DNA of 64,000 nucleotides from positions 1-64,000 of the forward strand of contig CAMCFA010000004.1 in the NCBI GenBank assembly GCA_945873955.1, read 5' to 3'. Both the position numbers and the translations under genes were made by a program. Below are positions 1 through 64,000 of this stretch, piece after piece (position 1 is the first letter of the stretch; each line of letters starts with the position of its first letter). Source of the DNA: an uncultured Clostridia bacterium (GTDB lineage Bacteria > Bacillota > Clostridia > Oscillospirales > Ruminococcaceae). The notes beneath the pieces are model-generated. The model saw nothing but the letters and a program-made list of their open reading frames with translations, did no database searches and was not told where the DNA came from.

Positions 1-1
1 C

Positions 2-35
2 ACGCCGCGCTGTTACTGCGTGGCGTTGCTTTTTT
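2..35 (+). terminator. Possible terminator of an upstream gene
   Basis: ACGCC (2-6) can pair with GGCGT (22-26), followed by a T run at 30-35. The stem is short and the upstream gene is not in the window. Confidence 0.3.
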
Positions 36-83
36 ACTTGATGAGAATACTCTGAAAAAATCCTAGCCGAAAGCAGAGATATT

Positions 84-773
84 ATGGACAGTCAGGTAAA
101 ATCGAAAAAGCGCGTTGCTGACCATGGCGAGGTGTTCACAGCAGAGCGCGAAGTCAACGCCATGCTCGACCTGGTTAAACAGGAAACAGAGCGTATAGAA
201 AGCCGATTCCTCGAGCCCGCATGTGGTACAGGAAACTTCCTCGTGGAGATACTCCGCCGCAAATTAGCCGTCGCAAAGCGCAGATACAAGCGCAGCCCAT
301 CGGACTATGAGCGCATGAGCTTTATTGCTATCACAAGCATTTACGGCGTTGAACTGCTCCAGGACAACGTTGACGAGTGCCGCGAGCGCCTTTTTGAGAT
401 ATGGGACGGCGAGTACAAAGCCGTCTGCAAAAAGGAATGCAGCGACGAGTGCCGCGAAGCAGTACGATATGTTCTGTCCAAAAATATACTCTGCGGAAAT
501 GCGTTGACACTGCTTAGGGTTGACGAAAACGGCGAAGATATTCAGAACGAGCCGATCATTTTTGCTGAATGGTCGCCTCTTATGGGTGGCATGCTCAAGC
601 GCCGTGATTTCCGGCTCGACGAGCTTATGCGCGAGCAGTCGGACAGTAGTCAAATGACGCTGGACAGCGGCGAAAGTCACCTGCAATATTCCGAATCTGA
701 AAATGCCTATATTCCCACACCATTGCGGGAATTTCAACCGACATTTTACAGAAAGGTGCAGGAAAATGGCTGA
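84..773 (+). CDS. Truncated N6-adenine methyltransferase-like protein (motif I only)
   Basis: This 229-residue protein has a SAM-binding motif I (EPACGTG at residues 44-50) in the setting typical of Eco57I-like and type I M subunits (GEVFTA..., then FLEPACGTGNFL). It has no (N/D)PPY catalytic motif IV, so alone it should not methylate DNA. Its first 60 residues align by eye with the start of the next gene's product (EVFTP, AMLDL, FLDPAC), suggesting a duplicated methylase half. It overlaps the next gene by 8 bases (ATGGCTGA), which implies translational coupling and perhaps a heteromeric enzyme. It begins a three-gene operon with a methylase and a nuclease-helicase. Role in methylation or restriction is inference. 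Confidence 0.7.
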   Translation: MDSQVKSKKRVADHGEVFTAEREVNAMLDLVKQETERIESRFLEPACGTGNFLVEILRRKLAVAKRRYKRSPSDYERMSFIAITSIYGVELLQDNVDECRERLFEIWDGEYKAVCKKECSDECREAVRYVLSKNILCGNALTLLRVDENGEDIQNEPIIFAEWSPLMGGMLKRRDFRLDELMREQSDSSQMTLDSGESHLQYSESENAYIPTPLREFQPTFYRKVQENG

Positions 774-2316
774 TATCAACTATAATCCGGACGTCCTGAC
801 GTGTTTAGCTAACCTGTCTAACGACGAGGTTTTTACCCCGCCGAGCGTTGCCAATGCAATGCTCGACCTTTTACCGCAGGAGCTTTTCAGCGACCCTAAC
901 ACAAGGTTTCTTGACCCTGCGTGCAAATCGGGCGTATTTTTGCGGGAAATAGCAAAGCGGCTGCTTGTCGGGCTTGAAGACAAGATACCCGACCTAAACG
1001 AACGCGTGGAGCATATTTTCAGGGAGCAGCTTTACGGAATAGCAATCACGGAACTTACGAGCATGATTTCGCGCAGAAGCGTGTATTGCTCAAAGTACGC
1101 TAACTGCGAATATTCCATTGTTCGTTTCTCCAATCCCGAAGGCAACATCAGATACAAGTTAATATCCCACCAGTGGCAGGACGGAAAGTGTGTTTTCTGC
1201 GGTGCGGCGCAAAGCCAGTACGACCGCGGCGATGAGCTTGAAAGCCATGCTTATGAGCTGATACATACAGTTAATCCGGAGGATATTTTTAACATGAAGT
1301 TCGATGTTGTTATCGGGAATCCCCCGTATCAACTGTCGGACGGGGGAAATGGAGCGAGTGCTATACCTATCTATAATAGATTCATAGAAAAAGCAAAGAA
1401 ACTAAATCCGACATATCTTGTTATGATAATTCCAGCGCGTTGGATGACAGGCGGACGTGGGTTAGATGATTTTCGAAAGACAATGTTACATGATGACTGC
1501 ATTCGTATCCTTCATGACTATGCGGATTCGTCTGATGTTTTTTCCGGTGTTGAAATCAAGGGAGGAGTATGCTATTTTCTCCGTGATAAATCATACAAAG
1601 GTAAATGTCATATTTATCGTCATGTCTTACAAGAAATCAGAGAGTCGGAAAGATATCTTGTAGAGGACGGAGACGATATTTTTGTAAGAGAAGAAAGATT
1701 AATTTCTATCAAAGATAAAGTCGGTGTAACGAATGATACCTCTTTTGATAAAATTGTATCCTCTATGAAACCATATGGATTAAGAGGAGATGTTTTTAAA
1801 GACCCATATAAATATAGACTTCCTGCTATGTCTGATACTGAAAAACCTGGTTATTATAAAGTAGTTGGATTGGAAAGCCTAAAACGAACCTATAAATATA
1901 TTCCGCAAGACTATCCATTGCCAACAACTAACCCCTCATTGAACAAATGGAAACTGTTTGTTACGCGAAATTGGGGAATTGGATCATTTGATGATATCCC
2001 TAGTTCACCAATTATCGCAGGACCTGGTGAATTATGTACAGAAACTTTTATAGAATTTGGTCCTTTTGACACACGAGATGAGGTCAAAAATGTATTATCA
2101 TATTTGTGCACTAAATTTTTTAGAGCAATGGTTGCAATAAGGAAACAAGACCAAGGTTCATCAAAAGCTGTCTATCATTATGTCCCCATGCAAGACTTCT
2201 CCAAACCCTGGACAGACGAAGAACTTTACGCAAAGTACGGGCTTACCGAGGAAGAAATCTCGTTTATTGAATCCATGATAAAGCCCATGGAGTTAGGCGG
2301 TGACAACAATGGCTGA
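766..2316 (+). CDS. Eco57I-like N6-adenine DNA methyltransferase
   Basis: The 516-residue product has a motif I variant (DPACKSG, residues 50-56) and the catalytic motif IV NPPY (185-188) preceded by FDVVIG, as in Eco57I-type adenine methylases. Four cysteines (108, 114, 142, 145) between the two motifs could form a small zinc site. The ATG at 766 is chosen because GAAAGGTG lies just upstream and it gives an 8-base overlap with the previous stop; a longer reading from 703 has no such support. The segment from about 1360 to 2200, encoding the presumed target-recognition half, is clearly more AT-rich than both ends of the gene, as if exchanged. Expected to modify DNA for the restriction activity of the next gene. 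Confidence 0.85.
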   Translation: MADINYNPDVLTCLANLSNDEVFTPPSVANAMLDLLPQELFSDPNTRFLDPACKSGVFLREIAKRLLVGLEDKIPDLNERVEHIFREQLYGIAITELTSMISRRSVYCSKYANCEYSIVRFSNPEGNIRYKLISHQWQDGKCVFCGAAQSQYDRGDELESHAYELIHTVNPEDIFNMKFDVVIGNPPYQLSDGGNGASAIPIYNRFIEKAKKLNPTYLVMIIPARWMTGGRGLDDFRKTMLHDDCIRILHDYADSSDVFSGVEIKGGVCYFLRDKSYKGKCHIYRHVLQEIRESERYLVEDGDDIFVREERLISIKDKVGVTNDTSFDKIVSSMKPYGLRGDVFKDPYKYRLPAMSDTEKPGYYKVVGLESLKRTYKYIPQDYPLPTTNPSLNKWKLFVTRNWGIGSFDDIPSSPIIAGPGELCTETFIEFGPFDTRDEVKNVLSYLCTKFFRAMVAIRKQDQGSSKAVYHYVPMQDFSKPWTDEELYAKYGLTEEEISFIESMIKPMELGGDNNG

Positions 2317-5191
2317 AAAAGAGTTCTTTCCGCAGCGACCCGAGCGGCACCCCATGATATACGCTTATTCCGACGATAACCCCAAGTATAAGGGCTTGCT
2401 GAAAGTAGGCTATACAGCGGTTGATGTCGAAAAGCGCATTGCACAGCAGTACCCCACCAAGCGCCCTGACGGAAAGCTGCCCTATACGATAGAACTTGCG
2501 GAGTCCGCAATGTACCCCGATGGCGGCTCGTTTACCGACCACGATATTCATCGTATTCTGAAACGAAAGGGTTTTCAGTGCGTTGGCGGCGAGTGGTTTC
2601 GCTGCTCCGTCAGTGATGTGAAATCTGCGATTATTGCCGCAAGAACCCACACCGAGAATTCCGAGAACCGCACGAATGATTTCGGCTTGCGCCCCGAACA
2701 GCGTGAGGCTGTAGAAAAGACAATAGCCTACTATTCCTCAGCGAAAAAGGAAAACCCCGACCGCGCACCGAAATTTCTCTGGAACGCTAAAATGCGCTTT
2801 GGAAAGACCTTTGCGGCGTATGAGCTGGCAAAGGAAATGGGTTTCAGAAAGGTGCTGGTGCTTACCTTTAAGCCTGCGGTTGAGGATGCCTGGGAGCAGG
2901 ATCTGAAAACTCATGTTGACTTTGAGGGCTGGCAGTTCGTTTCACGCGGAGGATTGACCTACGAGCAGGCAGACAAGGACAAGCCTATCGTCTGCTTCGG
3001 CTCGTTTCAGGATTACCTCGGCACAAACGAGAACGGCGGCATAAAAGCGCGTAACGAGTGGGTACATACCACCAACTGGGATATTGTCATATTTGATGAG
3101 TACCACTTTGGCGCATGGCGCGAAAATGCCAAAAAGCTGTTTGAAAACGAGGACGAGGACGATTACGATTCCCTTGATATCGAAAAGTACAAAAAGGACG
3201 AGGCAGACAATGCCTACAACGAAACCTTCCTCCCGATAACAACAAGATACTACCTGTTCCTTTCGGGAACGCCTTTCAGAGCGCTGAACTCCGGCGAGTT
3301 TATTGAGGAGCAGATTTACAACTGGACTTACTCTGACGAACAGCGGGCAAAGGAGAACTGGGGCGATACACCAGACAACCCATATTCCGCGCTTCCGAGA
3401 ATGGTTATGCTGACCTACAAAATTCCCGAAAGCATACGCAGAATTGCGGAGCAGGGCGAGTTCAACGAGTTTGACCTCAATGTGTTCTTTTCAGCAAAAG
3501 GCAGGGGCAAGGACGCTCGCTTTGTTTATGAGGATTATGTTCAGAAATGGCTTGACCTTATCCGCGGCGCACACCTGCCCTCAAACATTGACGATATGAA
3601 ATTGGGACAGGACAAGCGTCCGCCTATGCCTTATTCCGATACACGACTGCTGAATGTGCTGTCGCATACGCTGTGGTTTTTGCCGAATGTTGCCGCTTGT
3701 TATGCTATGGCAAATCTTCTCGAACAGCGGCAAAATGCGTTTTATCACGACTATGAGGTTATTGTCTGCGCGGGCGCAGAAGCAGGAAACGGCGTAAAGG
3801 CAATCGAGCCTGTCAAGAAAGCGATGGACGACCCGCTTTCCACAAAGACGATAACTCTGTCCTGCGGCAAGCTGACAACCGGCGTTACGGTAAAGCCGTG
3901 GACGGGAATATTCATGCTACGCAATCTGAAAAGCCCGGAAACCTATTTTCAGGCGGCGTTCCGTGTACAAAGCCCGTGGGTAATCGACACCGGCTCAGGC
4001 AACCGCGAGATAATGAAGCGGGAGTGCTATGTCTTTGATTTCGCGCTGGAGCGTGCGCTGCGGCAGATTTCCGACTACTCTTGCCGCCTTAACATAGACG
4101 AAACCGACCCCGAGAAGAAGGTCGGCGAGTTCATCAGTTTTCTGCCTGTTCTGGCGTACGAGGGCAGTTCCATGCGGCAGATAAGCGCGGCGGATATTCT
4201 TGATATGGCTATGTCGGGAACGTCTGCGACCCTGCTTGCAAAGCGCTGGGAGAGCGCTCTGCTTGTTAATGTTGACAACGAAACGCTGGCTCGTCTTATG
4301 GCAAACAAGGAAGCTATGGAAGCGCTGATGAGAATTGAGGGCTTCCGTAGTCTTAATCAGGATATTGAAACCATAATCAACAAGTCCGAAGCCGTAAAGA
4401 AAGCCAAGAAAGAGGGCGGTGACAAGCTTACCGACAAGCAGAAAAAGGAGCTTTCCGAGGAGGAGAAGGAGTTCAAGTCCAAGCGCAAGGAGATACAGGA
4501 AAAGCTCATCAAGTTTGCGACAAGAATACCGATATTCATGTATCTGACCGATTTCCGCGAGAAGTGCTTGAAGGATGTTATTACCCAGCTTGAACCAGGG
4601 TTGTTCAAGAAAGTGACAGGTCTTGATGTCAACGACTTTGACCTGCTTTGCTCGCTGAATGTGTTCAATGCGGAGGTAATGAATCAAGCGGTATACAATT
4701 TCAAGCGCTACGAGGACGCAAGCCTTTCCTACACGGGAATCGACCGTCACGAGGATGAGAGTATCGGATTGTTCGATACCGTCCTTACCCGCGAGGACTA
4801 CGACGCTATGGCAAATCAGCAGCGCGCCGGAATGGAAGCCCCGAAGCAAACGGAATCCACGCTTCCTGTGCCTGAAAAGAAAAACGAGCGCGTTCCTGTT
4901 ATGGCGGGAGCAGCTCACGAACAGGAGAAAGTCGTGCCTGCTATGCCTAAGGCTACGTCAAGCCCTGTTGCGGAGCCAAAACCTGTTGCAAAGCCCGCCG
5001 AAACAAAGTCGACCTTTGATTGCTCGGTGCTGAGGGTCGGTATGACGGTTACGCATAAGATGTTTGGTAAGGGTATGATATCCGAGGTGAACATGGGCAA
5101 AACAAGCAGCATAATGGTCGATTTTGCTAATGGCGCAAGCAAGAGATTGGCGATACCTTTGACTTTTGATAACGGGATACTGAAATTATAA
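2309..5191 (+). CDS. GIY-YIG (T5orf172/MUG113-like) nuclease fused to SF2 helicase
   Basis: 960 residues. Residues about 12-110 resemble the T5orf172/MUG113 branch of GIY-YIG nucleases (YAYSDD, KVGYT, GEWFRC). A superfamily 2 helicase follows: Walker A-like region at 158-167 ending FGKT, DEYH box (262-265), SGTP (318-321), and motif VI as QAAFRVQSPW. A charged coiled stretch lies near 690-735. The last 50 residues (VTHKMFGKGMI...VDFANG) look like the small beta-barrel found at the C-terminus of UvrD/PcrA helicases. ATG 2309 is preferred to GTG 2300, giving the same ATGGCTGA overlap seen at the previous junction. With the two methylase genes it forms a restriction-modification-like operon; cleavage and specificity are untested. 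Confidence 0.85.
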   Translation: MAEKEFFPQRPERHPMIYAYSDDNPKYKGLLKVGYTAVDVEKRIAQQYPTKRPDGKLPYTIELAESAMYPDGGSFTDHDIHRILKRKGFQCVGGEWFRCSVSDVKSAIIAARTHTENSENRTNDFGLRPEQREAVEKTIAYYSSAKKENPDRAPKFLWNAKMRFGKTFAAYELAKEMGFRKVLVLTFKPAVEDAWEQDLKTHVDFEGWQFVSRGGLTYEQADKDKPIVCFGSFQDYLGTNENGGIKARNEWVHTTNWDIVIFDEYHFGAWRENAKKLFENEDEDDYDSLDIEKYKKDEADNAYNETFLPITTRYYLFLSGTPFRALNSGEFIEEQIYNWTYSDEQRAKENWGDTPDNPYSALPRMVMLTYKIPESIRRIAEQGEFNEFDLNVFFSAKGRGKDARFVYEDYVQKWLDLIRGAHLPSNIDDMKLGQDKRPPMPYSDTRLLNVLSHTLWFLPNVAACYAMANLLEQRQNAFYHDYEVIVCAGAEAGNGVKAIEPVKKAMDDPLSTKTITLSCGKLTTGVTVKPWTGIFMLRNLKSPETYFQAAFRVQSPWVIDTGSGNREIMKRECYVFDFALERALRQISDYSCRLNIDETDPEKKVGEFISFLPVLAYEGSSMRQISAADILDMAMSGTSATLLAKRWESALLVNVDNETLARLMANKEAMEALMRIEGFRSLNQDIETIINKSEAVKKAKKEGGDKLTDKQKKELSEEEKEFKSKRKEIQEKLIKFATRIPIFMYLTDFREKCLKDVITQLEPGLFKKVTGLDVNDFDLLCSLNVFNAEVMNQAVYNFKRYEDASLSYTGIDRHEDESIGLFDTVLTREDYDAMANQQRAGMEAPKQTESTLPVPEKKNERVPVMAGAAHEQEKVVPAMPKATSSPVAEPKPVAKPAETKSTFDCSVLRVGMTVTHKMFGKGMISEVNMGKTSSIMVDFANGASKRLAIPLTFDNGILKL

Positions 5192-5224
5192 CCTTATATA
5201 CGGATGCCTTTTTGTTTTATATGT

Positions 5225-5313
5225 GGGTTATATAAGTAACCCTGTTATTCGCAGAATAACCCCATGCAACGCCTTTGGCGGTGCGGTGTCAAGTAAAAGC
5301 GGGAACGCTTTTA
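5225..5313. other. Cluster of hairpins after the methylase/helicase operon
   Basis: GGGTTA (5225-5230) pairs with TAACCC (5237-5242); GTTATTC (5244-5250) pairs with GAATAAC (5254-5260); TAAAAGCG (5294-5301) pairs with CGCTTTTA (5306-5313). GGGTTAT (5225-5231) can instead pair with ATAACCC (5256-5262), so the first two stems are mutually exclusive. No clear T run follows, so these are not obvious terminators. Confidence 0.5.
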
Positions 5314-5604
5314 TTCCTGCGTTTCTTTCTTTTTCAGCAATAGATAGAGAGAAATAACCCATGCAGGCCCCTGTATTTCACAATTAGGAATCGCACAGAA
5401 ATGTCCATCTGCTACCCATTTTGCAGGGGGATTTGTGTTTACTGAAAAAAATAAATGCCACCGCCTTGATAGCAGAAATACGCGAAATTAGGTGCGGCTG
5501 TTTGCGTACCGAAATTGCTGATAGCAATATCTTCATTTCTTGATAGCATAGCGGTTGCTGATTTCAATTTAATTGCTCTGTTGGTGAGTGTACCAAATGT
5601 AGAT

Positions 5605-5666
5605 AATTCGGGAACTGGGACACCATGTCCCGGTTTGCACAGAGAAATGGGTAGCAGGTGGACATT
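5605..5666 (+). repeat. Direct repeat copy A
   Basis: Begins AATTCGGGAAC, contains dyad GGGACACCATGTCCC, then CACAGAGAAATGGG and TAGCAGGTGGACATT. Copy B at 5824-5885 differs at only a handful of bases. Confidence 0.75.
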
Positions 5667-5823
5667 TCTCTCGTCATCTCGGACAGCAAGAGGTACTATT
5701 ATGAAAGAATGAAATGTAATGTCACAATCAAATTACCAAAGTAGAGGTGCGACCCGGGGTCGCAGCGACTAAATAGTTTCTCTTGAAAATAAGCAGTACT
5801 GAATGGCGTAACAAATGTAACAG

Positions 5824-5885
5824 AATTCGGGAACCGGGACATCATGTCCCTTTTCGCACAGAGAAATGGGTAGCAGATGGACATT
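5824..5885 (+). repeat. Direct repeat copy B
   Basis: Near-identical to copy A, with a perfect 7-1-7 dyad GGGACATCATGTCCC at its centre, and merging into the right terminal inverted repeat of the block. Confidence 0.75.
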
Positions 5886-5927
5886 GTGAAATACGAAAAG
5901 GGCAGCCGCGAAAGCTGCCCTTCAATT

Positions 5928-7043
5928 TTATTTCCGGTACTTGTCCTTGATGTCCGCGATATAAGCGTTCACTCTGTCCTGACCATCCTCGGTCAGCTTG
6001 CGGAATTCACGGAGCAGCTGCCGTTCCTGCTCGGAAATATCAATAGTAATTCCGTTGTAGCAGAAAAACTCGTCGCTCTGTATCGGCAAATCAAGGATAT
6101 CCATTTCAAGAGCCTCTGCGATCTGCCCGATTTCAAATGCGGTCGGAAGATATCCGCTCTCCATATTTGGCAGAAGCTCAACCGGGAGCCCGGTTTTCTT
6201 CGCCAGCTTTTGCTTGGTAAAACCTTTTTCTTTCAGCAATTTAGCAATGTTTCTTCCTGACTCTCTGGTAAGATCATGCCTTGCAAGAAGATTAAAGTCG
6301 ATTTTGTAGTGATCTGCGATTTTCTGAATATCAAGGCATTTAGGGCTTTCAAACTGATCCATAAGGCTTTCGCAGAACTCCTTGCTGAGTCCAAGACTTT
6401 CTGCGCCTGTTCTCAGCGTATAGCCCTCTGTCTTGAAAAAGAAAAGAACATTCTTCTTGAAATTTGTTTTCTCGGTAGGGGAGAGCGCAACATAGGACGA
6501 ATCCGTGTAGGCTGCTTTCATCAGAGCCTTAAACACACCTTCTGTTCTTGAACGCGGTGCGCCTTCCGCAGAGAACTTTGCAGCTTCGGTAAGTACTTCC
6601 TTTACAGAAGTACCAAGTGCCTCGCACATTCTGTCTGCCAGCTCATTGGTTAATGGTTCATAACCTATCTCGTAATCCTCATACTTGTCCGACGGAATAT
6701 CAATGGCTTCTGCGAACTGCTCAATGGTTATTCCTCTGCTTTCGCGAATTGATTTAATGAGCGGGGCAAAATCAAATGCGGGGTCAAAGCCCTCAACGCA
6801 GGTTATTTTCCATACATAGAAATCCGCATTCTTTTCCTGCTTATATCGTGTTTTTCCGGTCAGCCAGTCGGTGGATACCTCAAAGAAATCCGCTATCTGC
6901 GGAATATATTTCAGATATGACTTGTTTTTTCCGTTCTTCCAAGCACTATAAACGCTTCTGTCTATGCCAAGATACTGCGTCAATTCCTGCTGCATACAGC
7001 CTTTATCTTTTAATAAATGTTGAATTTTGTCTAATATATCCAT
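5928..7043 (-). CDS. Transcriptional regulator with four XRE-type HTH units
   Basis: 371 residues. A clear XRE helix-turn-helix spans about 5-62, with further HTH-like units near 94-152, a degenerate one near 196-255, and another at 263-320 (GRNIAKLLKEKG, then TKQKLAKKTGLP). Usual XRE repressors have one HTH. The start at 7043 is preceded by AAGGGGAT. The gene is divergent from the RHH/relaxase operon and sits where mobile elements keep their master switch. Its probable promoter (7220-7248) lies beyond the opposing promoter, so both transcripts would overlap. GCCAA words at 7113, 7150, 7184 and 7201 are candidate binding sites. Control of mobilization is inference. Confidence 0.75.
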   Translation of the reverse strand: MDILDKIQHLLKDKGCMQQELTQYLGIDRSVYSAWKNGKNKSYLKYIPQIADFFEVSTDWLTGKTRYKQEKNADFYVWKITCVEGFDPAFDFAPLIKSIRESRGITIEQFAEAIDIPSDKYEDYEIGYEPLTNELADRMCEALGTSVKEVLTEAAKFSAEGAPRSRTEGVFKALMKAAYTDSSYVALSPTEKTNFKKNVLFFFKTEGYTLRTGAESLGLSKEFCESLMDQFESPKCLDIQKIADHYKIDFNLLARHDLTRESGRNIAKLLKEKGFTKQKLAKKTGLPVELLPNMESGYLPTAFEIGQIAEALEMDILDLPIQSDEFFCYNGITIDISEQERQLLREFRKLTEDGQDRVNAYIADIKDKYRK

Positions 7044-7102
7044 ATTATCCCCTTTACAGTTGTTGGTTTGTTACAAAGTTAAAAAGCATAGCAAAAACGT
7101 GC

Positions 7103-7131
7103 TTGACAAAACGCCAAGTAAGATGTATAAT
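7103..7131 (+). promoter_or_regulatory. Promoter of the RHH-MobL operon
   Basis: TTGACA (7103-7108), 17-base spacer, TATAAT (7126-7131): consensus sigma-A. It leaves a 5' leader of about 145 bases before the gene at 7282. Confidence 0.8.
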
Positions 7132-7219
7132 ATCATTGTGAGTTAATATGCCAATCGCAACAAATGTATCAAGTGGACTGTACGCCAACTATGCTGATTT
7201 GCCAATTGCTCACATGTTA

Positions 7220-7248
7220 AGTATAGCACATTTCTTTCAGAAATGCAA
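7220..7248 (-). promoter_or_regulatory. Promoter of the four-HTH regulator
   Basis: On the minus strand TTGCAT (7248-7243), 17-base spacer, TATACT (7225-7220). Transcription would start near 7213 and run leftwards over the opposing promoter, overlapping the other transcript by roughly 75 bases. Confidence 0.65.
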
Positions 7249-7281
7249 GTGCTTTTAAGTAATTTTTAAGGAGGAAAACCA

Positions 7282-7749
7282 ATGAACAACAAAAACAACT
7301 CACCCCAGACTGTCAAGCGTTCCGTAACGCTGACATCCGACGACTACGAAAAGCTGAAACGGCTCGCGGTGAAAAAACACGGCACCGTTGCTGACGTGCT
7401 GAGAGAGTTCATAGCAGAGGGCTTCGCCCGTTATGCTCTCGATGACAGCAGCTCCGCTATCAAGGTCGCAATCTCACAGACACTTCAGGATATTCTTCCT
7501 CCTATGCTGGAGAAAGCAAATCAGAAAGTGACAAGCGTCTGCTGGAAAGCGGTGCGTAATTCCGCAGCCGCAATGTATCTTGCAGAGGAAGCGTACCAGA
7601 CCAACTCCACAGACCCGCGTTCCGAGGTTGAGATAATGGCTGACGGAATAAGCGCAGGCGCAGACTACTGCCATTTTAGACCGCTGTCCCGTGAACAATA
7701 TCTTGCGGAGGCGCAGGGGTTCTTTAAGGGGAGTGACGGGAGCGTTTGA
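7282..7749 (+). CDS. Ribbon-helix-helix relaxosome accessory protein
   Basis: 155 residues. The N-terminal segment KRSVTLTSDDYEKLKRLAV followed by ADVLREFIAEG has the beta strand and two helices of an RHH DNA-binding protein, as in MobC/MbpB-like accessory factors. AAGGAGG (7268-7274) precedes ATG 7282. The stop overlaps the TTG start of the relaxase gene by 4 bases (TTGA), implying coupled translation. It probably binds the element's oriT with the relaxase; that oriT is not identified, though the leader upstream is the natural place to look. Confidence 0.65.
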   Translation: MNNKNNSPQTVKRSVTLTSDDYEKLKRLAVKKHGTVADVLREFIAEGFARYALDDSSSAIKVAISQTLQDILPPMLEKANQKVTSVCWKAVRNSAAAMYLAEEAYQTNSTDPRSEVEIMADGISAGADYCHFRPLSREQYLAEAQGFFKGSDGSV

Positions 7750-8948
7750 CACCTATCGTTTTCAAACTGAGATTTACCGACCCTCGCACCAAGCGGCGCA
7801 GTACTCCGCAGCGCAACGCCAACCATGTTCAGTATATCGGGGAGCGCGAACACGCTCTGATTGCTGAAAAAGAGGAATCTCATGTCAAGTACATAGGTGA
7901 GCGTTCCCACGCTGCTCTGACAGCCAAGCAGAACGGCTTGTTCGGAAAAATCCGCGGGGAGTATTCCAACTGCTACGAAACGGCTGATGTGCAGAAATAT
8001 GTCCGGGAAATGAGTACAACGCACCGCAACATTTATTGGAGCGTCTTCTCGTTCACTCCCGAAAGTGCAACTCAAGCAGGTCTTAACTCGCTGAAAGAGT
8101 GGGAGGATTGGGTCAAGCTGCGGACTTATGAGATAGCGGAACACATGAAAATCCGGTATGACGATTTGGAGTACATCGCCGCCGTTCATCTCAAAGAGGG
8201 TCAGCCCCATGTTCATGTCGGTTTCTGGGACAAGAGTCAGGAGATATTCCGCAAGACAGTTTCTCCCGTGATTGCCGACAATATACGCATTGACGCTATC
8301 AAGCATACCTTCCGAGAGCAGTTCAATGCGCTTCACAACCGCGAGAATGAGTTGATTACTCAGATGCGCGATATAACAGCGCAGACACTTTTAGACGGGA
8401 ATAACGCTGTGCTTGCAAAGGTTCAGCAATTGATGAACGAGCTGAAAGGGAAGATACCCGCAAAAGGGCGGTGCGTGTATCAGTATATGCCGCAGGATAT
8501 AAAGGTCGATTTGTACAATATTATGGCGGAGCTTATAAACAACTGCGAGCAGTTACACGCGCTGTATGCGGATATTCTTGACACCCGCGAAACCTACAAC
8601 GAACTCTTGCACAACGATGACAGCGAGTGGGGTCACTATCAGACCGAACTGTATAAGGACAAGCTGGTTGACGAGATTACGAACAAAATGGGCAACACCA
8701 TTCTTCGTGCGATTGTCGAGCAGCGCCGCGCTGACAGGGCAGAAAAGGCTGCTGCAAATCATCAGCCGCATAACTCGGCGCTTGATGTAGCTATGGCTGC
8801 TCTGAGTTTGCTGAACTCGATTTCGCGGAGGGATATGGATATGTTATCTCAATACTCAAAGAATGTTTTCGGCAGGGGGGATCTCAGCAAGGAAGCTATT
8901 ATGGATCTTATTTACAAGCTGGGATTATCGCAGGAAAGAGATTATTAA
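7746..8948 (+). CDS. mobL: MobL (MobP3-like) relaxase
   Basis: 400 residues. The N-terminus (VVFKLRF-like start, then HVKYIGER) and the metal-binding triad H148, H155, H157 (QPHVHVGFWDK) match MobL relaxases, which nick one DNA strand at oriT and stay attached through Tyr. It begins with TTG at 7746, chosen for the 4-base overlap with the previous stop and GGGAG just upstream. No coupling protein or mating-channel genes are nearby, so transfer would rely on a helper conjugative element. The C-terminal half is helical and of unclear role. Confidence 0.8.
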   Translation: MTPIVFKLRFTDPRTKRRSTPQRNANHVQYIGEREHALIAEKEESHVKYIGERSHAALTAKQNGLFGKIRGEYSNCYETADVQKYVREMSTTHRNIYWSVFSFTPESATQAGLNSLKEWEDWVKLRTYEIAEHMKIRYDDLEYIAAVHLKEGQPHVHVGFWDKSQEIFRKTVSPVIADNIRIDAIKHTFREQFNALHNRENELITQMRDITAQTLLDGNNAVLAKVQQLMNELKGKIPAKGRCVYQYMPQDIKVDLYNIMAELINNCEQLHALYADILDTRETYNELLHNDDSEWGHYQTELYKDKLVDEITNKMGNTILRAIVEQRRADRAEKAAANHQPHNSALDVAMAALSLLNSISRRDMDMLSQYSKNVFGRGDLSKEAIMDLIYKLGLSQERDY

Positions 8949-8980
8949 CTATGTAGAACAATTTTTACGGAGGATTTAAC

Positions 8981-9184
8981 ATGAATGAGTCTTTATTTTT
9001 AAGAGCAGCTGAGGTTGCAGCAATTTGTGATGTTTCTATCCCTAAGGCATACAAGATGATGGAGGAGGTCAACGCTGAAATGGCTAAAGGTGGTTATATG
9101 GTCATTTCGGGCAGAGTCAACAAGCGTTTCTTTTACGAGAAGATAGGCTGTGCGGCAGAGCTTAACAACGACAAGGAGGAGTAA
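8981..9184 (+). CDS. xis: Excisionase-like small HTH protein
   Basis: 67 residues with an N-terminal winged-helix/AlpA-like pattern (FLRAAEVAAICDVSIPKAYKMM). GGAGG precedes the ATG at 8981 by 7 bases. The stop is one base from the integrase start, the usual place for an excisionase. It resembles in size and layout the product at 18380-18589 in element 2. Excisionase function is inferred from fold and position; it could also regulate replication or transfer genes. Confidence 0.65.
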   Translation: MNESLFLRAAEVAAICDVSIPKAYKMMEEVNAEMAKGGYMVISGRVNKRFFYEKIGCAAELNNDKEE

Positions 9185-9185
9185 T

Positions 9186-10286
9186 ATGCCGGTTTACAAA
9201 GACGAAAAGACAAATACATGGCGCGTAATTTACAGATATAAGAATGCTCTCGGGCAGCGCAAGCAGGGGCAGAAACGCGGCTTTGAAACAAGGCGCGAGG
9301 CTGTCGCCTGGGAACACGAACAGATGAGCAAGCATGAAATCAAGCTGGATATGACCTTTGAGTCGTTCTTTGAAATCTACGCAAATGACATGAAAAACCG
9401 CGTTAGGGAAAACACTTGGAAAACCAAAGAGTCAATTTATGAGAAGAAAATACTCCCGTTTTTCAAGGACAAAAGAATGAATGAAATTCAAGTCAAGGAC
9501 ATAATCGCTTGGCAGAACGCCATGATGGATTTTGCCGATAAAAAGGGAAGGCACTACTCTCCTGTTTACCTCAAGACGCTGCACAATCAGCTTAGCGCGG
9601 TGTTTAACCATGCGGTGAAATATTACGAACTCCCGTCCAATCCCGCAGCAAAAGCCGGAGCTATGGGAAAGCGCAAGGGAAAGGAAATGCTTTTCTGGAC
9701 GCAGGACGAATATAAACTGTTTGCAGAGCAGATAATGGACAAGCCGATGTCCTACTATGCCTTTGAAATGCTCTATTGGTGCGGTTTGCGAGAGGGTGAG
9801 CTGCTGGCACTTACACAAGCAGATTTCGATTTCACAAAAAAGACCGTAAGCATAAACAAATCCTATCAGCGTATCAATGGTCGTGATGTTATTACCGACC
9901 CGAAAACGCCAAAGAGCAACCGTATAATCAAGCTGCCGGATTTCCTTGCCGAGGAAATGCAGGATTACATATCTCATATTTACGGTGTTCAGCCGGATGA
10001 CAGGCTGTTTCCGATTACAAAGAGCTATCTTCATAACGAAATGACCCGTGGTTCTGCGGCAGCAAAGGTTAAGCGTATACGAATTCATGACCTCAGGCAT
10101 AGCCATATATCCTTGCTTATTGATATGGGTTACAGCGCGGTTGCAATCGGCGAAAGGGTGGGGCATGAGAGTGCTGAGATAACCTATCAATACGCACATC
10201 TGTTCCCATCGGTGCAGTCTGAAATGGCAAATGATTTGAACAACATTAAGATGGGAGATGAAGAAGATGTCGGCGAAGAATCTTGA
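9186..10286 (+). CDS. int: Tyrosine integrase of element 1
   Basis: 366 residues from ATG 9186, which follows AAGGAGGA at 9174-9181; a reading from 9150 lacks support. It has the Arm/AP2-like N-terminal DNA-binding domain (WRVIYRYKN), a SAM-like core-binding domain (55-150) and a catalytic domain with R202, H301-x-x-R304, H327 and Y336 as the likely nucleophile. It is clearly related to the integrase at 19369 (shared KTPKS, DRLFP, HDLRHSH blocks), which fits both elements using the guaA 3' end. Unusually, three genes separate it from the right attachment site. Confidence 0.9.
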   Translation: MPVYKDEKTNTWRVIYRYKNALGQRKQGQKRGFETRREAVAWEHEQMSKHEIKLDMTFESFFEIYANDMKNRVRENTWKTKESIYEKKILPFFKDKRMNEIQVKDIIAWQNAMMDFADKKGRHYSPVYLKTLHNQLSAVFNHAVKYYELPSNPAAKAGAMGKRKGKEMLFWTQDEYKLFAEQIMDKPMSYYAFEMLYWCGLREGELLALTQADFDFTKKTVSINKSYQRINGRDVITDPKTPKSNRIIKLPDFLAEEMQDYISHIYGVQPDDRLFPITKSYLHNEMTRGSAAAKVKRIRIHDLRHSHISLLIDMGYSAVAIGERVGHESAEITYQYAHLFPSVQSEMANDLNNIKMGDEEDVGEES

Positions 10287-10590
10287 TCAGAAAGGCAGAT
10301 TTCGCAGCTGTTTTGTGGGACTTAGAATGTCACCCGAAGAAAAGGCACTTTTTGACAGTTTGGCGGCGGTATCGGGGCTTACTAAGCAGGATTATCTTAT
10401 CAGCAGAGCACTCCAGAAAGATATTATCGTGGAAAACAGCCCGAGAGTATACAAGGCGCTGAAAGACAAGCTGGGAGAGGTGCTTGCTGAACTCCGCCGA
10501 ATCAGCGGGGGTACTGTATCCGAGGAGCTTCTTGAAACTATACGGTTTATTGCTACTGTTTTAGGCGGAATGAACGGCGGGGAGGGATAA
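10267..10590 (+). CDS. RHH mobilization-type protein (MobC-like)
   Basis: 107 residues with RFRSCFVGLRMSPEEKALFD followed by KQDYLISRAL, the pattern of MobC-type RHH relaxosome proteins. ATG 10267 is preferred over 10258 because GGGAG at 10252-10256 is correctly spaced; it overlaps the integrase 3' end by 20 bases. It sits between integrase and RepA-like ATPase. It could act in mobilization or as a repressor of the following replication gene. Confidence 0.6.
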   Translation: MSAKNLDQKGRFRSCFVGLRMSPEEKALFDSLAAVSGLTKQDYLISRALQKDIIVENSPRVYKALKDKLGEVLAELRRISGGTVSEELLETIRFIATVLGGMNGGEG

Positions 10591-10592
10591 TC

Positions 10593-11609
10593 TTGGATTC
10601 TATAAATGAATTTATGTTACAGATGACAGACCCATCATATCTTCCTGTTTGCTCCATGACCGAGATATATGACATGGTGTATGAGCGTAAACCGCCTATC
10701 ATCAACGGGTTACTCTATCCGGGAACTTATCTATTTGTCGGCGCTCCAAAGGTCGGCAAGAGTTTTCTTATGGCGCAGCTTGCGTACCATGTCAGCACCG
10801 GTACAACGCTGTGGAATTATGAGGTAAACAAGTCTACTGTTCTGTACCTTGCCCTAGAGGACAACTATCAGCGTATTCAGAATCGCTTAAGCAGAATGTT
10901 TGGCGTTGAGAGTTCGGACAACCTGTATTTCGCCTGTAACGCACATCAAATGGGGAACGGTTTATGCGAGCAGATTTCGCAGTTCATCAGCGAACACCCC
11001 GATACTAGGCTAGTCATAATCGATACGCTTCAAAAGGTGCGCGAGTCCAAAAGTGAGGCGTATAGCTACTCCTCAGATTATGACACTATATCTCAGCTAA
11101 AGGCTCTGGCGGACAGGTTTGGAATTTGTCTGCTCATTGTTCACCACACACGCAAGCAGCAGTCCGATGACCGCTTTGACAAGATTTCGGGAACAAATGG
11201 TCTGTTGGGCGCTGCTGACGGTGCTTTCATTCTTGAAAAGGAGAAGCGCACATCAAACTGTGCCGTGCTTGAAATCTCCGGTCGCGACCAGCAGGAGCAG
11301 ATGCTTTACCTTGAAAAGAATATGAATACTCTCATGTGGGAGCTTACCCGCGCAGAAAGCGAGCTTTGGAAGCAGCCGCCCGATCCGCTGTTGGATAAGG
11401 TGTCGCGCATAGTAACGGCTGACTCGCCTGTATGGGAAGGTACAGCAACCGCGCTTAAAGAGCAGCTTGGTACAGAGCTTTCCGCCAATGCACTTTCCCG
11501 CAAGCTGAACATCAACGCAAGCCGGCTTTGGGAAGAACACAAGGTTCGTTACGAGAAATCTCACGGTCATGAGAGCCGGACGATTAGGCTCACTTTGTGC
11601 GACGATTAA
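10593..11609 (+). CDS. RepA-like RecA-fold ATPase/helicase
   Basis: 338 residues. Walker A is GAPKVGKS, Walker B-like VIIDTLQKV, and HHTRK follows, typical of the AAA_25/RepA group of hexameric plasmid helicases. The C-terminal 80 residues look like a winged helix (LSANALSRKLNINASRLWEE). Start TTG 10593 follows GGAGGG (10581-10586) by 6 bases. Together with CGTCGC repeats just after the stop it suggests the element can replicate after excision, as some IMEs and ICEs do. Replication is inference. Confidence 0.75.
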   Translation: MDSINEFMLQMTDPSYLPVCSMTEIYDMVYERKPPIINGLLYPGTYLFVGAPKVGKSFLMAQLAYHVSTGTTLWNYEVNKSTVLYLALEDNYQRIQNRLSRMFGVESSDNLYFACNAHQMGNGLCEQISQFISEHPDTRLVIIDTLQKVRESKSEAYSYSSDYDTISQLKALADRFGICLLIVHHTRKQQSDDRFDKISGTNGLLGAADGAFILEKEKRTSNCAVLEISGRDQQEQMLYLEKNMNTLMWELTRAESELWKQPPDPLLDKVSRIVTADSPVWEGTATALKEQLGTELSANALSRKLNINASRLWEEHKVRYEKSHGHESRTIRLTLCDD

Positions 11610-11626
11610 CCAAGCACTCTAAATAT

Positions 11627-11651
11627 CGTCGCAACCGTCGCGAACCGTCGC
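11627..11651 (+). repeat. Three CGTCGC repeats after the repA-like gene
   Basis: CGTCGC occurs at 11627, 11636 and 11646 (9- and 10-base pitch) with ACCGTCGC shared by the last two. Could be iterons of the element's origin, or simply a GC-rich remnant. Confidence 0.4.
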
Positions 11652-11670
11652 ATTTTTCTTTTCAGCAATC

Positions 11671-11710
11671 AAGCTGACCGATTATTCTACGGTCAGCTTT
11701 CTTTACTGAA
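11671..11710 (+). terminator. Terminator of the integrase/RepA transcript
   Basis: AAGCTGACCG (11671-11680), loop ATTATTCTA, CGGTCAGCTT (11690-11699), then TCTTT. Nearly identical to the hairpin at 13033-13061. Confidence 0.75.
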
Positions 11711-11726
11711 ATTTCAATTCTTTTGC

Positions 11727-11756
11727 TTGACAATAAATACAATGATATTGTATAAT
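11727..11756 (+). promoter_or_regulatory. Promoter and dyad before the nuclease-like cargo gene
   Basis: TTGACA (11727-11732), 18-base spacer, TATAAT (11751-11756). The perfect dyad ATACAAT-GAT-ATTGTAT (11737-11753) covers the spacer and -10, and a third ATTGTAT half-site lies at 11760-11766, so the promoter is probably repressed by an unidentified regulator. Confidence 0.65.
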
Positions 11757-11854
11757 ACTATTGTATAAAATTTGCCATTTGGAAAAGTCATTTGCTTTTT
11801 ATTAGCATAGTGCGATGTAATTAGTTTTCATTGTTATGTTTAGGAGGCTCAAAG

Positions 11855-13015
11855 ATGAAAAGAAGTCAAAGACCTTATCCGAGACAGGATGTATCTGTAG
11901 AATGCATTGAGGCATTCCTTATTTCGGCTTGGACAAATGGATGGCTTGATGAGTATTCAGATAATCATTTTTTAATAAGAGTAATTGAGCGAAGATTAAA
12001 TGATTTCATAGGAAGTCAGCAGCTTATTAACAATAATCTAAATCAATATAATATAGTTAAAAATGGTAGAATTGACTATGAAGAATTTTCTAATCTTTTT
12101 TGTATAAATTTTTCTACAAAAATGAATGGATTATTGCAAAAATTTGGTGAAAAACATATTAAGAACTTTGTTATGAACCAAATGTCTGCTGGAAAAAGAA
12201 ATTACAATGAGAATGCTTTTTTTGAGGCTTTATCTGAAATATCTATATTATATTTTCTGAGTGGTAAAGGTTGGACAAAATATGAATATGAACCATTATT
12301 AAATCATAGAGAATCAGCGAAAAACCCAGAGGCACGATTTGAGTATATAAATGGTGAGGAACAGCTTTTTGTTAACGTTGAGGTCAAGTCACCAGCTTTT
12401 CCTCCTACCACACATGAAAATGAGAATATTATTATCCCTGTCATTCTTTTATCCGAAAATGGAATTAAATTGGTTAAAGAGTATTGTCAAGAGATCGGAA
12501 TTGTTTATTTAGATCCTAGAGTTAAGAAACTTAAGGATTTCCTTAATAGCGCATCTAGTAAATTTACAAAACCGACAAACGATGAGTATAATATTTTATA
12601 TATTAACTGGTCTTTTCGGGATTTTCCTTCAAACAGTTACCTTGAAGCTTGGAATTTATTGACCAATCCAATAAATGGTATACTAACAAATCCGGCTTAT
12701 GCAGAAAGTATGGAGGTTGATTTAGAATTCTTTAATAAAGTTTCTGCCGTAGTAGTTTATACAGAATCTGTTGAAGGATTAATGTTTCAGAGCTTTAATC
12801 ATGTTTGGCAAAGAAATAAAGAGGGACCTCGATTTCGTATGTGGGTAAATACCAGATTATGTGAATCAGAAAAAAAGATAGAGTATTTATTCAATATTAC
12901 AGGTATGAATCCATCCAAGAATTCATCATATTTGTTTATGTGTAATTTGGAAAATCACGACAATTATGATGCTTTTGAAAGGTTAATATATTTAATTAGT
13001 AACAATCCGCTATAG
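11855..13015 (+). CDS. Unrecognised cargo protein with PD-(D/E)XK nuclease-like core
   Basis: 386 residues from ATG 11855 (AGGAGG at 11842-11847). I do not recognise the family. Residues 157-178 read NPEARFEYINGEE then LFVNVEVKSP, placing P158-E159 or E163 about 15 residues before E176-V-K178, with a preceding helix carrying E124/E128; this matches a PD-(D/E)XK nuclease layout. The rest is a helical N-terminus (1-120) and a C-terminal domain without clear motifs. The gene is strikingly AT-rich against its neighbours and is bracketed by near-identical terminators (11671 and 13033), a sign of insertion as cargo. A phage-defence or restriction role is a guess from position and motif. Confidence 0.6.
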   Translation: MKRSQRPYPRQDVSVECIEAFLISAWTNGWLDEYSDNHFLIRVIERRLNDFIGSQQLINNNLNQYNIVKNGRIDYEEFSNLFCINFSTKMNGLLQKFGEKHIKNFVMNQMSAGKRNYNENAFFEALSEISILYFLSGKGWTKYEYEPLLNHRESAKNPEARFEYINGEEQLFVNVEVKSPAFPPTTHENENIIIPVILLSENGIKLVKEYCQEIGIVYLDPRVKKLKDFLNSASSKFTKPTNDEYNILYINWSFRDFPSNSYLEAWNLLTNPINGILTNPAYAESMEVDLEFFNKVSAVVVYTESVEGLMFQSFNHVWQRNKEGPRFRMWVNTRLCESEKKIEYLFNITGMNPSKNSSYLFMCNLENHDNYDAFERLIYLISNNPL

Positions 13016-13032
13016 TTTGTAGACACACAAAA

Positions 13033-13070
13033 GAGCTGACCGATTATTCCACGGTCAGCTCTGAATTTTT
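13033..13070 (+). terminator. Terminator of the cargo gene, duplicate of the one at 11671
   Basis: GAGCTGACCG (13033-13042), loop ATTATTCCA, CGGTCAGCTC (13052-13061), then TGAATTTTT. The central 26 bases match the 11671 hairpin with one change. Confidence 0.8.
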
Positions 13071-13073
13071 ATA

Positions 13074-13095
13074 GAGTGTTGCCAAAGTGTTGCCA
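13074..13095 (+). promoter_or_regulatory. Arm-type integrase sites, right end of element 1
   Basis: Two copies of AGTGTTGCCA at 11-base pitch, about 60 bases from the att core. Tandem repeats one helical turn apart next to att are typical of integrase arm sites. Confidence 0.55.
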
Positions 13096-13156
13096 CAAGC
13101 GATTTTCAAGGCTTACAAATGGCTTAACCATGCGATTTGGTAGGTTTCGGAATATC

Positions 13157-13166
13157 ATTCCCACTC
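13157..13166. other. Attachment site between elements 1 and 2
   Basis: ATTCCCACTC, identical to the sequence at 20558-20567 (reverse complement of the end of guaA). It marks the right end of element 1 and the left end of element 2. Confidence 0.65.
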
Positions 13167-13269
13167 GACTGCCCTAGAGTGAAATCTTGTGATAATATGT
13201 ACTTAAAATACATATTTTATCCATATATTATTTATATTATGCGAATTGCTGTTTCGTTCGTGAAATTTT

Positions 13270-13288
13270 TGTAGCCATTTTGTAGCCA
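13270..13288 (+). promoter_or_regulatory. Arm-type integrase sites, left end of element 2
   Basis: TGTAGCCA at 13270-13277 and 13281-13288, 11-base pitch, matching the right-end copies at 20479 and 20490. Confidence 0.65.
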
Positions 13289-13301
13289 GTGCAAAATTAC
13301 G

Positions 13302-13335
13302 CCCCCGAAAATCTGCTCAGGCAGGTTTTCGGGGG
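13302..13335. terminator. Hairpin at the left end of element 2
   Basis: CCCCCGAAAA (13302-13311) pairs with TTTTCGGGGG (13326-13335). It follows the mobV stop on the minus strand and probably insulates the element from the flank. Confidence 0.65.
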
Positions 13336-13359
13336 TATTTGTTACAGCCTACCACATTA

Positions 13360-14697
13360 TCACCGCTTCACCCCTCTCACCCTCTGCTTAAGAAACTCCT
13401 GCAGCTTCTGCGTGAGCTTCAGGCTCTCGATAAAGTCCAGCACCTTTTGGTACATTGCTTTCAGGCTTCCAAGCTCGTTTTTTGTTTTGCGGAGTTCCTC
13501 ACGGAGTGGGTATATCTCCTGTGCCTTCTGTTCCAGAGCGGAGTTCCTCTTGGCAGCTTCCTCGTTTTCTTTTTTCAGCCTTGCAATCTCGGCGGTCAGC
13601 TCGCTCTCCCTGTTCTCGGCGGCAATCTGCTTCTTTGAGAGGTCGGTCAGCATACCATAATCCTCTTTGGAGAGAGTAACCTTGCCACCGAACATCGTCT
13701 TGCCGGTTTCTATCTCGTCTATGGATTTGAGCTTTGCTGCCTTTCGGGCGCTCGTTTCAAGCAAGGTCTGATTATCTGCAAGTGCAGCTGCGGTCTGCGT
13801 GAGAGCAGTGGTCTTTTCCGCTATCTCCTCGTCCAGATGAGCAACAGCAGCGTTCTTTTCTTGATACTGTTCGTCCAGCTCGTCAATAACGGCTTCGACC
13901 TGCGTTCGCTGCTCCTTACGGTGTTTGAGAAGCCTGTCTACACTCTCGGCTTGCTCGGAGAGTACAGCGATTTCCTCTTTCTTCTCCTCAACTTGCTCCG
14001 TTATCTTGGCATACTCCTTGTACTGCTCAACGGTCATACTGCCACGGGACTTTTCGGGAGCGGCGATTTGTATTCCGTGCCTATTACATATCTCGGTCAG
14101 CACCTTGCACTCGGCTTCACGCCAACGGCTGATAGTGTCCTTGCCACTGCCGTAGCCCATTTCTTTCAGAGCCTGTGCTATACCGTTTTGGGTGTCAACG
14201 CCCATTTTGTAATGCCCAACAGGTATGTAGTCTATATGTAGATGAGGTGTTGCTTCATCAAGGTGCAAAACGGCATTGAACACATAGAAATTCGGGTTGC
14301 GTTCTTGGAAACCCTGCATATACTCGGTCAGGCAAGCGGTGGCGATTTCAGCGTCGGGAGTGCCAACGCCTGTGTTCTTCATATCACCAATCTGCACCAC
14401 ATCTTCATAAAAGCTCTTACGCTTATCGGCGGCGGTAACAACGGTTTGCGAGATTTTCCGCTTGAAAGTATGCTCGTAGTAGGTTGTGGTAATCTTCCTG
14501 TCGGGTCGCTTCTGCCTTGCGTTGTATCGCTCAACGGCGGTGCCGAACAGGTGCTCGTATGCTTCTTCAATAGGCTGTTGCACGAAAACAATGTTGTCCT
14601 TCGTTCGGGTATCATCAACATTCTTGGCATTGAATTTGCGGTTGTTGTGGGTAAGGCTTCCTTTGCCTTGACAGTGGGAAATGCGTTTTTCGCTCAT
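13360..14697 (-). CDS. mobV: MobV-family relaxase (Pre/Mob)
   Basis: 445 residues. The N-terminal 220 residues are the Mob_Pre relaxase domain with H145-L-D-E-A-T-P-H152-L-H154, the metal-binding HxDE..PHxH motif of MobV enzymes that nick oriT. From about 235 to 440 it is a long charged coiled coil. ATG at 14697 is chosen because AAAGGAG lies upstream; the frame stays open further but without a ribosome site. A perfect dyad (14728-14746) in the leader may control expression, and the candidate oriT lies immediately upstream. It belongs to a different relaxase class from the MobL of element 1, so the two elements would mobilize independently. Confidence 0.88.
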   Translation of the reverse strand: MSEKRISHCQGKGSLTHNNRKFNAKNVDDTRTKDNIVFVQQPIEEAYEHLFGTAVERYNARQKRPDRKITTTYYEHTFKRKISQTVVTAADKRKSFYEDVVQIGDMKNTGVGTPDAEIATACLTEYMQGFQERNPNFYVFNAVLHLDEATPHLHIDYIPVGHYKMGVDTQNGIAQALKEMGYGSGKDTISRWREAECKVLTEICNRHGIQIAAPEKSRGSMTVEQYKEYAKITEQVEEKKEEIAVLSEQAESVDRLLKHRKEQRTQVEAVIDELDEQYQEKNAAVAHLDEEIAEKTTALTQTAAALADNQTLLETSARKAAKLKSIDEIETGKTMFGGKVTLSKEDYGMLTDLSKKQIAAENRESELTAEIARLKKENEEAAKRNSALEQKAQEIYPLREELRKTKNELGSLKAMYQKVLDFIESLKLTQKLQEFLKQRVRGVKR

Positions 14698-14727
14698 AAG
14701 TATAATCTCCTTTCGCTGTGGTATTTT

Positions 14728-14831
14728 TACTGTTGTGCCAACAGTAACGCCATAATACCCTTGACATTGATTTCCGCAAGCTACAATCAACATCAAGGGT
14801 ATGGCGCTCCCCGAGGGGCAAAGGGAGTGCC
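14728..14831. other. Candidate oriT upstream of mobV
   Basis: Three nested inverted repeats: TACTGTTG/CAACAGTA (14728-14746, perfect 8-3-8); a 21-24 base imperfect pair, 14749-14772 with 14785-14805, containing TACCCTTGA/TCAAGGGTA; and GGCGCTCCC/GGGAGTGCC (14803-14831). MobV oriT sites are inverted-repeat clusters just upstream of mob. The nick site cannot be placed by eye. Confidence 0.5.
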
Positions 14832-14927
14832 AGCGTTTTGCGCGACAGCGCATAATGCGTGCAAACCCCGCTTGGCTCTCCGTCCACTCTGCTTTCACAC
14901 ACCGACATCGGTGCTTTTTTCAAAATT

Positions 14928-15061
14928 GAAAAAGAAAAGTGCGGGTCAATCGGCAAAGCGCTCAAACGGTGGCAGGGCGCTACGGCGAGCAGTGTCCCCT
15001 TTTTCTTTTCTCAGCTTTGCAATAAATCGCTGTCATTCGAATTCAGGCAGTACTGAAAAAA
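14928..15061 (+). repeat. Cargo-flanking direct repeat, left copy
   Basis: Shares blocks with 16659-16797: GAAAAAGAAAA, GGCGC-like, GTGGCAGGG, GCAGTG, TTTTTCTTTT, TCAGC-TTGCAA and GGCAG..CTGAAAA, in the same order. Divergence is considerable, so the duplication is old or the copies were acquired separately. Confidence 0.6.
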
Positions 15062-15157
15062 GTTGTTGAAATCTTTATTTTATTTTGATATAATAATATT
15101 AACGACATAATCGGAATTAATGACGCAAATATATTACAACAGAAAGAGTGTCAAATT

Positions 15158-15763
15158 ATGGAATTTAATGAAAAACTACAAGAACTTAGAAAGCAAAAAG
15201 GACTTACTCAGGAAGAACTTGCAGAAGTGCTGTATGTTTCCCGTACTGCAATTTCCAAATGGGAATCAGGCAGGGGATATCCAAATATAGATTCTTTGAA
15301 AGCAATATCAAAGTTTTTTGCAGTATCCTTAGATGAATTACTCTCGAGTGATGCAATGCTTACCATTTCGGAAGACGAAAATAAGCAAAAAGAAAATCAA
15401 ACACGAAACTTGGTTTTTGGTCTGCTTGACTGTAGTGTTGCAATATTTCTCTTTCTTCCTTTTTTCGGTCAGCGGGTTGATGGAGTTATCCAAGAAGTAT
15501 CACTTCTTTCTCTGACAGAAATCGAACTTTATGTCAGAATACCATATTTGTTCATTGTTTTCGCTATGATCATATGGGGCATATTGCTCCTTGCACTTCA
15601 AAACTGCCAATCAGCATTTTGGCAGCATAGTAAAGATAAGGTTTCTTTAAGTTTAAGTGTATTAGGAACGCTCATCTTTATGGTCAGCTTGCAGCCCTAT
15701 GCGGCAGCATTTACATTTGTATTCCTGCTTATAAAGGCTTTAATGCTGATAAAATGGCAATGA
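15158..15763 (+). CDS. XRE regulator with C-terminal membrane segments
   Basis: 201 residues. Residues 5-60 are a canonical XRE HTH (LRKQKGLTQEELAEVL, SRTAISKWESGRG). From about 88 there are four hydrophobic segments (near 88-105, 128-150, 160-177, 180-198), so the DNA-binding domain is anchored to the membrane. Such proteins often sense the envelope state. It lies directly before the PAP2 gene and probably controls it; the dyad at 15824-15851 in the intergenic space is a possible operator. The pair is bracketed by direct repeats, marking it as cargo. Confidence 0.75.
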   Translation: MEFNEKLQELRKQKGLTQEELAEVLYVSRTAISKWESGRGYPNIDSLKAISKFFAVSLDELLSSDAMLTISEDENKQKENQTRNLVFGLLDCSVAIFLFLPFFGQRVDGVIQEVSLLSLTEIELYVRIPYLFIVFAMIIWGILLLALQNCQSAFWQHSKDKVSLSLSVLGTLIFMVSLQPYAAAFTFVFLLIKALMLIKWQ

Positions 15764-15805
15764 TACGAATAGTATCATATATGTGACACACTAATTCTTT
15801 CTTTT

Positions 15806-15851
15806 TTGACATCGTTCTATTAGAATGTATTTAGGCGAAAGCCAATACATT
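15806..15851 (+). promoter_or_regulatory. Promoter and operator-like dyad before PAP2 gene
   Basis: TTGACA (15806-15811) and TATTTA (15828-15833) at 16-base spacing. Dyad AATGTATT (15824-15831)/AATACATT (15844-15851), with GGC-GAAA-GCC inside, overlaps the -10 region and could act as operator or 5' hairpin. Confidence 0.5.
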
Positions 15852-15868
15852 ACAAAGGATGGTTTATA

Positions 15869-16528
15869 ATGAAGAAAAGAAATCTAAGAAACATTGGTGT
15901 CACAATTGGACTGTTTGCATCATTTATATTATGGACAGTCGCAATCACTATTCTTGATGTGCATGCGATAGGACCAAACGATTCCTTGGTGGGATTTGCC
16001 ACTTTTAATGGATTTTTCCATAAGCTCACAGGGGTACATATGGAAATCTATGCTATTACAGACTGGCTGGGACTTATTCCTCTGTGTTTTGCATTAGGTT
16101 TTGCAATTCTTGGATTGGTACAATTGATCCAGAGGAAAAGCTTTTTAAAGGTCGATTACAGTATCCTTGTGCTTGGCGGATTTTATATTCTTGTTATTGC
16201 GTCGTATCTGTTTTTTGAGAAATTTGTCATAAACTACAGACCCGTGCTGATTGAAGGAAACTTAGAAGCCTCCTACCCCTCATCGACGACTTTGCTTGTC
16301 TTATGCATAATGCCAACAGCAATGATGCAGCTTAATACCCGAATCAGAAACAATACGATTAAGAAAGTAATTCTAAGTTTGCTTGCAGTATTTACCGCAT
16401 TTGTGGTGATTGGTAGATTGATTTCAGGTGTTCATTGGTTTACAGACATTATTGGCGGTGTACTATTAAGTTCAGGGTTGGTAATGTTGTATTATTCTGT
16501 AAGCAACCTACTAATCCAAAAGGATTAA
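15869..16528 (+). CDS. PAP2-family membrane phosphatase
   Basis: 219 residues with six hydrophobic segments. PAP2 signature blocks are present: K-x-V-I-N-Y-R-P, then YPSSTT, then GRLISGVHWFTDIIGG, which hold the phosphatase active site on the outer face of the membrane. The second block is PSST rather than PSGH, so the second histidine is replaced by Thr; motif 3 His and Asp are kept. AAAGGATGG precedes the ATG. Likely substrates are undecaprenyl pyrophosphate or other lipid phosphates, which would fit a bacitracin or cell-envelope stress role; this is family inference. It pairs with the XRE-membrane regulator upstream. Confidence 0.8.
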   Translation: MKKRNLRNIGVTIGLFASFILWTVAITILDVHAIGPNDSLVGFATFNGFFHKLTGVHMEIYAITDWLGLIPLCFALGFAILGLVQLIQRKSFLKVDYSILVLGGFYILVIASYLFFEKFVINYRPVLIEGNLEASYPSSTTLLVLCIMPTAMMQLNTRIRNNTIKKVILSLLAVFTAFVVIGRLISGVHWFTDIIGGVLLSSGLVMLYYSVSNLLIQKD

Positions 16529-16658
16529 ATCAACTCTTATTTATTTCACTTACGAGCTTCTCATTTATCGAGCAGTTCACATATTCACATTTAGCCGCAC
16601 CCGACACCGAGCGCGGCTTTGCTTTCATCTAGTAGCAACACCTCCAACTCCAAATCTG

Positions 16659-16797
16659 GAAAAAGAAAATGTGGCGATTTGGCTGAAAGGCGCCCGGATA
16701 GTGGCAGGGTGCTGCAGCAAGCAGTGACCAAATTTTTCTTTTTCAGCCTTGCAAGATAATTCGCCGTACCACTAAAATCAAGGCAGAGCTGAAAAGA
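16659..16797 (+). repeat. Cargo-flanking direct repeat, right copy
   Basis: Counterpart of 14928-15061. The XRE-membrane and PAP2 genes lie between the two copies, and each copy is preceded by a short hairpin (CACCGA/TCGGTG before the left, AGCCGC/GCGGCT before the right). Confidence 0.6.
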
Positions 16798-16826
16798 ATT
16801 ATAAGGAAAATTGAGCCGCTTTTGGT

Positions 16827-16982
16827 GTACAGGCGTACATTCCGCATAACCAAGCGGTTTTATGGGCTTTCCGCTGATGTACGGCAGCGTACCGGTCTTG
16901 TACTCTGTACGCCATTGTACACCCTCTGTACACGCTGATATTGCCGATATGCCGCATTGTAGAGCCAACTGTACACCCGTAC
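16827..16982. repeat. GTAC-word array, candidate replication origin
   Basis: Ten GTAC words start at 16827, 16835, 16879, 16889, 16900, 16907, 16917, 16928, 16971 and 16979. Spacings are 8, 44, 10, 11, 7, 10, 11, 43, 8: nearly mirror-symmetric, with a central group phased on the helical turn. Most sit in TGTACA/CGTACA contexts. The array directly follows the primase-helicase stop. Confidence 0.55.
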
Positions 16983-16989
16983 ACCGAAT

Positions 16990-18387
16990 TTACCTATTAA
17001 GGGAAATTCCCTCAAACCCTCGGACACGCTTTCCGTTTTCGTAGATGTTGTTGGAGTATCTGACGCTGTATTTGTCGGCGTTGGATTTCAGCCAGTTAAT
17101 AAAGGTTTCTCGTTTCAGGGAGGTCAAAGCATTCTCCTCACACCAATCGCAATACACCCTGTGCAGCGTGGTGGAGCTGATAGACGAACTCTCGCTCAAG
17201 ACCGCCGCTTCTGCAAGGAAATCCACGATGTTGCAGTTTTCCGCAACCGCTTCGGCTACATTTTCCTTTGTTTTCTCGCTTACCGTAAAGCGAAAATTGT
17301 TCTTGATAAGCCGCCGCAGACCGTCCAACATCCAACAGAATATATTTTCTTTTTCAGCAATGAATTTATCTGCAAGAAACGGGTCGTCCTTTCGGTCAAC
17401 GGGTTTGGGTTTGGTTGAGAGAATAAGCAAGCGCCGAGCAAAGCCGTCCGACTTATCGTACAAGGCTTTCGGAGAGCCGTTGCCGAAGCACAGAAAGCGG
17501 CAATACACCTGCGCCTGCTGCGATTGCTTTCCCTTTGCTTCAACATCAATCGGTATCTCTGCGGTGATGATGTTCTTGATGTAACCCGTTGATTTAAGGG
17601 CGGTCATCTGCATATCGTCATCGTTCATCATCAGCTTGTTAATGAGGTTATAGCGGAAGAACTTGTCGTCCTCCACACGCTGAAAGTTGCCCGACAGCAT
17701 AGCCGAGCCGAATATCGCATTCATAGCAACGCCGATACGGCTCTTGCCCTCGCCGCCGTTGCCGATGATGAATAGGGCGGTCTGTGCCCTTGTGGACGGG
17801 ATAAGGCAGTAGCCGAGGTACTCTTGCAGCGTTAATATATCTTCCAAATCAAGCAGTTGTAAAAGAAATGTCTGGAAGTGTTCGGGATAGTACCTATGTT
17901 CCCAGATTTCGGGGTCATAGCTGATGTTGAGCCGATTTACGCAGAATTTCTTTTCGGGTATGAAAGTGGGCGGCTCGCCATAACCGCCGTCCACCTTTAC
18001 AACGCCGTTCAGGACGTGGATTTCACTCTCGCTCGGCTTAATGGGAGCGCTGTGGCAAAACAGCTTCAGCGCTTCAAGCAGCGACTTTGACCGCTTGGCA
18101 ATCCCTGTTGTAATGCCGTTCTGAATAAGCATTTCGGAGATTTCAGCGGCGATTTTATCTTGGCTCTCCGCTCCGTCAACCGAATAGAAAATGCCGTCAA
18201 TGCACTTTAGCTCACGGCTTTGACAGAAGCTCTCGCAGAAAAGCGGCTCGTTTATTTTCTTTTCGTCCGATAACCACTTGATTTCGAGCGGCGGTTGTGG
18301 TATAATAATGTTGTTAAGACTTTGAGAGGACTGCCCCTCATCTGCGCCAACAGATGAAATAGGGGCGGTCTTTTCGTTTTCAGTCAT
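16990..18387 (-). CDS. P4/D5-type primase-helicase (SF3)
   Basis: 465 residues. Residues about 85-165 resemble the D5 N-terminal region; the C-terminal half is an SF3 helicase with Walker A GNGGEGKS, Walker B-like LMMNDDDM, and the arginine-finger region GFARRLLIL. A C-terminal winged helix follows. Such proteins start replication of P4-like phages and of many integrated elements. ATG 18387 is favoured (GGAG 6 bases upstream) over GTG 18399, giving an 8-base ATGACTGA overlap with the preceding small gene, so the two are co-translated. The GTAC array lies just after the stop. Confidence 0.85.
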   Translation of the reverse strand: MTENEKTAPISSVGADEGQSSQSLNNIIIPQPPLEIKWLSDEKKINEPLFCESFCQSRELKCIDGIFYSVDGAESQDKIAAEISEMLIQNGITTGIAKRSKSLLEALKLFCHSAPIKPSESEIHVLNGVVKVDGGYGEPPTFIPEKKFCVNRLNISYDPEIWEHRYYPEHFQTFLLQLLDLEDILTLQEYLGYCLIPSTRAQTALFIIGNGGEGKSRIGVAMNAIFGSAMLSGNFQRVEDDKFFRYNLINKLMMNDDDMQMTALKSTGYIKNIITAEIPIDVEAKGKQSQQAQVYCRFLCFGNGSPKALYDKSDGFARRLLILSTKPKPVDRKDDPFLADKFIAEKENIFCWMLDGLRRLIKNNFRFTVSEKTKENVAEAVAENCNIVDFLAEAAVLSESSSISSTTLHRVYCDWCEENALTSLKRETFINWLKSNADKYSVRYSNNIYENGKRVRGFEGISLNR

Positions 18388-18589
18388 TGTTTTCTCCACC
18401 TCCGACTGCGTTTATGTCGAAGCCGTAATACTTCTTCTCCATATAGGCTATGGGGAGCTTGCCTGCGATTGTGATGAAGCCCTGCGCCTTTAGCTCCTGA
18501 TTACAGCTTCGGATAATCTCGTAAGCCTTGCCACGGCTTATACCCATTATCGTCTGTAACTCCTCTGCTGTTATGTATTGCTTTTGCAT
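18380..18589 (-). CDS. Excisionase/AlpA-like small HTH protein
   Basis: 69 residues: YITAEELQTIMGISRGKAYEIIR is a winged-helix/AlpA-type HTH, followed by a basic tail. ATG 18589 follows AGAGAGGTG with 9-base spacing. It is first in a two-gene minus-strand operon with the primase-helicase and divergent from the XRE repressor, so it probably serves as excisionase or replication regulator. Analogous to 8981-9184 in element 1. Confidence 0.65.
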   Translation of the reverse strand: MQKQYITAEELQTIMGISRGKAYEIIRSCNQELKAQGFITIAGKLPIAYMEKKYYGFDINAVGGGENND

Positions 18590-18613
18590 ATTTAACACCT
18601 CTCTTTCTATTTA

Positions 18614-18648
18614 TACGCATTTATAGTGCGTATTATCATTATAATACG
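18614..18648. promoter_or_regulatory. Operator dyads in the divergent control region
   Basis: TACGCA (18614-18619)/TGCGTA (18627-18632) and CGTATTAT (18629-18636)/ATAATACG (18641-18648). The second overlaps the minus-strand -10. A related CGCATTTAT word lies at 18713-18721 between the boxes of the plus-strand promoter. Likely sites for the XRE repressor at 18754. Confidence 0.6.
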
Positions 18649-18666
18649 TTTAATCTCATTTGTCAA
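18638..18666 (-). promoter_or_regulatory. Promoter of the excisionase/primase operon
   Basis: On the minus strand TTGACA (18666-18661), 17-base spacer, TATAAT (18643-18638). Confidence 0.8.
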
Positions 18667-18705
18667 TATGTTTTTGGAAATAATAAAAATATTTTCGATA
18701 TGTAC

Positions 18706-18734
18706 TTGAAATTCGCATTTATTTGTGCTATAAT
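18706..18734 (+). promoter_or_regulatory. Promoter of the XRE repressor/integrase operon
   Basis: TTGAAA (18706-18711), 17-base spacer, TATAAT (18729-18734), with an extended -10 TG at 18726-18727. Confidence 0.8.
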
Positions 18735-18753
18735 ATGGACGAGGTGATACAAA

Positions 18754-19353
18754 ATGGACGATAGAGATATCCAAATCGGACAGCGGATAAGAAAATTCAG
18801 AAAGGACAAGGGCTTAAATCAAAGCGAGCTTGCCGAGAAAATCGGAAAGTCGCTGCGTACCGTTCAGAAATACGAGAAAGGCGAGATTGAGGTTGCCGTA
18901 TCGGTAATAAGCGATATTGCTGCGGTACTCGGCATTTCCTCGTCCGATATACTCGGCTATAAATCGGGCATAGAGCATATCGGCAGCCTTTCGGATATAA
19001 TGAGCTTCCTCTTTATGTTGGAGAATGTTCGGGACGTTGATTTCAAGGTAAATGTCAAAAAGCCGTCGCAGGGCGGTCAATGGGAATGCTCTATATCCTT
19101 TGACGGACAGCAGAACGCAAAGTACAACGCAGACCTGTGCCTGTTCTTGGAGAGATGGGCAGAGGAACGAGAGAAATTCCGCACCTATTTCTCTTCACTG
19201 GAGGACTATTCTCGTTGGAAAGCGGAAACTCTTGCGTACTACTCGCAATCCGAGGTTGAAATATCAGAACCCACCGAGCTTGACTTTGAAACAAGGCTGA
19301 AAAAAAGAAAGGAGTATATGGAAGCAGAACTGAAAAAGAAGAAGGACGACTGA
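18754..19353 (+). CDS. XRE-family repressor of element 2
   Basis: 199 residues. HTH at 8-65 (IRKFRKDKGLNQSELAEKIG, then SLRTVQKYEKGE). The C-terminal part has no recognised protease or ligand domain and ends in a charged coil rich in Lys/Glu. GAGGTGA precedes the ATG by 6 bases. It is divergent from the excisionase/primase operon and 15 bases before the integrase gene, in the position of a CI-like master repressor. Operator dyads lie in the shared promoter region, so it likely represses the other operon and itself. Confidence 0.8.
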   Translation: MDDRDIQIGQRIRKFRKDKGLNQSELAEKIGKSLRTVQKYEKGEIEVAVSVISDIAAVLGISSSDILGYKSGIEHIGSLSDIMSFLFMLENVRDVDFKVNVKKPSQGGQWECSISFDGQQNAKYNADLCLFLERWAEEREKFRTYFSSLEDYSRWKAETLAYYSQSEVEISEPTELDFETRLKKRKEYMEAELKKKKDD

Positions 19354-19368
19354 TGAAAGGAGCAGCTT

Positions 19369-20442
19369 ATGTCGGTTACTAAAGACAGCAAAACGGGCAA
19401 GTGGATGTCCCAGCTTCGTGTGACGGACTGGACGGGAAATGTAATCCACAAGAAGAAAAGGGGCTTTGATACCAAGCGTGAGGCTCTCGAATGGGAACAC
19501 GAATTCATTATGCAGGCAAGCGGCAGCATAGGAATGACCTTTGCGGACTTTATCAAGCTCTATTTTGATGATATGGAAAAGCGGCTCAAGCCCTCAACGG
19601 TGGCTAATAAGCGGTGGCTGATTGACTTGAAGATAACCCCGTATTTTGAGAAGAAAGCTCTGAACGAGATAAAGCCTACCGATATAAGACGGTGGCAGAA
19701 CAAGCTCAAAAGCTACCGTGACGAAAAGGGCGTGCCTTATTCCGAAACCTATCTGAAATCAATCAACAACCAGCTTACCGCTATTTTTAACTATGCAGTG
19801 AAGTATTATGGGCTAAAAGAAAATCCCTGCCATAAAGCAGGGAGTATGGGTAAAAAGAACGCCGAGGAAATGCAGTTCTGGACAAAGGACGAGTTCAGCC
19901 TGTTTATCGACAGCAAATACTTTGATAACAAGCCCGAAAGCAGAACGGTGTTTATGACATTGTACTATACGGGTATGCGAGAGGGAGAGCTGCTTGCGCT
20001 CTCGCCCACCGATATCGACCTTGAAAAGAAAGAGATACGGATTAACAAGAGCTATCAGCGGCTTAAAAAGAAGGACGTTATCACCACTCCCAAAACGCCA
20101 AAGAGCGTTCGCACCATTACAATCCCCGACAAGCTCTGCGATTGCCTACGGGAGTATATGGAGAAATGCTATGGGCTGAAACCGAACGACAGGCTTTTCC
20201 CTTACACAAAGAGCTTCCTGTACCACGAAATTGAAAAGGGCAGTAAGGCGGCGGGAGTGAAGAGAATACGAGTACACGATATTCGGCATAGCCACGCCTC
20301 GTTACTTATCGAAATGGGTTTCTCACCGCTTTTGATAGCCGAAAGGCTCGGTCACGAAAAAGTTCAGACAACTTTGGATACTTACAGTCACCTGTATCCG
20401 AACAAACAAGCAGAGGTAGCCAAAAAGCTTGACGACATCTGA
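19369..20442 (+). CDS. int: Tyrosine integrase of element 2
   Basis: 357 residues from ATG 19369 (AAAGGAG at 19356-19362). Domains: Arm-DNA-binding (1-50), SAM-like core-binding (57-150) and catalytic domain with R204, H303-x-x-R306, H329 and nucleophile Y339. It ends 115 bases from the guaA attachment core, as is usual for integrases that use this site. Close in sequence to the element 1 integrase, but their candidate arm sites differ (TGTAGCCA here, AGTGTTGCCA there). Confidence 0.92.
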   Translation: MSVTKDSKTGKWMSQLRVTDWTGNVIHKKKRGFDTKREALEWEHEFIMQASGSIGMTFADFIKLYFDDMEKRLKPSTVANKRWLIDLKITPYFEKKALNEIKPTDIRRWQNKLKSYRDEKGVPYSETYLKSINNQLTAIFNYAVKYYGLKENPCHKAGSMGKKNAEEMQFWTKDEFSLFIDSKYFDNKPESRTVFMTLYYTGMREGELLALSPTDIDLEKKEIRINKSYQRLKKKDVITTPKTPKSVRTITIPDKLCDCLREYMEKCYGLKPNDRLFPYTKSFLYHEIEKGSKAAGVKRIRVHDIRHSHASLLIEMGFSPLLIAERLGHEKVQTTLDTYSHLYPNKQAEVAKKLDDI

Positions 20443-20455
20443 TAATCAAGCGTGT

Positions 20456-20497
20456 TGGCTACAAAAAAATCGTTCAAATGTAGCCATTTTGTAGCCA
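20456..20497 (+). promoter_or_regulatory. Arm-type integrase sites, right end of element 2
   Basis: TGTAGCCA at 20479-20486 and 20490-20497 (11-base pitch), plus an inverted copy TGGCTACA at 20456-20463. Confidence 0.65.
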
Positions 20498-20511
20498 ATA
20501 GCAAAATAAAA

Positions 20512-20546
20512 CCCCGAAAATCCGCATAACGAAGGGATTTTCGGGG
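20512..20546. terminator. Bidirectional terminator between integrase and guaA
   Basis: CCCCGAAAATCC (20512-20523) pairs with GGATTTTCGGGG (20535-20546); A/T-rich tracts lie on both sides, serving the integrase on plus and guaA on minus. Confidence 0.85.
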
Positions 20547-20555
20547 TAAAAATTT

Positions 20556-22097
20556 TTATTCCCACTCAATAGTAGCCGGCGGCTTTGACGTAATATCATA
20601 AACGATCCTATTGATATTCTTGACCTCGTTTACGATCCTCACAGAAACCTTTTCCAGCACATCGTAGGGTATCCGTGAGAAGTCCGCGGTCATGAAGTCG
20701 CTTGTGGAAACTCCGCGGAGCGCCAGCGTGTAGTCGTAGGTCCTGCCGTCGCCCATAACGCCCACGGAGCGCATACTAGTCAGCACGGCAAAATACTGAT
20801 TTATGCTGCGGTCAAGACCGGCGTTTGCGATTTCCTCGCGGAAGATAGCGTCGGCGTCCTGTAAAGTTGCGACCTTCTCCGGGGTGATGTCGCCTATGAT
20901 ACGGATCGCGAGTCCCGGACCGGGGAACGGCTGACGCCAAACCAGCTTCTCGTCCAGTCCAAGCGTAGTTCCCAGCGCACGGACTTCGTCCTTAAACAGC
21001 AGACGCAGCGGCTCAATGATCTCCTTGAAATCAACATAGTCGGGAAGCCCACCCACGTTGTGGTGGCTCTTGATGACTGCCGCATCGCCAAGCCCGGATT
21101 CGATGACGTCGGGGTAAATAGTACCCTGTACGAGATAATCAACCTTGCCAATCTTCTTTGCTTCTTCTTCAAATACACGGATAAATTCCTCGCCGATTAT
21201 CTTGCGTTTTGACTCCGGCTCGGTGACCCCAGCCAGCTTGCCGAGGAATCTTTCTCCGGCGTTCACGCGGACGAAATTAACGCCGCTGTCAGCGAAAGCA
21301 GCCTCTACCTCGTCGCCCTCGTTCTTTCTCATCAGACCGTGGTCAACGAAAATACAGGTGAGCTGACTGCCGATAGCCTTCGCCAGCAGCTTGCAGGCAA
21401 CAGAGCTGTCAACGCCGCCGGAAAGCGCCAGCAGCGCTTTACCATCGCCGACCTTCTCGCGGATATCCCGGATCGCAGTTTCAGCGTAGCTCTCCATTGT
21501 CCAGTCGCCGCGGCAGCCGCATATTTTAGTGAGGAAGTTACCCAGCATATCAAAGCCCTGAACGGTGTGATTTACTTCAGGGTGGAACTGAACTCCATAC
21601 AGCTTTCTTTCCTCATCAGCCATTGCGCCATAGGGACATTTTACGCTGTGACCAATTGACTTGAAGCCATCGGGAACTTTCGAAATGTAGTCGTTGTGGC
21701 TCATCCATACGATGGTGTTTTTATCCAGACCATCAAAAAGGGGAGATGATGTATCTATCTCACATTCTGTTTTGCCGTACTCTGAAAGAGAGGCGTCATG
21801 AGCAGGCTCAATTACTCCGCCTAATGCGTAAACCAAAAACTGAGCGCCATAGCATATACCCAGTACAGGAATACCAAGTTCCAGGATCTCCTTGTCCATT
21901 CTTGGAGATTCGTCAAGATAAACGCTGTTAGGACCTCCGGTGAAGATTATCCCCTTAGGGTTCATTGCCTTGATTTCTTCTATCGGGGTCTTGTAGGACT
22001 TGACCTCGCAGTAAATTTTGTGTTCTCTGACGCGGCGGGCGATAAGCTGATTGTACTGACCGCCGAAGTCCAGAACCAGAACTAACTCGTGGGACAT
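20556..22097 (-). CDS. guaA: GMP synthase (glutamine-hydrolysing)
   Basis: 513 residues, normal length. An N-terminal class I glutamine amidotransferase domain has nucleophile C82 (GICYGAQ) with downstream QFHPE; the ATP-pyrophosphatase domain has SGGVDSS, and the dimerization domain ends in TIEWE. It converts XMP to GMP with glutamine and ATP in the cytoplasm. CGGAGGT precedes the ATG. It is the last gene of the minus-strand purine operon, 19 bases after the AICAR transformylase gene. Its 3' end is the integration site of the tandem mobile elements. Confidence 0.98.
20558..20567. other. Attachment site in the 3' end of guaA
   Basis: ATTCCCACTC, the complement of the guaA codons for the C-terminal Glu-Trp-Glu region. 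The coding end is regenerated intact, so guaA stays functional. Confidence 0.7.
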
Positions 22098-22116
22098 TAT
22101 ATACCTCCGAAATAAA

Positions 22117-23295
22117 TTAATGGTGGAACAAACGAATTCCGGTGAACGCCATGGTTATGCCGTACTTGTTGCATACCTCAATAACGTTGTCGTCACGAAT
22201 AGAACCACCGGGCTGCGCAATGTACTGAACGCCGCTGCGGTGCGCTCTCTCAATGTTGTCACCGAACGGGAAGAACGCGTCCGAACCGAGGGAAACGCCC
22301 TTCATAGTGTCGAGCCATGCACGCTTTTCCTCACGGGTGAATACCGCAGGCTTAACCTTGAAGAACTTCTGCCATTCGCCCTCTGCAAGCACGTCCATGT
22401 AGTCGTCGCCGATGTAGAGGTCGATAGTATTGTCGCGATCTGCGCGGCGGATATCGTCAACGAACTGGAGGTTCATTACCTGCGGCGACTGGCGGAGATA
22501 CCAGTTGTCCGCCTTTGTTCCGGCAAGACGTGTGCAGTGGATACGGGACTGCTGACCTGCGCCGATACCGATAGCCTGACCTCCGCACGCATAAGCTACG
22601 GAGTTGGACTGGGTGTATTTCAGCGTGATGAGCGCGATAGCAAGGTCGTGCTTTGCGCTTTCCGGCAGATCCTTTGCTTCGGTGGGAATATTCGCGAACA
22701 GTTCATCGTTGATCACCAGCTCGTTGCGTCCCTGCTCAAAGGTGATTCCGTACACCTGCTTGCGCTCGATAGGCTCGGGAACGTAGTCGGGGTCTATCTT
22801 GATAATGTTGTAGGTACCCTTTCTCTTTGATTTGAGTATCTCCAGCGCCTCCGGCTCATAACCGGGAGCGATAACGCCGTCGGAAACCTCTCTCTGAATA
22901 ATTCTTGCGGTGGAAACGTCGCACACATCAGACAGCGCGATAAAATCGCCGTAGCTGCTCATGCGGTCAGCGCCGCGCGCTCTTGCGTAAGCGCAGGCGA
23001 GGGGTGATAGCTCACCGAGGTCATCTACCCAGTAAATCTTCGCGAGAGTATCGGTCAGCGGAAGTCCGATAGCAGCGCCCGCCGGGGAAACGTGCTTGAA
23101 GCTGGTCGCAGCAGGGTAGCCGGTCGCCGCTTTCAGCTCCTTGACAAGCTGCCAGCCGTTGAACGCGTCCATAAAGTTGATGTAGCCGGGTCTGCCGTTC
23201 AGCACCTCGATAGGGAGGTCTGCGCCGTTCGCCATGAATATGCGGGAAGGCTTCTGGTTGGGGTTGCAGCCGTATTTGAGTTCCAGTTCGTTCAT
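22117..23295 (-). CDS. Stand-alone AICAR transformylase (PurH C-terminal half)
   Basis: 392 residues corresponding only to the formyltransferase part of PurH ([47 protein letters not shown]); the N-terminal IMP cyclohydrolase domain is missing. It transfers formyl from 10-formyl-THF to AICAR, giving FAICAR. ATG 23295 is better spaced from AAGGAG than the ATG at 23301. The missing cyclization step is supplied by the PurO-type gene 14 bases upstream. Split forms of this kind are known in some Firmicutes. Confidence 0.92.
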
Positions 23296-23309
23296 GATCA
23301 TATCTCCTT

Positions 23310-24050
23310 TTATACGTTTTTATTAACTATTCTGCTTTCATACTTTCCGGTTTCAATGTCGATATATCTTACGAACAGGGAAACCTTGTTGTCGGCGTTG
23401 AGATTAGTCCAGAGGAATTCGGTGAGCTTGTCGATATCCATATCGGGAATGATAACGTTCTTCGGCTCGCCCTCAAAGCTGGGGAGTCTGCGAACGCCGT
23501 CCTGCTCGATCTCGTCGCCGGCGTAGGTGTGGATAAAGCTCCCCTTGCCGGAAAGTGGATCGCTGTAAGCGTAGGTATATCTGCGGCAGGAAGAGCCGTC
23601 GCCGTCCGCAGACTTCAGAATGGACATAGCGTAATTCATGCTGCCGTTTTCAAGGTGGATTATGCCAGAAATACGGGGGGTGTAGTTGGGCTTGTCGTCC
23701 TCAAACTCACGGGTGCGTAGCGACTGTTCGAATGTCATCTGCTTGTCCATAAGCTCGTAGATAGTGTCGGTCTGGTCGCCGTTGGTGACTATCGTCTTGT
23801 TGCCAAGGACTCTCACCGGAGCGTAAATAATGAGGTGCGGGTCTACCATTTTGGAGGGGTCGAACGCCTGAGTTCTGATACCCTCGCCGTCCTCAATAAA
23901 CACGCGGTTGCGGCTGTTTTCGCTTCTGCCCATGATGAAATAAGCGGTGACAGCCTTCTTGCCGTCGGCAGATCTGCCGACGATTATTCCTCTGCCGTGG
24001 TAGGCAAGTGAATTTAGTTCCTTGTCAAGCTCAATGTAGTTCATATTCAT
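23310..24050 (-). CDS. purO: IMP cyclohydrolase, PurO (archaeal-type) family
   Basis: 246 residues matching the PurO family (LAYHGRGIIVGRS, MGRSENSRNR, THTYAGDE-like block), unrelated to the PurH cyclohydrolase domain. It closes FAICAR to IMP, the last step of purine synthesis. It lies immediately before the stand-alone transformylase gene, so the two genes together replace bifunctional PurH. Two in-frame ATGs (24050 and 24044) compete; I keep the first. Function rests on family recognition and context. Confidence 0.85.
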   Translation of the reverse strand: MNMNYIELDKELNSLAYHGRGIIVGRSADGKKAVTAYFIMGRSENSRNRVFIEDGEGIRTQAFDPSKMVDPHLIIYAPVRVLGNKTIVTNGDQTDTIYELMDKQMTFEQSLRTREFEDDKPNYTPRISGIIHLENGSMNYAMSILKSADGDGSSCRRYTYAYSDPLSGKGSFIHTYAGDEIEQDGVRRLPSFEGEPKNVIIPDMDIDKLTEFLWTNLNADNKVSLFVRYIDIETGKYESRIVNKNV

Positions 24051-24056
24051 TTCCTT

Positions 24057-24800
24057 TCAGAATTTTCCTGCATAGCAGGTAGTTGTATAGCTAACGGAAA
24101 CCTTTCCGTATCTGTGCCACTTGTCAAACAGCTCCAGCAGTTCCTTTACAAAGGGCTGGAAATTCTCGTCACCCTTCCTTGGAGCATAGGAGCGTGAAAG
24201 CGCGTCGCCGATGAACTGCTCACGGCTCATCATGACGGGGTTTTCCATTTGGAACACCTCGACTGTGCTGAAATACTCGTTCCGCAGGAATCGGTCGCCC
24301 TCCTCGTCAGACCGTATTCCAACGTGACCCCGTGCGCCGAACAGAGGGCAGTATTTCCGACAAATATCTTCGCGCTCCGGCATGATACCTCCCTGAAAGC
24401 GGCTGTTGAAGATTATCGCCAGCCTGCCGTCCGGGGTGAGGATACGCTTACATTCCTCCCGGAACTTCACCTCGTCGAACCAGTGGAACGCCTGCGCCAC
24501 GGTCACCAGCCCGAAGCTGTGAGAGGGCAGCCCGGTGTCCTCGGCGGAGTTTGTGAATATCTCCGCCCTGCCGCGGACGGTGCGCAGAAGTTCCCGGCAC
24601 ATGTCGAGGTTTGGCTCTACCGCCGCCACCTGCCACGGCTTCGCCAGCAGCTTCTCGGTGAACTTCCCAGTACCCGCGCCGATGTCCGCGACTGCCTCGG
24701 CTTTTGTGAGGTTATACAGTCTGTCCACGACAACGGCAGGGTAGGAGGGGCGGTATTTCGCGTATATTCCGGCTTTCCCGGTGAATTTTGCTTCGTTCAT
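24057..24800 (-). CDS. Class I SAM-dependent methyltransferase
   Basis: 247 residues. Methyltransf_11-type fold: motif I VADIGAGTGKF near residue 40, acidic VEPN at the end of strand 2, then AFHWFD. The substrate is not evident; relatives act on small molecules. It sits inside the purine operon, 6 bases before purO, with an unclear link to purine synthesis. Confidence 0.8.
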   Translation of the reverse strand: MNEAKFTGKAGIYAKYRPSYPAVVVDRLYNLTKAEAVADIGAGTGKFTEKLLAKPWQVAAVEPNLDMCRELLRTVRGRAEIFTNSAEDTGLPSHSFGLVTVAQAFHWFDEVKFREECKRILTPDGRLAIIFNSRFQGGIMPEREDICRKYCPLFGARGHVGIRSDEEGDRFLRNEYFSTVEVFQMENPVMMSREQFIGDALSRSYAPRKGDENFQPFVKELLELFDKWHRYGKVSVSYTTTCYAGKF

Positions 24801-24865
24801 AGCTTATCTCCACTCCTCCTTAACGTCATTTTGTCCTGATTCAGAAATGCGCCGTTTACAGTGAG

Positions 24866-25387
24866 TCAAGGCTGATTGAGATAGTTGTCCTCGCCGGGGT
24901 AATACTCCCACGGGTCGCAGCCGAAGTATTCTCCGACATACACCGCCTCGCCGTCCCGGACTGCCCATTCCATGCCGTCCGGGTCGAGGTCGCAGTTGAA
25001 TTCCAGCACGAACGCGGCGGGAGCTTCCTCTTCATCATACATCTTCGGCGGCTGGATAACCAGCCGGACGGGGCATACGAATTTTAGAATATCCCGCAGC
25101 GGGGAATCCTCGGTGAATTCACAGTCAAGCTCCTCGTCGTACAGACCGCCCTCTGCGGCGTGATCCAGCGCGAAAGCGGCGGTGGCGCGCAGCAGCTTTT
25201 CAAGCAGCGCGTCCTCCATATCTAGGAACGCCGCCGCGCATTTCTGCACATAATCCTCTGAGCCGTCACGGGCGCTGACCGCGATATCAAATTCCGAAAG
25301 GGGACTGGTAATCGACCCCTCCCAGCCGTACAAGGTCATTTTAAGATCGTGTACGGGAGTTTGTTTCTCATAAAAAGGTTTGTTCAT
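24866..25387 (-). CDS. Hypothetical acidic protein in the purine operon
   Basis: 173 residues, strongly acidic, no signal or membrane segment. The C-terminal part (FNCDLDPDGMEWAV, then VYVGEYFGCDPW) resembles the DUF6985-type end seen in small proteins often linked to toxin immunity, but I am not confident in that match. It begins 14 bases after purN and precedes the methyltransferase gene. Confidence 0.5.
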   Translation of the reverse strand: MNKPFYEKQTPVHDLKMTLYGWEGSITSPLSEFDIAVSARDGSEDYVQKCAAAFLDMEDALLEKLLRATAAFALDHAAEGGLYDEELDCEFTEDSPLRDILKFVCPVRLVIQPPKMYDEEEAPAAFVLEFNCDLDPDGMEWAVRDGEAVYVGEYFGCDPWEYYPGEDNYLNQP

Positions 25388-25401
25388 ATTGTTCCACGAA
25401 A

Positions 25402-26028
25402 TCAGTCGTCAATGACAGTAACGCCGTTTTCCACATGGATTTTATCTTGGCAGAACAGCGACACCGCCTGCGGAAGTATCTTCCACTCAGCCTGCTCCAT
25501 AATCCGCCGCTGGAGTACCTCCGGCGTATCGCCGGATTTGACCTCCACCGCTTTTTGCAGGATTATCGGTCCGGCGTCGCACTCGGACGTAACGAAATGC
25601 ACCGTCGCTCCCGAAACCTTTACACCCTTTGCCAGAGCCGCTTCGTGTACATGCAGTCCGTAGAAGCCCTTGCCGCAGAAGCTCGGTATCAGCGCCGGGT
25701 GAACGTTGATCATTTTGTTGGGGAACGCTTCGCACACCTGCTCGTCAAGTATCGTCATGAAGCCCGCGTAAACTACCAAATCCGCCTTTTCCTCCAGCAG
25801 AGCGTCACGCATTGCGCGGCTGTACGCTGAAACGTCCGGGAAATCCCTGCGTATCAGTGTGCGGGTCTTAATGCCGTTGTTCTTCGCGCGTTCCAGCGCG
25901 TAAGCGTCCGCCTTTGAAGCTATAACGCAGGTGATCTTGCCGCCCTTTATCTCGCCGCGCTTCTCCGCGTCGATAAGCGCCTGTAAATTAGTGCCGCCGC
26001 CCGACACCAGGACTACGATATTCTTCAT
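25402..26028 (-). CDS. purN: Phosphoribosylglycinamide formyltransferase
   Basis: 208 residues, normal length. N-terminal VLVSGGGTNLQALID binds the GAR phosphate; catalytic Asn and His are in INVHPALIPSF and Asp in SECDAGPII. It transfers formyl from 10-formyl-THF to GAR, third step of purine synthesis. AGGAG precedes the ATG. Neighbours confirm the pathway. Confidence 0.97.
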   Translation of the reverse strand: MKNIVVLVSGGGTNLQALIDAEKRGEIKGGKITCVIASKADAYALERAKNNGIKTRTLIRRDFPDVSAYSRAMRDALLEEKADLVVYAGFMTILDEQVCEAFPNKMINVHPALIPSFCGKGFYGLHVHEAALAKGVKVSGATVHFVTSECDAGPIILQKAVEVKSGDTPEVLQRRIMEQAEWKILPQAVSLFCQDKIHVENGVTVIDD

Positions 26029-26040
26029 GGCTTCTCCTCT

Positions 26041-26604
26041 TTATTGTTTTAAGTTGATTTCTATGTTGGAATAGCTCTTTTCTGTGCGGGAATCCGGCTC
26101 GTCGAACGGGTCGGTGTACTCCCCCACAATGGAGTAGCAATCCAGCTCCAGCCGCCGGAACACCTCTTTGTCCTCTGCTGAGTTCATCACCCCGAACCAC
26201 GGCTTGCCGTCTATCGTAACCGTTCCCTTGAACGCGCTGTGTGGGTAGTGCTTGTACTCGTCCCCCTGCTTAGACAGCCTTATCCCAAACGCTGAAAGCA
26301 CCGTGCCGTTGTTGGTGTAGCAGCACAGACCGAGGTCGTCCCATGCGTAATTCACACGGTTTACTATCATTACCTTGCCGTGTACCTGCTCAAGGTACTC
26401 CATGTTTTCTTCCCTTGTCTTGTACTTCACCGCTCGTGGCTTGCCGAGCAGCTTTTCCAAAGCGGAAATGTGGGTCGGCATATCCACCGGAACACCGTCA
26501 ATATTCAGCCCAGAGCCGGTGATGTTGATGTTGTTAATAGTTACGGTCTGCTGCGGCGTTTTATTCCCGCCGAACAGCCTTTGTAATTTATCTGCAAAAA
26601 CCAT
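26041..26604 (-). CDS. Hypothetical protein with a decayed upstream paralogue
   Basis: 187 residues; I do not recognise the family. It has no signal peptide, begins MVFADKLQRLFGG, and contains a strand-rich middle (VNRVNYAWDDLG, DGKPWFGVM) and a C-terminal NIEINL strand. The same blocks occur, broken, in the pseudogene upstream (26604-27247), so the pair arose by duplication. AGGAG lies 9 bases before the ATG. It lies between purM and purN, and a purine role is not implied by the sequence. Confidence 0.6.
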   Translation of the reverse strand: MVFADKLQRLFGGNKTPQQTVTINNINITGSGLNIDGVPVDMPTHISALEKLLGKPRAVKYKTREENMEYLEQVHGKVMIVNRVNYAWDDLGLCCYTNNGTVLSAFGIRLSKQGDEYKHYPHSAFKGTVTIDGKPWFGVMNSAEDKEVFRRLELDCYSIVGEYTDPFDEPDSRTEKSYSNIEINLKQ

Positions 26605-27247
26605 TATGGCTTCTCCTGCTTCGGTGAACTGAATATTTCAGACACTTCAGAGTCCAGCGCGATCTCAATGTTGGTGTAGTCCTTTTCGGTGCGAAGCTTG
26701 TCTTTCTTCTGAGGATCGGTGAAAGCGCCGTGAATTTTGTGTACCCCGAACTTGAAGCTCTTGCTGTAACTGCCGGACGACTCCGGCTTTACCGGCTTCA
26801 TAAGTTCAAACCACGGCTGCCCGTTGAACGTGATTTCCCCCCGAACATACTACTGGGGGAAGCAGTCGGCATTTCCCGGTAGGCATACGGTCTTAACTGA
26901 AACTGGATCGCTCTGACAGTCACCCTGTCGTAGCAGTACGCCTTTATTCCCAGCTCGTGCCAGACGAAATTCAGCCGCTACGGTGTGGTTTGATTGAGAT
27001 AGGCGTTCTGCTTGTCGCTCAGCACGTCTATGTACATTTTGCCGAACACGAACTTCTCCGGCTCGCCAAACAGCTCGACAAGCTCCGTCAACTGGATAGG
27101 GAAGGTGTAGCTCTTTCCGTTCAGCTCGATAGCTGTTTCGGTGAGGTTTACGGTGATATTCTGCGAGGGAGTGCGGTCGTAGTCCTCAGCGGGGTCGTGG
27201 ACCTCCGCTGAGGGGGCTTGCTTGCGTAATTTGTCAAATAATCCCAT
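26604..27247 (-). pseudogene. Decayed paralogue of the gene at 26041
   Basis: The reading starts at 27247 (MGLFDKLRKQ) and stops at an in-frame TAG near 26978. The same frame continues with LNFVWHELGIKAYCYD, matching VNYAWDDLGLCCYT of the intact copy. It then needs one extra G in the run of six G near 26833 to reach GEITFNGQPWFELM and the remaining C-terminus ending at 26604. So there is one nonsense change and one frameshift relative to the intact neighbour. Confidence 0.8.
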
Positions 27248-27321
27248 GACGCTCTCCTTGATCGTATTTTTCCCGAAAACACATCAGGGGGGCGGACGAA
27301 ACGCCCGCTCCCTGCGTGTAA

Positions 27322-28356
27322 TTATTCTATAATAACGCCCTCGTCGCTTACTATGGTCTCGCCGATAACGAACGCATTTTCGCCGTTTTCCTTCAGGATA
27401 TCCACAGCCTTCTGCGCGTCAGCCTTGTCTACGACTAACATCATGCCGATACCCATGTTGAATGTATTGTACATGTCATGCTCCGGGATATTGCCTTCCT
27501 GCTGCATGAGCTTGAAGATCGCGGGTACTTCGTAGCTATCCTTTTTGATCTTCGCGGTGATACCGTCGGGAAGCGCCCGCGGGATATTCTCATAGAAGCC
27601 GCCGCCGGTGATGTGGCTGATAGATTTCACATTCAGCTTGGAGATAACGTCCAGAACAGGTTTTACATAAATTCTTGTAGGAGTGAGCAGCGACTCGCCG
27701 AGGGAGGTCCCCAGCTCCGGATAGAAGGTCTTGAGCTTCTGCTCGTTCACGTTGAATATCTTTCTCACCAGCGAGAAACCGTTGGAGTGAACACCGCTGG
27801 AGGCGATACCGATTATTGCGTCGCCGGGCTTTACCGTGGAGGAGTCGAGGATCTTGGACTTGTCAACGATACCGGTGCTGTAACCTGCAATATCGTACTC
27901 GTCCTCCGCCATCATGCCGGGGTGCTCCGCAGTTTCGCCGCCTATCAGAGCGCAGCCCGCCTGCACGCAGCCGTCCGCAACGCCCTTTACTATCTCAGCA
28001 ACCTTTTCGGGAACGTTCTTGCCGATCGCGATGTAATCAAGGAAGAACAGCGGCTTCGCACCGCAGCAGATTATGTCGTTTACGCACATTGCTACCGCGT
28101 CGATACCGATAGTGTCGTGCTTGTTCAGCAGCATTGCGATCTTGAGCTTTGTGCCTACGCCGTCAGTTCCGCTGACGAGCACAGGCTCTTTCATTCCTGC
28201 CAGATCCGGAGCGAACAGACCGCCAAAGCCGCCTATTCCGGAAATGCAGCCGGGTGTTGTGGTTCTGGCAACATGCTCCTTCATCAGACGTACTGCTTCA
28301 TATCCGGCGGTAACATCAACGCCTGCTGCCTTGTAGCTTTCGCTGTAACTTTTCAT
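27322..28356 (-). CDS. purM: Phosphoribosylformylglycinamidine cyclo-ligase (AIR synthase)
   Basis: 344 residues, full length. Family blocks include [33 protein letters not shown] and [13 protein letters not shown]. It closes FGAM to AIR with ATP. It lies between purF and the duplicated hypothetical genes on the minus strand; the 55 bases to purF leave room for no separate promoter that I can see. Confidence 0.98.
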
Positions 28357-28411
28357 TTTACTGCCCTTTCATGTCATTATAATCAAGTCCGCTGAACAAA
28401 CACGCTTAGCG

Positions 28412-29845
28412 TTATTCTTCGAACTTCATCTCAAATTTGTCCTTAGGTATCTCGTCGGGGACTTCTATCGGGTATTCCCCGGTGAAGCAGCCTGTGCAGA
28501 AATCACAGCCTGCGTTCTCGGCAATCTTCTTCACGCTGTCGGTGCTGAGGAAGCCGAGGGAATCCGCCCCTATGATCTTCGCTATCTCCTCGACGGAGTG
28601 CTTGTTCGCGATAAGATTCTCCTTGCTGTCGATGTCAGTGCCGAAGAAGCACTCGCTGATAAACGGCGGCGAGGAAATACGCATGTGTACCTCTTTAGCC
28701 CCGGCGTGGCGCAGCAGCTTTACCACCTTTGCGGAGGTAGTGCCTCTGACGATACTGTCGTCGATAAGAACCACGCGTTTGCCCTTTACCACGTCCGCGA
28801 CTGCGTTCAGCTTGATGCGCACGGAGTTTTCGCGCATACCCTGCGTCGGCTGAATGAACGTTCTGCCGATATAGCGGTTCTTTACGAACCCTACGCCGTA
28901 GGGGATACCGCTCTGCTGTGCGAAGCCCAGTGCTGCGTCCAGACCGCTGTCCGGACAGCCGATAACCACGTCCGCCTGAACAGGGTGCTCCAGCGCGAGG
29001 TAATGCCCGGCGCGGAGTCTTGCGCGGTGAACGCTCGCACCCTCGATAACAGAGTCGGGACGTGCGAAATATATGAACTCGAACACGCACATTGAGCTTT
29101 TCTGACCACAGTGAGTCTTTATGCTCTCAACGCCGTTCTCGTCTACAACTACGATCTCGCCCGGCTCGATATCCCGGACGAATTCGGCGCCGATACTGTC
29201 CAGCGCGCAGCTTTCCGAAGCGAAAACATAGCCTGCGTCGTCCGGCAGTCTGCCCAGACACAGCGGGCGAAAACCCTGCGGGTCACGCGCCGCGATGAGC
29301 TTTTTCGGCGACATTATCACAAGGGAGTAGGCTCCCTTGATCTTATACATTGCCTTTTCCACCGCCTGCTGAATTGAAGCGGTTTCAAGGCGTGCCTCGG
29401 TAATTGCGTAGGAAATGACCTCGGTATCGCTTGTGCTGTGGAAGATAGCGCCTTTCAGCTCATACTGCCTCCGCAGGTCAAGCGCGTTGATGAGGTTTCC
29501 GTTGTGGGCGATAGCAAGTGCGCCTTTCACATGGCGTACTGTCATAGGCTGGCAGTTCGCGGTGTTGACGTTCCCGGTTGTGGAGTAACGCACATGTCCC
29601 ACAGCGATCTTTCCCTGCCCGAATTCAGTCAGGGTGCGCTCTGAGAACACCTCGTTCACCAGACCCAGACCCTTGTGCGTCTTGAATACGCCGCGGTCGT
29701 TGACTACGATACCGCAGCTCTCCTGACCCCTGTGCTGAAGTGCATACAGCCCGAAATATGCTGAATGCGCCACATCGGTTGGCGTGTTGGTGTAGATACC
29801 AAATACGCCGCATTCCTCGTGTATATTACCCGACAAAGATATCAT
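28412..29845 (-). CDS. purF: Amidophosphoribosyltransferase
   Basis: 477 residues from ATG 29845, which overlaps the stop of the upstream paralogue as ATGA. An 11-residue propeptide precedes C12 (EECGVFGIY), the glutaminase nucleophile, as in the Bacillus-type enzyme. The PRPP-binding motif is VVLIDDSIVRGTTS, and C-terminal CDFCTGC supplies iron-sulfur ligands typical of this type. It catalyses the first committed purine step, PRPP plus glutamine to phosphoribosylamine. Confidence 0.97.
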   Translation of the reverse strand: MISLSGNIHEECGVFGIYTNTPTDVAHSAYFGLYALQHRGQESCGIVVNDRGVFKTHKGLGLVNEVFSERTLTEFGQGKIAVGHVRYSTTGNVNTANCQPMTVRHVKGALAIAHNGNLINALDLRRQYELKGAIFHSTSDTEVISYAITEARLETASIQQAVEKAMYKIKGAYSLVIMSPKKLIAARDPQGFRPLCLGRLPDDAGYVFASESCALDSIGAEFVRDIEPGEIVVVDENGVESIKTHCGQKSSMCVFEFIYFARPDSVIEGASVHRARLRAGHYLALEHPVQADVVIGCPDSGLDAALGFAQQSGIPYGVGFVKNRYIGRTFIQPTQGMRENSVRIKLNAVADVVKGKRVVLIDDSIVRGTTSAKVVKLLRHAGAKEVHMRISSPPFISECFFGTDIDSKENLIANKHSVEEIAKIIGADSLGFLSTDSVKKIAENAGCDFCTGCFTGEYPIEVPDEIPKDKFEMKFEE

Positions 29846-31266
29846 TCCTTTCCGTTCCAGCAGTAGCTGCAAAGCCCGCTTTCGGGAAGTCCGACAGCCT
29901 TTACCGTGCCTTCGAGGGACTGGAATTCAAGCGACGTGAGCTTTAAGCGCTTGCAGATCTCTGCACGCAGGCGCTTTCCGCGCTCGGTGTTGGTGTCGCT
30001 GTATTCGCTGATGTGCTTTACGCCCTCGTCGCCCTCAAATTCATGAATGATACGGCGGGCGATAAGGTCCATCTCTGAGTTGCTGCGGGAGAAGTTCAGA
30101 TACTTGCAGCCGTACATGATCGGCGGACATGCAGAACGCATGTGAACCTCCTTAGCCCCGTTCGCATAGAGGAACTCCACGGTTTCCCGGAGCTGAGTTC
30201 CGCGCACGATGCTGTCATCGACAAACAGGAGCTTTTTCCCCTCGATAAGCTCGTGAACGGGGATCAGCTTCATCTTTGCAACCTTGTTTCTCATGGACTG
30301 GCTCTGGGGCATGAAGCTCCGCGGCCATGTGGGGGTGTACTTTATAAATGGACGGGCGAAGGGGATACCGCTGCGGTTTGCATAGCCTATCGCGTGGGGA
30401 ACACCGGAGTCCGGAACGCCGCAGATAAAGTCAACGTCCGGCAGCGTGCCGTTCTTGATGTCATGCTCCGCCATGATCTCGCCGTTTCTGGTGCGCATGG
30501 TCTCTACCGTTACTCCCTCGTATACCGAGTTTGGGTAGCCGTAGTAGGTCCACAGGAAGGTACAGATCTTGAGGTCCTTCTGGCAGCCCTCGCTTAGTAC
30601 CTCAGCCTTTTTCGGAGTGATCTTCACGATCTCGCCCGGCAGCATTTCCCGGTAGATGTCGTAGCCCAGCTTCTGGAACGCGAAGCTCTCAAAGGAAACG
30701 CAGTAGCCGTCCTCGCGCCTGCCGATGATTATCGGCAGCCTGCCGTCCTTGTCACGGGCAGCGATGATCCCGTCCTCGGTGAGGATAAGCAGGGACATTG
30801 TTCCCTTGATCTTTTCCTGCGCGTAGCGAATACCCTCGGTAAGCGAGTCCTTCTGCGCGATAAGCGCGCCGATCAGCGCGGAGGAATTCACCTTGCCGCT
30901 GCTCATTGCCTCAAAGCTTGCGTGGGAGGTGCTTAAAAGCTCCTCGCACAGCTCGTCCGCGTTGTTGATTATGCCGATGTTGCACACCGCGTAGGTGCCG
31001 AGCCGCGATCTCAGCAGGATAGGCTGCGGGTCAGTGTCGCTTATGCTGCCTATGCAGAGGCTGCCCTCCATGCCTTCTACGTCGTTCTCAAACTTGGTGC
31101 GGAACGGCGAGTTCTCAATGCTGTGAATGCTTCTCTGGAAGCCCTTTTCGGGAGAGTAAGCAGTCATGCCGCCTCTGCGGGTCCCGAGATGTGAATGATA
31201 GTCAGTGCCGAAAAATACGTCGCTTATGCAGTTGTTATCCGACGCTGCTCCAAAAAAACCGCCCAT
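29842..31266 (-). CDS. PurF paralogue without the catalytic cysteine
   Basis: 474 residues, aligned along its length with PurF. The N-terminus reads MGGFFGAAS, so the Cys required at the mature N-terminus for glutamine hydrolysis is absent. The PRPP loop is intact (LLFVDDSIVRGTQ) as are Cys residues near the end (CPPIMYGC, CSYC) that could bind an iron-sulfur cluster. It overlaps purF by 4 bases, so the two are made together. It might use ammonia, act as a regulatory partner of PurF, or serve another pathway; the sequence does not decide. Paralogues of this kind occur in Clostridia. Confidence 0.85.
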   Translation of the reverse strand: MGGFFGAASDNNCISDVFFGTDYHSHLGTRRGGMTAYSPEKGFQRSIHSIENSPFRTKFENDVEGMEGSLCIGSISDTDPQPILLRSRLGTYAVCNIGIINNADELCEELLSTSHASFEAMSSGKVNSSALIGALIAQKDSLTEGIRYAQEKIKGTMSLLILTEDGIIAARDKDGRLPIIIGRREDGYCVSFESFAFQKLGYDIYREMLPGEIVKITPKKAEVLSEGCQKDLKICTFLWTYYGYPNSVYEGVTVETMRTRNGEIMAEHDIKNGTLPDVDFICGVPDSGVPHAIGYANRSGIPFARPFIKYTPTWPRSFMPQSQSMRNKVAKMKLIPVHELIEGKKLLFVDDSIVRGTQLRETVEFLYANGAKEVHMRSACPPIMYGCKYLNFSRSNSEMDLIARRIIHEFEGDEGVKHISEYSDTNTERGKRLRAEICKRLKLTSLEFQSLEGTVKAVGLPESGLCSYCWNGKE

Positions 31267-31378
31267 ATAAAGTTATACCGCCTTTTCTCTCTGTCCCGTA
31301 TCGGGGCGGTAGACCCCGGATACGGTGTAATATCCCGTTCTCTTTAACATTTGACAGGGGATTGTCGCCAGCCTGTAA

Positions 31379-32095
31379 TTACTCACCGAAGATACGGCGC
31401 ATGATCTCCTGATATGCGTCCTCAACGCCGCCCATATCTCTGCGGAAGCGATCCTTGTCCAGCTTCTCATGAGTGGTGGAATCCCAGAAGCGGCAGGTGT
31501 CCGGGGAGATCTCGTCGGCGAGGATTATCTGACCGTGGTAACGTCCGAACTCGATCTTGAAGTCGATAAGGTCGATGTTGAGCTTCTTGAAGTATTCAAG
31601 CATGAACTTGTTTACAGCGAACGCATACTTTGTGATAGTGTCGATCTCCTCCTGTGTAGCAAGACCCAGACCGAGCGCGTAGTAGCTGTTGATGAACGGA
31701 TCGCCGAGGTCGTCGTTCTTATAGCTGAATTCCAGTGTGGGCTGCTTGAGGGGAGTACCCTCCTCAATGCCGAGCTTCTTGGAGAAGCTGCCGGCAGCAA
31801 CGTTTCTTACGATAACTTCCAGCGGAACGATCTCGACCTTCTTTACAACGGTCTCGCGGTCGTTGATCTCCTCAACGAGGTGGGTGGGAATTCCTTCCTT
31901 TTCAAGAAGCCCGAACATGTAGTTGGTCATCTTGTTGTTGATAACGCCCTTGCCGCTTATCTGACCCTTTTTCAGACCATTGAACGCGGTAGCGTCGTCC
32001 TTGTAGGACACCATAACATAGTCGGGGTTTTCTGCAACGGCGAAAACCTTCTTCGCCTTGCCCTCGTAAAGCTGTTCTGCCTTTGTGTAGCTCAT
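31379..32095 (-). CDS. purC: SAICAR synthase
   Basis: 238 residues, full length. Blocks [10 protein letters not shown] (ATP loop), [30 protein letters not shown] and [14 protein letters not shown] are those of PurC, which joins CAIR and aspartate. AAGGAG precedes the ATG. It follows purE by 62 bases and precedes the PurF paralogue. Confidence 0.98.
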
Positions 32096-32157
32096 AGTGA
32101 TATCTCCTTTTGAAATTATGTTTATATTCCTGCCCCGTGAGGGGTAATTTTGCTAAG

Positions 32158-32664
32158 TCAGATCTCTTTTGCAGTTTCCTGCATTTTCTTGTCGGCAGCG
32201 AGGTTCTTCTCGTTCTGCTTCTTCTTGAATTCCAGCAGCTTGTCCGCGAGTTCAGCGTCGGACACCGCAAGAATCTCCGCTGCAAGATAGCCGGCGTTCG
32301 CCGCTGAGTCTATCCCGACGGTAGCCACGGGAACTCCCGGAGGCATCATGACAGAGCTTAACAGTGCGTCAACGCCCTCCAAAGCCTTTGCCTTGACAGG
32401 TATCGCGATCACCGGCAGGGTAGTGTTACCTGCGATAGCGCCCGCCAGATGAGCCGCCATTCCCGCAGCGGCGATTATCACACCGAAGCCGTTTTCACGG
32501 GCGTTCTGTGCGAACTCAGCCACCTCTTTAGGGGAGCGGTGCGCTGAAAGCACCCTCATCTCAAACGGGATACCGAATTCCTTTAATGCCTCCGCAGCCT
32601 TGCGGACGACCGGGAAATCGCTGTCGCTGCCCATGACGATGCCGACTTTTTTCTGTTCTGACAT
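32158..32664 (-). CDS. purE: N5-CAIR mutase, class I
   Basis: 168 residues from ATG 32664, which follows AAAGGACGG; an upstream ATG at 32682 has no ribosome site. Signature blocks GSDSDFPV, LSAHRSP and AAGMAAHLAG. It rearranges N5-CAIR to CAIR. No purK is seen in the window. It is first in the purine operon, behind a leader with a small ORF and terminator. Confidence 0.96.
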   Translation of the reverse strand: MSEQKKVGIVMGSDSDFPVVRKAAEALKEFGIPFEMRVLSAHRSPKEVAEFAQNARENGFGVIIAAAGMAAHLAGAIAGNTTLPVIAIPVKAKALEGVDALLSSVMMPPGVPVATVGIDSAANAGYLAAEILAVSDAELADKLLEFKKKQNEKNLAADKKMQETAKEI

Positions 32665-32687
32665 AATTATCCGTCCTTTCATACCCG

Positions 32688-32721
32688 AAAATAAAAATAG
32701 CTGTATGCGGAAATACAGCTA
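32688..32721 (-). terminator. Intrinsic terminator in the purE leader
   Basis: On the minus strand TAGCTGTAT (32721-32713), loop TTCCGC, ATACAGCTA (32706-32698), then TTTTTATTTT. A perfect 9-bp stem with U run, located between promoter and purE, so it can only act as an attenuator. Confidence 0.88.
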
Positions 32722-32723
32722 AA

Positions 32724-32819
32724 TTACACTTCTGCTTTCTGAATTTTGGTTGCACTTATTCTGTAAAAAGAAGCCATAATTGAGCTGAAGCGCCCGTGTA
32801 CTGAGAATACGCCCATCAT
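32724..32819 (-). CDS. Purine operon leader peptide (31 aa)
   Basis: ATG ATG at 32819 follows AAGGAG (32833-32828) by 8 bases; the ORF encodes MMGVFSVHGR-FSSIMASFYR-ISATKIQKAEV and its stop TAA overlaps the start of the terminator stem. There is no purine-linked codon run that I can see. Codons at 32787-32778 (CAGCTCAATT) are complementary at 9 of 10 positions to 32725-32716 (AATTTAGCTG), which includes the 5' arm of the terminator. Translation of the leader would therefore affect the antiterminator. No known family recognised. Confidence 0.65.
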   Translation of the reverse strand: MMGVFSVHGRFSSIMASFYRISATKIQKAEV

Positions 32820-32904
32820 CTATCATTCTCCTTACTTACAGAGTAAATGCGATATCTGCTAAAAATTGCCGTCAAACGAGGGCATGGCAGAATAACATAA
32901 TTAT

Positions 32905-32933
32905 ATTTTACTATATTATTGCCGGAATTTCAA
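32905..32933 (-). promoter_or_regulatory. Promoter of the purine operon
   Basis: On the minus strand TTGAAA (32933-32928), 17-base spacer, TAAAAT (32910-32905). The resulting leader is about 230 bases. Confidence 0.75.
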
Positions 32934-33020
32934 GTGCTTTTTGAAAAATTCCACAAATTTTATCAAAAAGAAGGACTTTTATGCTGAAAATCCGGCAATA
33001 TTCCGGAAAACGCCGTCATG

Positions 33021-33710
33021 TCACAGCAGCTCCGCTCCGTTTATCCGAAGCCCGAATCCCACGCCGAGGAACTCCGCGGCGCGCTGGCAGAGCTTCATTC
33101 TGTCGAGGAATATCTCGAAATATTCCATGATAGAGGATATCTGCTGGTCAATGGTAAGCTCAAGGATAAGCCGCTTCTTGTCCTCTGAGAAGTACAGCGT
33201 GGACTTTTGCACCGCGTAATTCACCCGGTCGTGAATGTCCTTGGCGAGGTTCTCGCTGCTGGGGACGAAAGGCCCGTCCGCCGAACGCACTCTTGAGCGC
33301 CGCACGTCGGACTTGTCGGCAATGATAAGCGCCGCTGCGATAGGAGTTACCGGCGCGGCAGTTCCCTCGTCGTGATTGCCGATAGCGGAAACTATCAGCG
33401 AAATTTCGTCCGCCGGCATACCGAGGTTGTCCAGCAGACGGAACGCCATTACAGCACCGCTCTGGGCGTGGTCTACGCGGTTTATCACGTTGCCGATGTC
33501 GTGCATGTAGGCGGCTATTTCGGCAAGCTCACAGGTGCGCTGCTCATAGCCGAGGGTGGTGAGTATCATGAACGCAGTGGCAGCGGCGCGCTCAACATGG
33601 GCGTTGGAATGTTCCGTATAGCCTATCGTGCTGAGCGCTGCGTCCGCGTAGTTGATGTAGGTTTGTATATCCTTGTTGCGGCGGATATACTCATAGGTCA
33701 GGTTGCTCAT
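33021..33710 (-). CDS. HD-domain phosphohydrolase
   Basis: 229 residues. HD motif residues are visible: H38 (NAHVERAA), the H-D pair in AYMHDIGN, and later His in VDHAQSG and IGNHDEG. HD proteins are metal-dependent phosphohydrolases, often on nucleotides; the substrate here is unknown. It lies 18 bases after the GH27 gene on the same strand, so is probably co-transcribed. No terminator is visible before the purine promoter. Confidence 0.85.
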   Translation of the reverse strand: MSNLTYEYIRRNKDIQTYINYADAALSTIGYTEHSNAHVERAAATAFMILTTLGYEQRTCELAEIAAYMHDIGNVINRVDHAQSGAVMAFRLLDNLGMPADEISLIVSAIGNHDEGTAAPVTPIAAALIIADKSDVRRSRVRSADGPFVPSSENLAKDIHDRVNYAVQKSTLYFSEDKKRLILELTIDQQISSIMEYFEIFLDRMKLCQRAAEFLGVGFGLRINGAELL

Positions 33711-33728
33711 ATGGTGTTCCTCCGATTT

Positions 33729-34988
33729 TTACGCTCTTGTCAGTCTGAACATTGCAGCGCCGTGGGGCTTTACTTTTGCGGAAATGCTGCCGGAAACGCT
33801 GCTGTCCGCTCCTGTCCATATCTCGTGCGCGTTGAGCCGGCATTCCACCGGCAGCTCCGCCGTGATTTCGCATTCTTCCTCGCCACAGTTGAAAAGCGCC
33901 GCATAGAAAGTACTTCCGTCCGTGTGGGTGGTGAACCACGCTATCTGCTCGCCGCCGTTCACCATTTTGCGGAACAGCGGGTGCGCTGAGTGGGTGTTGT
34001 TCAGACAGTCAATGAGCTCCGTGTTGGTCAACAGGCTCATGGTGAAGTCGTCGAACTTTGTCATTTCGCCGCCGATAATGAGCGGAGAGCGCATAATGCT
34101 CCACAGACTCATCATGGTGATAAGCTCGTCGTGGCTGAATTTCGTCCAGCCGTCGGGTCCGTAGTCCTGCAATATTGCGCCTATCGGCAGCATATCTGCG
34201 TCCGGGAAGTGTCCCGATCCGGCGTGGATACACCAAGTCTGCGCCCTGCTGAACATGTCGTGGAGCTGCGGCCAGTTGTCCCAGAAATCGTCTGTGATAC
34301 GCCACATATTGCTTACCTGCTTGTAAAGCTCCGCCTTTTCGGGGAGCGCCGCTCCGGGAGATAGGCTCAGCACCATATCCCTGCCGCAGGAGCGCAGAGA
34401 TTCACTGAGCATTACAAGCTCGCTTTCCTCGTGGGGAAGCTCGCGGCATATATCGTCCACCTTGATGAAGTCCACGCCCCATGAGCTGTACAGCTCGAAC
34501 AGACTGTCGTAGTAGGCGCGTGCGCCCTCCTTTTCCGGGTCAACGCCGTACATATCGGTGTTCCACTGGCATATACTGGAGGTCTTGGCGATTTGCCTTG
34601 CGGTCTTGTCAGTCCCCTTTATCGGGGTGTTGCGGTGGACAGCCTGACGGGGTATGCCGCGCATGATGTGAATACCGAATTTCAGACCCAGCGAGTGGAC
34701 ATACTCCGCCAGCGGAGCGAAGCCCTTGCCGCCGGCGCTGGACGGGAATCTGTTCTCGGCGGGTATCAGCCTTGAATATTCGTCCATGCAAAGCTCGGTG
34801 AAGGGGTGGTACTCATGATTCTGTGCAGTGGGTTCGCTCCACTGAATGTCAACGACGATATATTCCCAGCCGTACTGCTTGAGGTGCTTCGCCATGAAGT
34901 CGGCGTTGGCACGGACAGTCTGCTCGTTCACGGCAGCGCCGTAGCAGTCCCAGCTATTCCAGCCCATTGGGGGAGTTTTTGCGACCAT
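33729..34988 (-). CDS. GH27-family alpha-galactosidase-like glycosidase
   Basis: 419 residues, no signal peptide, so cytoplasmic. The N-terminus TPPMGWNSWDCYG is the GH27 hallmark; the nucleophile Asp lies in VDFIKVDDI and the acid/base in WRITDDFWDNW. A C-terminal beta-sandwich follows from about 335. It probably hydrolyses alpha-galactosides (or alpha-N-acetylgalactosaminides) imported from diet or host glycans. Preferred substrate cannot be set by eye. AAGGAG precedes the ATG, and a promoter lies at 35028-35056. Confidence 0.9.
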   Translation of the reverse strand: MVAKTPPMGWNSWDCYGAAVNEQTVRANADFMAKHLKQYGWEYIVVDIQWSEPTAQNHEYHPFTELCMDEYSRLIPAENRFPSSAGGKGFAPLAEYVHSLGLKFGIHIMRGIPRQAVHRNTPIKGTDKTARQIAKTSSICQWNTDMYGVDPEKEGARAYYDSLFELYSSWGVDFIKVDDICRELPHEESELVMLSESLRSCGRDMVLSLSPGAALPEKAELYKQVSNMWRITDDFWDNWPQLHDMFSRAQTWCIHAGSGHFPDADMLPIGAILQDYGPDGWTKFSHDELITMMSLWSIMRSPLIIGGEMTKFDDFTMSLLTNTELIDCLNNTHSAHPLFRKMVNGGEQIAWFTTHTDGSTFYAALFNCGEEECEITAELPVECRLNAHEIWTGADSSVSGSISAKVKPHGAAMFRLTRA

Positions 34989-35027
34989 AGTTTTTCTCCT
35001 TTGAAGTGTTGTTGCTCATACTATATT

Positions 35028-35056
35028 AGTATATCATAAAACACGGGAGATTTCAA
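35028..35056 (-). promoter_or_regulatory. Promoter of the GH27 gene
   Basis: On the minus strand TTGAAA (35056-35051), 17-base spacer, TATACT (35033-35028). Confidence 0.75.
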
Positions 35057-35093
35057 TACAAAAATATAAAAAACCACAAGTGCTGCACAAGAT

Positions 35094-35299
35094 ATTGGAC
35101 AAAATATATTTTCACTTTAACTTATAAAAAGAATATGTCCAATGATCCTGCAATTGCTTCTTACTGCAAAAAAAATACATAAATATACAATAGTATTTCG
35201 TTTAAATTGGTATTTATGTGAAAAAACGTGTCTTTGTGTTGTGCATTTTGCACATAAGGGCTGCTTGAATTGCAGCATAAATAGATTTATGCTACAATT
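35094..35299. other. Gene-free stretch dense in inverted repeats
   Basis: ATTGGACA (35094)/TGTCCAAT (35136); ACATAAATA (35177)/TATTTATGT (35211); TGTGCA-TTT-TGCACA (35240-35254); AATTGCAGCATAAAT (35268-35282)/ATTTATGCTACAATT (35285-35299), a 15-base dyad with one mismatch. No ORF is credible. The last dyad, followed by a T run, resembles a terminator although no plus-strand gene precedes it, so a small RNA is possible. Confidence 0.45.
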
Positions 35300-35324
35300 T
35301 TTGCGCAAAGACAAGTAATATGTC

Positions 35325-35353
35325 TTGACCCGGATAGAGTTTTATAGTAGAAT
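35325..35353 (+). promoter_or_regulatory. Promoter of the lipoprotein gene
   Basis: TTGACC (35325-35330), 17-base spacer, TAGAAT (35348-35353). The leader contains a perfect 7-4-7 hairpin TTACAGC/GCTGTAA (35393-35410) just before the ribosome site. Confidence 0.75.
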
Positions 35354-35434
35354 AGATTTTAGCCTAAGCGCAGACTCCGATATTGGAGTGTATTACAGCA
35401 CAGGCTGTAAATGTATTTTTCAGGAGGAAGAATT

Positions 35435-36469
35435 ATGAAGAAGATTTTTGCATCTATGATGGCGGCTGCCATGGTAGTTGGCCTTGCAGGCTGCTCCAGC
35501 AATGGCGGCGAGGGCGGTTCCAGCAATGGCGCAGCGTACAAGCTCGGTATGGGCGTTTCCACCTCTACCGATTCATCTGCTGCCGGCAATGCACAGGTTG
35601 ACGCTACTGTTGCAGCAGTAGTTCTTGACGCTGACGGAAAGATCGTTTCCTGCAAGGTCGATGTGGCTCAGAACAAGATGGCTGTTACCGACGGCGAGGT
35701 TCCCGAGGACGTTGCTTCCATGACCTTCAAGACCAAGAAGGAAAAGCTCGAGGAGTACAACATGAAGCAGGCTTCTCCTATCGGCAAGGAGTGGTACGAG
35801 CAGGCTGAGGCTTTCGAGGCTTTCGTAGTTGGCAAGACCGCTGACGAGGTCGCTGCTATCCCGGTAGAAACTACCGAGAATGGTCACGTTGTAACAACAG
35901 ACGAGACCCTTAAGGCTGGCTGCACCATGAGCATAAACGCTCTTATTGACGCAACCGTTAAGGCGTGCAAGGACGACAGCGCTGCTGATTTCACCGGCGA
36001 CGCAACACTTGCACTTACCTGCAAGACCTCTGTTGATTCTGCAACTGCTTCCGCAGCAGACGGCGAGGACGGCGTCGCAGCTATGTACACCTCTTTCGCA
36101 GCAGTAGCAGTTGACGGCGACGGCAAGCTCGCAGCAGTATGCTATGACGAGGTTCAGCCCAAGGTAACCTTTGACGCAGCAGGCGAGATCACTTCCGATA
36201 CCTCTGCTGAGATCAAGACCAAGAGAGAGAAGAAGGAAGAGTACAATATGAAGGGCGCTTCCGCGATCGGCAAGGAGTGGTACGAACAGAACGACGCTTT
36301 TGAGAGCTTCGTTACCGGCAAGACCAGCGCTGAGATCTCTGCTATCCCCACCGAGACCACCGATAACGGTCACGTTGTAACAACTGACGAGACCCTTAAG
36401 GCTGGCTGCACCATGAGCGTAGGCGGCATGATCGAGACAGTTGTAAAGGCAATGGGTCTTGTAGGCTGA
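35435..36469 (+). CDS. Lipoprotein with two tandem flavin-carrier-like repeats
   Basis: 344 residues from ATG 35435 (CAGGAGGAAG upstream). Signal peptide with lipobox LAGC, lipidated C20, so it is anchored outside the membrane. Two repeats of about 130-150 residues (roughly 52-180 and 215-344) each contain EEYNMK..IGKEWYEQ and end in DETLKAGCTMS. Thr164 and Thr326 lie in AGCT, comparable to the SGCT motif of the second RnfG domain here, where ApbE attaches FMN. With ApbE next door and Rnf following, it is a candidate extracytoplasmic flavin-bearing electron carrier. The DNA of the two repeat ends is nearly identical (35882-35932 and 36368-36418). Flavinylation is inference. Confidence 0.7.
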   Translation: MKKIFASMMAAAMVVGLAGCSSNGGEGGSSNGAAYKLGMGVSTSTDSSAAGNAQVDATVAAVVLDADGKIVSCKVDVAQNKMAVTDGEVPEDVASMTFKTKKEKLEEYNMKQASPIGKEWYEQAEAFEAFVVGKTADEVAAIPVETTENGHVVTTDETLKAGCTMSINALIDATVKACKDDSAADFTGDATLALTCKTSVDSATASAADGEDGVAAMYTSFAAVAVDGDGKLAAVCYDEVQPKVTFDAAGEITSDTSAEIKTKREKKEEYNMKGASAIGKEWYEQNDAFESFVTGKTSAEISAIPTETTDNGHVVTTDETLKAGCTMSVGGMIETVVKAMGLVG

Positions 36470-36509
36470 TCTATTCAGCAGAGCTGACAGTTTTAATTTG
36501 ACGCAGGAA

Positions 36510-36540
36510 GATGAGAGGTCATGTTGCCTCTCATCTTTTT
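36510..36540 (+). terminator. Terminator after the lipoprotein gene
   Basis: GATGAGAGG (36510-36518), 8-base loop, CCTCTCATC (36527-36535), TTTTT. May be partial, allowing some read-through to apbE and making the lipoprotein more abundant. Confidence 0.85.
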
Positions 36541-36561
36541 GGCTTGAATAGGAGTGCTATG

Positions 36562-37623
36562 ATGTACAAAAGTATGGTCAGGAAAGCGATAGCCGTGATC
36601 CTTGTGACCGCTGTTTGCGTAAGCACTGCCACCGGCTGTGCGCGGCAGGAGAAGGTGCGCTGTTCTAAAACCTATCTTGAGTTTTTTGACACTGTAACAC
36701 AGATAATCGGCTATGAGAATGACGAGGAAGTGTTTTCGCAGAACTGCGAAGCGGTATATGCCCTGCTTGAGGAATACCACCAGCTTACTGACATATATCA
36801 TAATTATGAGGGAGTAAACAATGTCCGCACCATAAACCGCAATGCCGGGATAGAGCCGGTAAAGGTGGACGAAAAGCTGCTGGATCTGCTGGAATTCTCA
36901 AAGGAGATGTGCGAGGTCACAGACGGAATGTGCAATATCGCTATGGGAAGCGTGCTGTCGATCTGGCACAAGTACCGTGAGCAGGGGATCGACGATCCCG
37001 AAAACGCCAAGCTGCCGCCTATGGAGGATCTGAGCGCAGCGGCGGAGCATTGCAGTATCGACGCGCTGATCATTGACAGGGAGGTCGGTACGGTTTACCT
37101 TGAAGATCCGGATATGTCGCTTGATCTGGGCGCGGCGGCAAAGGGCTATGCCGTTGAGAGGGCGGCGGAGCTTCTTGTAAGCAGGGGAGTCACCGGCGGT
37201 TACAGCATAAATATCGGCGGAAATGTCAGAACTATCGGCACAAAAAGCGAGGATTCCGACTGGGCGGCGGGAATACAGAATCCCGACACCGACAGCGAAC
37301 AGCCGTATATCGTGCGGGTAAAGCTGAACGGAGCGGCGCTTGTTACCAGCGGAAACTATCAGCGTTATTATGAGGTAGACGGGGTGCGTTATCACCACAT
37401 AATCGACCCGAATACGCTTATGCCGCTGAACTATTTCGATTCGGTATCTATCCTTTGCAATGACAGCGGAATGGCGGACGCGCTTTCCACCGCGCTGTAC
37501 AATATGCCGGTACAAGACGGGAAAAAGCTCCTGTCGGAAATAGGAAACACCGAGGCGATTTGGGTCTTTTCGGACGGAAGCTATGACTGCACGGAGGGAT
37601 TCGCAGAGCTGATCATTGATTAA
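36562..37623 (+). CDS. apbE: ApbE-family FAD:protein FMN transferase
   Basis: 353 residues. Start ATG 36562 gives 7 bases from AGGAG; an adjacent ATG at 36559 is also possible. It has a signal peptide with lipobox (TATGC), so acts on the outer face. Family blocks: FDTVTQIIGY, LDLGAAAKGYAVERA, GGYSINIGGN, HHIIDPNT and the metal-binding DSGMADALSTALY. It transfers FMN from FAD onto Thr of target proteins, here most likely RnfD, RnfG and perhaps the upstream lipoprotein. Confidence 0.93.
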   Translation: MYKSMVRKAIAVILVTAVCVSTATGCARQEKVRCSKTYLEFFDTVTQIIGYENDEEVFSQNCEAVYALLEEYHQLTDIYHNYEGVNNVRTINRNAGIEPVKVDEKLLDLLEFSKEMCEVTDGMCNIAMGSVLSIWHKYREQGIDDPENAKLPPMEDLSAAAEHCSIDALIIDREVGTVYLEDPDMSLDLGAAAKGYAVERAAELLVSRGVTGGYSINIGGNVRTIGTKSEDSDWAAGIQNPDTDSEQPYIVRVKLNGAALVTSGNYQRYYEVDGVRYHHIIDPNTLMPLNYFDSVSILCNDSGMADALSTALYNMPVQDGKKLLSEIGNTEAIWVFSDGSYDCTEGFAELIID

Positions 37624-37697
37624 GCTGTATGCTGTGTAAAATATATGTCGCTATTTAAAGAAAAATTTACTAAAACCTAATATTATAGAGAGAGGTG

Positions 37698-37727
37698 TTG
37701 ACAAAAACTCCTCTCTTGGTATATAAT
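37698..37727 (+). promoter_or_regulatory. Promoter of the rnf operon
   Basis: TTGACA (37698-37703), 18-base spacer, TATAAT (37722-37727). Inverted repeat AGAGAGG (37689-37695)/CCTCTCT (37710-37716) surrounds the -35 box and may be an operator. Confidence 0.75.
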
Positions 37728-37797
37728 AAACCATAGTATGTCTTTTTGAACTCAAAAGGACACAATGACTTTTATTGCGAATGAGAGGTTAGATCAA

Positions 37798-39114
37798 ATG
37801 CCACTATTCATGCTCAAAGGCGCGCATGTTCCGCATAGGAAGAACACCGCGCAAATGGCGGCAGTAAGAATGCCTGCACCGAAATCGGTCACGATACCTG
37901 TTTCCATGCACATTGGCGCACCTGCCGTTCCCGCTGTAAAGGTGGGAGATCATGTTGATGTCGGCGACGTTATCGCGACCGCAGGCGGGTTTGTAAGCGC
38001 GTCTGTTCATGCGAGCGTGTCCGGTACTGTAAAGAAGATCGACACCATTCTTGTAAGTTCGGGCAATAACGTGAACGCTATCACAATTGAGTCCGACGGC
38101 GAGATGAAGGTGTCCGAGGCGGTAAAGCCCCCGAAGCTGGAAACCTTCGAGGACTTTATCAATGCCGTTAAGGACTGCGGTCTGGTCGGTTTGGGCGGTG
38201 CGGGATTCCCCACCGCAGTAAAGCTGAAGATCGACGATCTGTCCCGGATCAAGGCTGTCGTCATCAACGGCGCCGAGTGTGAGCCGTACATCACCAGCGA
38301 CACCAGAACCATGCTTGATGAGGCAGACTGGCTGAAGGAGGGCTTTGCGCTACTTGAAAAGTTCCTCAAGGTCAAGAACATCATTATCGGTATCGAGAAG
38401 AACAAGCCCGAGTGTATCGCAAAGATGAACGAGCTTGCGGCGGCGGATCCCTGCCTTACTGTCAAGCCGCTCCCCAGCGTATATCCGCAGGGCGGTGAAA
38501 AGGTTCTGATATACCACACCACCGGCGCGGTAGTTCCGGAGGGAAAACTTCCTCTTGACGCCGGCGCAGTCGTGCTGAACTGCACCACTCTTGCGGTTCT
38601 GGCAAAATACTGCAAGACCGGTATGCCGCTGGTCGAGAAGTGCGTTACCGTTGACGGCAGCGCAGTGAAGAATCCCCAGAACGTTATCGTTCCTATCGGT
38701 ACTTCCATACAGGATCTGATAGATTTCTGCGGCGGCTTCAAGGAGGAGCCGGGCAAGGTGCTTTACGGCGGGCCGATGATGGGTATTGCTGTCCCGAACA
38801 CAGAATGTCCTATCATCAAGAACACAAACGCTATCATTGCGCTGAACGCCAAGGACTCACAGCCCAAGAAGCAGACCGCCTGCATTCGCTGTGGTAGCTG
38901 TGTAGATCACTGCCCGCTGCACCTCAATCCTGTCGCGCTGTCCAAAGCATTCAGAGACGGCGACTGCGAGGAGCTTAAGAAGCTGAAAGTAAACCTGTGC
39001 ATGGAGTGCGGCTGCTGTGCCTTTGTATGTCCTACCGGACAGCCGCTTGTTCAGCGGAACAAGCTGTCTAAGGCTATGTTAAGAAACTATAAACCAGAGG
39101 AGGGAAAGAAATGA
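37798..39114 (+). CDS. rnfC: Rnf complex subunit C
   Basis: 438 residues from ATG 37798 (GAGAGG upstream); an ATG at 37765 with AAAAGGA is an alternative but the N-terminus MPLFMLKGAHVPHRK suits the family better. It has the NADH/FMN-binding core (GLVGLGGAGFPTAVK, INGAECEPY) and two ferredoxin clusters (CIRCGSCVDHCP, CMECGCCAFVCP). It is the peripheral NADH-oxidizing subunit of the ferredoxin:NAD+ oxidoreductase, which pumps Na+ or H+. The start of rnfD overlaps its stop (ATGA). Confidence 0.96.
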   Translation: MPLFMLKGAHVPHRKNTAQMAAVRMPAPKSVTIPVSMHIGAPAVPAVKVGDHVDVGDVIATAGGFVSASVHASVSGTVKKIDTILVSSGNNVNAITIESDGEMKVSEAVKPPKLETFEDFINAVKDCGLVGLGGAGFPTAVKLKIDDLSRIKAVVINGAECEPYITSDTRTMLDEADWLKEGFALLEKFLKVKNIIIGIEKNKPECIAKMNELAAADPCLTVKPLPSVYPQGGEKVLIYHTTGAVVPEGKLPLDAGAVVLNCTTLAVLAKYCKTGMPLVEKCVTVDGSAVKNPQNVIVPIGTSIQDLIDFCGGFKEEPGKVLYGGPMMGIAVPNTECPIIKNTNAIIALNAKDSQPKKQTACIRCGSCVDHCPLHLNPVALSKAFRDGDCEELKKLKVNLCMECGCCAFVCPTGQPLVQRNKLSKAMLRNYKPEEGKK

Positions 39115-40034
39115 GTAAATTAACTGTTACTTCTTCTCCGCATATATACACGAGCCGCACGACCCGTTCGATCATGCTGGACGTACTGATCGCACTTCTT
39201 CCGGCTTCGGTCGCGTCGGTCATCATTTTCGGAATAAGCAGCCTGTTTGTTATCGTCACCTGCGTGGCGGCGGCAATGCTCTCCGAGTTTCTGTTCAACC
39301 TTATCTGCAAAAAGGAGCAGACCGTCGGGGATCTTTCCTCCGCGGTGACAGGTCTTCTGCTTGCTCTTAATCTTCCTGCGACCATTCCTCTGTGGCAGGC
39401 GGCGATTGGCGCGGTATTTGCGATAATCGTGGTAAAGTGCCTGTTCGGCGGTATCGGTCAAAACTTCGCGAACCCCGCCATTACCGCAAGAATTTTCCTG
39501 CTGCTGTCTTTCAGCGGCACAATGACCGCGGCGGTATTCCCCCAGAACGCCGACATCGTTTCCGGCGCAACTCCTCTGGGCGTGATCGGCGGTCAAGAGG
39601 GAACTATGCCTACATATCTTGATCTGTTCCTCGGAAACTGCGGCGGCGCTCTCGGTGAGACCTGCGCACTGGCGCTTCTTATCGGCGGCATTTACCTTGT
39701 TGTCCGCAGAGTGATAACATGGCAGACGCCTGTTGTATTTATCGCGACAGTTTTCCTGTTCTCGCTTGTTCTGGGGCAGGATCCCGTGGCTGAGATACTG
39801 AGCGGCGGTCTGTTTATCGGCGCGATCTTTATGGCGACGGATTACGCGACTACCCCCAACACTGCATGGGGCAAGGTCATCTTCGGGCTGGGCTGCGGTA
39901 TCATCACCGTATTGATCCGTGTATACGGAAGCTACCCGGAGGGCGTTTCTTTCTCCATTCTGCTTATGAATATCCTTACTCCCTATATTGAGAGATGGAC
40001 AAGAACAAAACCGTTTGGAGGTGCAAAGGCATGA
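39111..40034 (+). CDS. rnfD: Rnf complex subunit D
   Basis: 307 residues, multi-spanning membrane protein. The flavinylation motif SGATPLG contains the Thr that carries covalent FMN. Start ATG 39111 overlaps rnfC, and its stop overlaps rnfG (ATGA), so translation is coupled throughout. Confidence 0.96.
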   Translation: MSKLTVTSSPHIYTSRTTRSIMLDVLIALLPASVASVIIFGISSLFVIVTCVAAAMLSEFLFNLICKKEQTVGDLSSAVTGLLLALNLPATIPLWQAAIGAVFAIIVVKCLFGGIGQNFANPAITARIFLLLSFSGTMTAAVFPQNADIVSGATPLGVIGGQEGTMPTYLDLFLGNCGGALGETCALALLIGGIYLVVRRVITWQTPVVFIATVFLFSLVLGQDPVAEILSGGLFIGAIFMATDYATTPNTAWGKVIFGLGCGIITVLIRVYGSYPEGVSFSILLMNILTPYIERWTRTKPFGGAKA

Positions 40035-41236
40035 ATGATTCAGTAAAGAGCGTCATTGCTCTTGTGGCTATCTGCCTGGTTGTAACGCTTGCGCTTTCCG
40101 CAGTAAACTATGTTACAGCACCTATTATTGCGGAGAACAACGCTAATGCCGTTCAGTCATCCTTTGGTGAGGCGCTGCCCGGTGCAGACGGATTTGAGGA
40201 GGTCGAGCCTGCTGCCGACGCCCCCGAAACCGTAAAGGGCATATACAAGGAGAACAACGGCATAGGCTATGTCGTTACCCTTGAAACAACCTCTCAGTAC
40301 AGTGAGTCGCCGATGGGAATCACTGTCGGTATCGGCACTGACGGCATAATCAAGAACATTGTTCTTACCAATTACGCTGAAACAAAGGATTTCGGCGCTG
40401 ATTATCCCGCGACCTACGTTGGGCAGGATTCTGCCCTGTCCGGCCCTGAGCTTGTATCTGGAGTGACTTACTCCTCCACTGCTTTCAGAAACGCAGTAGC
40501 AGACGCGTACACCGCTTTATTTGCGGTAGCTGATGTGGCTGCGGGTGAGATGTCCGACGACCAGATGGCTGCTGAAGCTATCGGCGAAATGCTGCCGGCT
40601 TCCCTTGACAATACCGGCGCATGCAAGGTAGAGGAAGCGGACGGGTTGTTCGTAAGCACCAGCCGTACCGGCTATGCAATGGTAGCAGACAAGGTAGCAT
40701 ACGTTACCGACGCATTCGGTAATTATATAGGCAGCAAGTCCTTTGACGAGGCAGCTACTGAGGACGCTTCCGCAGTTGAGGCAGTTAAGGCTGCCGCGGC
40801 AGACGCATACGCAAAGGTAAGCGAGAAGAACTCCGAGCGTATCGTCAAGATGTATGAGGACGCTGAGGTTACAACGCTTGTTCCCGCAGGCGTTCAGTCC
40901 TCTGTGAACGGCGCATACCGCTTCACCAGCGGCGGCGCGACCTACTATGCTATGACCACCTCCACATTCGGCTTCGGCGGTCCGGTAAATATAATGTACG
41001 TCGTTGACGAAAACGGCACTATCGCAAAGTTCAAGGTTATTTCACATAACGAAACAGAGTACTACGGAGATGTCGTATCCCAGAGCGCATATACCGGCGG
41101 CTATCCGGGTCAGAACCTCGGTGATATCAGTGATGATGTCCTCGTGATATCCGGCTGTACCTTCACAACAAACGCTGTTAAAACCGCAGCAGATGATGTG
41201 GCGGCAGCTTTCAATGCAGTAAAGGAGGCTCAGTAA
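40031..41236 (+). CDS. rnfG: Rnf complex subunit G with duplicated FMN-binding domain
   Basis: 401 residues, about twice the usual length. One N-terminal membrane anchor (8-29) is followed by two FMN_bind-type domains: the first (about 72-165) ends in SGVTYSS with Thr146, the second (about 290-395) ends in SGCTFTT with Thr377. Both are positions for covalent FMN addition by ApbE. An Ala/Glu-rich helical linker (238-285) joins them. Start ATG 40031 follows GGAGGTG. Two flavins in series outside the membrane would lengthen the electron path of the complex; that is inference. Confidence 0.92.
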   Translation: MNDSVKSVIALVAICLVVTLALSAVNYVTAPIIAENNANAVQSSFGEALPGADGFEEVEPAADAPETVKGIYKENNGIGYVVTLETTSQYSESPMGITVGIGTDGIIKNIVLTNYAETKDFGADYPATYVGQDSALSGPELVSGVTYSSTAFRNAVADAYTALFAVADVAAGEMSDDQMAAEAIGEMLPASLDNTGACKVEEADGLFVSTSRTGYAMVADKVAYVTDAFGNYIGSKSFDEAATEDASAVEAVKAAAADAYAKVSEKNSERIVKMYEDAEVTTLVPAGVQSSVNGAYRFTSGGATYYAMTTSTFGFGGPVNIMYVVDENGTIAKFKVISHNETEYYGDVVSQSAYTGGYPGQNLGDISDDVLVISGCTFTTNAVKTAADDVAAAFNAVKEAQ

Positions 41237-41237
41237 T

Positions 41238-41933
41238 ATGGAGAAACAAAGCAAGCTATCCATTTTGTTAAAGGGCTTCATCAAGGAAAACCCTGTATTC
41301 GTGCTGGTTCTCGGCACCTGCCCGACATTGGCGGTGACAGACTCCGTATCCCGTGCGCTCGGTATGGGTATTGCGGCTGCGTTAGTACTTATCTGCTCGA
41401 ATATCGTTATTTCCGCGCTCCGTAAGGTCATTCCCGATAAGGTGCGTATCCCGTCCTACATCGTTATCATCGCCGGATTTGTAACCATAATCCAAATGCT
41501 GATGAATGCATACCTGCCCGACCTGTTCACAGCCCTCGGCACATATCTGGCGCTTATCGTTGTAAACTGCATTATCCTTGGCAGGGCAGAGATGTTTGCA
41601 AGCAAGCACACCGTTCTTGAGTCTGCACTTGACGGCATTGGAATGGGCGGAGGCTTCACCCTCGCGCTGTTCTGCATGGGTACGGTTCGTGAGATACTCG
41701 GTTCCGGCAGCTTCCTCGGCTTTAAGATACCGTTCCTTCAGGACTATTCTATCCCGTTCTTTACTCAGGCGGCAGGAGGATTTTTCGTGTTCGGCGTGCT
41801 TATCGCGGTAGTAAACAAGATAACAAAGGGGAAGGCTATCAGCAAGAAGGGATTCGGCTGTGCGAACTGTCCTTCCCGCACGACCTGCCAGGAGAATCCC
41901 GAAAATCTCGATTCAGCAAAGGAGGCCAAGTAA
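41238..41933 (+). CDS. rnfE: Rnf complex subunit E
   Basis: 231 residues with six membrane segments and the family start NPVFVLVLGTCPTLAVT. The C-terminal tail carries an extra Cys cluster (CANCPSRTTC) beyond the last membrane segment, which could bind metal. One base separates it from rnfG. Confidence 0.95.
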   Translation: MEKQSKLSILLKGFIKENPVFVLVLGTCPTLAVTDSVSRALGMGIAAALVLICSNIVISALRKVIPDKVRIPSYIVIIAGFVTIIQMLMNAYLPDLFTALGTYLALIVVNCIILGRAEMFASKHTVLESALDGIGMGGGFTLALFCMGTVREILGSGSFLGFKIPFLQDYSIPFFTQAAGGFFVFGVLIAVVNKITKGKAISKKGFGCANCPSRTTCQENPENLDSAKEAK

Positions 41934-41936
41934 TAT

Positions 41937-42536
41937 ATGGATACTTTAAAGGCGCTTCTTGTAATTCTTATGTCCAGCGTACTTGTTAACAACTATGTAC
42001 TTAACAAGTTCCTCGGTATCTGCCCGTTCCTCGGAGTTTCCAAGAAACTTGACCAAGCGGCGGGCATGGGTACGGCGGTCACCTTTGTTATGCTGGTGGC
42101 GACTGCTGTTACATGGCCTATACAGACCTTCGTGCTGGATAAGCTGGGTCTTGGCTATCTTCAGACTATCGTATTCATTCTCGTTATCGCAACGCTGGTT
42201 CAGTTTGTTGAGATAATTCTGAAGAAGTATATCCCCGCGCTTCACAAGTCGCTGGGCGTTTATCTCCCGCTTATCACCACAAACTGCGCTGTTCTCGGCG
42301 TGACTATCAACAACATCAAGGACGGCTACAACTTCCTTGAGGCTATGGTAAGCTCCCTCGGCTGCGGACTTGGCTTCCTGCTGGCAATGGTGCTGTTTGC
42401 GGGCGTTCGTTCCAGACTTGACAGCGCCAATATCCCGGAGAGCTTCAAGGGACTTCCCGTTACACTTGCCGCAGCGTCCATTGTATCCATGAGCTTCATG
42501 GGATTTGCCGGCGTTGTTGACAAGCTGTTTGCATAA
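41937..42536 (+). CDS. rnfA: Rnf complex subunit A
   Basis: 199 residues, six membrane segments, with the conserved NNYVLNKFLGICPFLGVS and TTNCAVLGV blocks; the half-membrane Cys residues bind the intramembrane [2Fe-2S] cluster shared with RnfE. Confidence 0.97.
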   Translation: MDTLKALLVILMSSVLVNNYVLNKFLGICPFLGVSKKLDQAAGMGTAVTFVMLVATAVTWPIQTFVLDKLGLGYLQTIVFILVIATLVQFVEIILKKYIPALHKSLGVYLPLITTNCAVLGVTINNIKDGYNFLEAMVSSLGCGLGFLLAMVLFAGVRSRLDSANIPESFKGLPVTLAAASIVSMSFMGFAGVVDKLFA

Positions 42537-42548
42537 GGAGGCTGCGAC

Positions 42549-43373
42549 ATGAACGATTCATTATTAACAGCAGTCCTTGTTGCGGTCGGAGTTCTGGTCG
42601 CTATCGGACTTCTCTGTGCGCTCATTCTTGTTATCGCGGCGAAGTTCTTCGCCGTAAAGGTCGACGAGAAAGAGCTGAAGATACGCGCGTGCTTTCCCGG
42701 CGCGAACTGCGGCGCGTGTGGATTCACCGGCTGCGACGGCTACGCAAAGGCGCTTGCGGGTGACCCCACCCTGCCGGCTAATCTGTGCGTACCCGGCGGC
42801 GAGTCCACTGCCAAGCAGCTTGGCGAGGTGCTTGGCGTTTCCGTGGACGCTGCCGCAAGACAGGTAGCATACGTTCACTGCAACGGCACCTGCGCTAATA
42901 CAGAGGAAAAGTACGACTACAAGGGGATTCCCACCTGTGCCGGAGCAAAGCTGTTCTACGGCGGCGACGGCGCCTGCACTACCGGCTGTCTGGGTTATGG
43001 CGACTGCGCAAAGGTCTGCCCGAGCGCCGCGATCTTCAACAACAACGGCGTTGCCTGTGTTGACCCGGCGAAATGTACCGGCTGCGGGCTGTGCGCAAAG
43101 GCTTGTCCGAATCTTGTTATCCGTCTTATTCCCGCTGACGCAGGCACAGTCGTTACCTGCAACAACAAGGAAAAGGGCGCGATAGCTACCAAGCAGTGCA
43201 GAAATTCCTGCATAGGCTGCAAGAAGTGTGAGCTGCACTGTCACAACGGCGCTATAAAGGTAGTTGAAAACTACGCGCACATTGATTACACGAAGTGCGA
43301 CGGCTGCCATGAATGTGAAGGGCTTTGTCCAAGACATACTATCAAGCATGTAGACTTCAAACAGGCGCAGTGA
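42549..43373 (+). CDS. rnfB: Rnf complex subunit B
   Basis: 274 residues: N-terminal membrane anchor (8-32), the NCGACGFTGCDGYA cluster motif, then ferredoxin-type motifs (CLGYGDCAKVCP, CTGCGLCAKACP, CIGCKKCELHC, CDGCHECEGLCP). It accepts electrons from reduced ferredoxin. Last subunit gene of the rnf set; AAGGAGG precedes it. Confidence 0.96.
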   Translation: MNDSLLTAVLVAVGVLVAIGLLCALILVIAAKFFAVKVDEKELKIRACFPGANCGACGFTGCDGYAKALAGDPTLPANLCVPGGESTAKQLGEVLGVSVDAAARQVAYVHCNGTCANTEEKYDYKGIPTCAGAKLFYGGDGACTTGCLGYGDCAKVCPSAAIFNNNGVACVDPAKCTGCGLCAKACPNLVIRLIPADAGTVVTCNNKEKGAIATKQCRNSCIGCKKCELHCHNGAIKVVENYAHIDYTKCDGCHECEGLCPRHTIKHVDFKQAQ

Positions 43374-43390
43374 GCGCATAAGTAACATCA

Positions 43391-43414
43391 TGGGGAGTGC
43401 AGAAGCATTCCCCA
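43391..43414 (+). other. Intercistronic hairpin after rnfB
   Basis: TGGGGAGTGC (43391-43400), loop AGAA, GCATTCCCCA (43405-43414), a 10-bp stem with one G-U pair and no U run. Probably an mRNA stability or processing element. Confidence 0.55.
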
Positions 43415-43451
43415 TAGTGATATTCGTGAAGTATCAGGAGAAGAATCAAGC

Positions 43452-43832
43452 ATGAAGCACTTGGAAAAGAAACAAAGAAACGATATAATTCTCGTTGCTG
43501 CACTGCTTGCCGCCGCGGGGATAGCGTTCGGCGCTATTCAGCTTTTCAAAAAAAGCGGCGGTTATGCCGTGGTAGTGCAGGAGGGCAGGGAAGTGGCGAC
43601 ATACCCTCTGGACGAGGACGTTACCGTCACATTTACCTCTCCGGCAGGCGGCTATAACACGCTTGTGATCAAAGACGGAAAAGCCGATGTGACCGAGGCG
43701 GACTGCCCGGATAAGCTCTGTGTAAACCAGCACAGTATCAGCTACAACGGTGAAACTATCGTGTGCCTGCCGAATAAGCTGGTGGTGAAGATAGTTTCTG
43801 AAGCCGAGGCAGACGTGGATATTATCGCATAG
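43452..43832 (+). CDS. NusG domain II-containing membrane-anchored protein
   Basis: 126 residues: one N-terminal membrane segment (13-30), then a NusG_II-type beta domain (VVVQEGREVATYPL, CVNQHSISYNGETIVCLPNKLVV). Two Cys, in DKLCVNQ and VCLPN, are conserved in this family. Found next to rnf and Gx-transporter genes in many Firmicutes; function unknown. Confidence 0.85.
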   Translation: MKHLEKKQRNDIILVAALLAAAGIAFGAIQLFKKSGGYAVVVQEGREVATYPLDEDVTVTFTSPAGGYNTLVIKDGKADVTEADCPDKLCVNQHSISYNGETIVCLPNKLVVKIVSEAEADVDIIA

Positions 43833-43840
43833 GAGGACTT

Positions 43841-44344
43841 ATGAAGATCAACCCAAAGTCGGTGGCGCTGCTGGGGATATGTTCGGCGCTTGCAATGGTA
43901 CTGTCCTATCTTGAGAGCCTTATCCCGCTGTCGTTTGCTGTTCCGGGGATCAAACTGGGGCTTGCGAATATCGCGATCGTATTTGTATTGTATAAGCTGG
44001 GCGCAAAGGAAGCTGTGATAGTATCTCTGGTCAGGATCGTATGGGTGGCTATCCTTTTCGGGAACGCGCTGACTCTTGCATACAGCGCAGCCGGCGCGGT
44101 GCTCAGTCTGACCGCTATGATACTTTTGAAGCGCACAGAGCGTTTCTCAACGGTAGGAGTCAGCGTTATCGGCGGGATACTCCACAACACCGGGCAGATA
44201 CTTGTAGCCATGCTGGTTATGGAAACCGCGCAGATCGTTTATTATCTCCCGGTACTCTGCATAAGCGGCATAGCTGCGGGCGTGGCTGTCGGATTAGTTT
44301 CTGCAATACTGATAAAAAGAGTGCCTGTTGATAAATTCAAATAA
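43841..44344 (+). CDS. Gx transporter family protein (Hpre_diP_synt_I)
   Basis: 167 residues, five to six membrane segments, beginning SVALLGICSALAMVLSYLES with PGIKLGLANIA, the hallmark of the family once named heptaprenyl diphosphate synthase component I and now thought to be ECF-like transporter S components. Substrate unknown. Starts 8 bases after the NusG_II gene. Confidence 0.88.
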   Translation: MKINPKSVALLGICSALAMVLSYLESLIPLSFAVPGIKLGLANIAIVFVLYKLGAKEAVIVSLVRIVWVAILFGNALTLAYSAAGAVLSLTAMILLKRTERFSTVGVSVIGGILHNTGQILVAMLVMETAQIVYYLPVLCISGIAAGVAVGLVSAILIKRVPVDKFK

Positions 44345-44352
44345 TTGCTCTG

Positions 44353-44382
44353 AAAGTGCTGTCATTTTGGCAGCGCTTTTTT
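44353..44382 (+). terminator. Terminator of the rnf-Gx operon
   Basis: AAAGTGCTG (44353-44361) with CAGCGCTTT (44371-44379), one G-U pair, then T run. Confidence 0.85.
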
Positions 44383-44457
44383 CATAGTAAAGAGTTCGTA
44401 TTATCGTGACAATGCAGCTCCCCATTCAAATTATTATAGAATGATAATATACTAATA

Positions 44458-44486
44458 TTGACAATGCTGCTGACACAGGATATAAT
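44458..44486 (+). promoter_or_regulatory. Promoter of the beta-galactosidase gene
   Basis: TTGACA (44458-44463), 17-base spacer, TATAAT (44481-44486): exact consensus. The 5' leader of about 90 bases has no obvious terminator. Confidence 0.85.
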
Positions 44487-44570
44487 AGTATTGTAAACCA
44501 ACCCAGATGATCATGGTTTTGATCCGTGAGCGTCTGGTATACTGTATATTTTTAATGTTGCAATATGTAA

Positions 44571-47600
<3,030 letters not shown>

Positions 47601-47611
47601 TGAACAGTTAC

Positions 47612-47660
47612 AAAAAAAGCGCTTTTGGCAGTTACCAAGCTGTCAAGGCGCTTTTTATTT
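47612..47660 (+). terminator. Terminator of lacZ
   Basis: AAAAAAGCGC near 47613 pairs with GGCGCTTTTT near 47647, with an inner GGCAG/CTGTC stem, then TATTT. Confidence 0.85.
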
Positions 47661-47716
47661 CGCAGATCATTCTTGTGCAATGGATCACCAGATGAGGAGA
47701 TATTTACAGAATTTGC

Positions 47717-47745
47717 TTGATAAAATGAAAATAATATGCTATAAT
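47717..47745 (+). promoter_or_regulatory. Promoter of the GGDEF/EAL pair
   Basis: TTGATA (47717-47722), 17-base spacer, TATAAT (47740-47745). Confidence 0.75.
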
Positions 47746-47801
47746 TAAGTTAGATTTTAGAATTTTGTTTTGGTAATTATATTTCGACAGGAGTGATACC
47801 G

Positions 47802-50069
47802 TTGACAACTGAGCAGATCCCTGTAAAAAACGGACTTAGCGCTTCAACATTAAAGCTTCTTGCGGTATTGGCAATGTTCACCGATCACACCGCCTATGCG
47901 CTGCTGGATTTTTATACAGTCCCTGCGCAGATAATGCACATTATCGGGCGGCTTACGATACCGATCATGTGCTTTTTTGTCGGCGAGGGGCTGCGGCATA
48001 CCCGGAGTATCAGAAACTATGTGCTGCGTATGGGCGCGTTCTGGATAATCTCTGCGATACCGTTTTACATGTTCTTCGGTGATATGTACGGAATCAGGCA
48101 GAATATCATGCTTGACCTGCTGATAGGACTTGTCACCACGGCAACACTTGCGGACAAGCAAAAGAAAACGCCGGTAAAAATCGCAGTCACAGTCGTGCTT
48201 ATGGGAATTTCGCTTGGCATAGGCGGCTGGCCTGTGCTTCCCACTTTGTACATACTTATTTTCTATTTCGGCAGGGACATGAATCAGCGGATCAAATGGT
48301 TCGTTATTACTACTTTTGTCTTTGTGACAGGCTTTATCGGTCTTGTGCTTCTGAATAACATTTTCCACTTTTCCTCATACGAATGGATATGGTGGGACAG
48401 AGCTTATCTGTACGGCTTTCTGCTTGCCGCTCCGCTGCTGCTATTATACAACGGAAAACGCGGTCTGGAGAACTCTCCGTTTCTCCGGGAAGCGACCAAA
48501 TGGGGATTTTATATTGTCTATCCGCTGCATTTGCTGATACTTGCCCTGCTTTTCAAGGAGCCTGTTCTGTCCGCTTATGAGATATATGTGGCTCTTAATG
48601 CACTGGCTCTTGTGCTGGTGCTTGCAATGGTGGAGGTTATCCGCTTCTCACGAAAATCTTCTCCGCAGTCCGCAATACTTGTGCTTATGGTTTGCGCCAG
48701 CGCCTTTGCGGCGGCTTTCCTTGCGGAGATAACCGCCGGAGATGTAAACGGCGCTATCACTGCCACCAAACTGGAATATGTGGCAGAGTGCGGCATTTTC
48801 CTCAGCCTGACCTCATTTGTCAAGGAATTCTGCAAGGTAAGGATACCGAGGATCATTCAGATACTTCAGTACGCTGCCGCCGGGATAATCATGTTCTGCG
48901 TGTTCACGATAGGTCACAATGATCTGTTCTATACCTCTTATGAAATGGACTGCTCCGGCGAGTTCCCAAAAATTGCGCTGGAATACGGAACGTTGTTCCC
49001 GATAGCGCAGGGAGCTATCGCAGGCACTTTCTTTATGGTAGCGGTCGTGTGCGGCTACAAAATGACCAAAACCTCCGGAACAGAGCGCAAACGCAATCTC
49101 TGCATTCTTCTTGGCTGTGTTTCTCTCTGGGTCGAGATATGCCTGTATTTCTTCGGGTTCACGGGCGGATATGACCTTATCTGCCTTGGGATCCTTTCGG
49201 TTCTGGCATTCTTCACCTTTGCGCTGCTGCATTATGGTTTCTTTGATTCGATACAGGCGGCAAACGAGAACGCTATCAACCACAGCAAGGAGGGAATTCT
49301 GGTTATTGGCTCAAACAACAGGATATTGTTCTTTAATCCCATAATCAGTAAATTGTTCCCCGAACTCAGAACAGATGATGACATCTCCTCTGACACCCGC
49401 TTTACTGACGTCCTTGACAACAAAACCACTACTATCACGATCAATGACCGCACCTATGAAATGCGTGCCGAGCCGCTGGTCGAAAACGGCTTTGTACAAG
49501 GGCAAATGCTGTGGGTGCTTGACATGACCGACTATTTTGAGAACCTCAGACTGATACGAAACAGGGCTGAAACCGACCCGCTGACGGGACTATACAACCG
49601 CGCCTGCTTTGAACAGCGGCTCACGCAGCAGCTTGTTGAAAAGCGCTGCGGTACAATGATAATGCTTGACATGGACAACTTCAAGTATGTCAACGATACT
49701 TATGGGCATGGAGTAGGCGATAAAGTGCTTATTCTTTTTGCGAATATACTGCTTGAACTCATAAACGATAAAGGCATGATGTGCAGAATAGGCGGTGATG
49801 AGTTCTGCGGCTTTATTGCAGATATTACTGAAATCACGGAATTGTCCGCCTTTGCCGAGAGCGTTATCGAACGTTTTGCAGAGGGGCTTCATCAGGCTCA
49901 GCTCCCGGAAATGACAACTGTTTCTATCGGTTTCGCCGTGTATGACGGGACAGAGGATACCAGCTTTATCAGCATATACGGAAACGCTGATAAAGCGCTG
50001 TACATCTCCAAAAACAGCGGAAAGAACACATACAGCTTCTATTCTGGTCTTACTGACAAAGACTGTTGA
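47802..50069 (+). CDS. TraX-7TM-PAS-GGDEF fusion protein
   Basis: 755 residues from TTG 47802, which lies 8 bases after AGGAG; GTG 47793 overlaps that site. Residues about 15-235 match TraX (STLKLLAVLAMFTDHTAY), a membrane acetylase-like family; 240-475 is a second seven-helix block; 485-575 a PAS fold (EGILVIGSNNRILFFNPI); 585-745 a GGDEF domain with intact GGDEF at 664-668 and no upstream RxxD inhibitory site. It should make cyclic-di-GMP in response to a membrane or small-molecule signal. Fusion with TraX is unusual. The EAL gene follows after 44 bases. Confidence 0.88.
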   Translation: MTTEQIPVKNGLSASTLKLLAVLAMFTDHTAYALLDFYTVPAQIMHIIGRLTIPIMCFFVGEGLRHTRSIRNYVLRMGAFWIISAIPFYMFFGDMYGIRQNIMLDLLIGLVTTATLADKQKKTPVKIAVTVVLMGISLGIGGWPVLPTLYILIFYFGRDMNQRIKWFVITTFVFVTGFIGLVLLNNIFHFSSYEWIWWDRAYLYGFLLAAPLLLLYNGKRGLENSPFLREATKWGFYIVYPLHLLILALLFKEPVLSAYEIYVALNALALVLVLAMVEVIRFSRKSSPQSAILVLMVCASAFAAAFLAEITAGDVNGAITATKLEYVAECGIFLSLTSFVKEFCKVRIPRIIQILQYAAAGIIMFCVFTIGHNDLFYTSYEMDCSGEFPKIALEYGTLFPIAQGAIAGTFFMVAVVCGYKMTKTSGTERKRNLCILLGCVSLWVEICLYFFGFTGGYDLICLGILSVLAFFTFALLHYGFFDSIQAANENAINHSKEGILVIGSNNRILFFNPIISKLFPELRTDDDISSDTRFTDVLDNKTTTITINDRTYEMRAEPLVENGFVQGQMLWVLDMTDYFENLRLIRNRAETDPLTGLYNRACFEQRLTQQLVEKRCGTMIMLDMDNFKYVNDTYGHGVGDKVLILFANILLELINDKGMMCRIGGDEFCGFIADITEITELSAFAESVIERFAEGLHQAQLPEMTTVSIGFAVYDGTEDTSFISIYGNADKALYISKNSGKNTYSFYSGLTDKDC

Positions 50070-50113
50070 GTATGCGGAAATAATACGGCAATTAAAAAAA
50101 TGGGAGAATAAAA

Positions 50114-51970
50114 ATGAACATACAAATTCAGTCATTCGGATTGATCATTTTAGCGCTGCTTTATATTTTCTATAAGAGCAATAAGACCTTGCAGCTTTAT
50201 TCCGAGAAGGTATTTCGCAGAACATTATACATATCAATAATCAGCCTCGCGCTGGATATACTGTCATTGATCTCAATAGAGTTTATTGGTCAGCTTCCCG
50301 AATTGCTGGTCATTGCGGTGTGTAAGCTGTATATCATGTCGTTGATATGGGAGGCAGCTTCCGCCTTGAGTTATGTCATGACAGACCTTTACAGCGAAAA
50401 AAAGCACATTCATATAACCCGGCTGCTTATGGTGTTGGTGCTGATACAAAGCTTTGTGGTCGCCTTTCTGCCGATTTCGATATATAAAAGCGAAGAAGCT
50501 GTATATACCTACGGTCTTTCGGTAATGTTTGTGTACGCATTCGCGATACTTCACATAATTGGCACAGTGGTCGTAATATTTGCCTGTTGGAAGAAGATCA
50601 ATAAAAGAAGACGCTTTGCCGTAGGTCTGTGGATGTTTATATGGATAGCAGCGGCAGCGATACAGTATCTGGACAACAGCCTCCTGATAGTGGGATTTGC
50701 CTCTGTTGTAGGAATGCTGATACTGTTTGTTGTAATGGAAAATCCCGAATCTAACCTAGACCGCAGGACAGGCTGCTTCAATTCTTATGCCCTTTCAGAA
50801 TTCTCTCAGCAGCTTTTTGAGAAAAAAACAAAATTTGGTTTGCTGGAGATCTGTCTGAAAGATGAAGATTCAAAGGAAAATGGTGATCTCTCTGAAAACA
50901 AAATAAAAAAAGCAGCGTCACTGGCGGCAAAACACAAGGATCTTTTTGTTTTTAGAAACGTCAACGATCTTATTATCATATCGGAGAATACTGAGATCCT
51001 GCGGCAGCTTAGCTTTCAGATGATCAGCGAAATTGAACCTCTTGGTGTTCTAAGCACAAGCCACACTGCTGTTTTGGTGGAGCATGGCGAGTGTTTCAGT
51101 CAAATGGGAGAACTGTTTCAGTTTCTGGCGTTTATCAACAGCAGTTACGCAGAAACATCAGATAAGATGTTCATTGCAGACGAGAATGCGATAAACAGAT
51201 ACCGCGAACGCTCCCTGGTGGAACAGGAGATCTCCGACGCGCTGGCTGAGGACAGAGTAGAGGTATTTTTACAGCCGATCTACTCAAATACAGAATGTCA
51301 TTTCACATCGGCGGAAGCGCTAGTGCGTATCCGAAAAACAGACGGCAGCCTGCTTTCCCCCGGACTATTTATTCCTATTGCGGAAAACAGCGGACAGATC
51401 GTCAGAATTGGCGAACGAGTGTTCGAGAAGGTCTGCCAATTTTTAAAGAATACCAATGCGGTTTCCTTGGGTATACATTATGTGGAGGTCAATCTGTCAG
51501 TGGTCCAGTGTGAAATGGAAGATCTCGCGGACAGGCTTATCTCTATCATAGAGAAATACGGGATCGATCCCTCACTGATAAATCTTGAAATAACTGAATC
51601 CGCTTCAGTAACCTCAAGGACGGTACTGCTCAGAAATATGGAGAAGCTGATAGACTACGGATTTACATTCTCTCTTGACGATTTCGGAAAGGGGCAGTCC
51701 AATTTGATGTATGTCGTAGAAATGCCGGTTTCGATAATAAAGTTGGATTACGATATGTCAAAGGCGTTTTTCAGCTCGCCGAAGGCAAAACAGGTTGTCC
51801 GTGCGGTGGTAGCTATGGCTCATGGAATGGATCTGAAGCTGGTTGCTGAGGGCATTGAAACTGAGGAGGAGATCGACGGTATGAACAGGGAGTGCATAGA
51901 TTATATTCAAGGCTTCTACTATTCAAAACCGCTGCCCATGCCGGAATTTCTTTCGTTTATCAGTAAATGA
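50114..51970 (+). CDS. Membrane EAL-domain c-di-GMP phosphodiesterase
   Basis: 618 residues. An N-terminal block of seven membrane segments (about 5-215) is followed by a degenerate GGDEF remnant (about 220-360, no GG(D/E)EF) and an EAL domain (370-615) with SAEALVRI, NLEITES, SLDDFGKGQSN and KLVAEGIET. All main metal and catalytic residues appear present, so it should break down c-di-GMP. GGGAG precedes the ATG. It is co-transcribed with the cyclase upstream, giving a make-and-break pair. Confidence 0.9.
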   Translation: MNIQIQSFGLIILALLYIFYKSNKTLQLYSEKVFRRTLYISIISLALDILSLISIEFIGQLPELLVIAVCKLYIMSLIWEAASALSYVMTDLYSEKKHIHITRLLMVLVLIQSFVVAFLPISIYKSEEAVYTYGLSVMFVYAFAILHIIGTVVVIFACWKKINKRRRFAVGLWMFIWIAAAAIQYLDNSLLIVGFASVVGMLILFVVMENPESNLDRRTGCFNSYALSEFSQQLFEKKTKFGLLEICLKDEDSKENGDLSENKIKKAASLAAKHKDLFVFRNVNDLIIISENTEILRQLSFQMISEIEPLGVLSTSHTAVLVEHGECFSQMGELFQFLAFINSSYAETSDKMFIADENAINRYRERSLVEQEISDALAEDRVEVFLQPIYSNTECHFTSAEALVRIRKTDGSLLSPGLFIPIAENSGQIVRIGERVFEKVCQFLKNTNAVSLGIHYVEVNLSVVQCEMEDLADRLISIIEKYGIDPSLINLEITESASVTSRTVLLRNMEKLIDYGFTFSLDDFGKGQSNLMYVVEMPVSIIKLDYDMSKAFFSSPKAKQVVRAVVAMAHGMDLKLVAEGIETEEEIDGMNRECIDYIQGFYYSKPLPMPEFLSFISK

Positions 51971-52011
51971 TATGCTAGGGAAATTCTGATCAAATCACAT
52001 TTGCCCCGTTC

Positions 52012-52050
52012 AAACCCGCATACTCACGCGGCGGGTTTTGCGCAAATATT
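52012..52050 (+). terminator. Terminator of the GGDEF/EAL operon
   Basis: AAACCCGC (52012-52019) pairs with GCGGGTTT (52031-52038); a T run begins near 52049. A TTTTGCGCAAA palindrome overlaps the 3' side and recurs as a perfect 14-mer GTTTTGCGCAAAAC at 52075-52088. Confidence 0.75.
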
Positions 52051-52161
52051 TTTTTTACTTACAGCATTCCTTATGTTTTGCGCAAAACCAGATTTTGATA
52101 TGCTTCGCTTTGATCAGCGTGTCCCTAGATCTTTAGCTTGTTGCAATCTTTACAAAAGCAC

Positions 52162-52190
52162 TTGACAAACAACCGTATGCGCTGTATAAT
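52162..52190 (+). promoter_or_regulatory. Promoter of the SDR gene
   Basis: TTGACA (52162-52167), 17-base spacer, TATAAT (52185-52190). The palindrome at 52075-52088 lies upstream and may bind a regulator. Confidence 0.85.
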
Positions 52191-52251
52191 ATTACTAAGA
52201 ACCGGGGCGGATAGCCTCTAGAAAAATACATAAGAAACAGGAGTTGTCAAC

Positions 52252-53013
52252 ATGAATCGTTTACAGGGCAAAGTCGCGATAATAACAGGCGGAAATTCCG
52301 GAGTTGGAGCTGCTACCGCGAAGCTGTTCGCGCAGGAAGGCGCGTCAGTCGTTATCACAGCAAGAAGAGAAGCTGCGCTTGAGTCAGTCGCTAAGGAGAT
52401 AACCGAAGCAGGCGGAACAGTTCTTGCAGTGTCCACTGATATTTCCAAACCCGGCGACGCTGAAAAGCTCATGGCTGCCGCTGAGGAGAAGTTCGGAAAG
52501 ATCGACATTCTGGTCAATAATGCCGGAATACTTGAAGAGGGTCTTAAGCCTATCGACCGTTACAGCGACGAAGACCTCGACCGTATCGTTGAAACAAACG
52601 AAAAGGGAACAATGCGCTGTATGCGTGCCGCTGCGCAGAAGATGAAGAGCGGGGCTTCTATCGTGAATGTTGCCAGCGTAGCCGGCGTAAGAGGCTGCGG
52701 CGGCGCTGCTTATGTTGCTTCAAAGGCTGCGGTCATCGGCGTTACCAAGCATACCGCGCTTCGTTTTCAGGCTGAGGGTATCCGCTGCAACGCTGTCTGC
52801 CCCGGGACTATTCTCACACCTATGGTATCCGGCATGAACCAGACCAACATGGACATGGATATGTTCGGCGCAATGGCTGCTCACGGCAACATGAAGACCC
52901 AGCCCTGCAAGCCGGAGGACGTTGCAAATATCCTCCTGTTCCTTGCAAGCGACGAGTCAAGAGCTATCACAGGACAGATCTTAGTAACCGATTTCGGCTG
53001 CTTCATGGGCTGA
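52252..53013 (+). CDS. Short-chain dehydrogenase/reductase
   Basis: 253 residues. Rossmann motif TGGNSGVGAAT (TGxxxGxG), NNAG at the usual place, catalytic Ser in NVASVAG and Tyr-x-x-x-Lys in AAYVASKAA. C-terminal TGQILVTDFG replaces the common VDGG ending. A NAD(P)-dependent oxidoreductase with unknown substrate. Monocistronic, own promoter and terminator. Confidence 0.92.
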   Translation: MNRLQGKVAIITGGNSGVGAATAKLFAQEGASVVITARREAALESVAKEITEAGGTVLAVSTDISKPGDAEKLMAAAEEKFGKIDILVNNAGILEEGLKPIDRYSDEDLDRIVETNEKGTMRCMRAAAQKMKSGASIVNVASVAGVRGCGGAAYVASKAAVIGVTKHTALRFQAEGIRCNAVCPGTILTPMVSGMNQTNMDMDMFGAMAAHGNMKTQPCKPEDVANILLFLASDESRAITGQILVTDFGCFMG

Positions 53014-53035
53014 GATTAACTGCGAATACTGTTAT

Positions 53036-53060
53036 GCCCCCCGGATTTACTCCGGGGGGC
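53036..53060. terminator. Bidirectional terminator between SDR and ABC genes
   Basis: GCCCCCCGG (53036-53044), loop ATTTACT, CCGGGGGGC (53052-53060), placed between convergent genes. Confidence 0.85.
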
Positions 53061-53074
53061 TTGCTTATGTAGAA

Positions 53075-54058
53075 TTATTCTTCTGAGCTACCACCGTATG
53101 CGATCCTAATAATATCGTCTATGCTCGCTTCTTCAAGGTGGATATCCTTTATTTTAGCCTTGCCGCCGATATATTCGATAAGCGCGGCGGCGGATATTTC
53201 GTCCTTCATAAATCGGTAAACGGTGCGTGAGCCTTCGGAGCTTACTATCTTTGCATTCGGGTGCTCAATGTGTTGTTCCGTGTAGAAATCTATGACAAGC
53301 TCACGGTAGGGCGCGATCCTGTCGATCAGCTCGTCAAGCGAGCCGTCCTCAATAACGACGCCCTTGTTGATGATAATGATCCTTCTGCACAGTTCTTGTA
53401 TATCTCCGAGGTCGTGCGTAGTAAGTATTATCGTGGTTTTGCGCGTTTCGTTGATCTCTTTTATGAATCTGCGTATTGCGTGCTTCGCGTCAACATCAAG
53501 ACCGATCGTCGGCTCGTCAAGAAATAGTACGTCCGGCGAATGAAGCATTGCCGCCGCAAGATCCCCGCGCATTCGCTGCCCGAGGGATAGCTGTCTGACC
53601 GGCGTGTCGATTATGCTTTTCAGGTCCAGTATCTCGTTCATCATAGACATGTTTTCCTTATAAACCTCGTCTGGGACATCGTATATGCGCTTTAGAAGCT
53701 CAAAGCTCTCGCCCAGCCGGAGATCCCAGTAAAGCTGCGTTCTCTGCCCGAAAACAACACCGAGGTGCTTTACAACTGCCTTTCTGTCCTTTACAGGCGA
53801 AATACCGTTCACAAGGATCTCACCGGAGGTCGGGCGGAGTATTCCGGACATCATTTTTACCGTCGTGCTTTTTCCGGCACCGTTTGGTCCTATGTAGCCG
53901 ACAATTTCGCCCCGCTCGATCGAGAAGCTGATATCGTCAACAGCGGTGACGATTTTCTTTTCGGAGCGGAACAGTCCTTTTACCGCGCCTTTAAGACCTT
54001 TTTGCTTCCTTACTGATTTGAATTGCTTTTTTAGATGATTTACTTCTATTACAGGCAT
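53075..54058 (-). CDS. ABC-2 type exporter ATPase
   Basis: 327 residues. Walker A GPNGAGKST, Q-loop VFGQRTQLYWDL, signature LSLGQRMRGDLA, Walker B VLFLDEPTIGLD, and H-loop His in LTTHDLGD. The signature SLGQR and the long N-terminal extension (VRKQKGLKGAVKGLFRSEK) are typical of the ATPase paired with DUF990-type permeases. Third gene of an operon with two permeases; substrate unknown. Confidence 0.93.
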   Translation of the reverse strand: MPVIEVNHLKKQFKSVRKQKGLKGAVKGLFRSEKKIVTAVDDISFSIERGEIVGYIGPNGAGKSTTVKMMSGILRPTSGEILVNGISPVKDRKAVVKHLGVVFGQRTQLYWDLRLGESFELLKRIYDVPDEVYKENMSMMNEILDLKSIIDTPVRQLSLGQRMRGDLAAAMLHSPDVLFLDEPTIGLDVDAKHAIRRFIKEINETRKTTIILTTHDLGDIQELCRRIIIINKGVVIEDGSLDELIDRIAPYRELVIDFYTEQHIEHPNAKIVSSEGSRTVYRFMKDEISAAALIEYIGGKAKIKDIHLEEASIDDIIRIAYGGSSEE

Positions 54059-54088
54059 GATTTACCTCTCTTTCATTAATAAGACATA

Positions 54089-54901
54089 TTACGAGCCGGC
54101 GCTCTCATATTGACCAAACCCGGCGCTGAATATTTTACAAGCTATTGCGAACAGCACAATGCCCAAACCTAGCGTGATGAACGACATTCCATACGGAAGT
54201 GTTATCATTGATTCCTTTCCCATAAACTCTGACGCAGGGTAAAATGCCACCCAGCTCATCGGCATGATAAACGTGAAAACAAACTGCACTGCACGCGGGT
54301 ACATCGACAGGGGATACATATTAGTGCGGTTAAACAGCTCCTGAAAGAATCCGGAGATATGCAGAGGGCTTTTCGTCCAGAAGGTCGTCGAGCCGAACGC
54401 GAGATAAATCGCGCCGCGGATCAGAGTTCCTCCGATAAGCGCGCATATCATGCACAGCGTGTTTGAAAACGTCCATCTGAAATCTACCGAAACGCAACCG
54501 TATATGAACAGAATAAGTCCCGGAATAAGGTCGGTGATCCCGAAGAAATTCAGATCCCCCGCCAGAAACTGGAACAGCGTGTTCATCGGGCGGAGCCTCA
54601 TTCTGTCAAGCTCACCGTGGATTATGTCCCAGCCCATGTACCACGTTTTCGTGAAGAAAATTACCGACAGACCGTGGGTCAGCACGGACATTCCGTAAAG
54701 GAACGCCAGCTCGCGGAAGTTCCAGTCGGCGAGGGTCTCGAACTCCTCTACAACGAATTTAATCGTTGCAAAGCCGACCAGAAACTGTATCGGATTTGAT
54801 ATCAGCCAGCCGATGAACGCCGCAGGGTACTCCATGCAGGACTGCATGGACAGCCTGAATGACAGCGCTGCGACCGACATATAGTGCTTGAATTTTTTCA
54901 T
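54089..54901 (-). CDS. ABC-2 family permease
   Basis: 270 residues, six predicted membrane segments, matching the DUF990/ABC-2_6 group of permeases. Partner of the permease starting 5 bases away upstream and the ATPase downstream. Confidence 0.85.
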   Translation of the reverse strand: MKKFKHYMSVAALSFRLSMQSCMEYPAAFIGWLISNPIQFLVGFATIKFVVEEFETLADWNFRELAFLYGMSVLTHGLSVIFFTKTWYMGWDIIHGELDRMRLRPMNTLFQFLAGDLNFFGITDLIPGLILFIYGCVSVDFRWTFSNTLCMICALIGGTLIRGAIYLAFGSTTFWTKSPLHISGFFQELFNRTNMYPLSMYPRAVQFVFTFIMPMSWVAFYPASEFMGKESMITLPYGMSFITLGLGIVLFAIACKIFSAGFGQYESAGS

Positions 54902-54905
54902 ACCA

Positions 54906-55697
54906 TTATCCTCCTTGAACCAGTACCCGGCGTGTTGCTCTTTTCTGGGCGAACATGAATATCACCAGCAGCCCAACCAACCAAGCTGCCTGAATGCCGA
55001 GCTTTCCAAGACATTCTGCGGGCGAGTATTTTCCTATGTAAATGCTTAGCGGCTCTTGAAACATATAGACGAACGGCAGGCAGTAAAGCGCCGTACGAAG
55101 CCATTCCGGGAAGAACCACAGTGGTATCATCGCACCGGACAGCATGTTCACAAAGTGGTACTTTATTGAAAACACAGGCCCTAGATCTATCGCCGTAAAT
55201 GCCATAAGCGCAAACGTCGCCGAGAACGTCCAGTTGATCCCATAGCCGAGGATAAAGCTCGCCAGGAACAGCCAGAAATGCTCCGCAGAAGCGGGAACAG
55301 GAAGCCCGAAAATTATCACCGCCACAATAAACATCGGTATTGTGTTAAAGAACAGGTTAAAGATGATATTCCCGATATCCTCTGCAAAGTAAAGCGAAAA
55401 CAGATTTATCGGCTTTATCATATCCGTCGCTATGCTGCCGGATTTCACCGCATCGGCAATTCTGTCCTCAACACCCATGTAATAAAGCGAGCTCATCAGC
55501 ATTGATACCACGGTGTAGGTTATCATCATGTCGCCGGAAACACCATGAGCCGTTTCTGCACCGCCGTATACAGCGCGCCAGAAAAATCCGACAGCCGCCA
55601 TAAGCAGGCACTGCATTATCATGAAGGTCCACGCGTCAACGCGATATGCCATCATGGTTTGTATCCTCATTTTTGCTACATAAATGTAGGCTTTCAT
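54906..55697 (-). CDS. ABC-2 family permease
   Basis: 263 residues from ATG 55697, with GGAGGTG upstream; the frame is open further but the extra part overlaps the leader terminator. Six membrane segments, start MKAYIYVAKMRIQTMMAYR typical of the family. First structural gene of the exporter operon, behind a leader ORF and terminator, suggesting its expression responds to translation stress or a drug. Confidence 0.88.
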   Translation of the reverse strand: MKAYIYVAKMRIQTMMAYRVDAWTFMIMQCLLMAAVGFFWRAVYGGAETAHGVSGDMMITYTVVSMLMSSLYYMGVEDRIADAVKSGSIATDMIKPINLFSLYFAEDIGNIIFNLFFNTIPMFIVAVIIFGLPVPASAEHFWLFLASFILGYGINWTFSATFALMAFTAIDLGPVFSIKYHFVNMLSGAMIPLWFFPEWLRTALYCLPFVYMFQEPLSIYIGKYSPAECLGKLGIQAAWLVGLLVIFMFAQKRATRRVLVQGG

Positions 55698-55708
55698 ATA
55701 ACACCTCC

Positions 55709-55741
55709 AAAATAAAAAAGCCTGCCGGATCACCGACAGGC
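55709..55741 (-). terminator. Attenuator-type terminator before the exporter operon
   Basis: On the minus strand GCCTGTCGG (55741-55733), loop TGAT, CCGGCAGGC (55728-55720), then TTTTTTATTTT. It lies after the leader ORF and 12 bases before the first gene's ribosome site. Confidence 0.88.
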
Positions 55742-55773
55742 ATTGCGTACACAGAATAACGAACAAAAGGCTG

Positions 55774-55854
55774 TTATGCCGTTATAAAGGTCCCGCAAAA
55801 TCCCGATCCGAAACGAATATTATATCTTGTTACCATGTAGTTTATCTTTAACAT
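55774..55854 (-). CDS. Exporter operon leader peptide (26 aa)
   Basis: ATG 55854 follows AAAGGAGG with 9-base spacing, one of the strongest ribosome sites in the window. Product MLKINYMVTRYNI-RFGSGFCGTFITA. The stop is 33 bases before the terminator stem. It resembles in layout leaders such as bmrB upstream of bmrCD or those before ABC-F and Erm genes, where ribosome stalling prevents termination. The peptide itself is unfamiliar. Confidence 0.65.
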   Translation of the reverse strand: MLKINYMVTRYNIRFGSGFCGTFITA

Positions 55855-55897
55855 TTTACGAGACCTCCTTTCTGATTGAAAATTAAATGACTTAACA

Positions 55898-55926
55898 AGT
55901 TTAGCACAAATTCTTCCATTTGTCAA
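55898..55926 (-). promoter_or_regulatory. Promoter of the exporter leader and operon
   Basis: On the minus strand TTGACA (55926-55921), 17-base spacer, TAAACT (55903-55898). Confidence 0.75.
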
Positions 55927-56011
55927 GTAGTTTTAAAAAAATTTCGTAATGACTTTAAAAATTTCTTCCGACCTATGATCCTCAATTAGCGAAATAGAAA
56001 CATTCTGTTGT

Positions 56012-56106
56012 AATACTAATTCTTAATCACCTTATAGACAAAGTCTATAAGGTGAGCCGCCTAAAGGCGGCAAGCCAAAACCTCTGGTTTTGACAGAATT
56101 AGTATT
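56012..56106. repeat. Foldback repeat with ATACTAAT ends, copy 1
   Basis: Outer inverted repeat AATACTAATTCT (56012-56023)/AGAATTAGTATT (56095-56106) enclosing three perfect hairpins: CACCTTATAGAC-AAA-GTCTATAAGGTG (56028-56054), GCCGCCT-AA-AGGCGGC (56056-56071) and AAAACC-TCT-GGTTTT (56077-56091). Gene-free. Confidence 0.75.
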
Positions 56107-56181
56107 GAACGGCTTTCCTGCGGCTTTGCCGCGCCCACCGCTTTGCGGTGGGTTCAACATATAGACTTTGTCTATATGTTG
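56107..56181. repeat. Further hairpins adjoining the foldback repeat
   Basis: CCCACCGC-TTT-GCGGTGGG (56135-56153), GCGGC-TTT-GCCGC just before it, and CAACATATAGAC-TTT-GTCTATATGTTG (56155-56181). The last shares the ATAGAC..GTCTAT core with the first hairpin of copy 1, inverted. Confidence 0.7.
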
Positions 56182-56208
56182 ATAAGGAAATAGTATAACA
56201 ATGAAAAC

Positions 56209-56236
56209 AGGGTCTGCATTGTGAAGTGCAGACCCT
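56209..56236 (-). terminator. Terminator of the nucleoside transporter operon
   Basis: AGGGTCTGCA/TGCAGACCCT (56209-56218 with 56227-56236), followed on the minus strand by GTTTTCATT. Confidence 0.85.
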
Positions 56237-56244
56237 GCTTTGTA

Positions 56245-57189
56245 TTATCTTTCTTCGCGGAAATAAGGGTTTCCGAGGGATTTCGGCGGCTGGTGTTCTT
56301 TCTTTTTGCGCAGTGTGATGAAAATAAGCACCACGACCGTCGCCACATAGGGCAGCATTTCAAGGAACTGCGAGGGGATCTGAATGCCCCAGCCCTGCAT
56401 TTTGAAGTTCAAGCCTTTCAGCATACCGAAAAGATACGCCGCAAGTATCGCTTTAAGCGGATTCCATGTGCTGAAAATAATGAGCGCGACGGCGATCCAG
56501 CCTGCGCCGGCGGTAACGTTGTCCTGCCAAGTCGTGAGGAACACCACCGACAGATAAGCGCCGCCCATTCCGCAGAGGAAGCCGCCTGCGAGGATATGTA
56601 CATACTTGTAGAGCGTCACGTTGATTCCGGACGCGTCCGCGGCGGCGGGGTTTTCGCCGACAGAGCGCATATTGAGTCCCCATTTGGTCTTTTTCATGTA
56701 GAAATACGCAAGCACCGCGACGATGATCGCGAGCTGAACGTAGAAGCTCTGATCAAACAAAGCCTTTCCGATTATCGGGATATCGCTGAGAACAGGGATC
56801 GAATAGGGCGCAAACGCCTCTGAAACGCTCTGCGGAATAATGTTGCCGGAAACGGACTTGCCGATAAATCCGGCTACGCCTGTGCCGAAAATCGTCAGCA
56901 CCAGACCTGTTACGACTTGATTTCCACGGAAGGAAACCGTTATTACCGCGTAGATAAGCGCGCCGATCATTCCGGCAGCACCCGCGGCAAGAACCGCCAG
57001 AAGCGGATTCTCAGTTGCGCAGGCGGTGGAGAAGCCTACCGCAGCGCCCATTAACATCATTCCCTCAATGCCGAGGTTCATATTCCCGACGCGTTCGCAG
57101 ATTATACCGCCGACTATCGCAAAGAGAATATGCGTTCCCATTTGGACAGAGGTCTGAAGAAACAGTGAAATTTCATTAAGTATATCCAT
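56245..57189 (-). CDS. nupQ: Nucleoside ABC transporter permease (NupQ-like)
   Basis: 314 residues, about nine membrane segments, with ERVGNMNLGIEGMMLMGA, the BPD_transp_2 hallmark of BmpA-NupOPQ-type permeases. It overlaps the upstream permease gene by one base. Together with NupP it forms the channel for imported nucleosides. Confidence 0.9.
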   Translation of the reverse strand: MDILNEISLFLQTSVQMGTHILFAIVGGIICERVGNMNLGIEGMMLMGAAVGFSTACATENPLLAVLAAGAAGMIGALIYAVITVSFRGNQVVTGLVLTIFGTGVAGFIGKSVSGNIIPQSVSEAFAPYSIPVLSDIPIIGKALFDQSFYVQLAIIVAVLAYFYMKKTKWGLNMRSVGENPAAADASGINVTLYKYVHILAGGFLCGMGGAYLSVVFLTTWQDNVTAGAGWIAVALIIFSTWNPLKAILAAYLFGMLKGLNFKMQGWGIQIPSQFLEMLPYVATVVVLIFITLRKKKEHQPPKSLGNPYFREER

Positions 57190-58256
57190 TACTCTGCCTC
57201 CTTTGCGGTCTTGTGGAAAGAAATCTTGTAATTGATAAAGAATTCGCTTGCCAGTACGAAGAAGATGATCACGCCCTGCAAAATTTCAGTTATTGAGGAA
57301 GGAATACCCATGACCTGAAGCGATTTGCCGCTCTGAAGCAGCATTGAGAACGCGAACGAAACGATAACGATAACCGGCGGCTTCAGCTTTGCGAGCCACG
57401 CGGTAATAACTGCTGTGAATCCAAGACCGCCGCTCATGCTGTCGGTAATGGACTTTTCCACCGCGGAAGCCTGCATAAAGCCCGCCATTCCGCAAAGCCC
57501 GCCGGAAATCAGCACGGCGATGAACATGATCTTTATGGTGTTCATTCCGGCATAGCGGGCGGTGGTTTCGCTTTCGCCCAGCACGTCTATCTGATAGCCG
57601 AGCTTGGTGTGCTTCATGAGTATCGTGATGATCACTACCAGCACCAGCGTGATTATCCAGCCGGCGTGAATACCAAACACCTTCGGCAGTATAGCATTGT
57701 CGCTGAACCGCGCTATCTTCGCTGCGCCCAGCGAAGCCGGATCCTTCCACGGTCCATACTGGAGGTAGGATATGAACGAAAAGGCGATGTAGTTCATCAT
57801 CAGCGTCACAAGGGTCTCAGAAGTTGAAAACTTTGCCTTTATGAGCGCCGGGATAAGCGCCCAGATCCCGCCGAACACAAACGCGAACAGCGCCATGAGC
57901 GTCAGCAGCAGCGGCGCGGGGAGATCGGGGAATCCGAAAGCTGCAAGAGCCGCGCCGAACGCGCCCATATAAAGCTGACCCTCAGCGCCGATATTCCAGA
58001 ATTTCATTCTGAAAGCGACTGCGATACCAAGCGACAGGGTAGTGAGCAGTATCGTTTTGTTGATCGTTTCAGAGAAGCGCGTAAACGACGAGGTGGTCGA
58101 TGTGACGATCTTCGAGAATATCTCCAGCGGATTATAGCCCATCACAGCCATGACCGCACCTGCAAGCAGCAGGGAAATGACGATAGCGGCAATGCGTATC
58201 AGCGTATCAGCAAGCCGGGACATTCCCGCGCGTTTTGATACTTGAATCCTCATCAT
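57189..58256 (-). CDS. nupP: Nucleoside ABC transporter permease (NupP-like)
   Basis: 355 residues with a longer N-terminus and the block FRMKFWNIGAEGQLYMGA of this permease group. It overlaps the ATPase gene by 4 bases (ATGA-type junction). Forms a heterodimer with the next permease. Confidence 0.9.
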   Translation of the reverse strand: MMRIQVSKRAGMSRLADTLIRIAAIVISLLLAGAVMAVMGYNPLEIFSKIVTSTTSSFTRFSETINKTILLTTLSLGIAVAFRMKFWNIGAEGQLYMGAFGAALAAFGFPDLPAPLLLTLMALFAFVFGGIWALIPALIKAKFSTSETLVTLMMNYIAFSFISYLQYGPWKDPASLGAAKIARFSDNAILPKVFGIHAGWIITLVLVVIITILMKHTKLGYQIDVLGESETTARYAGMNTIKIMFIAVLISGGLCGMAGFMQASAVEKSITDSMSGGLGFTAVITAWLAKLKPPVIVIVSFAFSMLLQSGKSLQVMGIPSSITEILQGVIIFFVLASEFFINYKISFHKTAKEAE

Positions 58257-59776
58257 ACGGCGTCGCCCTCCTCTCTGCTGTGACCGAGCATCATTAGTCC
58301 GATGTCCTCTTTAGTGACGGTTTCCGGGTCTACGGTGTCTACGATTTCGCCGTTGTGGATAACCATAAGCCGGTCTGATATGCTCTTCAGCACATCGAGA
58401 TCTTCACCGATAAACAGCACCGCAACGCCTTTTTTCTTTTGTTCGTTGAGTATGTGATAGATGTTATAGGAAGCGCCGATATCAAGCCCGCGGACGGGGT
58501 ACGCGGTAATAAGCACCCGCGGATTCAGCCAGATCTCACGACCCAGCAGCACCTTTTGAATGTTGCCGCCGGATAGCTTTTTGACCTCATGATTTACAGA
58601 CGGCGTTGAAATGTCGAAGTCATGAACGATCTGCTGCGCGAGGGATTTCGCGAACTTCCGGTCAAGGAACGGCCCAGGGTTGCGGTTGTAGGACTTCAAA
58701 ATTACATTGTCGGTAATGCTCATTCCCGCGACAAGCCCCATTCCCAGACGATCCTCCGGGATAAAGCTCATGCTTATCCCTTTTTTGAGTATCGCGTGAG
58801 GGGAAAGACCTAGGATACTGCTTCCGTCAAAGGTGATATCGCCGCCGGTGGCTTTCTGCAAACCGGCGATTATCTCACAAAGCTCCTTCTGACCGCTGCC
58901 GGCTATCCCGGCAACACCAAGTATTTCTCCGCCGTATACGTCAAAGGACATGTTGTTGATAACAGGTACGTTATCGCTGTTTTTCAAGAGCAGATTCTTC
59001 ACCGAAAGCAGCGGCTTTTCGGACAGCTCAGCCTTTGGGCGCTCAATTTCAAGGGACACTGCGCTTCCTACCATCATTTCGGTAAGCTGCTGCGGCGTGG
59101 TTTCGGAGGTTTTAACTGTCGCAATGCTTTCGCCCTTGCGGAGAACAGTTACTCTGTCGGAAATGCTCAGTACCTCCGCCATTTTGTGGGTGATGATAAT
59201 GATAGAGCAGCCCTTCGACTTCATTTTGCGCAGTATATCGAACAGGGCATCGATCTCCTGCGGGGTGAGGACTGCGGTAGGCTCGTCCAGAATAAGCACG
59301 TCAGCGCCGCAGTAAAGTATCTTCATTATCTCCACGGACTGCTTTTCGCTGACTGACATATCGTAGACCTTTTTCCCCGGCACGATAGAAAGACCGTACT
59401 TCTCGTTAAGCTCGGTGATCTTTTCTTCCATTTTTTTCGTGCGGGTGATCACGTTTTTCTGCTGTCCCATAACGATATTTTCCGCTGCCGTGAACACGTC
59501 GATCAGCTTGAAGTGCTGATGTACCATGCCTATTCCGGCGGAGATAGCGTCTTTCGGCGATCTGAAAGAGACCGGTTTGCCGTCGATATAGATCGAACCG
59601 CTGTCCGGTGTGTAGATACCGCTCAGCATATTTACAAGGGTGCTTTTTCCGGATCCGTTTTCGCCGAGCAGCGCCAGTATCTCGCCCTTGTTTACGTCGA
59701 TCGAAATGTTGTTGTTTGCCTTTACCGAGCCGAAGGATTTGCATATATCCTTCAGCATTATGTATGGTTCGCTCAT
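58253..59776 (-). CDS. nupO: Nucleoside ABC transporter double ATPase (NupO-like)
   Basis: 507 residues with two ABC domains. First half: GENGSGKST, SVSEKQSVEI, VLILDEPTAVL. Second half: GIAGSGQKEL, LSGGNIQKVLLGREI, and a Walker B without the usual DEP (LITAYPVRGLD), the normal degenerate pattern for sugar/nucleoside-type double ATPases. AGGAGG precedes the ATG. Separated from the binding-protein gene by stacked hairpins. Confidence 0.93.
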   Translation of the reverse strand: MSEPYIMLKDICKSFGSVKANNNISIDVNKGEILALLGENGSGKSTLVNMLSGIYTPDSGSIYIDGKPVSFRSPKDAISAGIGMVHQHFKLIDVFTAAENIVMGQQKNVITRTKKMEEKITELNEKYGLSIVPGKKVYDMSVSEKQSVEIMKILYCGADVLILDEPTAVLTPQEIDALFDILRKMKSKGCSIIIITHKMAEVLSISDRVTVLRKGESIATVKTSETTPQQLTEMMVGSAVSLEIERPKAELSEKPLLSVKNLLLKNSDNVPVINNMSFDVYGGEILGVAGIAGSGQKELCEIIAGLQKATGGDITFDGSSILGLSPHAILKKGISMSFIPEDRLGMGLVAGMSITDNVILKSYNRNPGPFLDRKFAKSLAQQIVHDFDISTPSVNHEVKKLSGGNIQKVLLGREIWLNPRVLITAYPVRGLDIGASYNIYHILNEQKKKGVAVLFIGEDLDVLKSISDRLMVIHNGEIVDTVDPETVTKEDIGLMMLGHSREEGDAV

Positions 59777-59823
59777 TCAGACCTCCTTGTTTTCCGAAGT
59801 CCCGTGGTTTGGTTTGATCTGCC

Positions 59824-59914
59824 TTTTCAAAGAGCGGCAGAGAGTGAAATTGCTGCCGCTTTTTGAAAAAACAAATCGGGCAATACATCGTTCAGATGAA
59901 AGGGTACTGCCCGA
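59824..59914 (-). promoter_or_regulatory. Stem-loops in the nupO leader
   Basis: TCGGGCAATAC (59876-59886)/GTACTGCCCGA (59904-59914), followed on minus by ATTTGTTTTTT, and a 17-base stem with one G-U pair, 59824-59840 with 59853-59869. The first looks like a terminator; partial read-through would set the ratio of binding protein to transporter. Confidence 0.6.
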
Positions 59915-59927
59915 AGTTTTTTATCGT

Positions 59928-59965
59928 AATATCTGTGCTCCGCTCATTACCGAAGCACAGATATT
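59928..59965 (-). terminator. Stem-loop after the BMP gene
   Basis: AATATCTGTGCT (59928-59939)/AGCACAGATATT (59954-59965), a perfect 12-bp stem followed on minus by ACGATAAAAAAC rather than a U run; possibly a 3' stabilizer of the BMP message. Confidence 0.55.
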
Positions 59966-59981
59966 GCTTTTGTTGATAGTT

Positions 59982-61106
59982 TTATGCGGGGATAGTGCCT
60001 ACAACGCCCTTGACGAACCAAGACATGTTCCAGATCTCGTCGTCGGTCATCTTAACGCCGTCCTCGACCTTGAGGTTGCCGTCCTGATCATAGAGCGGGC
60101 CGGTGAACGGCTCGAATTCGCCGGAGATGATAGCGTCTCTTGCAGCGTCAACCTTTTCCTTTGTGCCTTCAGCGCAAAGTGCGGAAAGATCGTCGAGGTA
60201 GGTCATGTTTGCTGCAAGACCCTCCCAGTAAGCTCTGGAGCTCCATGTGCCGTCGATAGCTCTCTGAACATCGTCGGTGTAGAAGGTGGGCCAGTTGAAG
60301 CAAGCTGCGGTCAGATATGCCTCGGGAGCTGCGTCAGCGGTGGGGAAGTTGTAGCCAATGCAGAATGCGCCCTTTTCCTGCGCAGCGATCTGCGGAGCGG
60401 TGGTATCCTGGTGCTGTGCGATAACGTCAACACCCTTGTTCAGAAGCTCAAGAGCTGCCTGCTTCTCAACAGCGGGATCATACCATGTATCGGTGAAAAC
60501 TACCTCAACAGTAGCGTCGGGGTTTACAGACTGTACGCCGAGAGTGAATGCGTTGATACCGCGGATAACCTCCGGAATGCCCTTTGCAGCGACATAGCCG
60601 ATGTGGTTAGCCTGCGTCTTCATGCCTGCAACGATACCGGAGAGGTAACGAGCCTGATAAACCTTACCGAAATAGGTGGACATGTTGTCTGATCTCTGGT
60701 ATCCGGAGCAGTGTGCGAACTTAACGTCGGGGTATTCCTTAGCCATTTCAACGGTGCCGTCCATAAAGCCGAAGGAGTTGGTGTAGATAAGGTTGCAGCC
60801 CTCTTCGATAAGAGTTCTGATAGCTTCGCAGGTATCGGAAACGGTTTCGGGAACGTCCTCAATATATGCGGTTTCAACGCCCATTGCCTCAACAGCCTTG
60901 CGGCCTGCGTCGTGAGCCTGTGTGTAGCCGCCGTCGTCGATCTTGCCGATGTAAACGAAACCAGCCTTTACAGTGTTGCCCTCGGCGGCGTTGTTGGTAT
61001 CGCCTGCGGGCGCGTTCTGGCTGTCAGTGCTGCTGCCGGAGCCACTTGCGCAGCCGGTGAACAGGCAGGTTGCCGCCAGTAAAGCGGCGAGTAACTTTTT
61101 CTTCAT
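59982..61106 (-). CDS. bmpA: BMP-family nucleoside-binding lipoprotein
   Basis: 374 residues. Signal peptide and lipobox LFTGC; mature region matches the BMP/Med family (KAGFVYIGKIDDGGYTQAHD, DVIAQHQDTTAPQIAA). It captures nucleosides or purine bases outside the membrane for the ABC transporter. GGGAGG precedes the ATG. First gene of the nup operon. Presence next to xpt supports purine salvage. Confidence 0.93.
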   Translation of the reverse strand: MKKKLLAALLAATCLFTGCASGSGSSTDSQNAPAGDTNNAAEGNTVKAGFVYIGKIDDGGYTQAHDAGRKAVEAMGVETAYIEDVPETVSDTCEAIRTLIEEGCNLIYTNSFGFMDGTVEMAKEYPDVKFAHCSGYQRSDNMSTYFGKVYQARYLSGIVAGMKTQANHIGYVAAKGIPEVIRGINAFTLGVQSVNPDATVEVVFTDTWYDPAVEKQAALELLNKGVDVIAQHQDTTAPQIAAQEKGAFCIGYNFPTADAAPEAYLTAACFNWPTFYTDDVQRAIDGTWSSRAYWEGLAANMTYLDDLSALCAEGTKEKVDAARDAIISGEFEPFTGPLYDQDGNLKVEDGVKMTDDEIWNMSWFVKGVVGTIPA

Positions 61107-61172
61107 TTAGTTTTTTCCTCCCATTTTGTGTCGTTGTCCGTACAAATCTGTGCGGACGCAGTTCTGATTTAT

Positions 61173-61201
61173 ATTCTAGTCGGCAGAGCCGCTAAAATCA
61201 A
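61173..61201 (-). promoter_or_regulatory. Promoter of the nup operon
   Basis: On the minus strand TTGATT (61201-61196), 17-base spacer, TAGAAT (61178-61173). Its -35 abuts the foldback repeat. The leader holds an imperfect hairpin GTCCGCACA/TGTACGGAC. Confidence 0.6.
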
Positions 61202-61205
61202 AGTA

Positions 61206-61367
61206 ATACTAATAACCGTTTGAACGAAGGAAAAGGTTTGCGGAAAGACAGTACCGATATCTAGGAAAAGAAACGCAGGCGTACTGTATGTACGTCAAGT
61301 TTCTTTGACGAAGATAGCGGTGCTGAATTTCTGCAAAGATTTCCTGAATTTAAATGGTTATTAGTAT
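61206..61367. repeat. Foldback repeat with ATACTAAT ends, copy 2
   Basis: Ends ATACTAATAACC (61206-61217)/GGTTATTAGTAT (61356-61367). The interior is one long imperfect hairpin: AGGAAAAGGTTTGCGGAAA near 61227 pairs with TTTCTGCAAAGATTTCCT near 61328, CAGTACCGATATCT with AGATAGCGGTGCTG, AAAGAAAC with GTTTCTTT. No ORF. Confidence 0.8.
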
Positions 61368-61378
61368 AAATATGTATC

Positions 61379-61954
61379 TCAGTGTCTGAAAGTGCAGCCG
61401 TCCTCAACGCTCATATCGTCGATTATCGCCAGCGATTCAACGTGGATACCCTTTGAGCGGACGAGCTCGCCGCCCTTCTGGAATCCCTTTTCTATTACTA
61501 TCCCGGCACCGGCAATGGAAGCCCCGGAGCTTCTCACAATGTCGATAAGACCGAGCAGCGCGCAGCCGTTCGCAAGGAAATCGTCTATTATGAGGATATT
61601 GTCGTCGTTGGAGAGAAAACGCTTGCTGACGATAACGTTATAGGAACGCTTATGTGTAAAGCTCTCAATGGTGGTGGAGTAAACCTCGCCGTCGATATTA
61701 ATGCTCTGCGCCTTCTTGGCGAACACCACCGGGCAGTTGAAATACTGCGCCGTAATGCAGGCAATGCCGATACCGGACGCCTCAATGGTGAGAATCTTGT
61801 TTATGCCTTTATCAGGGAAGAGCCGGCGGAATTCCTTTCCGATCTCGTTATACAGCTCAATGTCAAGCTGGTGGTTCAGGAAGCTGTCTACTTTGAGAAC
61901 GCCTCCCTCTTTAACGATACCGTCTTTTCTTATGCGATCCTCTAAAAGCTGCAT
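61379..61954 (-). CDS. xpt: Xanthine phosphoribosyltransferase
   Basis: 191 residues, normal Xpt length. N-terminal MQLLEDRIRKDGIVKEG, then TIEASGIGIA and the PRPP loop ILIIDDFLANGCAL. It converts xanthine to XMP, the substrate of GuaA. Ribosome site CGGAGG. It follows the FAD protein by 27 bases on the same strand. I looked for a purine riboswitch before it and saw none. Confidence 0.96.
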   Translation of the reverse strand: MQLLEDRIRKDGIVKEGGVLKVDSFLNHQLDIELYNEIGKEFRRLFPDKGINKILTIEASGIGIACITAQYFNCPVVFAKKAQSINIDGEVYSTTIESFTHKRSYNVIVSKRFLSNDDNILIIDDFLANGCALLGLIDIVRSSGASIAGAGIVIEKGFQKGGELVRSKGIHVESLAIIDDMSVEDGCTFRH

Positions 61955-61981
61955 TTTGTCATACCTCCGAAGATATTATAA

Positions 61982-63379
61982 TCAAATAAGCTCTCTGCCC
62001 ATAAGCACGCCCATTACCGACGCCATCATCAGACCCCTTGTCCAGCCGCTGGAGTCGCCGAGGCAGTGCAGACCCTGTACATTTGTGTTGAAATGCTCGT
62101 CCATATTTATGCGGTTGCTGTAAAACTTCAGCTCCGGGGAATAAAGCAACGTTTCACGGCTTGCGAATCCCGGAACGACGTTATCCACCGCTTTGATGAA
62201 GTTTATGATGTTCGTCATAGTGCGGTAGGGCATAGCCGAGGTGATATCTCCCGCAACCGCGTCCGGGAGGGTGGGCTTCACGTTGGAGAAGGTCAGTTCC
62301 TTTTCCCATGTGCGCTTTCCGTCAAGAATATCGCCGAAACGCTGCACCATGATGTGGCCGCTTCCCAGCATATTCGTCAACTCGCCGACCTTCTGCGCGA
62401 ATTCGATAGGCTGATTGAACGGCACGGAAAAGTTGTGGGAGCAGAGAATAGCAAGATTAGTGTTCTCGGATTTCAGCTCCTTGTAGCTGTGACCATTCAC
62501 GACGGCAAGATTGTTGTCGTAGTTCTCCTGACTTACAAATCCGCCGGGATTCTGGCAGAAAGTGCGCACCTTGTTCTTGAACGGCAGCGGATAACCGATC
62601 AGCTTTGACTCGTACAGAACGGCGTTTATCTCGTCCATGATCTCGTTGCGGACTTCCACCCGCACGCCGACATCAACAGTGCCGGGGCGGTGTTCGATAT
62701 CATGCGTCTGACAGATCTTTTCCAGCCAGTCCGCGCCCTTACGTCCGGTGGCAACGACTATCTCGCTGCCGTAAATGGTTTCGCTGTTTCTGCCGTCCTT
62801 GCTGTCGGAGATAACAACGCCTTTGCATACGCCGTCCTCAATGATGATATCGTCGCAGTTCTTATTGAAAAGAATGTCAACGCCGTTTTCAATGAGGTAT
62901 TTCTCAATTCGGAGGTAAAGCTGCTGCGCCATTTCCGTACCAAGATGACGGATAGGGCAGTCTACCAGCTTGAGGTTAGCTTGGATAGCTTTCTTGCGTA
63001 TCTCCCGAATCTTGTCGGGGTCGCTTATGCCCTCGATATGCGTATCAGCGCCGAATTCAAGGTATATTTTGTCGGTATAATTTATCGTTTCCTGCGCCTT
63101 TTGTTCGCCGATAAGCTCCGGCAGATTTCCGCCTACCTCGCTGGAAAGGGACAGCTTTCCGTCCGAGAATGCGCCGGCGCCGGAAAATCCGGTGGTGATA
63201 TGGCAGTAGGGCTTGCAGTTCATGCAAACGTGGGTCTTGCTTTTGGGGCAGCTTCTATTCTCGACAGAAGCGCCCTTTTCAATAATTATTATTTTTTTGT
63301 CGGTTTTGTTGCGGACCATTTCAATGGCAGTGAAAATACCCGCAGGACCTGCGCCGACTATCACTACATCATATTTCAT
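61982..63379 (-). CDS. COG2509-type FAD-dependent oxidoreductase
   Basis: 465 residues. N-terminal VVIVGAGPAGIFTAIEM binds FAD; a cysteine set (CPKSKTHVCMNCKPYC) follows at about 44-60, then FSGAGAFSDGKL, and near the C-terminus CLGDSSGWTRGLMMASVMG. This matches a widespread family of uncharacterized flavoproteins (COG2509). The Cys set might bind an iron-sulfur cluster or be redox active. Substrate unknown. Confidence 0.88.
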   Translation of the reverse strand: MKYDVVIVGAGPAGIFTAIEMVRNKTDKKIIIIEKGASVENRSCPKSKTHVCMNCKPYCHITTGFSGAGAFSDGKLSLSSEVGGNLPELIGEQKAQETINYTDKIYLEFGADTHIEGISDPDKIREIRKKAIQANLKLVDCPIRHLGTEMAQQLYLRIEKYLIENGVDILFNKNCDDIIIEDGVCKGVVISDSKDGRNSETIYGSEIVVATGRKGADWLEKICQTHDIEHRPGTVDVGVRVEVRNEIMDEINAVLYESKLIGYPLPFKNKVRTFCQNPGGFVSQENYDNNLAVVNGHSYKELKSENTNLAILCSHNFSVPFNQPIEFAQKVGELTNMLGSGHIMVQRFGDILDGKRTWEKELTFSNVKPTLPDAVAGDITSAMPYRTMTNIINFIKAVDNVVPGFASRETLLYSPELKFYSNRINMDEHFNTNVQGLHCLGDSSGWTRGLMMASVMGVLMGRELI

Positions 63380-63481
63380 TTGTTCTTTCTGCCTCGCTGA
63401 GCGGATAATATCTCTTTGTATGTTTGACTGTTGTTGATATATGTTTCATCTTCGTTGATGAAACGATACAATACAACTATA

Positions 63482-63510
63482 AATTTATCACTTTTTTTAC
63501 ATATTGTCAA
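63482..63510 (-). promoter_or_regulatory. Promoter of the FAD protein/xpt operon
   Basis: On the minus strand TTGACA (63510-63505), 17-base spacer, TAAATT (63487-63482). Confidence 0.6.
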
Positions 63511-63669
63511 CAGAAAAACAACATAAATCCACTGGAAAATTATTTTTTCGTCATTCTTTACAAAAAAGGGTGTACTGCGCATGGTGAATTGGCGGCACGC
63601 GGCTTGTTACAGCGGGTGGTGAACCTCACAGATACGCCATGCCAATATATGCCAATCTTGCTATCCCTA

Positions 63670-63698
63670 TTGACTTTTTCAGTTTTTTATGCTAGAAT
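63670..63698 (+). promoter_or_regulatory. Promoter of the truncated ABC gene
   Basis: TTGACT (63670-63675), 17-base spacer, TAGAAT (63693-63698). Confidence 0.7.
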
Positions 63699-63701
63699 GT
63701 T

Positions 63702-63758
63702 ATCTGGTTAGTTGTTGCTAACCAGATTTGTTAATGATAAGTTAGAGTATGCTAACTT
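63702..63758 (+). promoter_or_regulatory. Tandem operator-like dyads
   Basis: ATCTGGTTAG-TTGTTG-CTAACCAGAT (63702-63727) and AAGTTAG-AGTATG-CTAACTT (63739-63758) share GTTAG-N6-CTAAC with centres 34 bases apart, just after the -10. Typical of a dimeric MarR/TetR-type repressor; the regulator is not in the window. Confidence 0.6.
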
Positions 63759-63777
63759 GTTGTGAAAGAGGTTTCCA

Positions 63778-64000
63778 ATGATAAAGAAAAGACTTATACA
63801 AATCGTTCCGCGGTCAAAGAAGTATATAGCTGCGAATGTTCTGTGCCAGCTTGTGGGACTTGCGGCAAGCATTGTTACGGTGTACGCGATTGCCTCATAT
63901 CTGCAAAAACTGTGGATCGGAATGGCTGCCGGAAGTGAACTTGCGGCGCTGATTGTCACAGCGCTTTTGGCGGTGGCAGTGCGGGCGGTCTGCCTGTATT
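63778..64000 (+). CDS. ABC exporter, N-terminal part (runs off the window)
   Basis: 74 codons are visible from ATG 63778 (AAAGAGG upstream): MIKKRLIQIVPRSKKYIAAN followed by two hydrophobic segments (about 18-42 and 52-74) with LVGLAASIVTVYAIASYL. This start resembles CydD/CydC-like fused membrane-ATPase exporters. The ATPase part would lie beyond the window, so the assignment is tentative. Confidence 0.6.
   Translation, partial: MIKKRLIQIVPRSKKYIAANVLCQLVGLAASIVTVYAIASYLQKLWIGMAAGSELAALIVTALLAVAVRAVCLY

Follow-up and report, generated by a model that had tools for sequence, protein, structure and literature searches.

The window analysed here is a 64-kb stretch of DNA from a genome of 3.47 Mb in 172 contigs. 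On its minus strand lies a cluster of purine synthesis genes headed by purE, which was identified with NCBIfam TIGR01162 (201.9 bits against a cut-off of 149.6) and has an alternative in-frame ATG upstream at 32682. Between promoter and purE the leader holds a short open reading frame (ORF) with a ribosome-binding site and an intrinsic terminator (Table 1). An earlier note on this DNA had described this succession of promoter, ribosome site, 31-codon ORF, perfect 9-bp terminator and purE, and those of its coordinates that were checked on the minus strand agreed. All pairs of the terminator stem are formed (9/9, three of them G-C). An overlapping 35-codon ORF in another frame (MIDDGRIL...SRSVI) runs on the minus strand from an ATG at 32826 to a TAG at 32719 and ends inside the terminator arm; this ATG is an unlikely start because it lies too near the Shine-Dalgarno site, which leaves poor spacing.

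Table 1. Features of the purE leader, in window coordinates
Feature	Position	Strand	Basis
Promoter, sigma-70-type, TTGAAA-17-TAAAAT	32905..32933	-	consensus scan and genus alignment
Shine-Dalgarno site TAAGGAGAA of the leader ORF	32826..32834	-	sequence; purine-rich site kept in genus alignment
Leader ORF, 31 codons, ATG 32819 to TAA 32724, MMGVFSVHGRFSSIMASFYRISATKIQKAEV (31 aa)	32724..32819	-	sequence and comparison
12-nt element AGAATAAGTGCA, consensus RGNATANNTGYA	32751..32762	-	de novo motif; enrichment and frame tests
Putative RNA polymerase pause in the element	RNA 3' end C32752, next base A32751	-	inferred
A-rich stretch from element to terminator, including the leader ORF stop codon	32722..32750	-	base composition
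Intrinsic terminator, 9-bp stem, 6-nt loop, TTTTTATTTT	32688..32721	-	scan; stem kept in genus
Terminator arms, loop and T tract	arms 32721-32713 and 32706-32698; loop 32712-32707; T tract 32697-32688	-	
purE, ATG 32664, heading the cluster purE-purC-purF-like-purF-purM-small ORFs-purN	32158..32664	-	NCBIfam, ORFs

Two other observations were made in the window. The purF-like gene directly before purF (29842-31266, minus strand) is divergent and may not encode a working amidophosphoribosyltransferase, because it scores 195 bits, under the TIGR01134 cut-off of 350. Near-identical, strong, terminator-like hairpins (AGCTGACCGATTATTC.ACGGTCAGCT) lie at 11672 and at 13033-13062, about 1.4 kb apart, one of them on both strands.

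Purine genes in Firmicutes are controlled by ZTP, purine and PRPP riboswitches and by PurR, and none of these matched at the purE leader. Rfam models at gathering scores gave 0 matches in the 64-kb window, and the leader itself gave only two, far under threshold; a riboswitch reading of the leader was rejected on this negative result. In the 43 genomes of the genus set (that of the window and 42 others), the ZTP riboswitch was found in 0/43 and a PurR of the B. subtilis type over its curated cut-off in 0/43, with sub-threshold PurR matches in 7/43. The PurR model did match the window at 61484-61855 (minus strand), only over positions 112-234 of the 268 of the profile, its C-terminal part, and at 63.6 bits against a cut-off of 258.7; this stretch is probably a phosphoribosyltransferase of another kind. 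To this extent the Rfam, ZTP and PurR searches, which found no known purine regulator at this leader, support the earlier reading. RNAalifold on the gappy genus alignment returned no pairs, not even those of the terminator, a result that counts little. RNA motifs of 50 bacterial genomes have been surveyed in a study whose main text makes no mention of purE (PMC11109978), and a literature search that took in few subscription papers and no preprints showed, among the entries listed, no report of a leader ORF or coupled attenuator before purE.

Leader ORF and terminator across the family

Consensus scans of the window by itself are weak, with 2 promoter-like sites against 1.4 expected and 1 terminator-like site against 0.4. 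It is the comparison across relatives, and not these scans, that places the attenuator layout beyond chance. The promoter proposed earlier is a case in point: it does not rise above shuffles in the window scan, although its -35 and -10 boxes are kept in the genus alignment.

A total of 144 purE loci were taken up, nine of which had no recognisable purE start and were left out (L025, L069, L076, L127, L128, L196, L199, L205 and L221). The 135 classified loci comprised 34 from the genus, 84 from the rest of the family and 17 from other families of the order, and they are part of the available purE loci, since the family search alone found purE in 171/197 genomes. For classification, an ORF was called only if its stop lay between -25 and +30 relative to the terminator arm; the arms of L004 and L101 were placed by hand where the script had chosen another hairpin. 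An ORF together with a terminator was found at 33 of the 34 genus loci, the remaining one having a terminator only. Among the 84 family loci outside the genus, 52 had both, 7 a terminator only, 15 a weak or distant terminator, 3 none, 5 a ZTP-like sequence and 2 a short leader. The 17 loci from the order divided into 6 with both, 1 with a terminator only, 2 with a weak or distant terminator, 2 with none and 6 with a ZTP-like sequence. Of 35 class-level and named loci, a single one (L158) had both, 10 were ZTP-like, 6 had a terminator only, 16 had neither and 2 had no recognisable purE start. The ZTP-like sequence before purE (5/84, 6/17 and 10/35) was called with a regular expression, without an Rfam check. 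Given its presence elsewhere, a coupled attenuator may replace the ZTP riboswitch in the family to which the window belongs.

A stricter test was applied to 78 non-redundant leaders, defined as having a terminator and no ZTP-like match and thinned at 65% identity. The ORF had to start with ATG, follow a Shine-Dalgarno site of at least 4 nt, span at least 18 codons and stop no more than 15 nt from the terminator arm. Such an ORF was present in 57/78 leaders (genus 13/17, family 40/54, order 4/7), against about 1.4 expected from dinucleotide shuffles of the leader (0.3, 1.1 and 0.0, respectively). The comparison indicates that the leader ORF and its position are under selection. In 68 of the 70 ORFs called with stops from -25 to +30 (genus 16/16, others 52/54), no more than 13 nt separate the end of the stop codon from the terminator arm that follows, or the two overlap. 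The terminator stem is likewise kept as its letters change, from AGCTGTAT/ATACAGCT in the window's genome to AGCCGTATTT/AAGTACGGCT in others, with T-A becoming C-G on both sides of one stem pair. Leader peptides differ widely between genera. Judged across these genomes, the attenuator-like leader is real and recurs across the family.

Two genus leaders stand apart. In L103 (genome G034) the leader ORF seems to break off a few codons after its start, and the 12-nt element described below is altered, with terminator and purE kept; this makes L103 a natural variant on which loss of the switch could be examined. L101 (genome G019) has an insertion of ~25-30 nt in the terminator loop, its arms being otherwise conserved.

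The earlier note had further proposed that the position of a ribosome on the ORF selects between the terminator and an antiterminator, formed by pairing of CAGCTCAATT (32787-32778) with AATTTAGCTG (32725-32716). The complementarity at 9/10 bases does exist in the window's genome, our script finding a 9/10 pairing two bases shifted from these positions, and 13/300 shuffles of the window leader also reach 9/10. In the near relatives L002, L003, L005 and L006 the best 10-nt complementarity is 7, 7, 8 and 7, respectively, and falls at other places. Over 70 leaders it averages 7.13, against 6.98 in shuffles. Comparison with relatives therefore contradicts this antiterminator, which we regard as extremely improbable. 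The same conservation check finds that the ORF and the terminator are kept and the antiterminator pairing is not. The more general claim, that translation of the ORF decides termination, is most likely correct; the antiterminator route to it is unsupported. Nor is an antiterminator needed, since a ribosome at a stop codon so near the terminator would itself cover the 5' arm.

A leader ORF and terminator before a biosynthetic operon are also what the attenuators of trp/his type possess, in which scarcity of a charged tRNA stalls the ribosome and thereby selects an antiterminator. The purE leader differs from these in having no dominant codon, no excess of antiterminator pairing over the 70 leaders and a stop that adjoins the terminator. 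Among 2,246 leader residues no amino acid dominates, the highest ratio over random ORFs being 1.86 (Lys), and the terminators of amino-acid attenuators are described as lying >20 bp from the leader gene (PMC4824070), opposite to the distance seen here. Attenuation by an amino acid is accordingly very unlikely at this locus. In the same 70 leader ORFs, Lys, Ala, Phe, Gly and Cys occur at ~1.5-1.9 times, and Asp, Glu, Trp and Pro at ~0.4-0.6 times, their frequency in random ORFs of equal base composition; this skew perhaps reflects selection for unhindered translation.

A 12-nt element in the leader

An unsupervised motif search in 62 leaders returned the 12-nt motif R G N A T A N [GT] T G [CT] A, positioned within the leader ORF or shortly 3' of its end. 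At a score of at least 10, and no more than 90 nt from the terminator, the element occurs in 47/78 leaders in sense orientation, in 1/78 in antisense and in 1/77 in an equal window farther upstream. The motif matrix was trained on the 62 leaders, so that only the 22 leaders fetched after its derivation serve as an independent test; in these the element was found in 9/22, compared with 0/22 in antisense and 1/22 upstream.

The element goes together with the ORF, as 47/70 leaders with an ORF carry it and 0/8 without one (54/70 and 2/8 at a score of 8). It scores below 10 in 31/78 leaders, 23 of which have an ORF. Within the genus, L009 and L103 have damaged elements, and L103 is also without a called ORF. 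Counted from the start of the ORF, the presumed pause base (Table 1) is at 53-68 nt in 15 genus leaders (median 56; 68 in the window) and at 42-149 nt in 31 leaders from elsewhere (median 99). Its distance to the terminator arm has a median of 22 nt in the genus and 11 nt elsewhere.

These counts bear on a plainer account of the leader, without any regulation by purines: the terminator would brake transcription partially and to a constant degree, and the only effect of translating the ORF would be to protect the leader. The leaders with an ORF and no clear element (23/70) would fit such a brake. Against it stand the tracking of the ORF by the element, the biosynthetic nature of the operon and the frequent ZTP-riboswitch-like sequences at the same place in other lineages (6/17 in the order, 10/35 at class-level and named loci, by regular expression only). 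We consider a fixed brake improbable.

Outside the genus the element falls into all three frames of the ORF, in the ratio 13:9:9 (31 leaders, p = 0.60); relaxing the threshold gives 16:11:12 and tightening it 9:4:5. In the genus it is read in one frame in 28/34 leaders, mostly as [GR]-I-x-A (YRISA in the window, YGISA elsewhere). In these 28 leaders the third codon is AGT in 16, TTT in 7, GTT in 4 and ATT in 1, so that the wobble T is fixed as the residue varies, and the fourth is GCA in 28/28. In three further genus leaders (L030, L092 and L093) the frame of the element is shifted and the ORF stays open. The mixed frames, the fixed wobble bases and the differing peptides together argue that selection keeps a 12-nt nucleotide element, and translation to a certain place, rather than a peptide. 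It is translation of the leader ORF that would matter, not the sequence of its product.

The same data speak to arrest by a nascent peptide, in which Y-G-I-S-A (Y-R-I-S-A in the window) would stall the ribosome on a purine ligand. This was first suggested by FYRISA and YYGISA in relatives, and it draws on the single frame of the 28/34 genus leaders, which gives [GR]-[IT]-x-A, on frame 0 being slightly the commonest outside the genus too, and on the resemblance of some letters to the SecM arrest motif as available descriptions give it. It was dropped after the frames and wobble positions had been counted: wobble positions are fixed where residue 3 varies, frames are mixed outside the genus, and the three genus leaders with a shifted frame keep their ORF open. 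Peptide arrest is therefore quite improbable.

A regulon was sought with the pattern RGNATARKTGYA and rejected: the window's genome has 28 sites of it, against 13 of the reversed pattern, and the purE site alone is followed within 100 nt by a terminator scoring at least 13.

Coupling of polymerase and ribosome as a proposed reading of the leader

Comparison of sequences establishes the leader ORF, the placing of its stop at the terminator, the terminator itself, and an element that is independent of the reading frame. What follows is an account of how these parts might work together.

The element resembles a site at which RNA polymerase would pause. The elemental pause signal has been given as G-10 Y-1 G+1 (PMC12288461), and escape from it is described as limited by NTP binding (PMC6336406). 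In our motif, G-10 has a weight of 0.78 and Y-1 of 0.99, and position +1 is A (0.93) rather than the G (0.06) of the elemental consensus; the strongly kept A-T at -8/-7 does not belong to that consensus. G-N8-YG, the generic pattern, was not enriched in two sets of leaders (18/23 and 36/39, against 18.9 and 34.1 in shuffles). A search for a pause hairpin, crude in that the script often returned no hairpin, gave no sign of one: mean energies were -3.7 in 19 genus leaders (shuffles -4.0) and -5.6 in 29 others (shuffles -5.1). We regard the element as a putative RNA polymerase pause. The fraction of A in the 20 nt before the terminator arm is 0.48 in the genus, 0.36 in other genera and 0.36 at 52 control terminators; the A-rich stretch as a family-wide ATP sensor was rejected, since other genera equal the controls.

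It is hypothesized that the leader is a switch that senses the speed of RNA synthesis. RNA polymerase would transcribe the first 68 nt of the leader ORF and halt in the 12-nt element, and a ribosome loaded on the ORF would meanwhile close the gap to the paused polymerase. When purine nucleotides are scarce, the polymerase would be slow to add the A that follows the pause and slow across the stretch beyond it. The ribosome would then be right behind, at the stop codon that touches the terminator, where it would cover the 5' arm, so that no hairpin forms and purE is transcribed. When purines are plentiful, the polymerase would outrun the ribosome, the hairpin would form and transcription would end before purE. 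Readthrough at low purine, as proposed here, would have the right sign for a biosynthetic operon. We infer both what the switch would read, the supply of ATP or of purine nucleotides, and the sign of its response.

Measurements in E. coli are described in which a terminator is nearly fully repressed when the stop codon lies a few bp upstream and is near its maximum beyond ~30 bp (PMC4824070). Since the stop of the purE leader abuts the terminator, the leader appears to be built in the pyrBI way. The distance curve of pyrBI is given as steep and as set by pause sites, and without pause sites a ribosome is considered unlikely to reach the polymerase in the first 100 bp (PMC4824070); for this reason a leader ORF so short should need a pause site. 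Two of the four defining features of pyrBI/pyrE-type attenuation, the geometry of ORF, stop and terminator and the independence from peptide sequence, are found here by comparison. The other two are a pause ahead of the terminator that responds to the nucleotide made by the pathway, for which the conserved pause-like element with A at +1 is a candidate, and readthrough that increases as this nucleotide runs short.

The likeness to E. coli pyrBI (pyrL), as far as it is described in the sources cited, extends to a short translated ORF, an intrinsic terminator that a close ribosome can block, pause sites that set the coupling and an operon for nucleotide synthesis (PMC3641672, PMC4824070, PMC5021804), pausing at the purE leader being putative. 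In pyrBI a short ORF with a U-rich stretch is reported, and UTP alters the coupling (PMC3641672, PMC5021804). The purE leader has the conserved 12-nt element in place of the U-rich stretch, and its ORF usually ends at the terminator, whereas the pyrBI ORF contains it. The systems differ also in that pyrBI and pyrE are pyrimidine operons of Proteobacteria and the operon studied here is a purine operon of Clostridia. In the pyrE attenuator the ORF ends near the terminator, and the purE leader is closer to pyrE than to pyrBI. The Salmonella mgtCBR leader ORF mgtM is another relative, described as a short ORF with adenines and a peptide that is not conserved, at which ATP is proposed to alter coupling (PMC3641672). 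According to the same account, high ATP raises expression there through alternative stem-loops; at the purE leader, the proposal is that expression rises at low purine because the intrinsic terminator is blocked directly.

We consider it somewhat probable that the purE leader attenuates transcription of its purine operon in the manner of pyrBI/pyrE, by coupling to translation. The leader-ORF half of the earlier reading stands and its antiterminator half falls. More tentatively, it may be an ATP-reading attenuator for purine synthesis in a family of Clostridia, and not a riboswitch: a conserved A+1 pause element and an arbitrary leader ORF would together gauge how much purine is available, by way of the gap between polymerase and ribosome. 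Such a switch would mirror pyrBI on the purine side and would need no ligand-binding RNA or protein.

A serious rival, though an unlikely one, keeps the same coupling geometry and has the element recruit or bind a factor, as ops does RfaH or as an RNA-protein site would; this factor would carry the signal in place of nucleotide supply. The ops element, at which RfaH acts, is 12 nt long and strand-specific and coincides with a pause in the leader of an operon. In this respect the RfaH/ops and LoaP systems resemble the purE leader, which likewise has a 12-nt strand-specific element (47 against 1 of 78) at a putative pause; the letters of the element differ. A binding site would account for the letters that are fixed without being part of the pause consensus (A-T at -8/-7, A at +1) and would fit the finding that, among the 28 sites of the related pattern in the window's genome, the purE site alone has a terminator of that score close downstream. 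That genome also has two NusG-like matches (92 and 87 bits), from which we deduce a second NusG-type protein. On the other side, a NusG paralog of LoaP grade, over the NF033641 cut-off, is found in 0/43 genus genomes, and the sub-threshold NF033641 matches in 39/43, in many only one, are presumably the housekeeping NusG.

E. coli already offers an example of coupling-based nucleotide sensing for pyrimidines, and mgtC one for ATP. If the coupled attenuator proposed here is correct, sensing of nucleotides through transcription-translation coupling would also be a lineage-wide control of purine synthesis in Clostridia. Polymerase and ribosome would then be coupled at the purE leader in a lineage of Firmicutes, a debated point, as B. 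subtilis is reported to be largely uncoupled. The conserved element would in that case be a direct reporter for coupling in this Firmicutes lineage.
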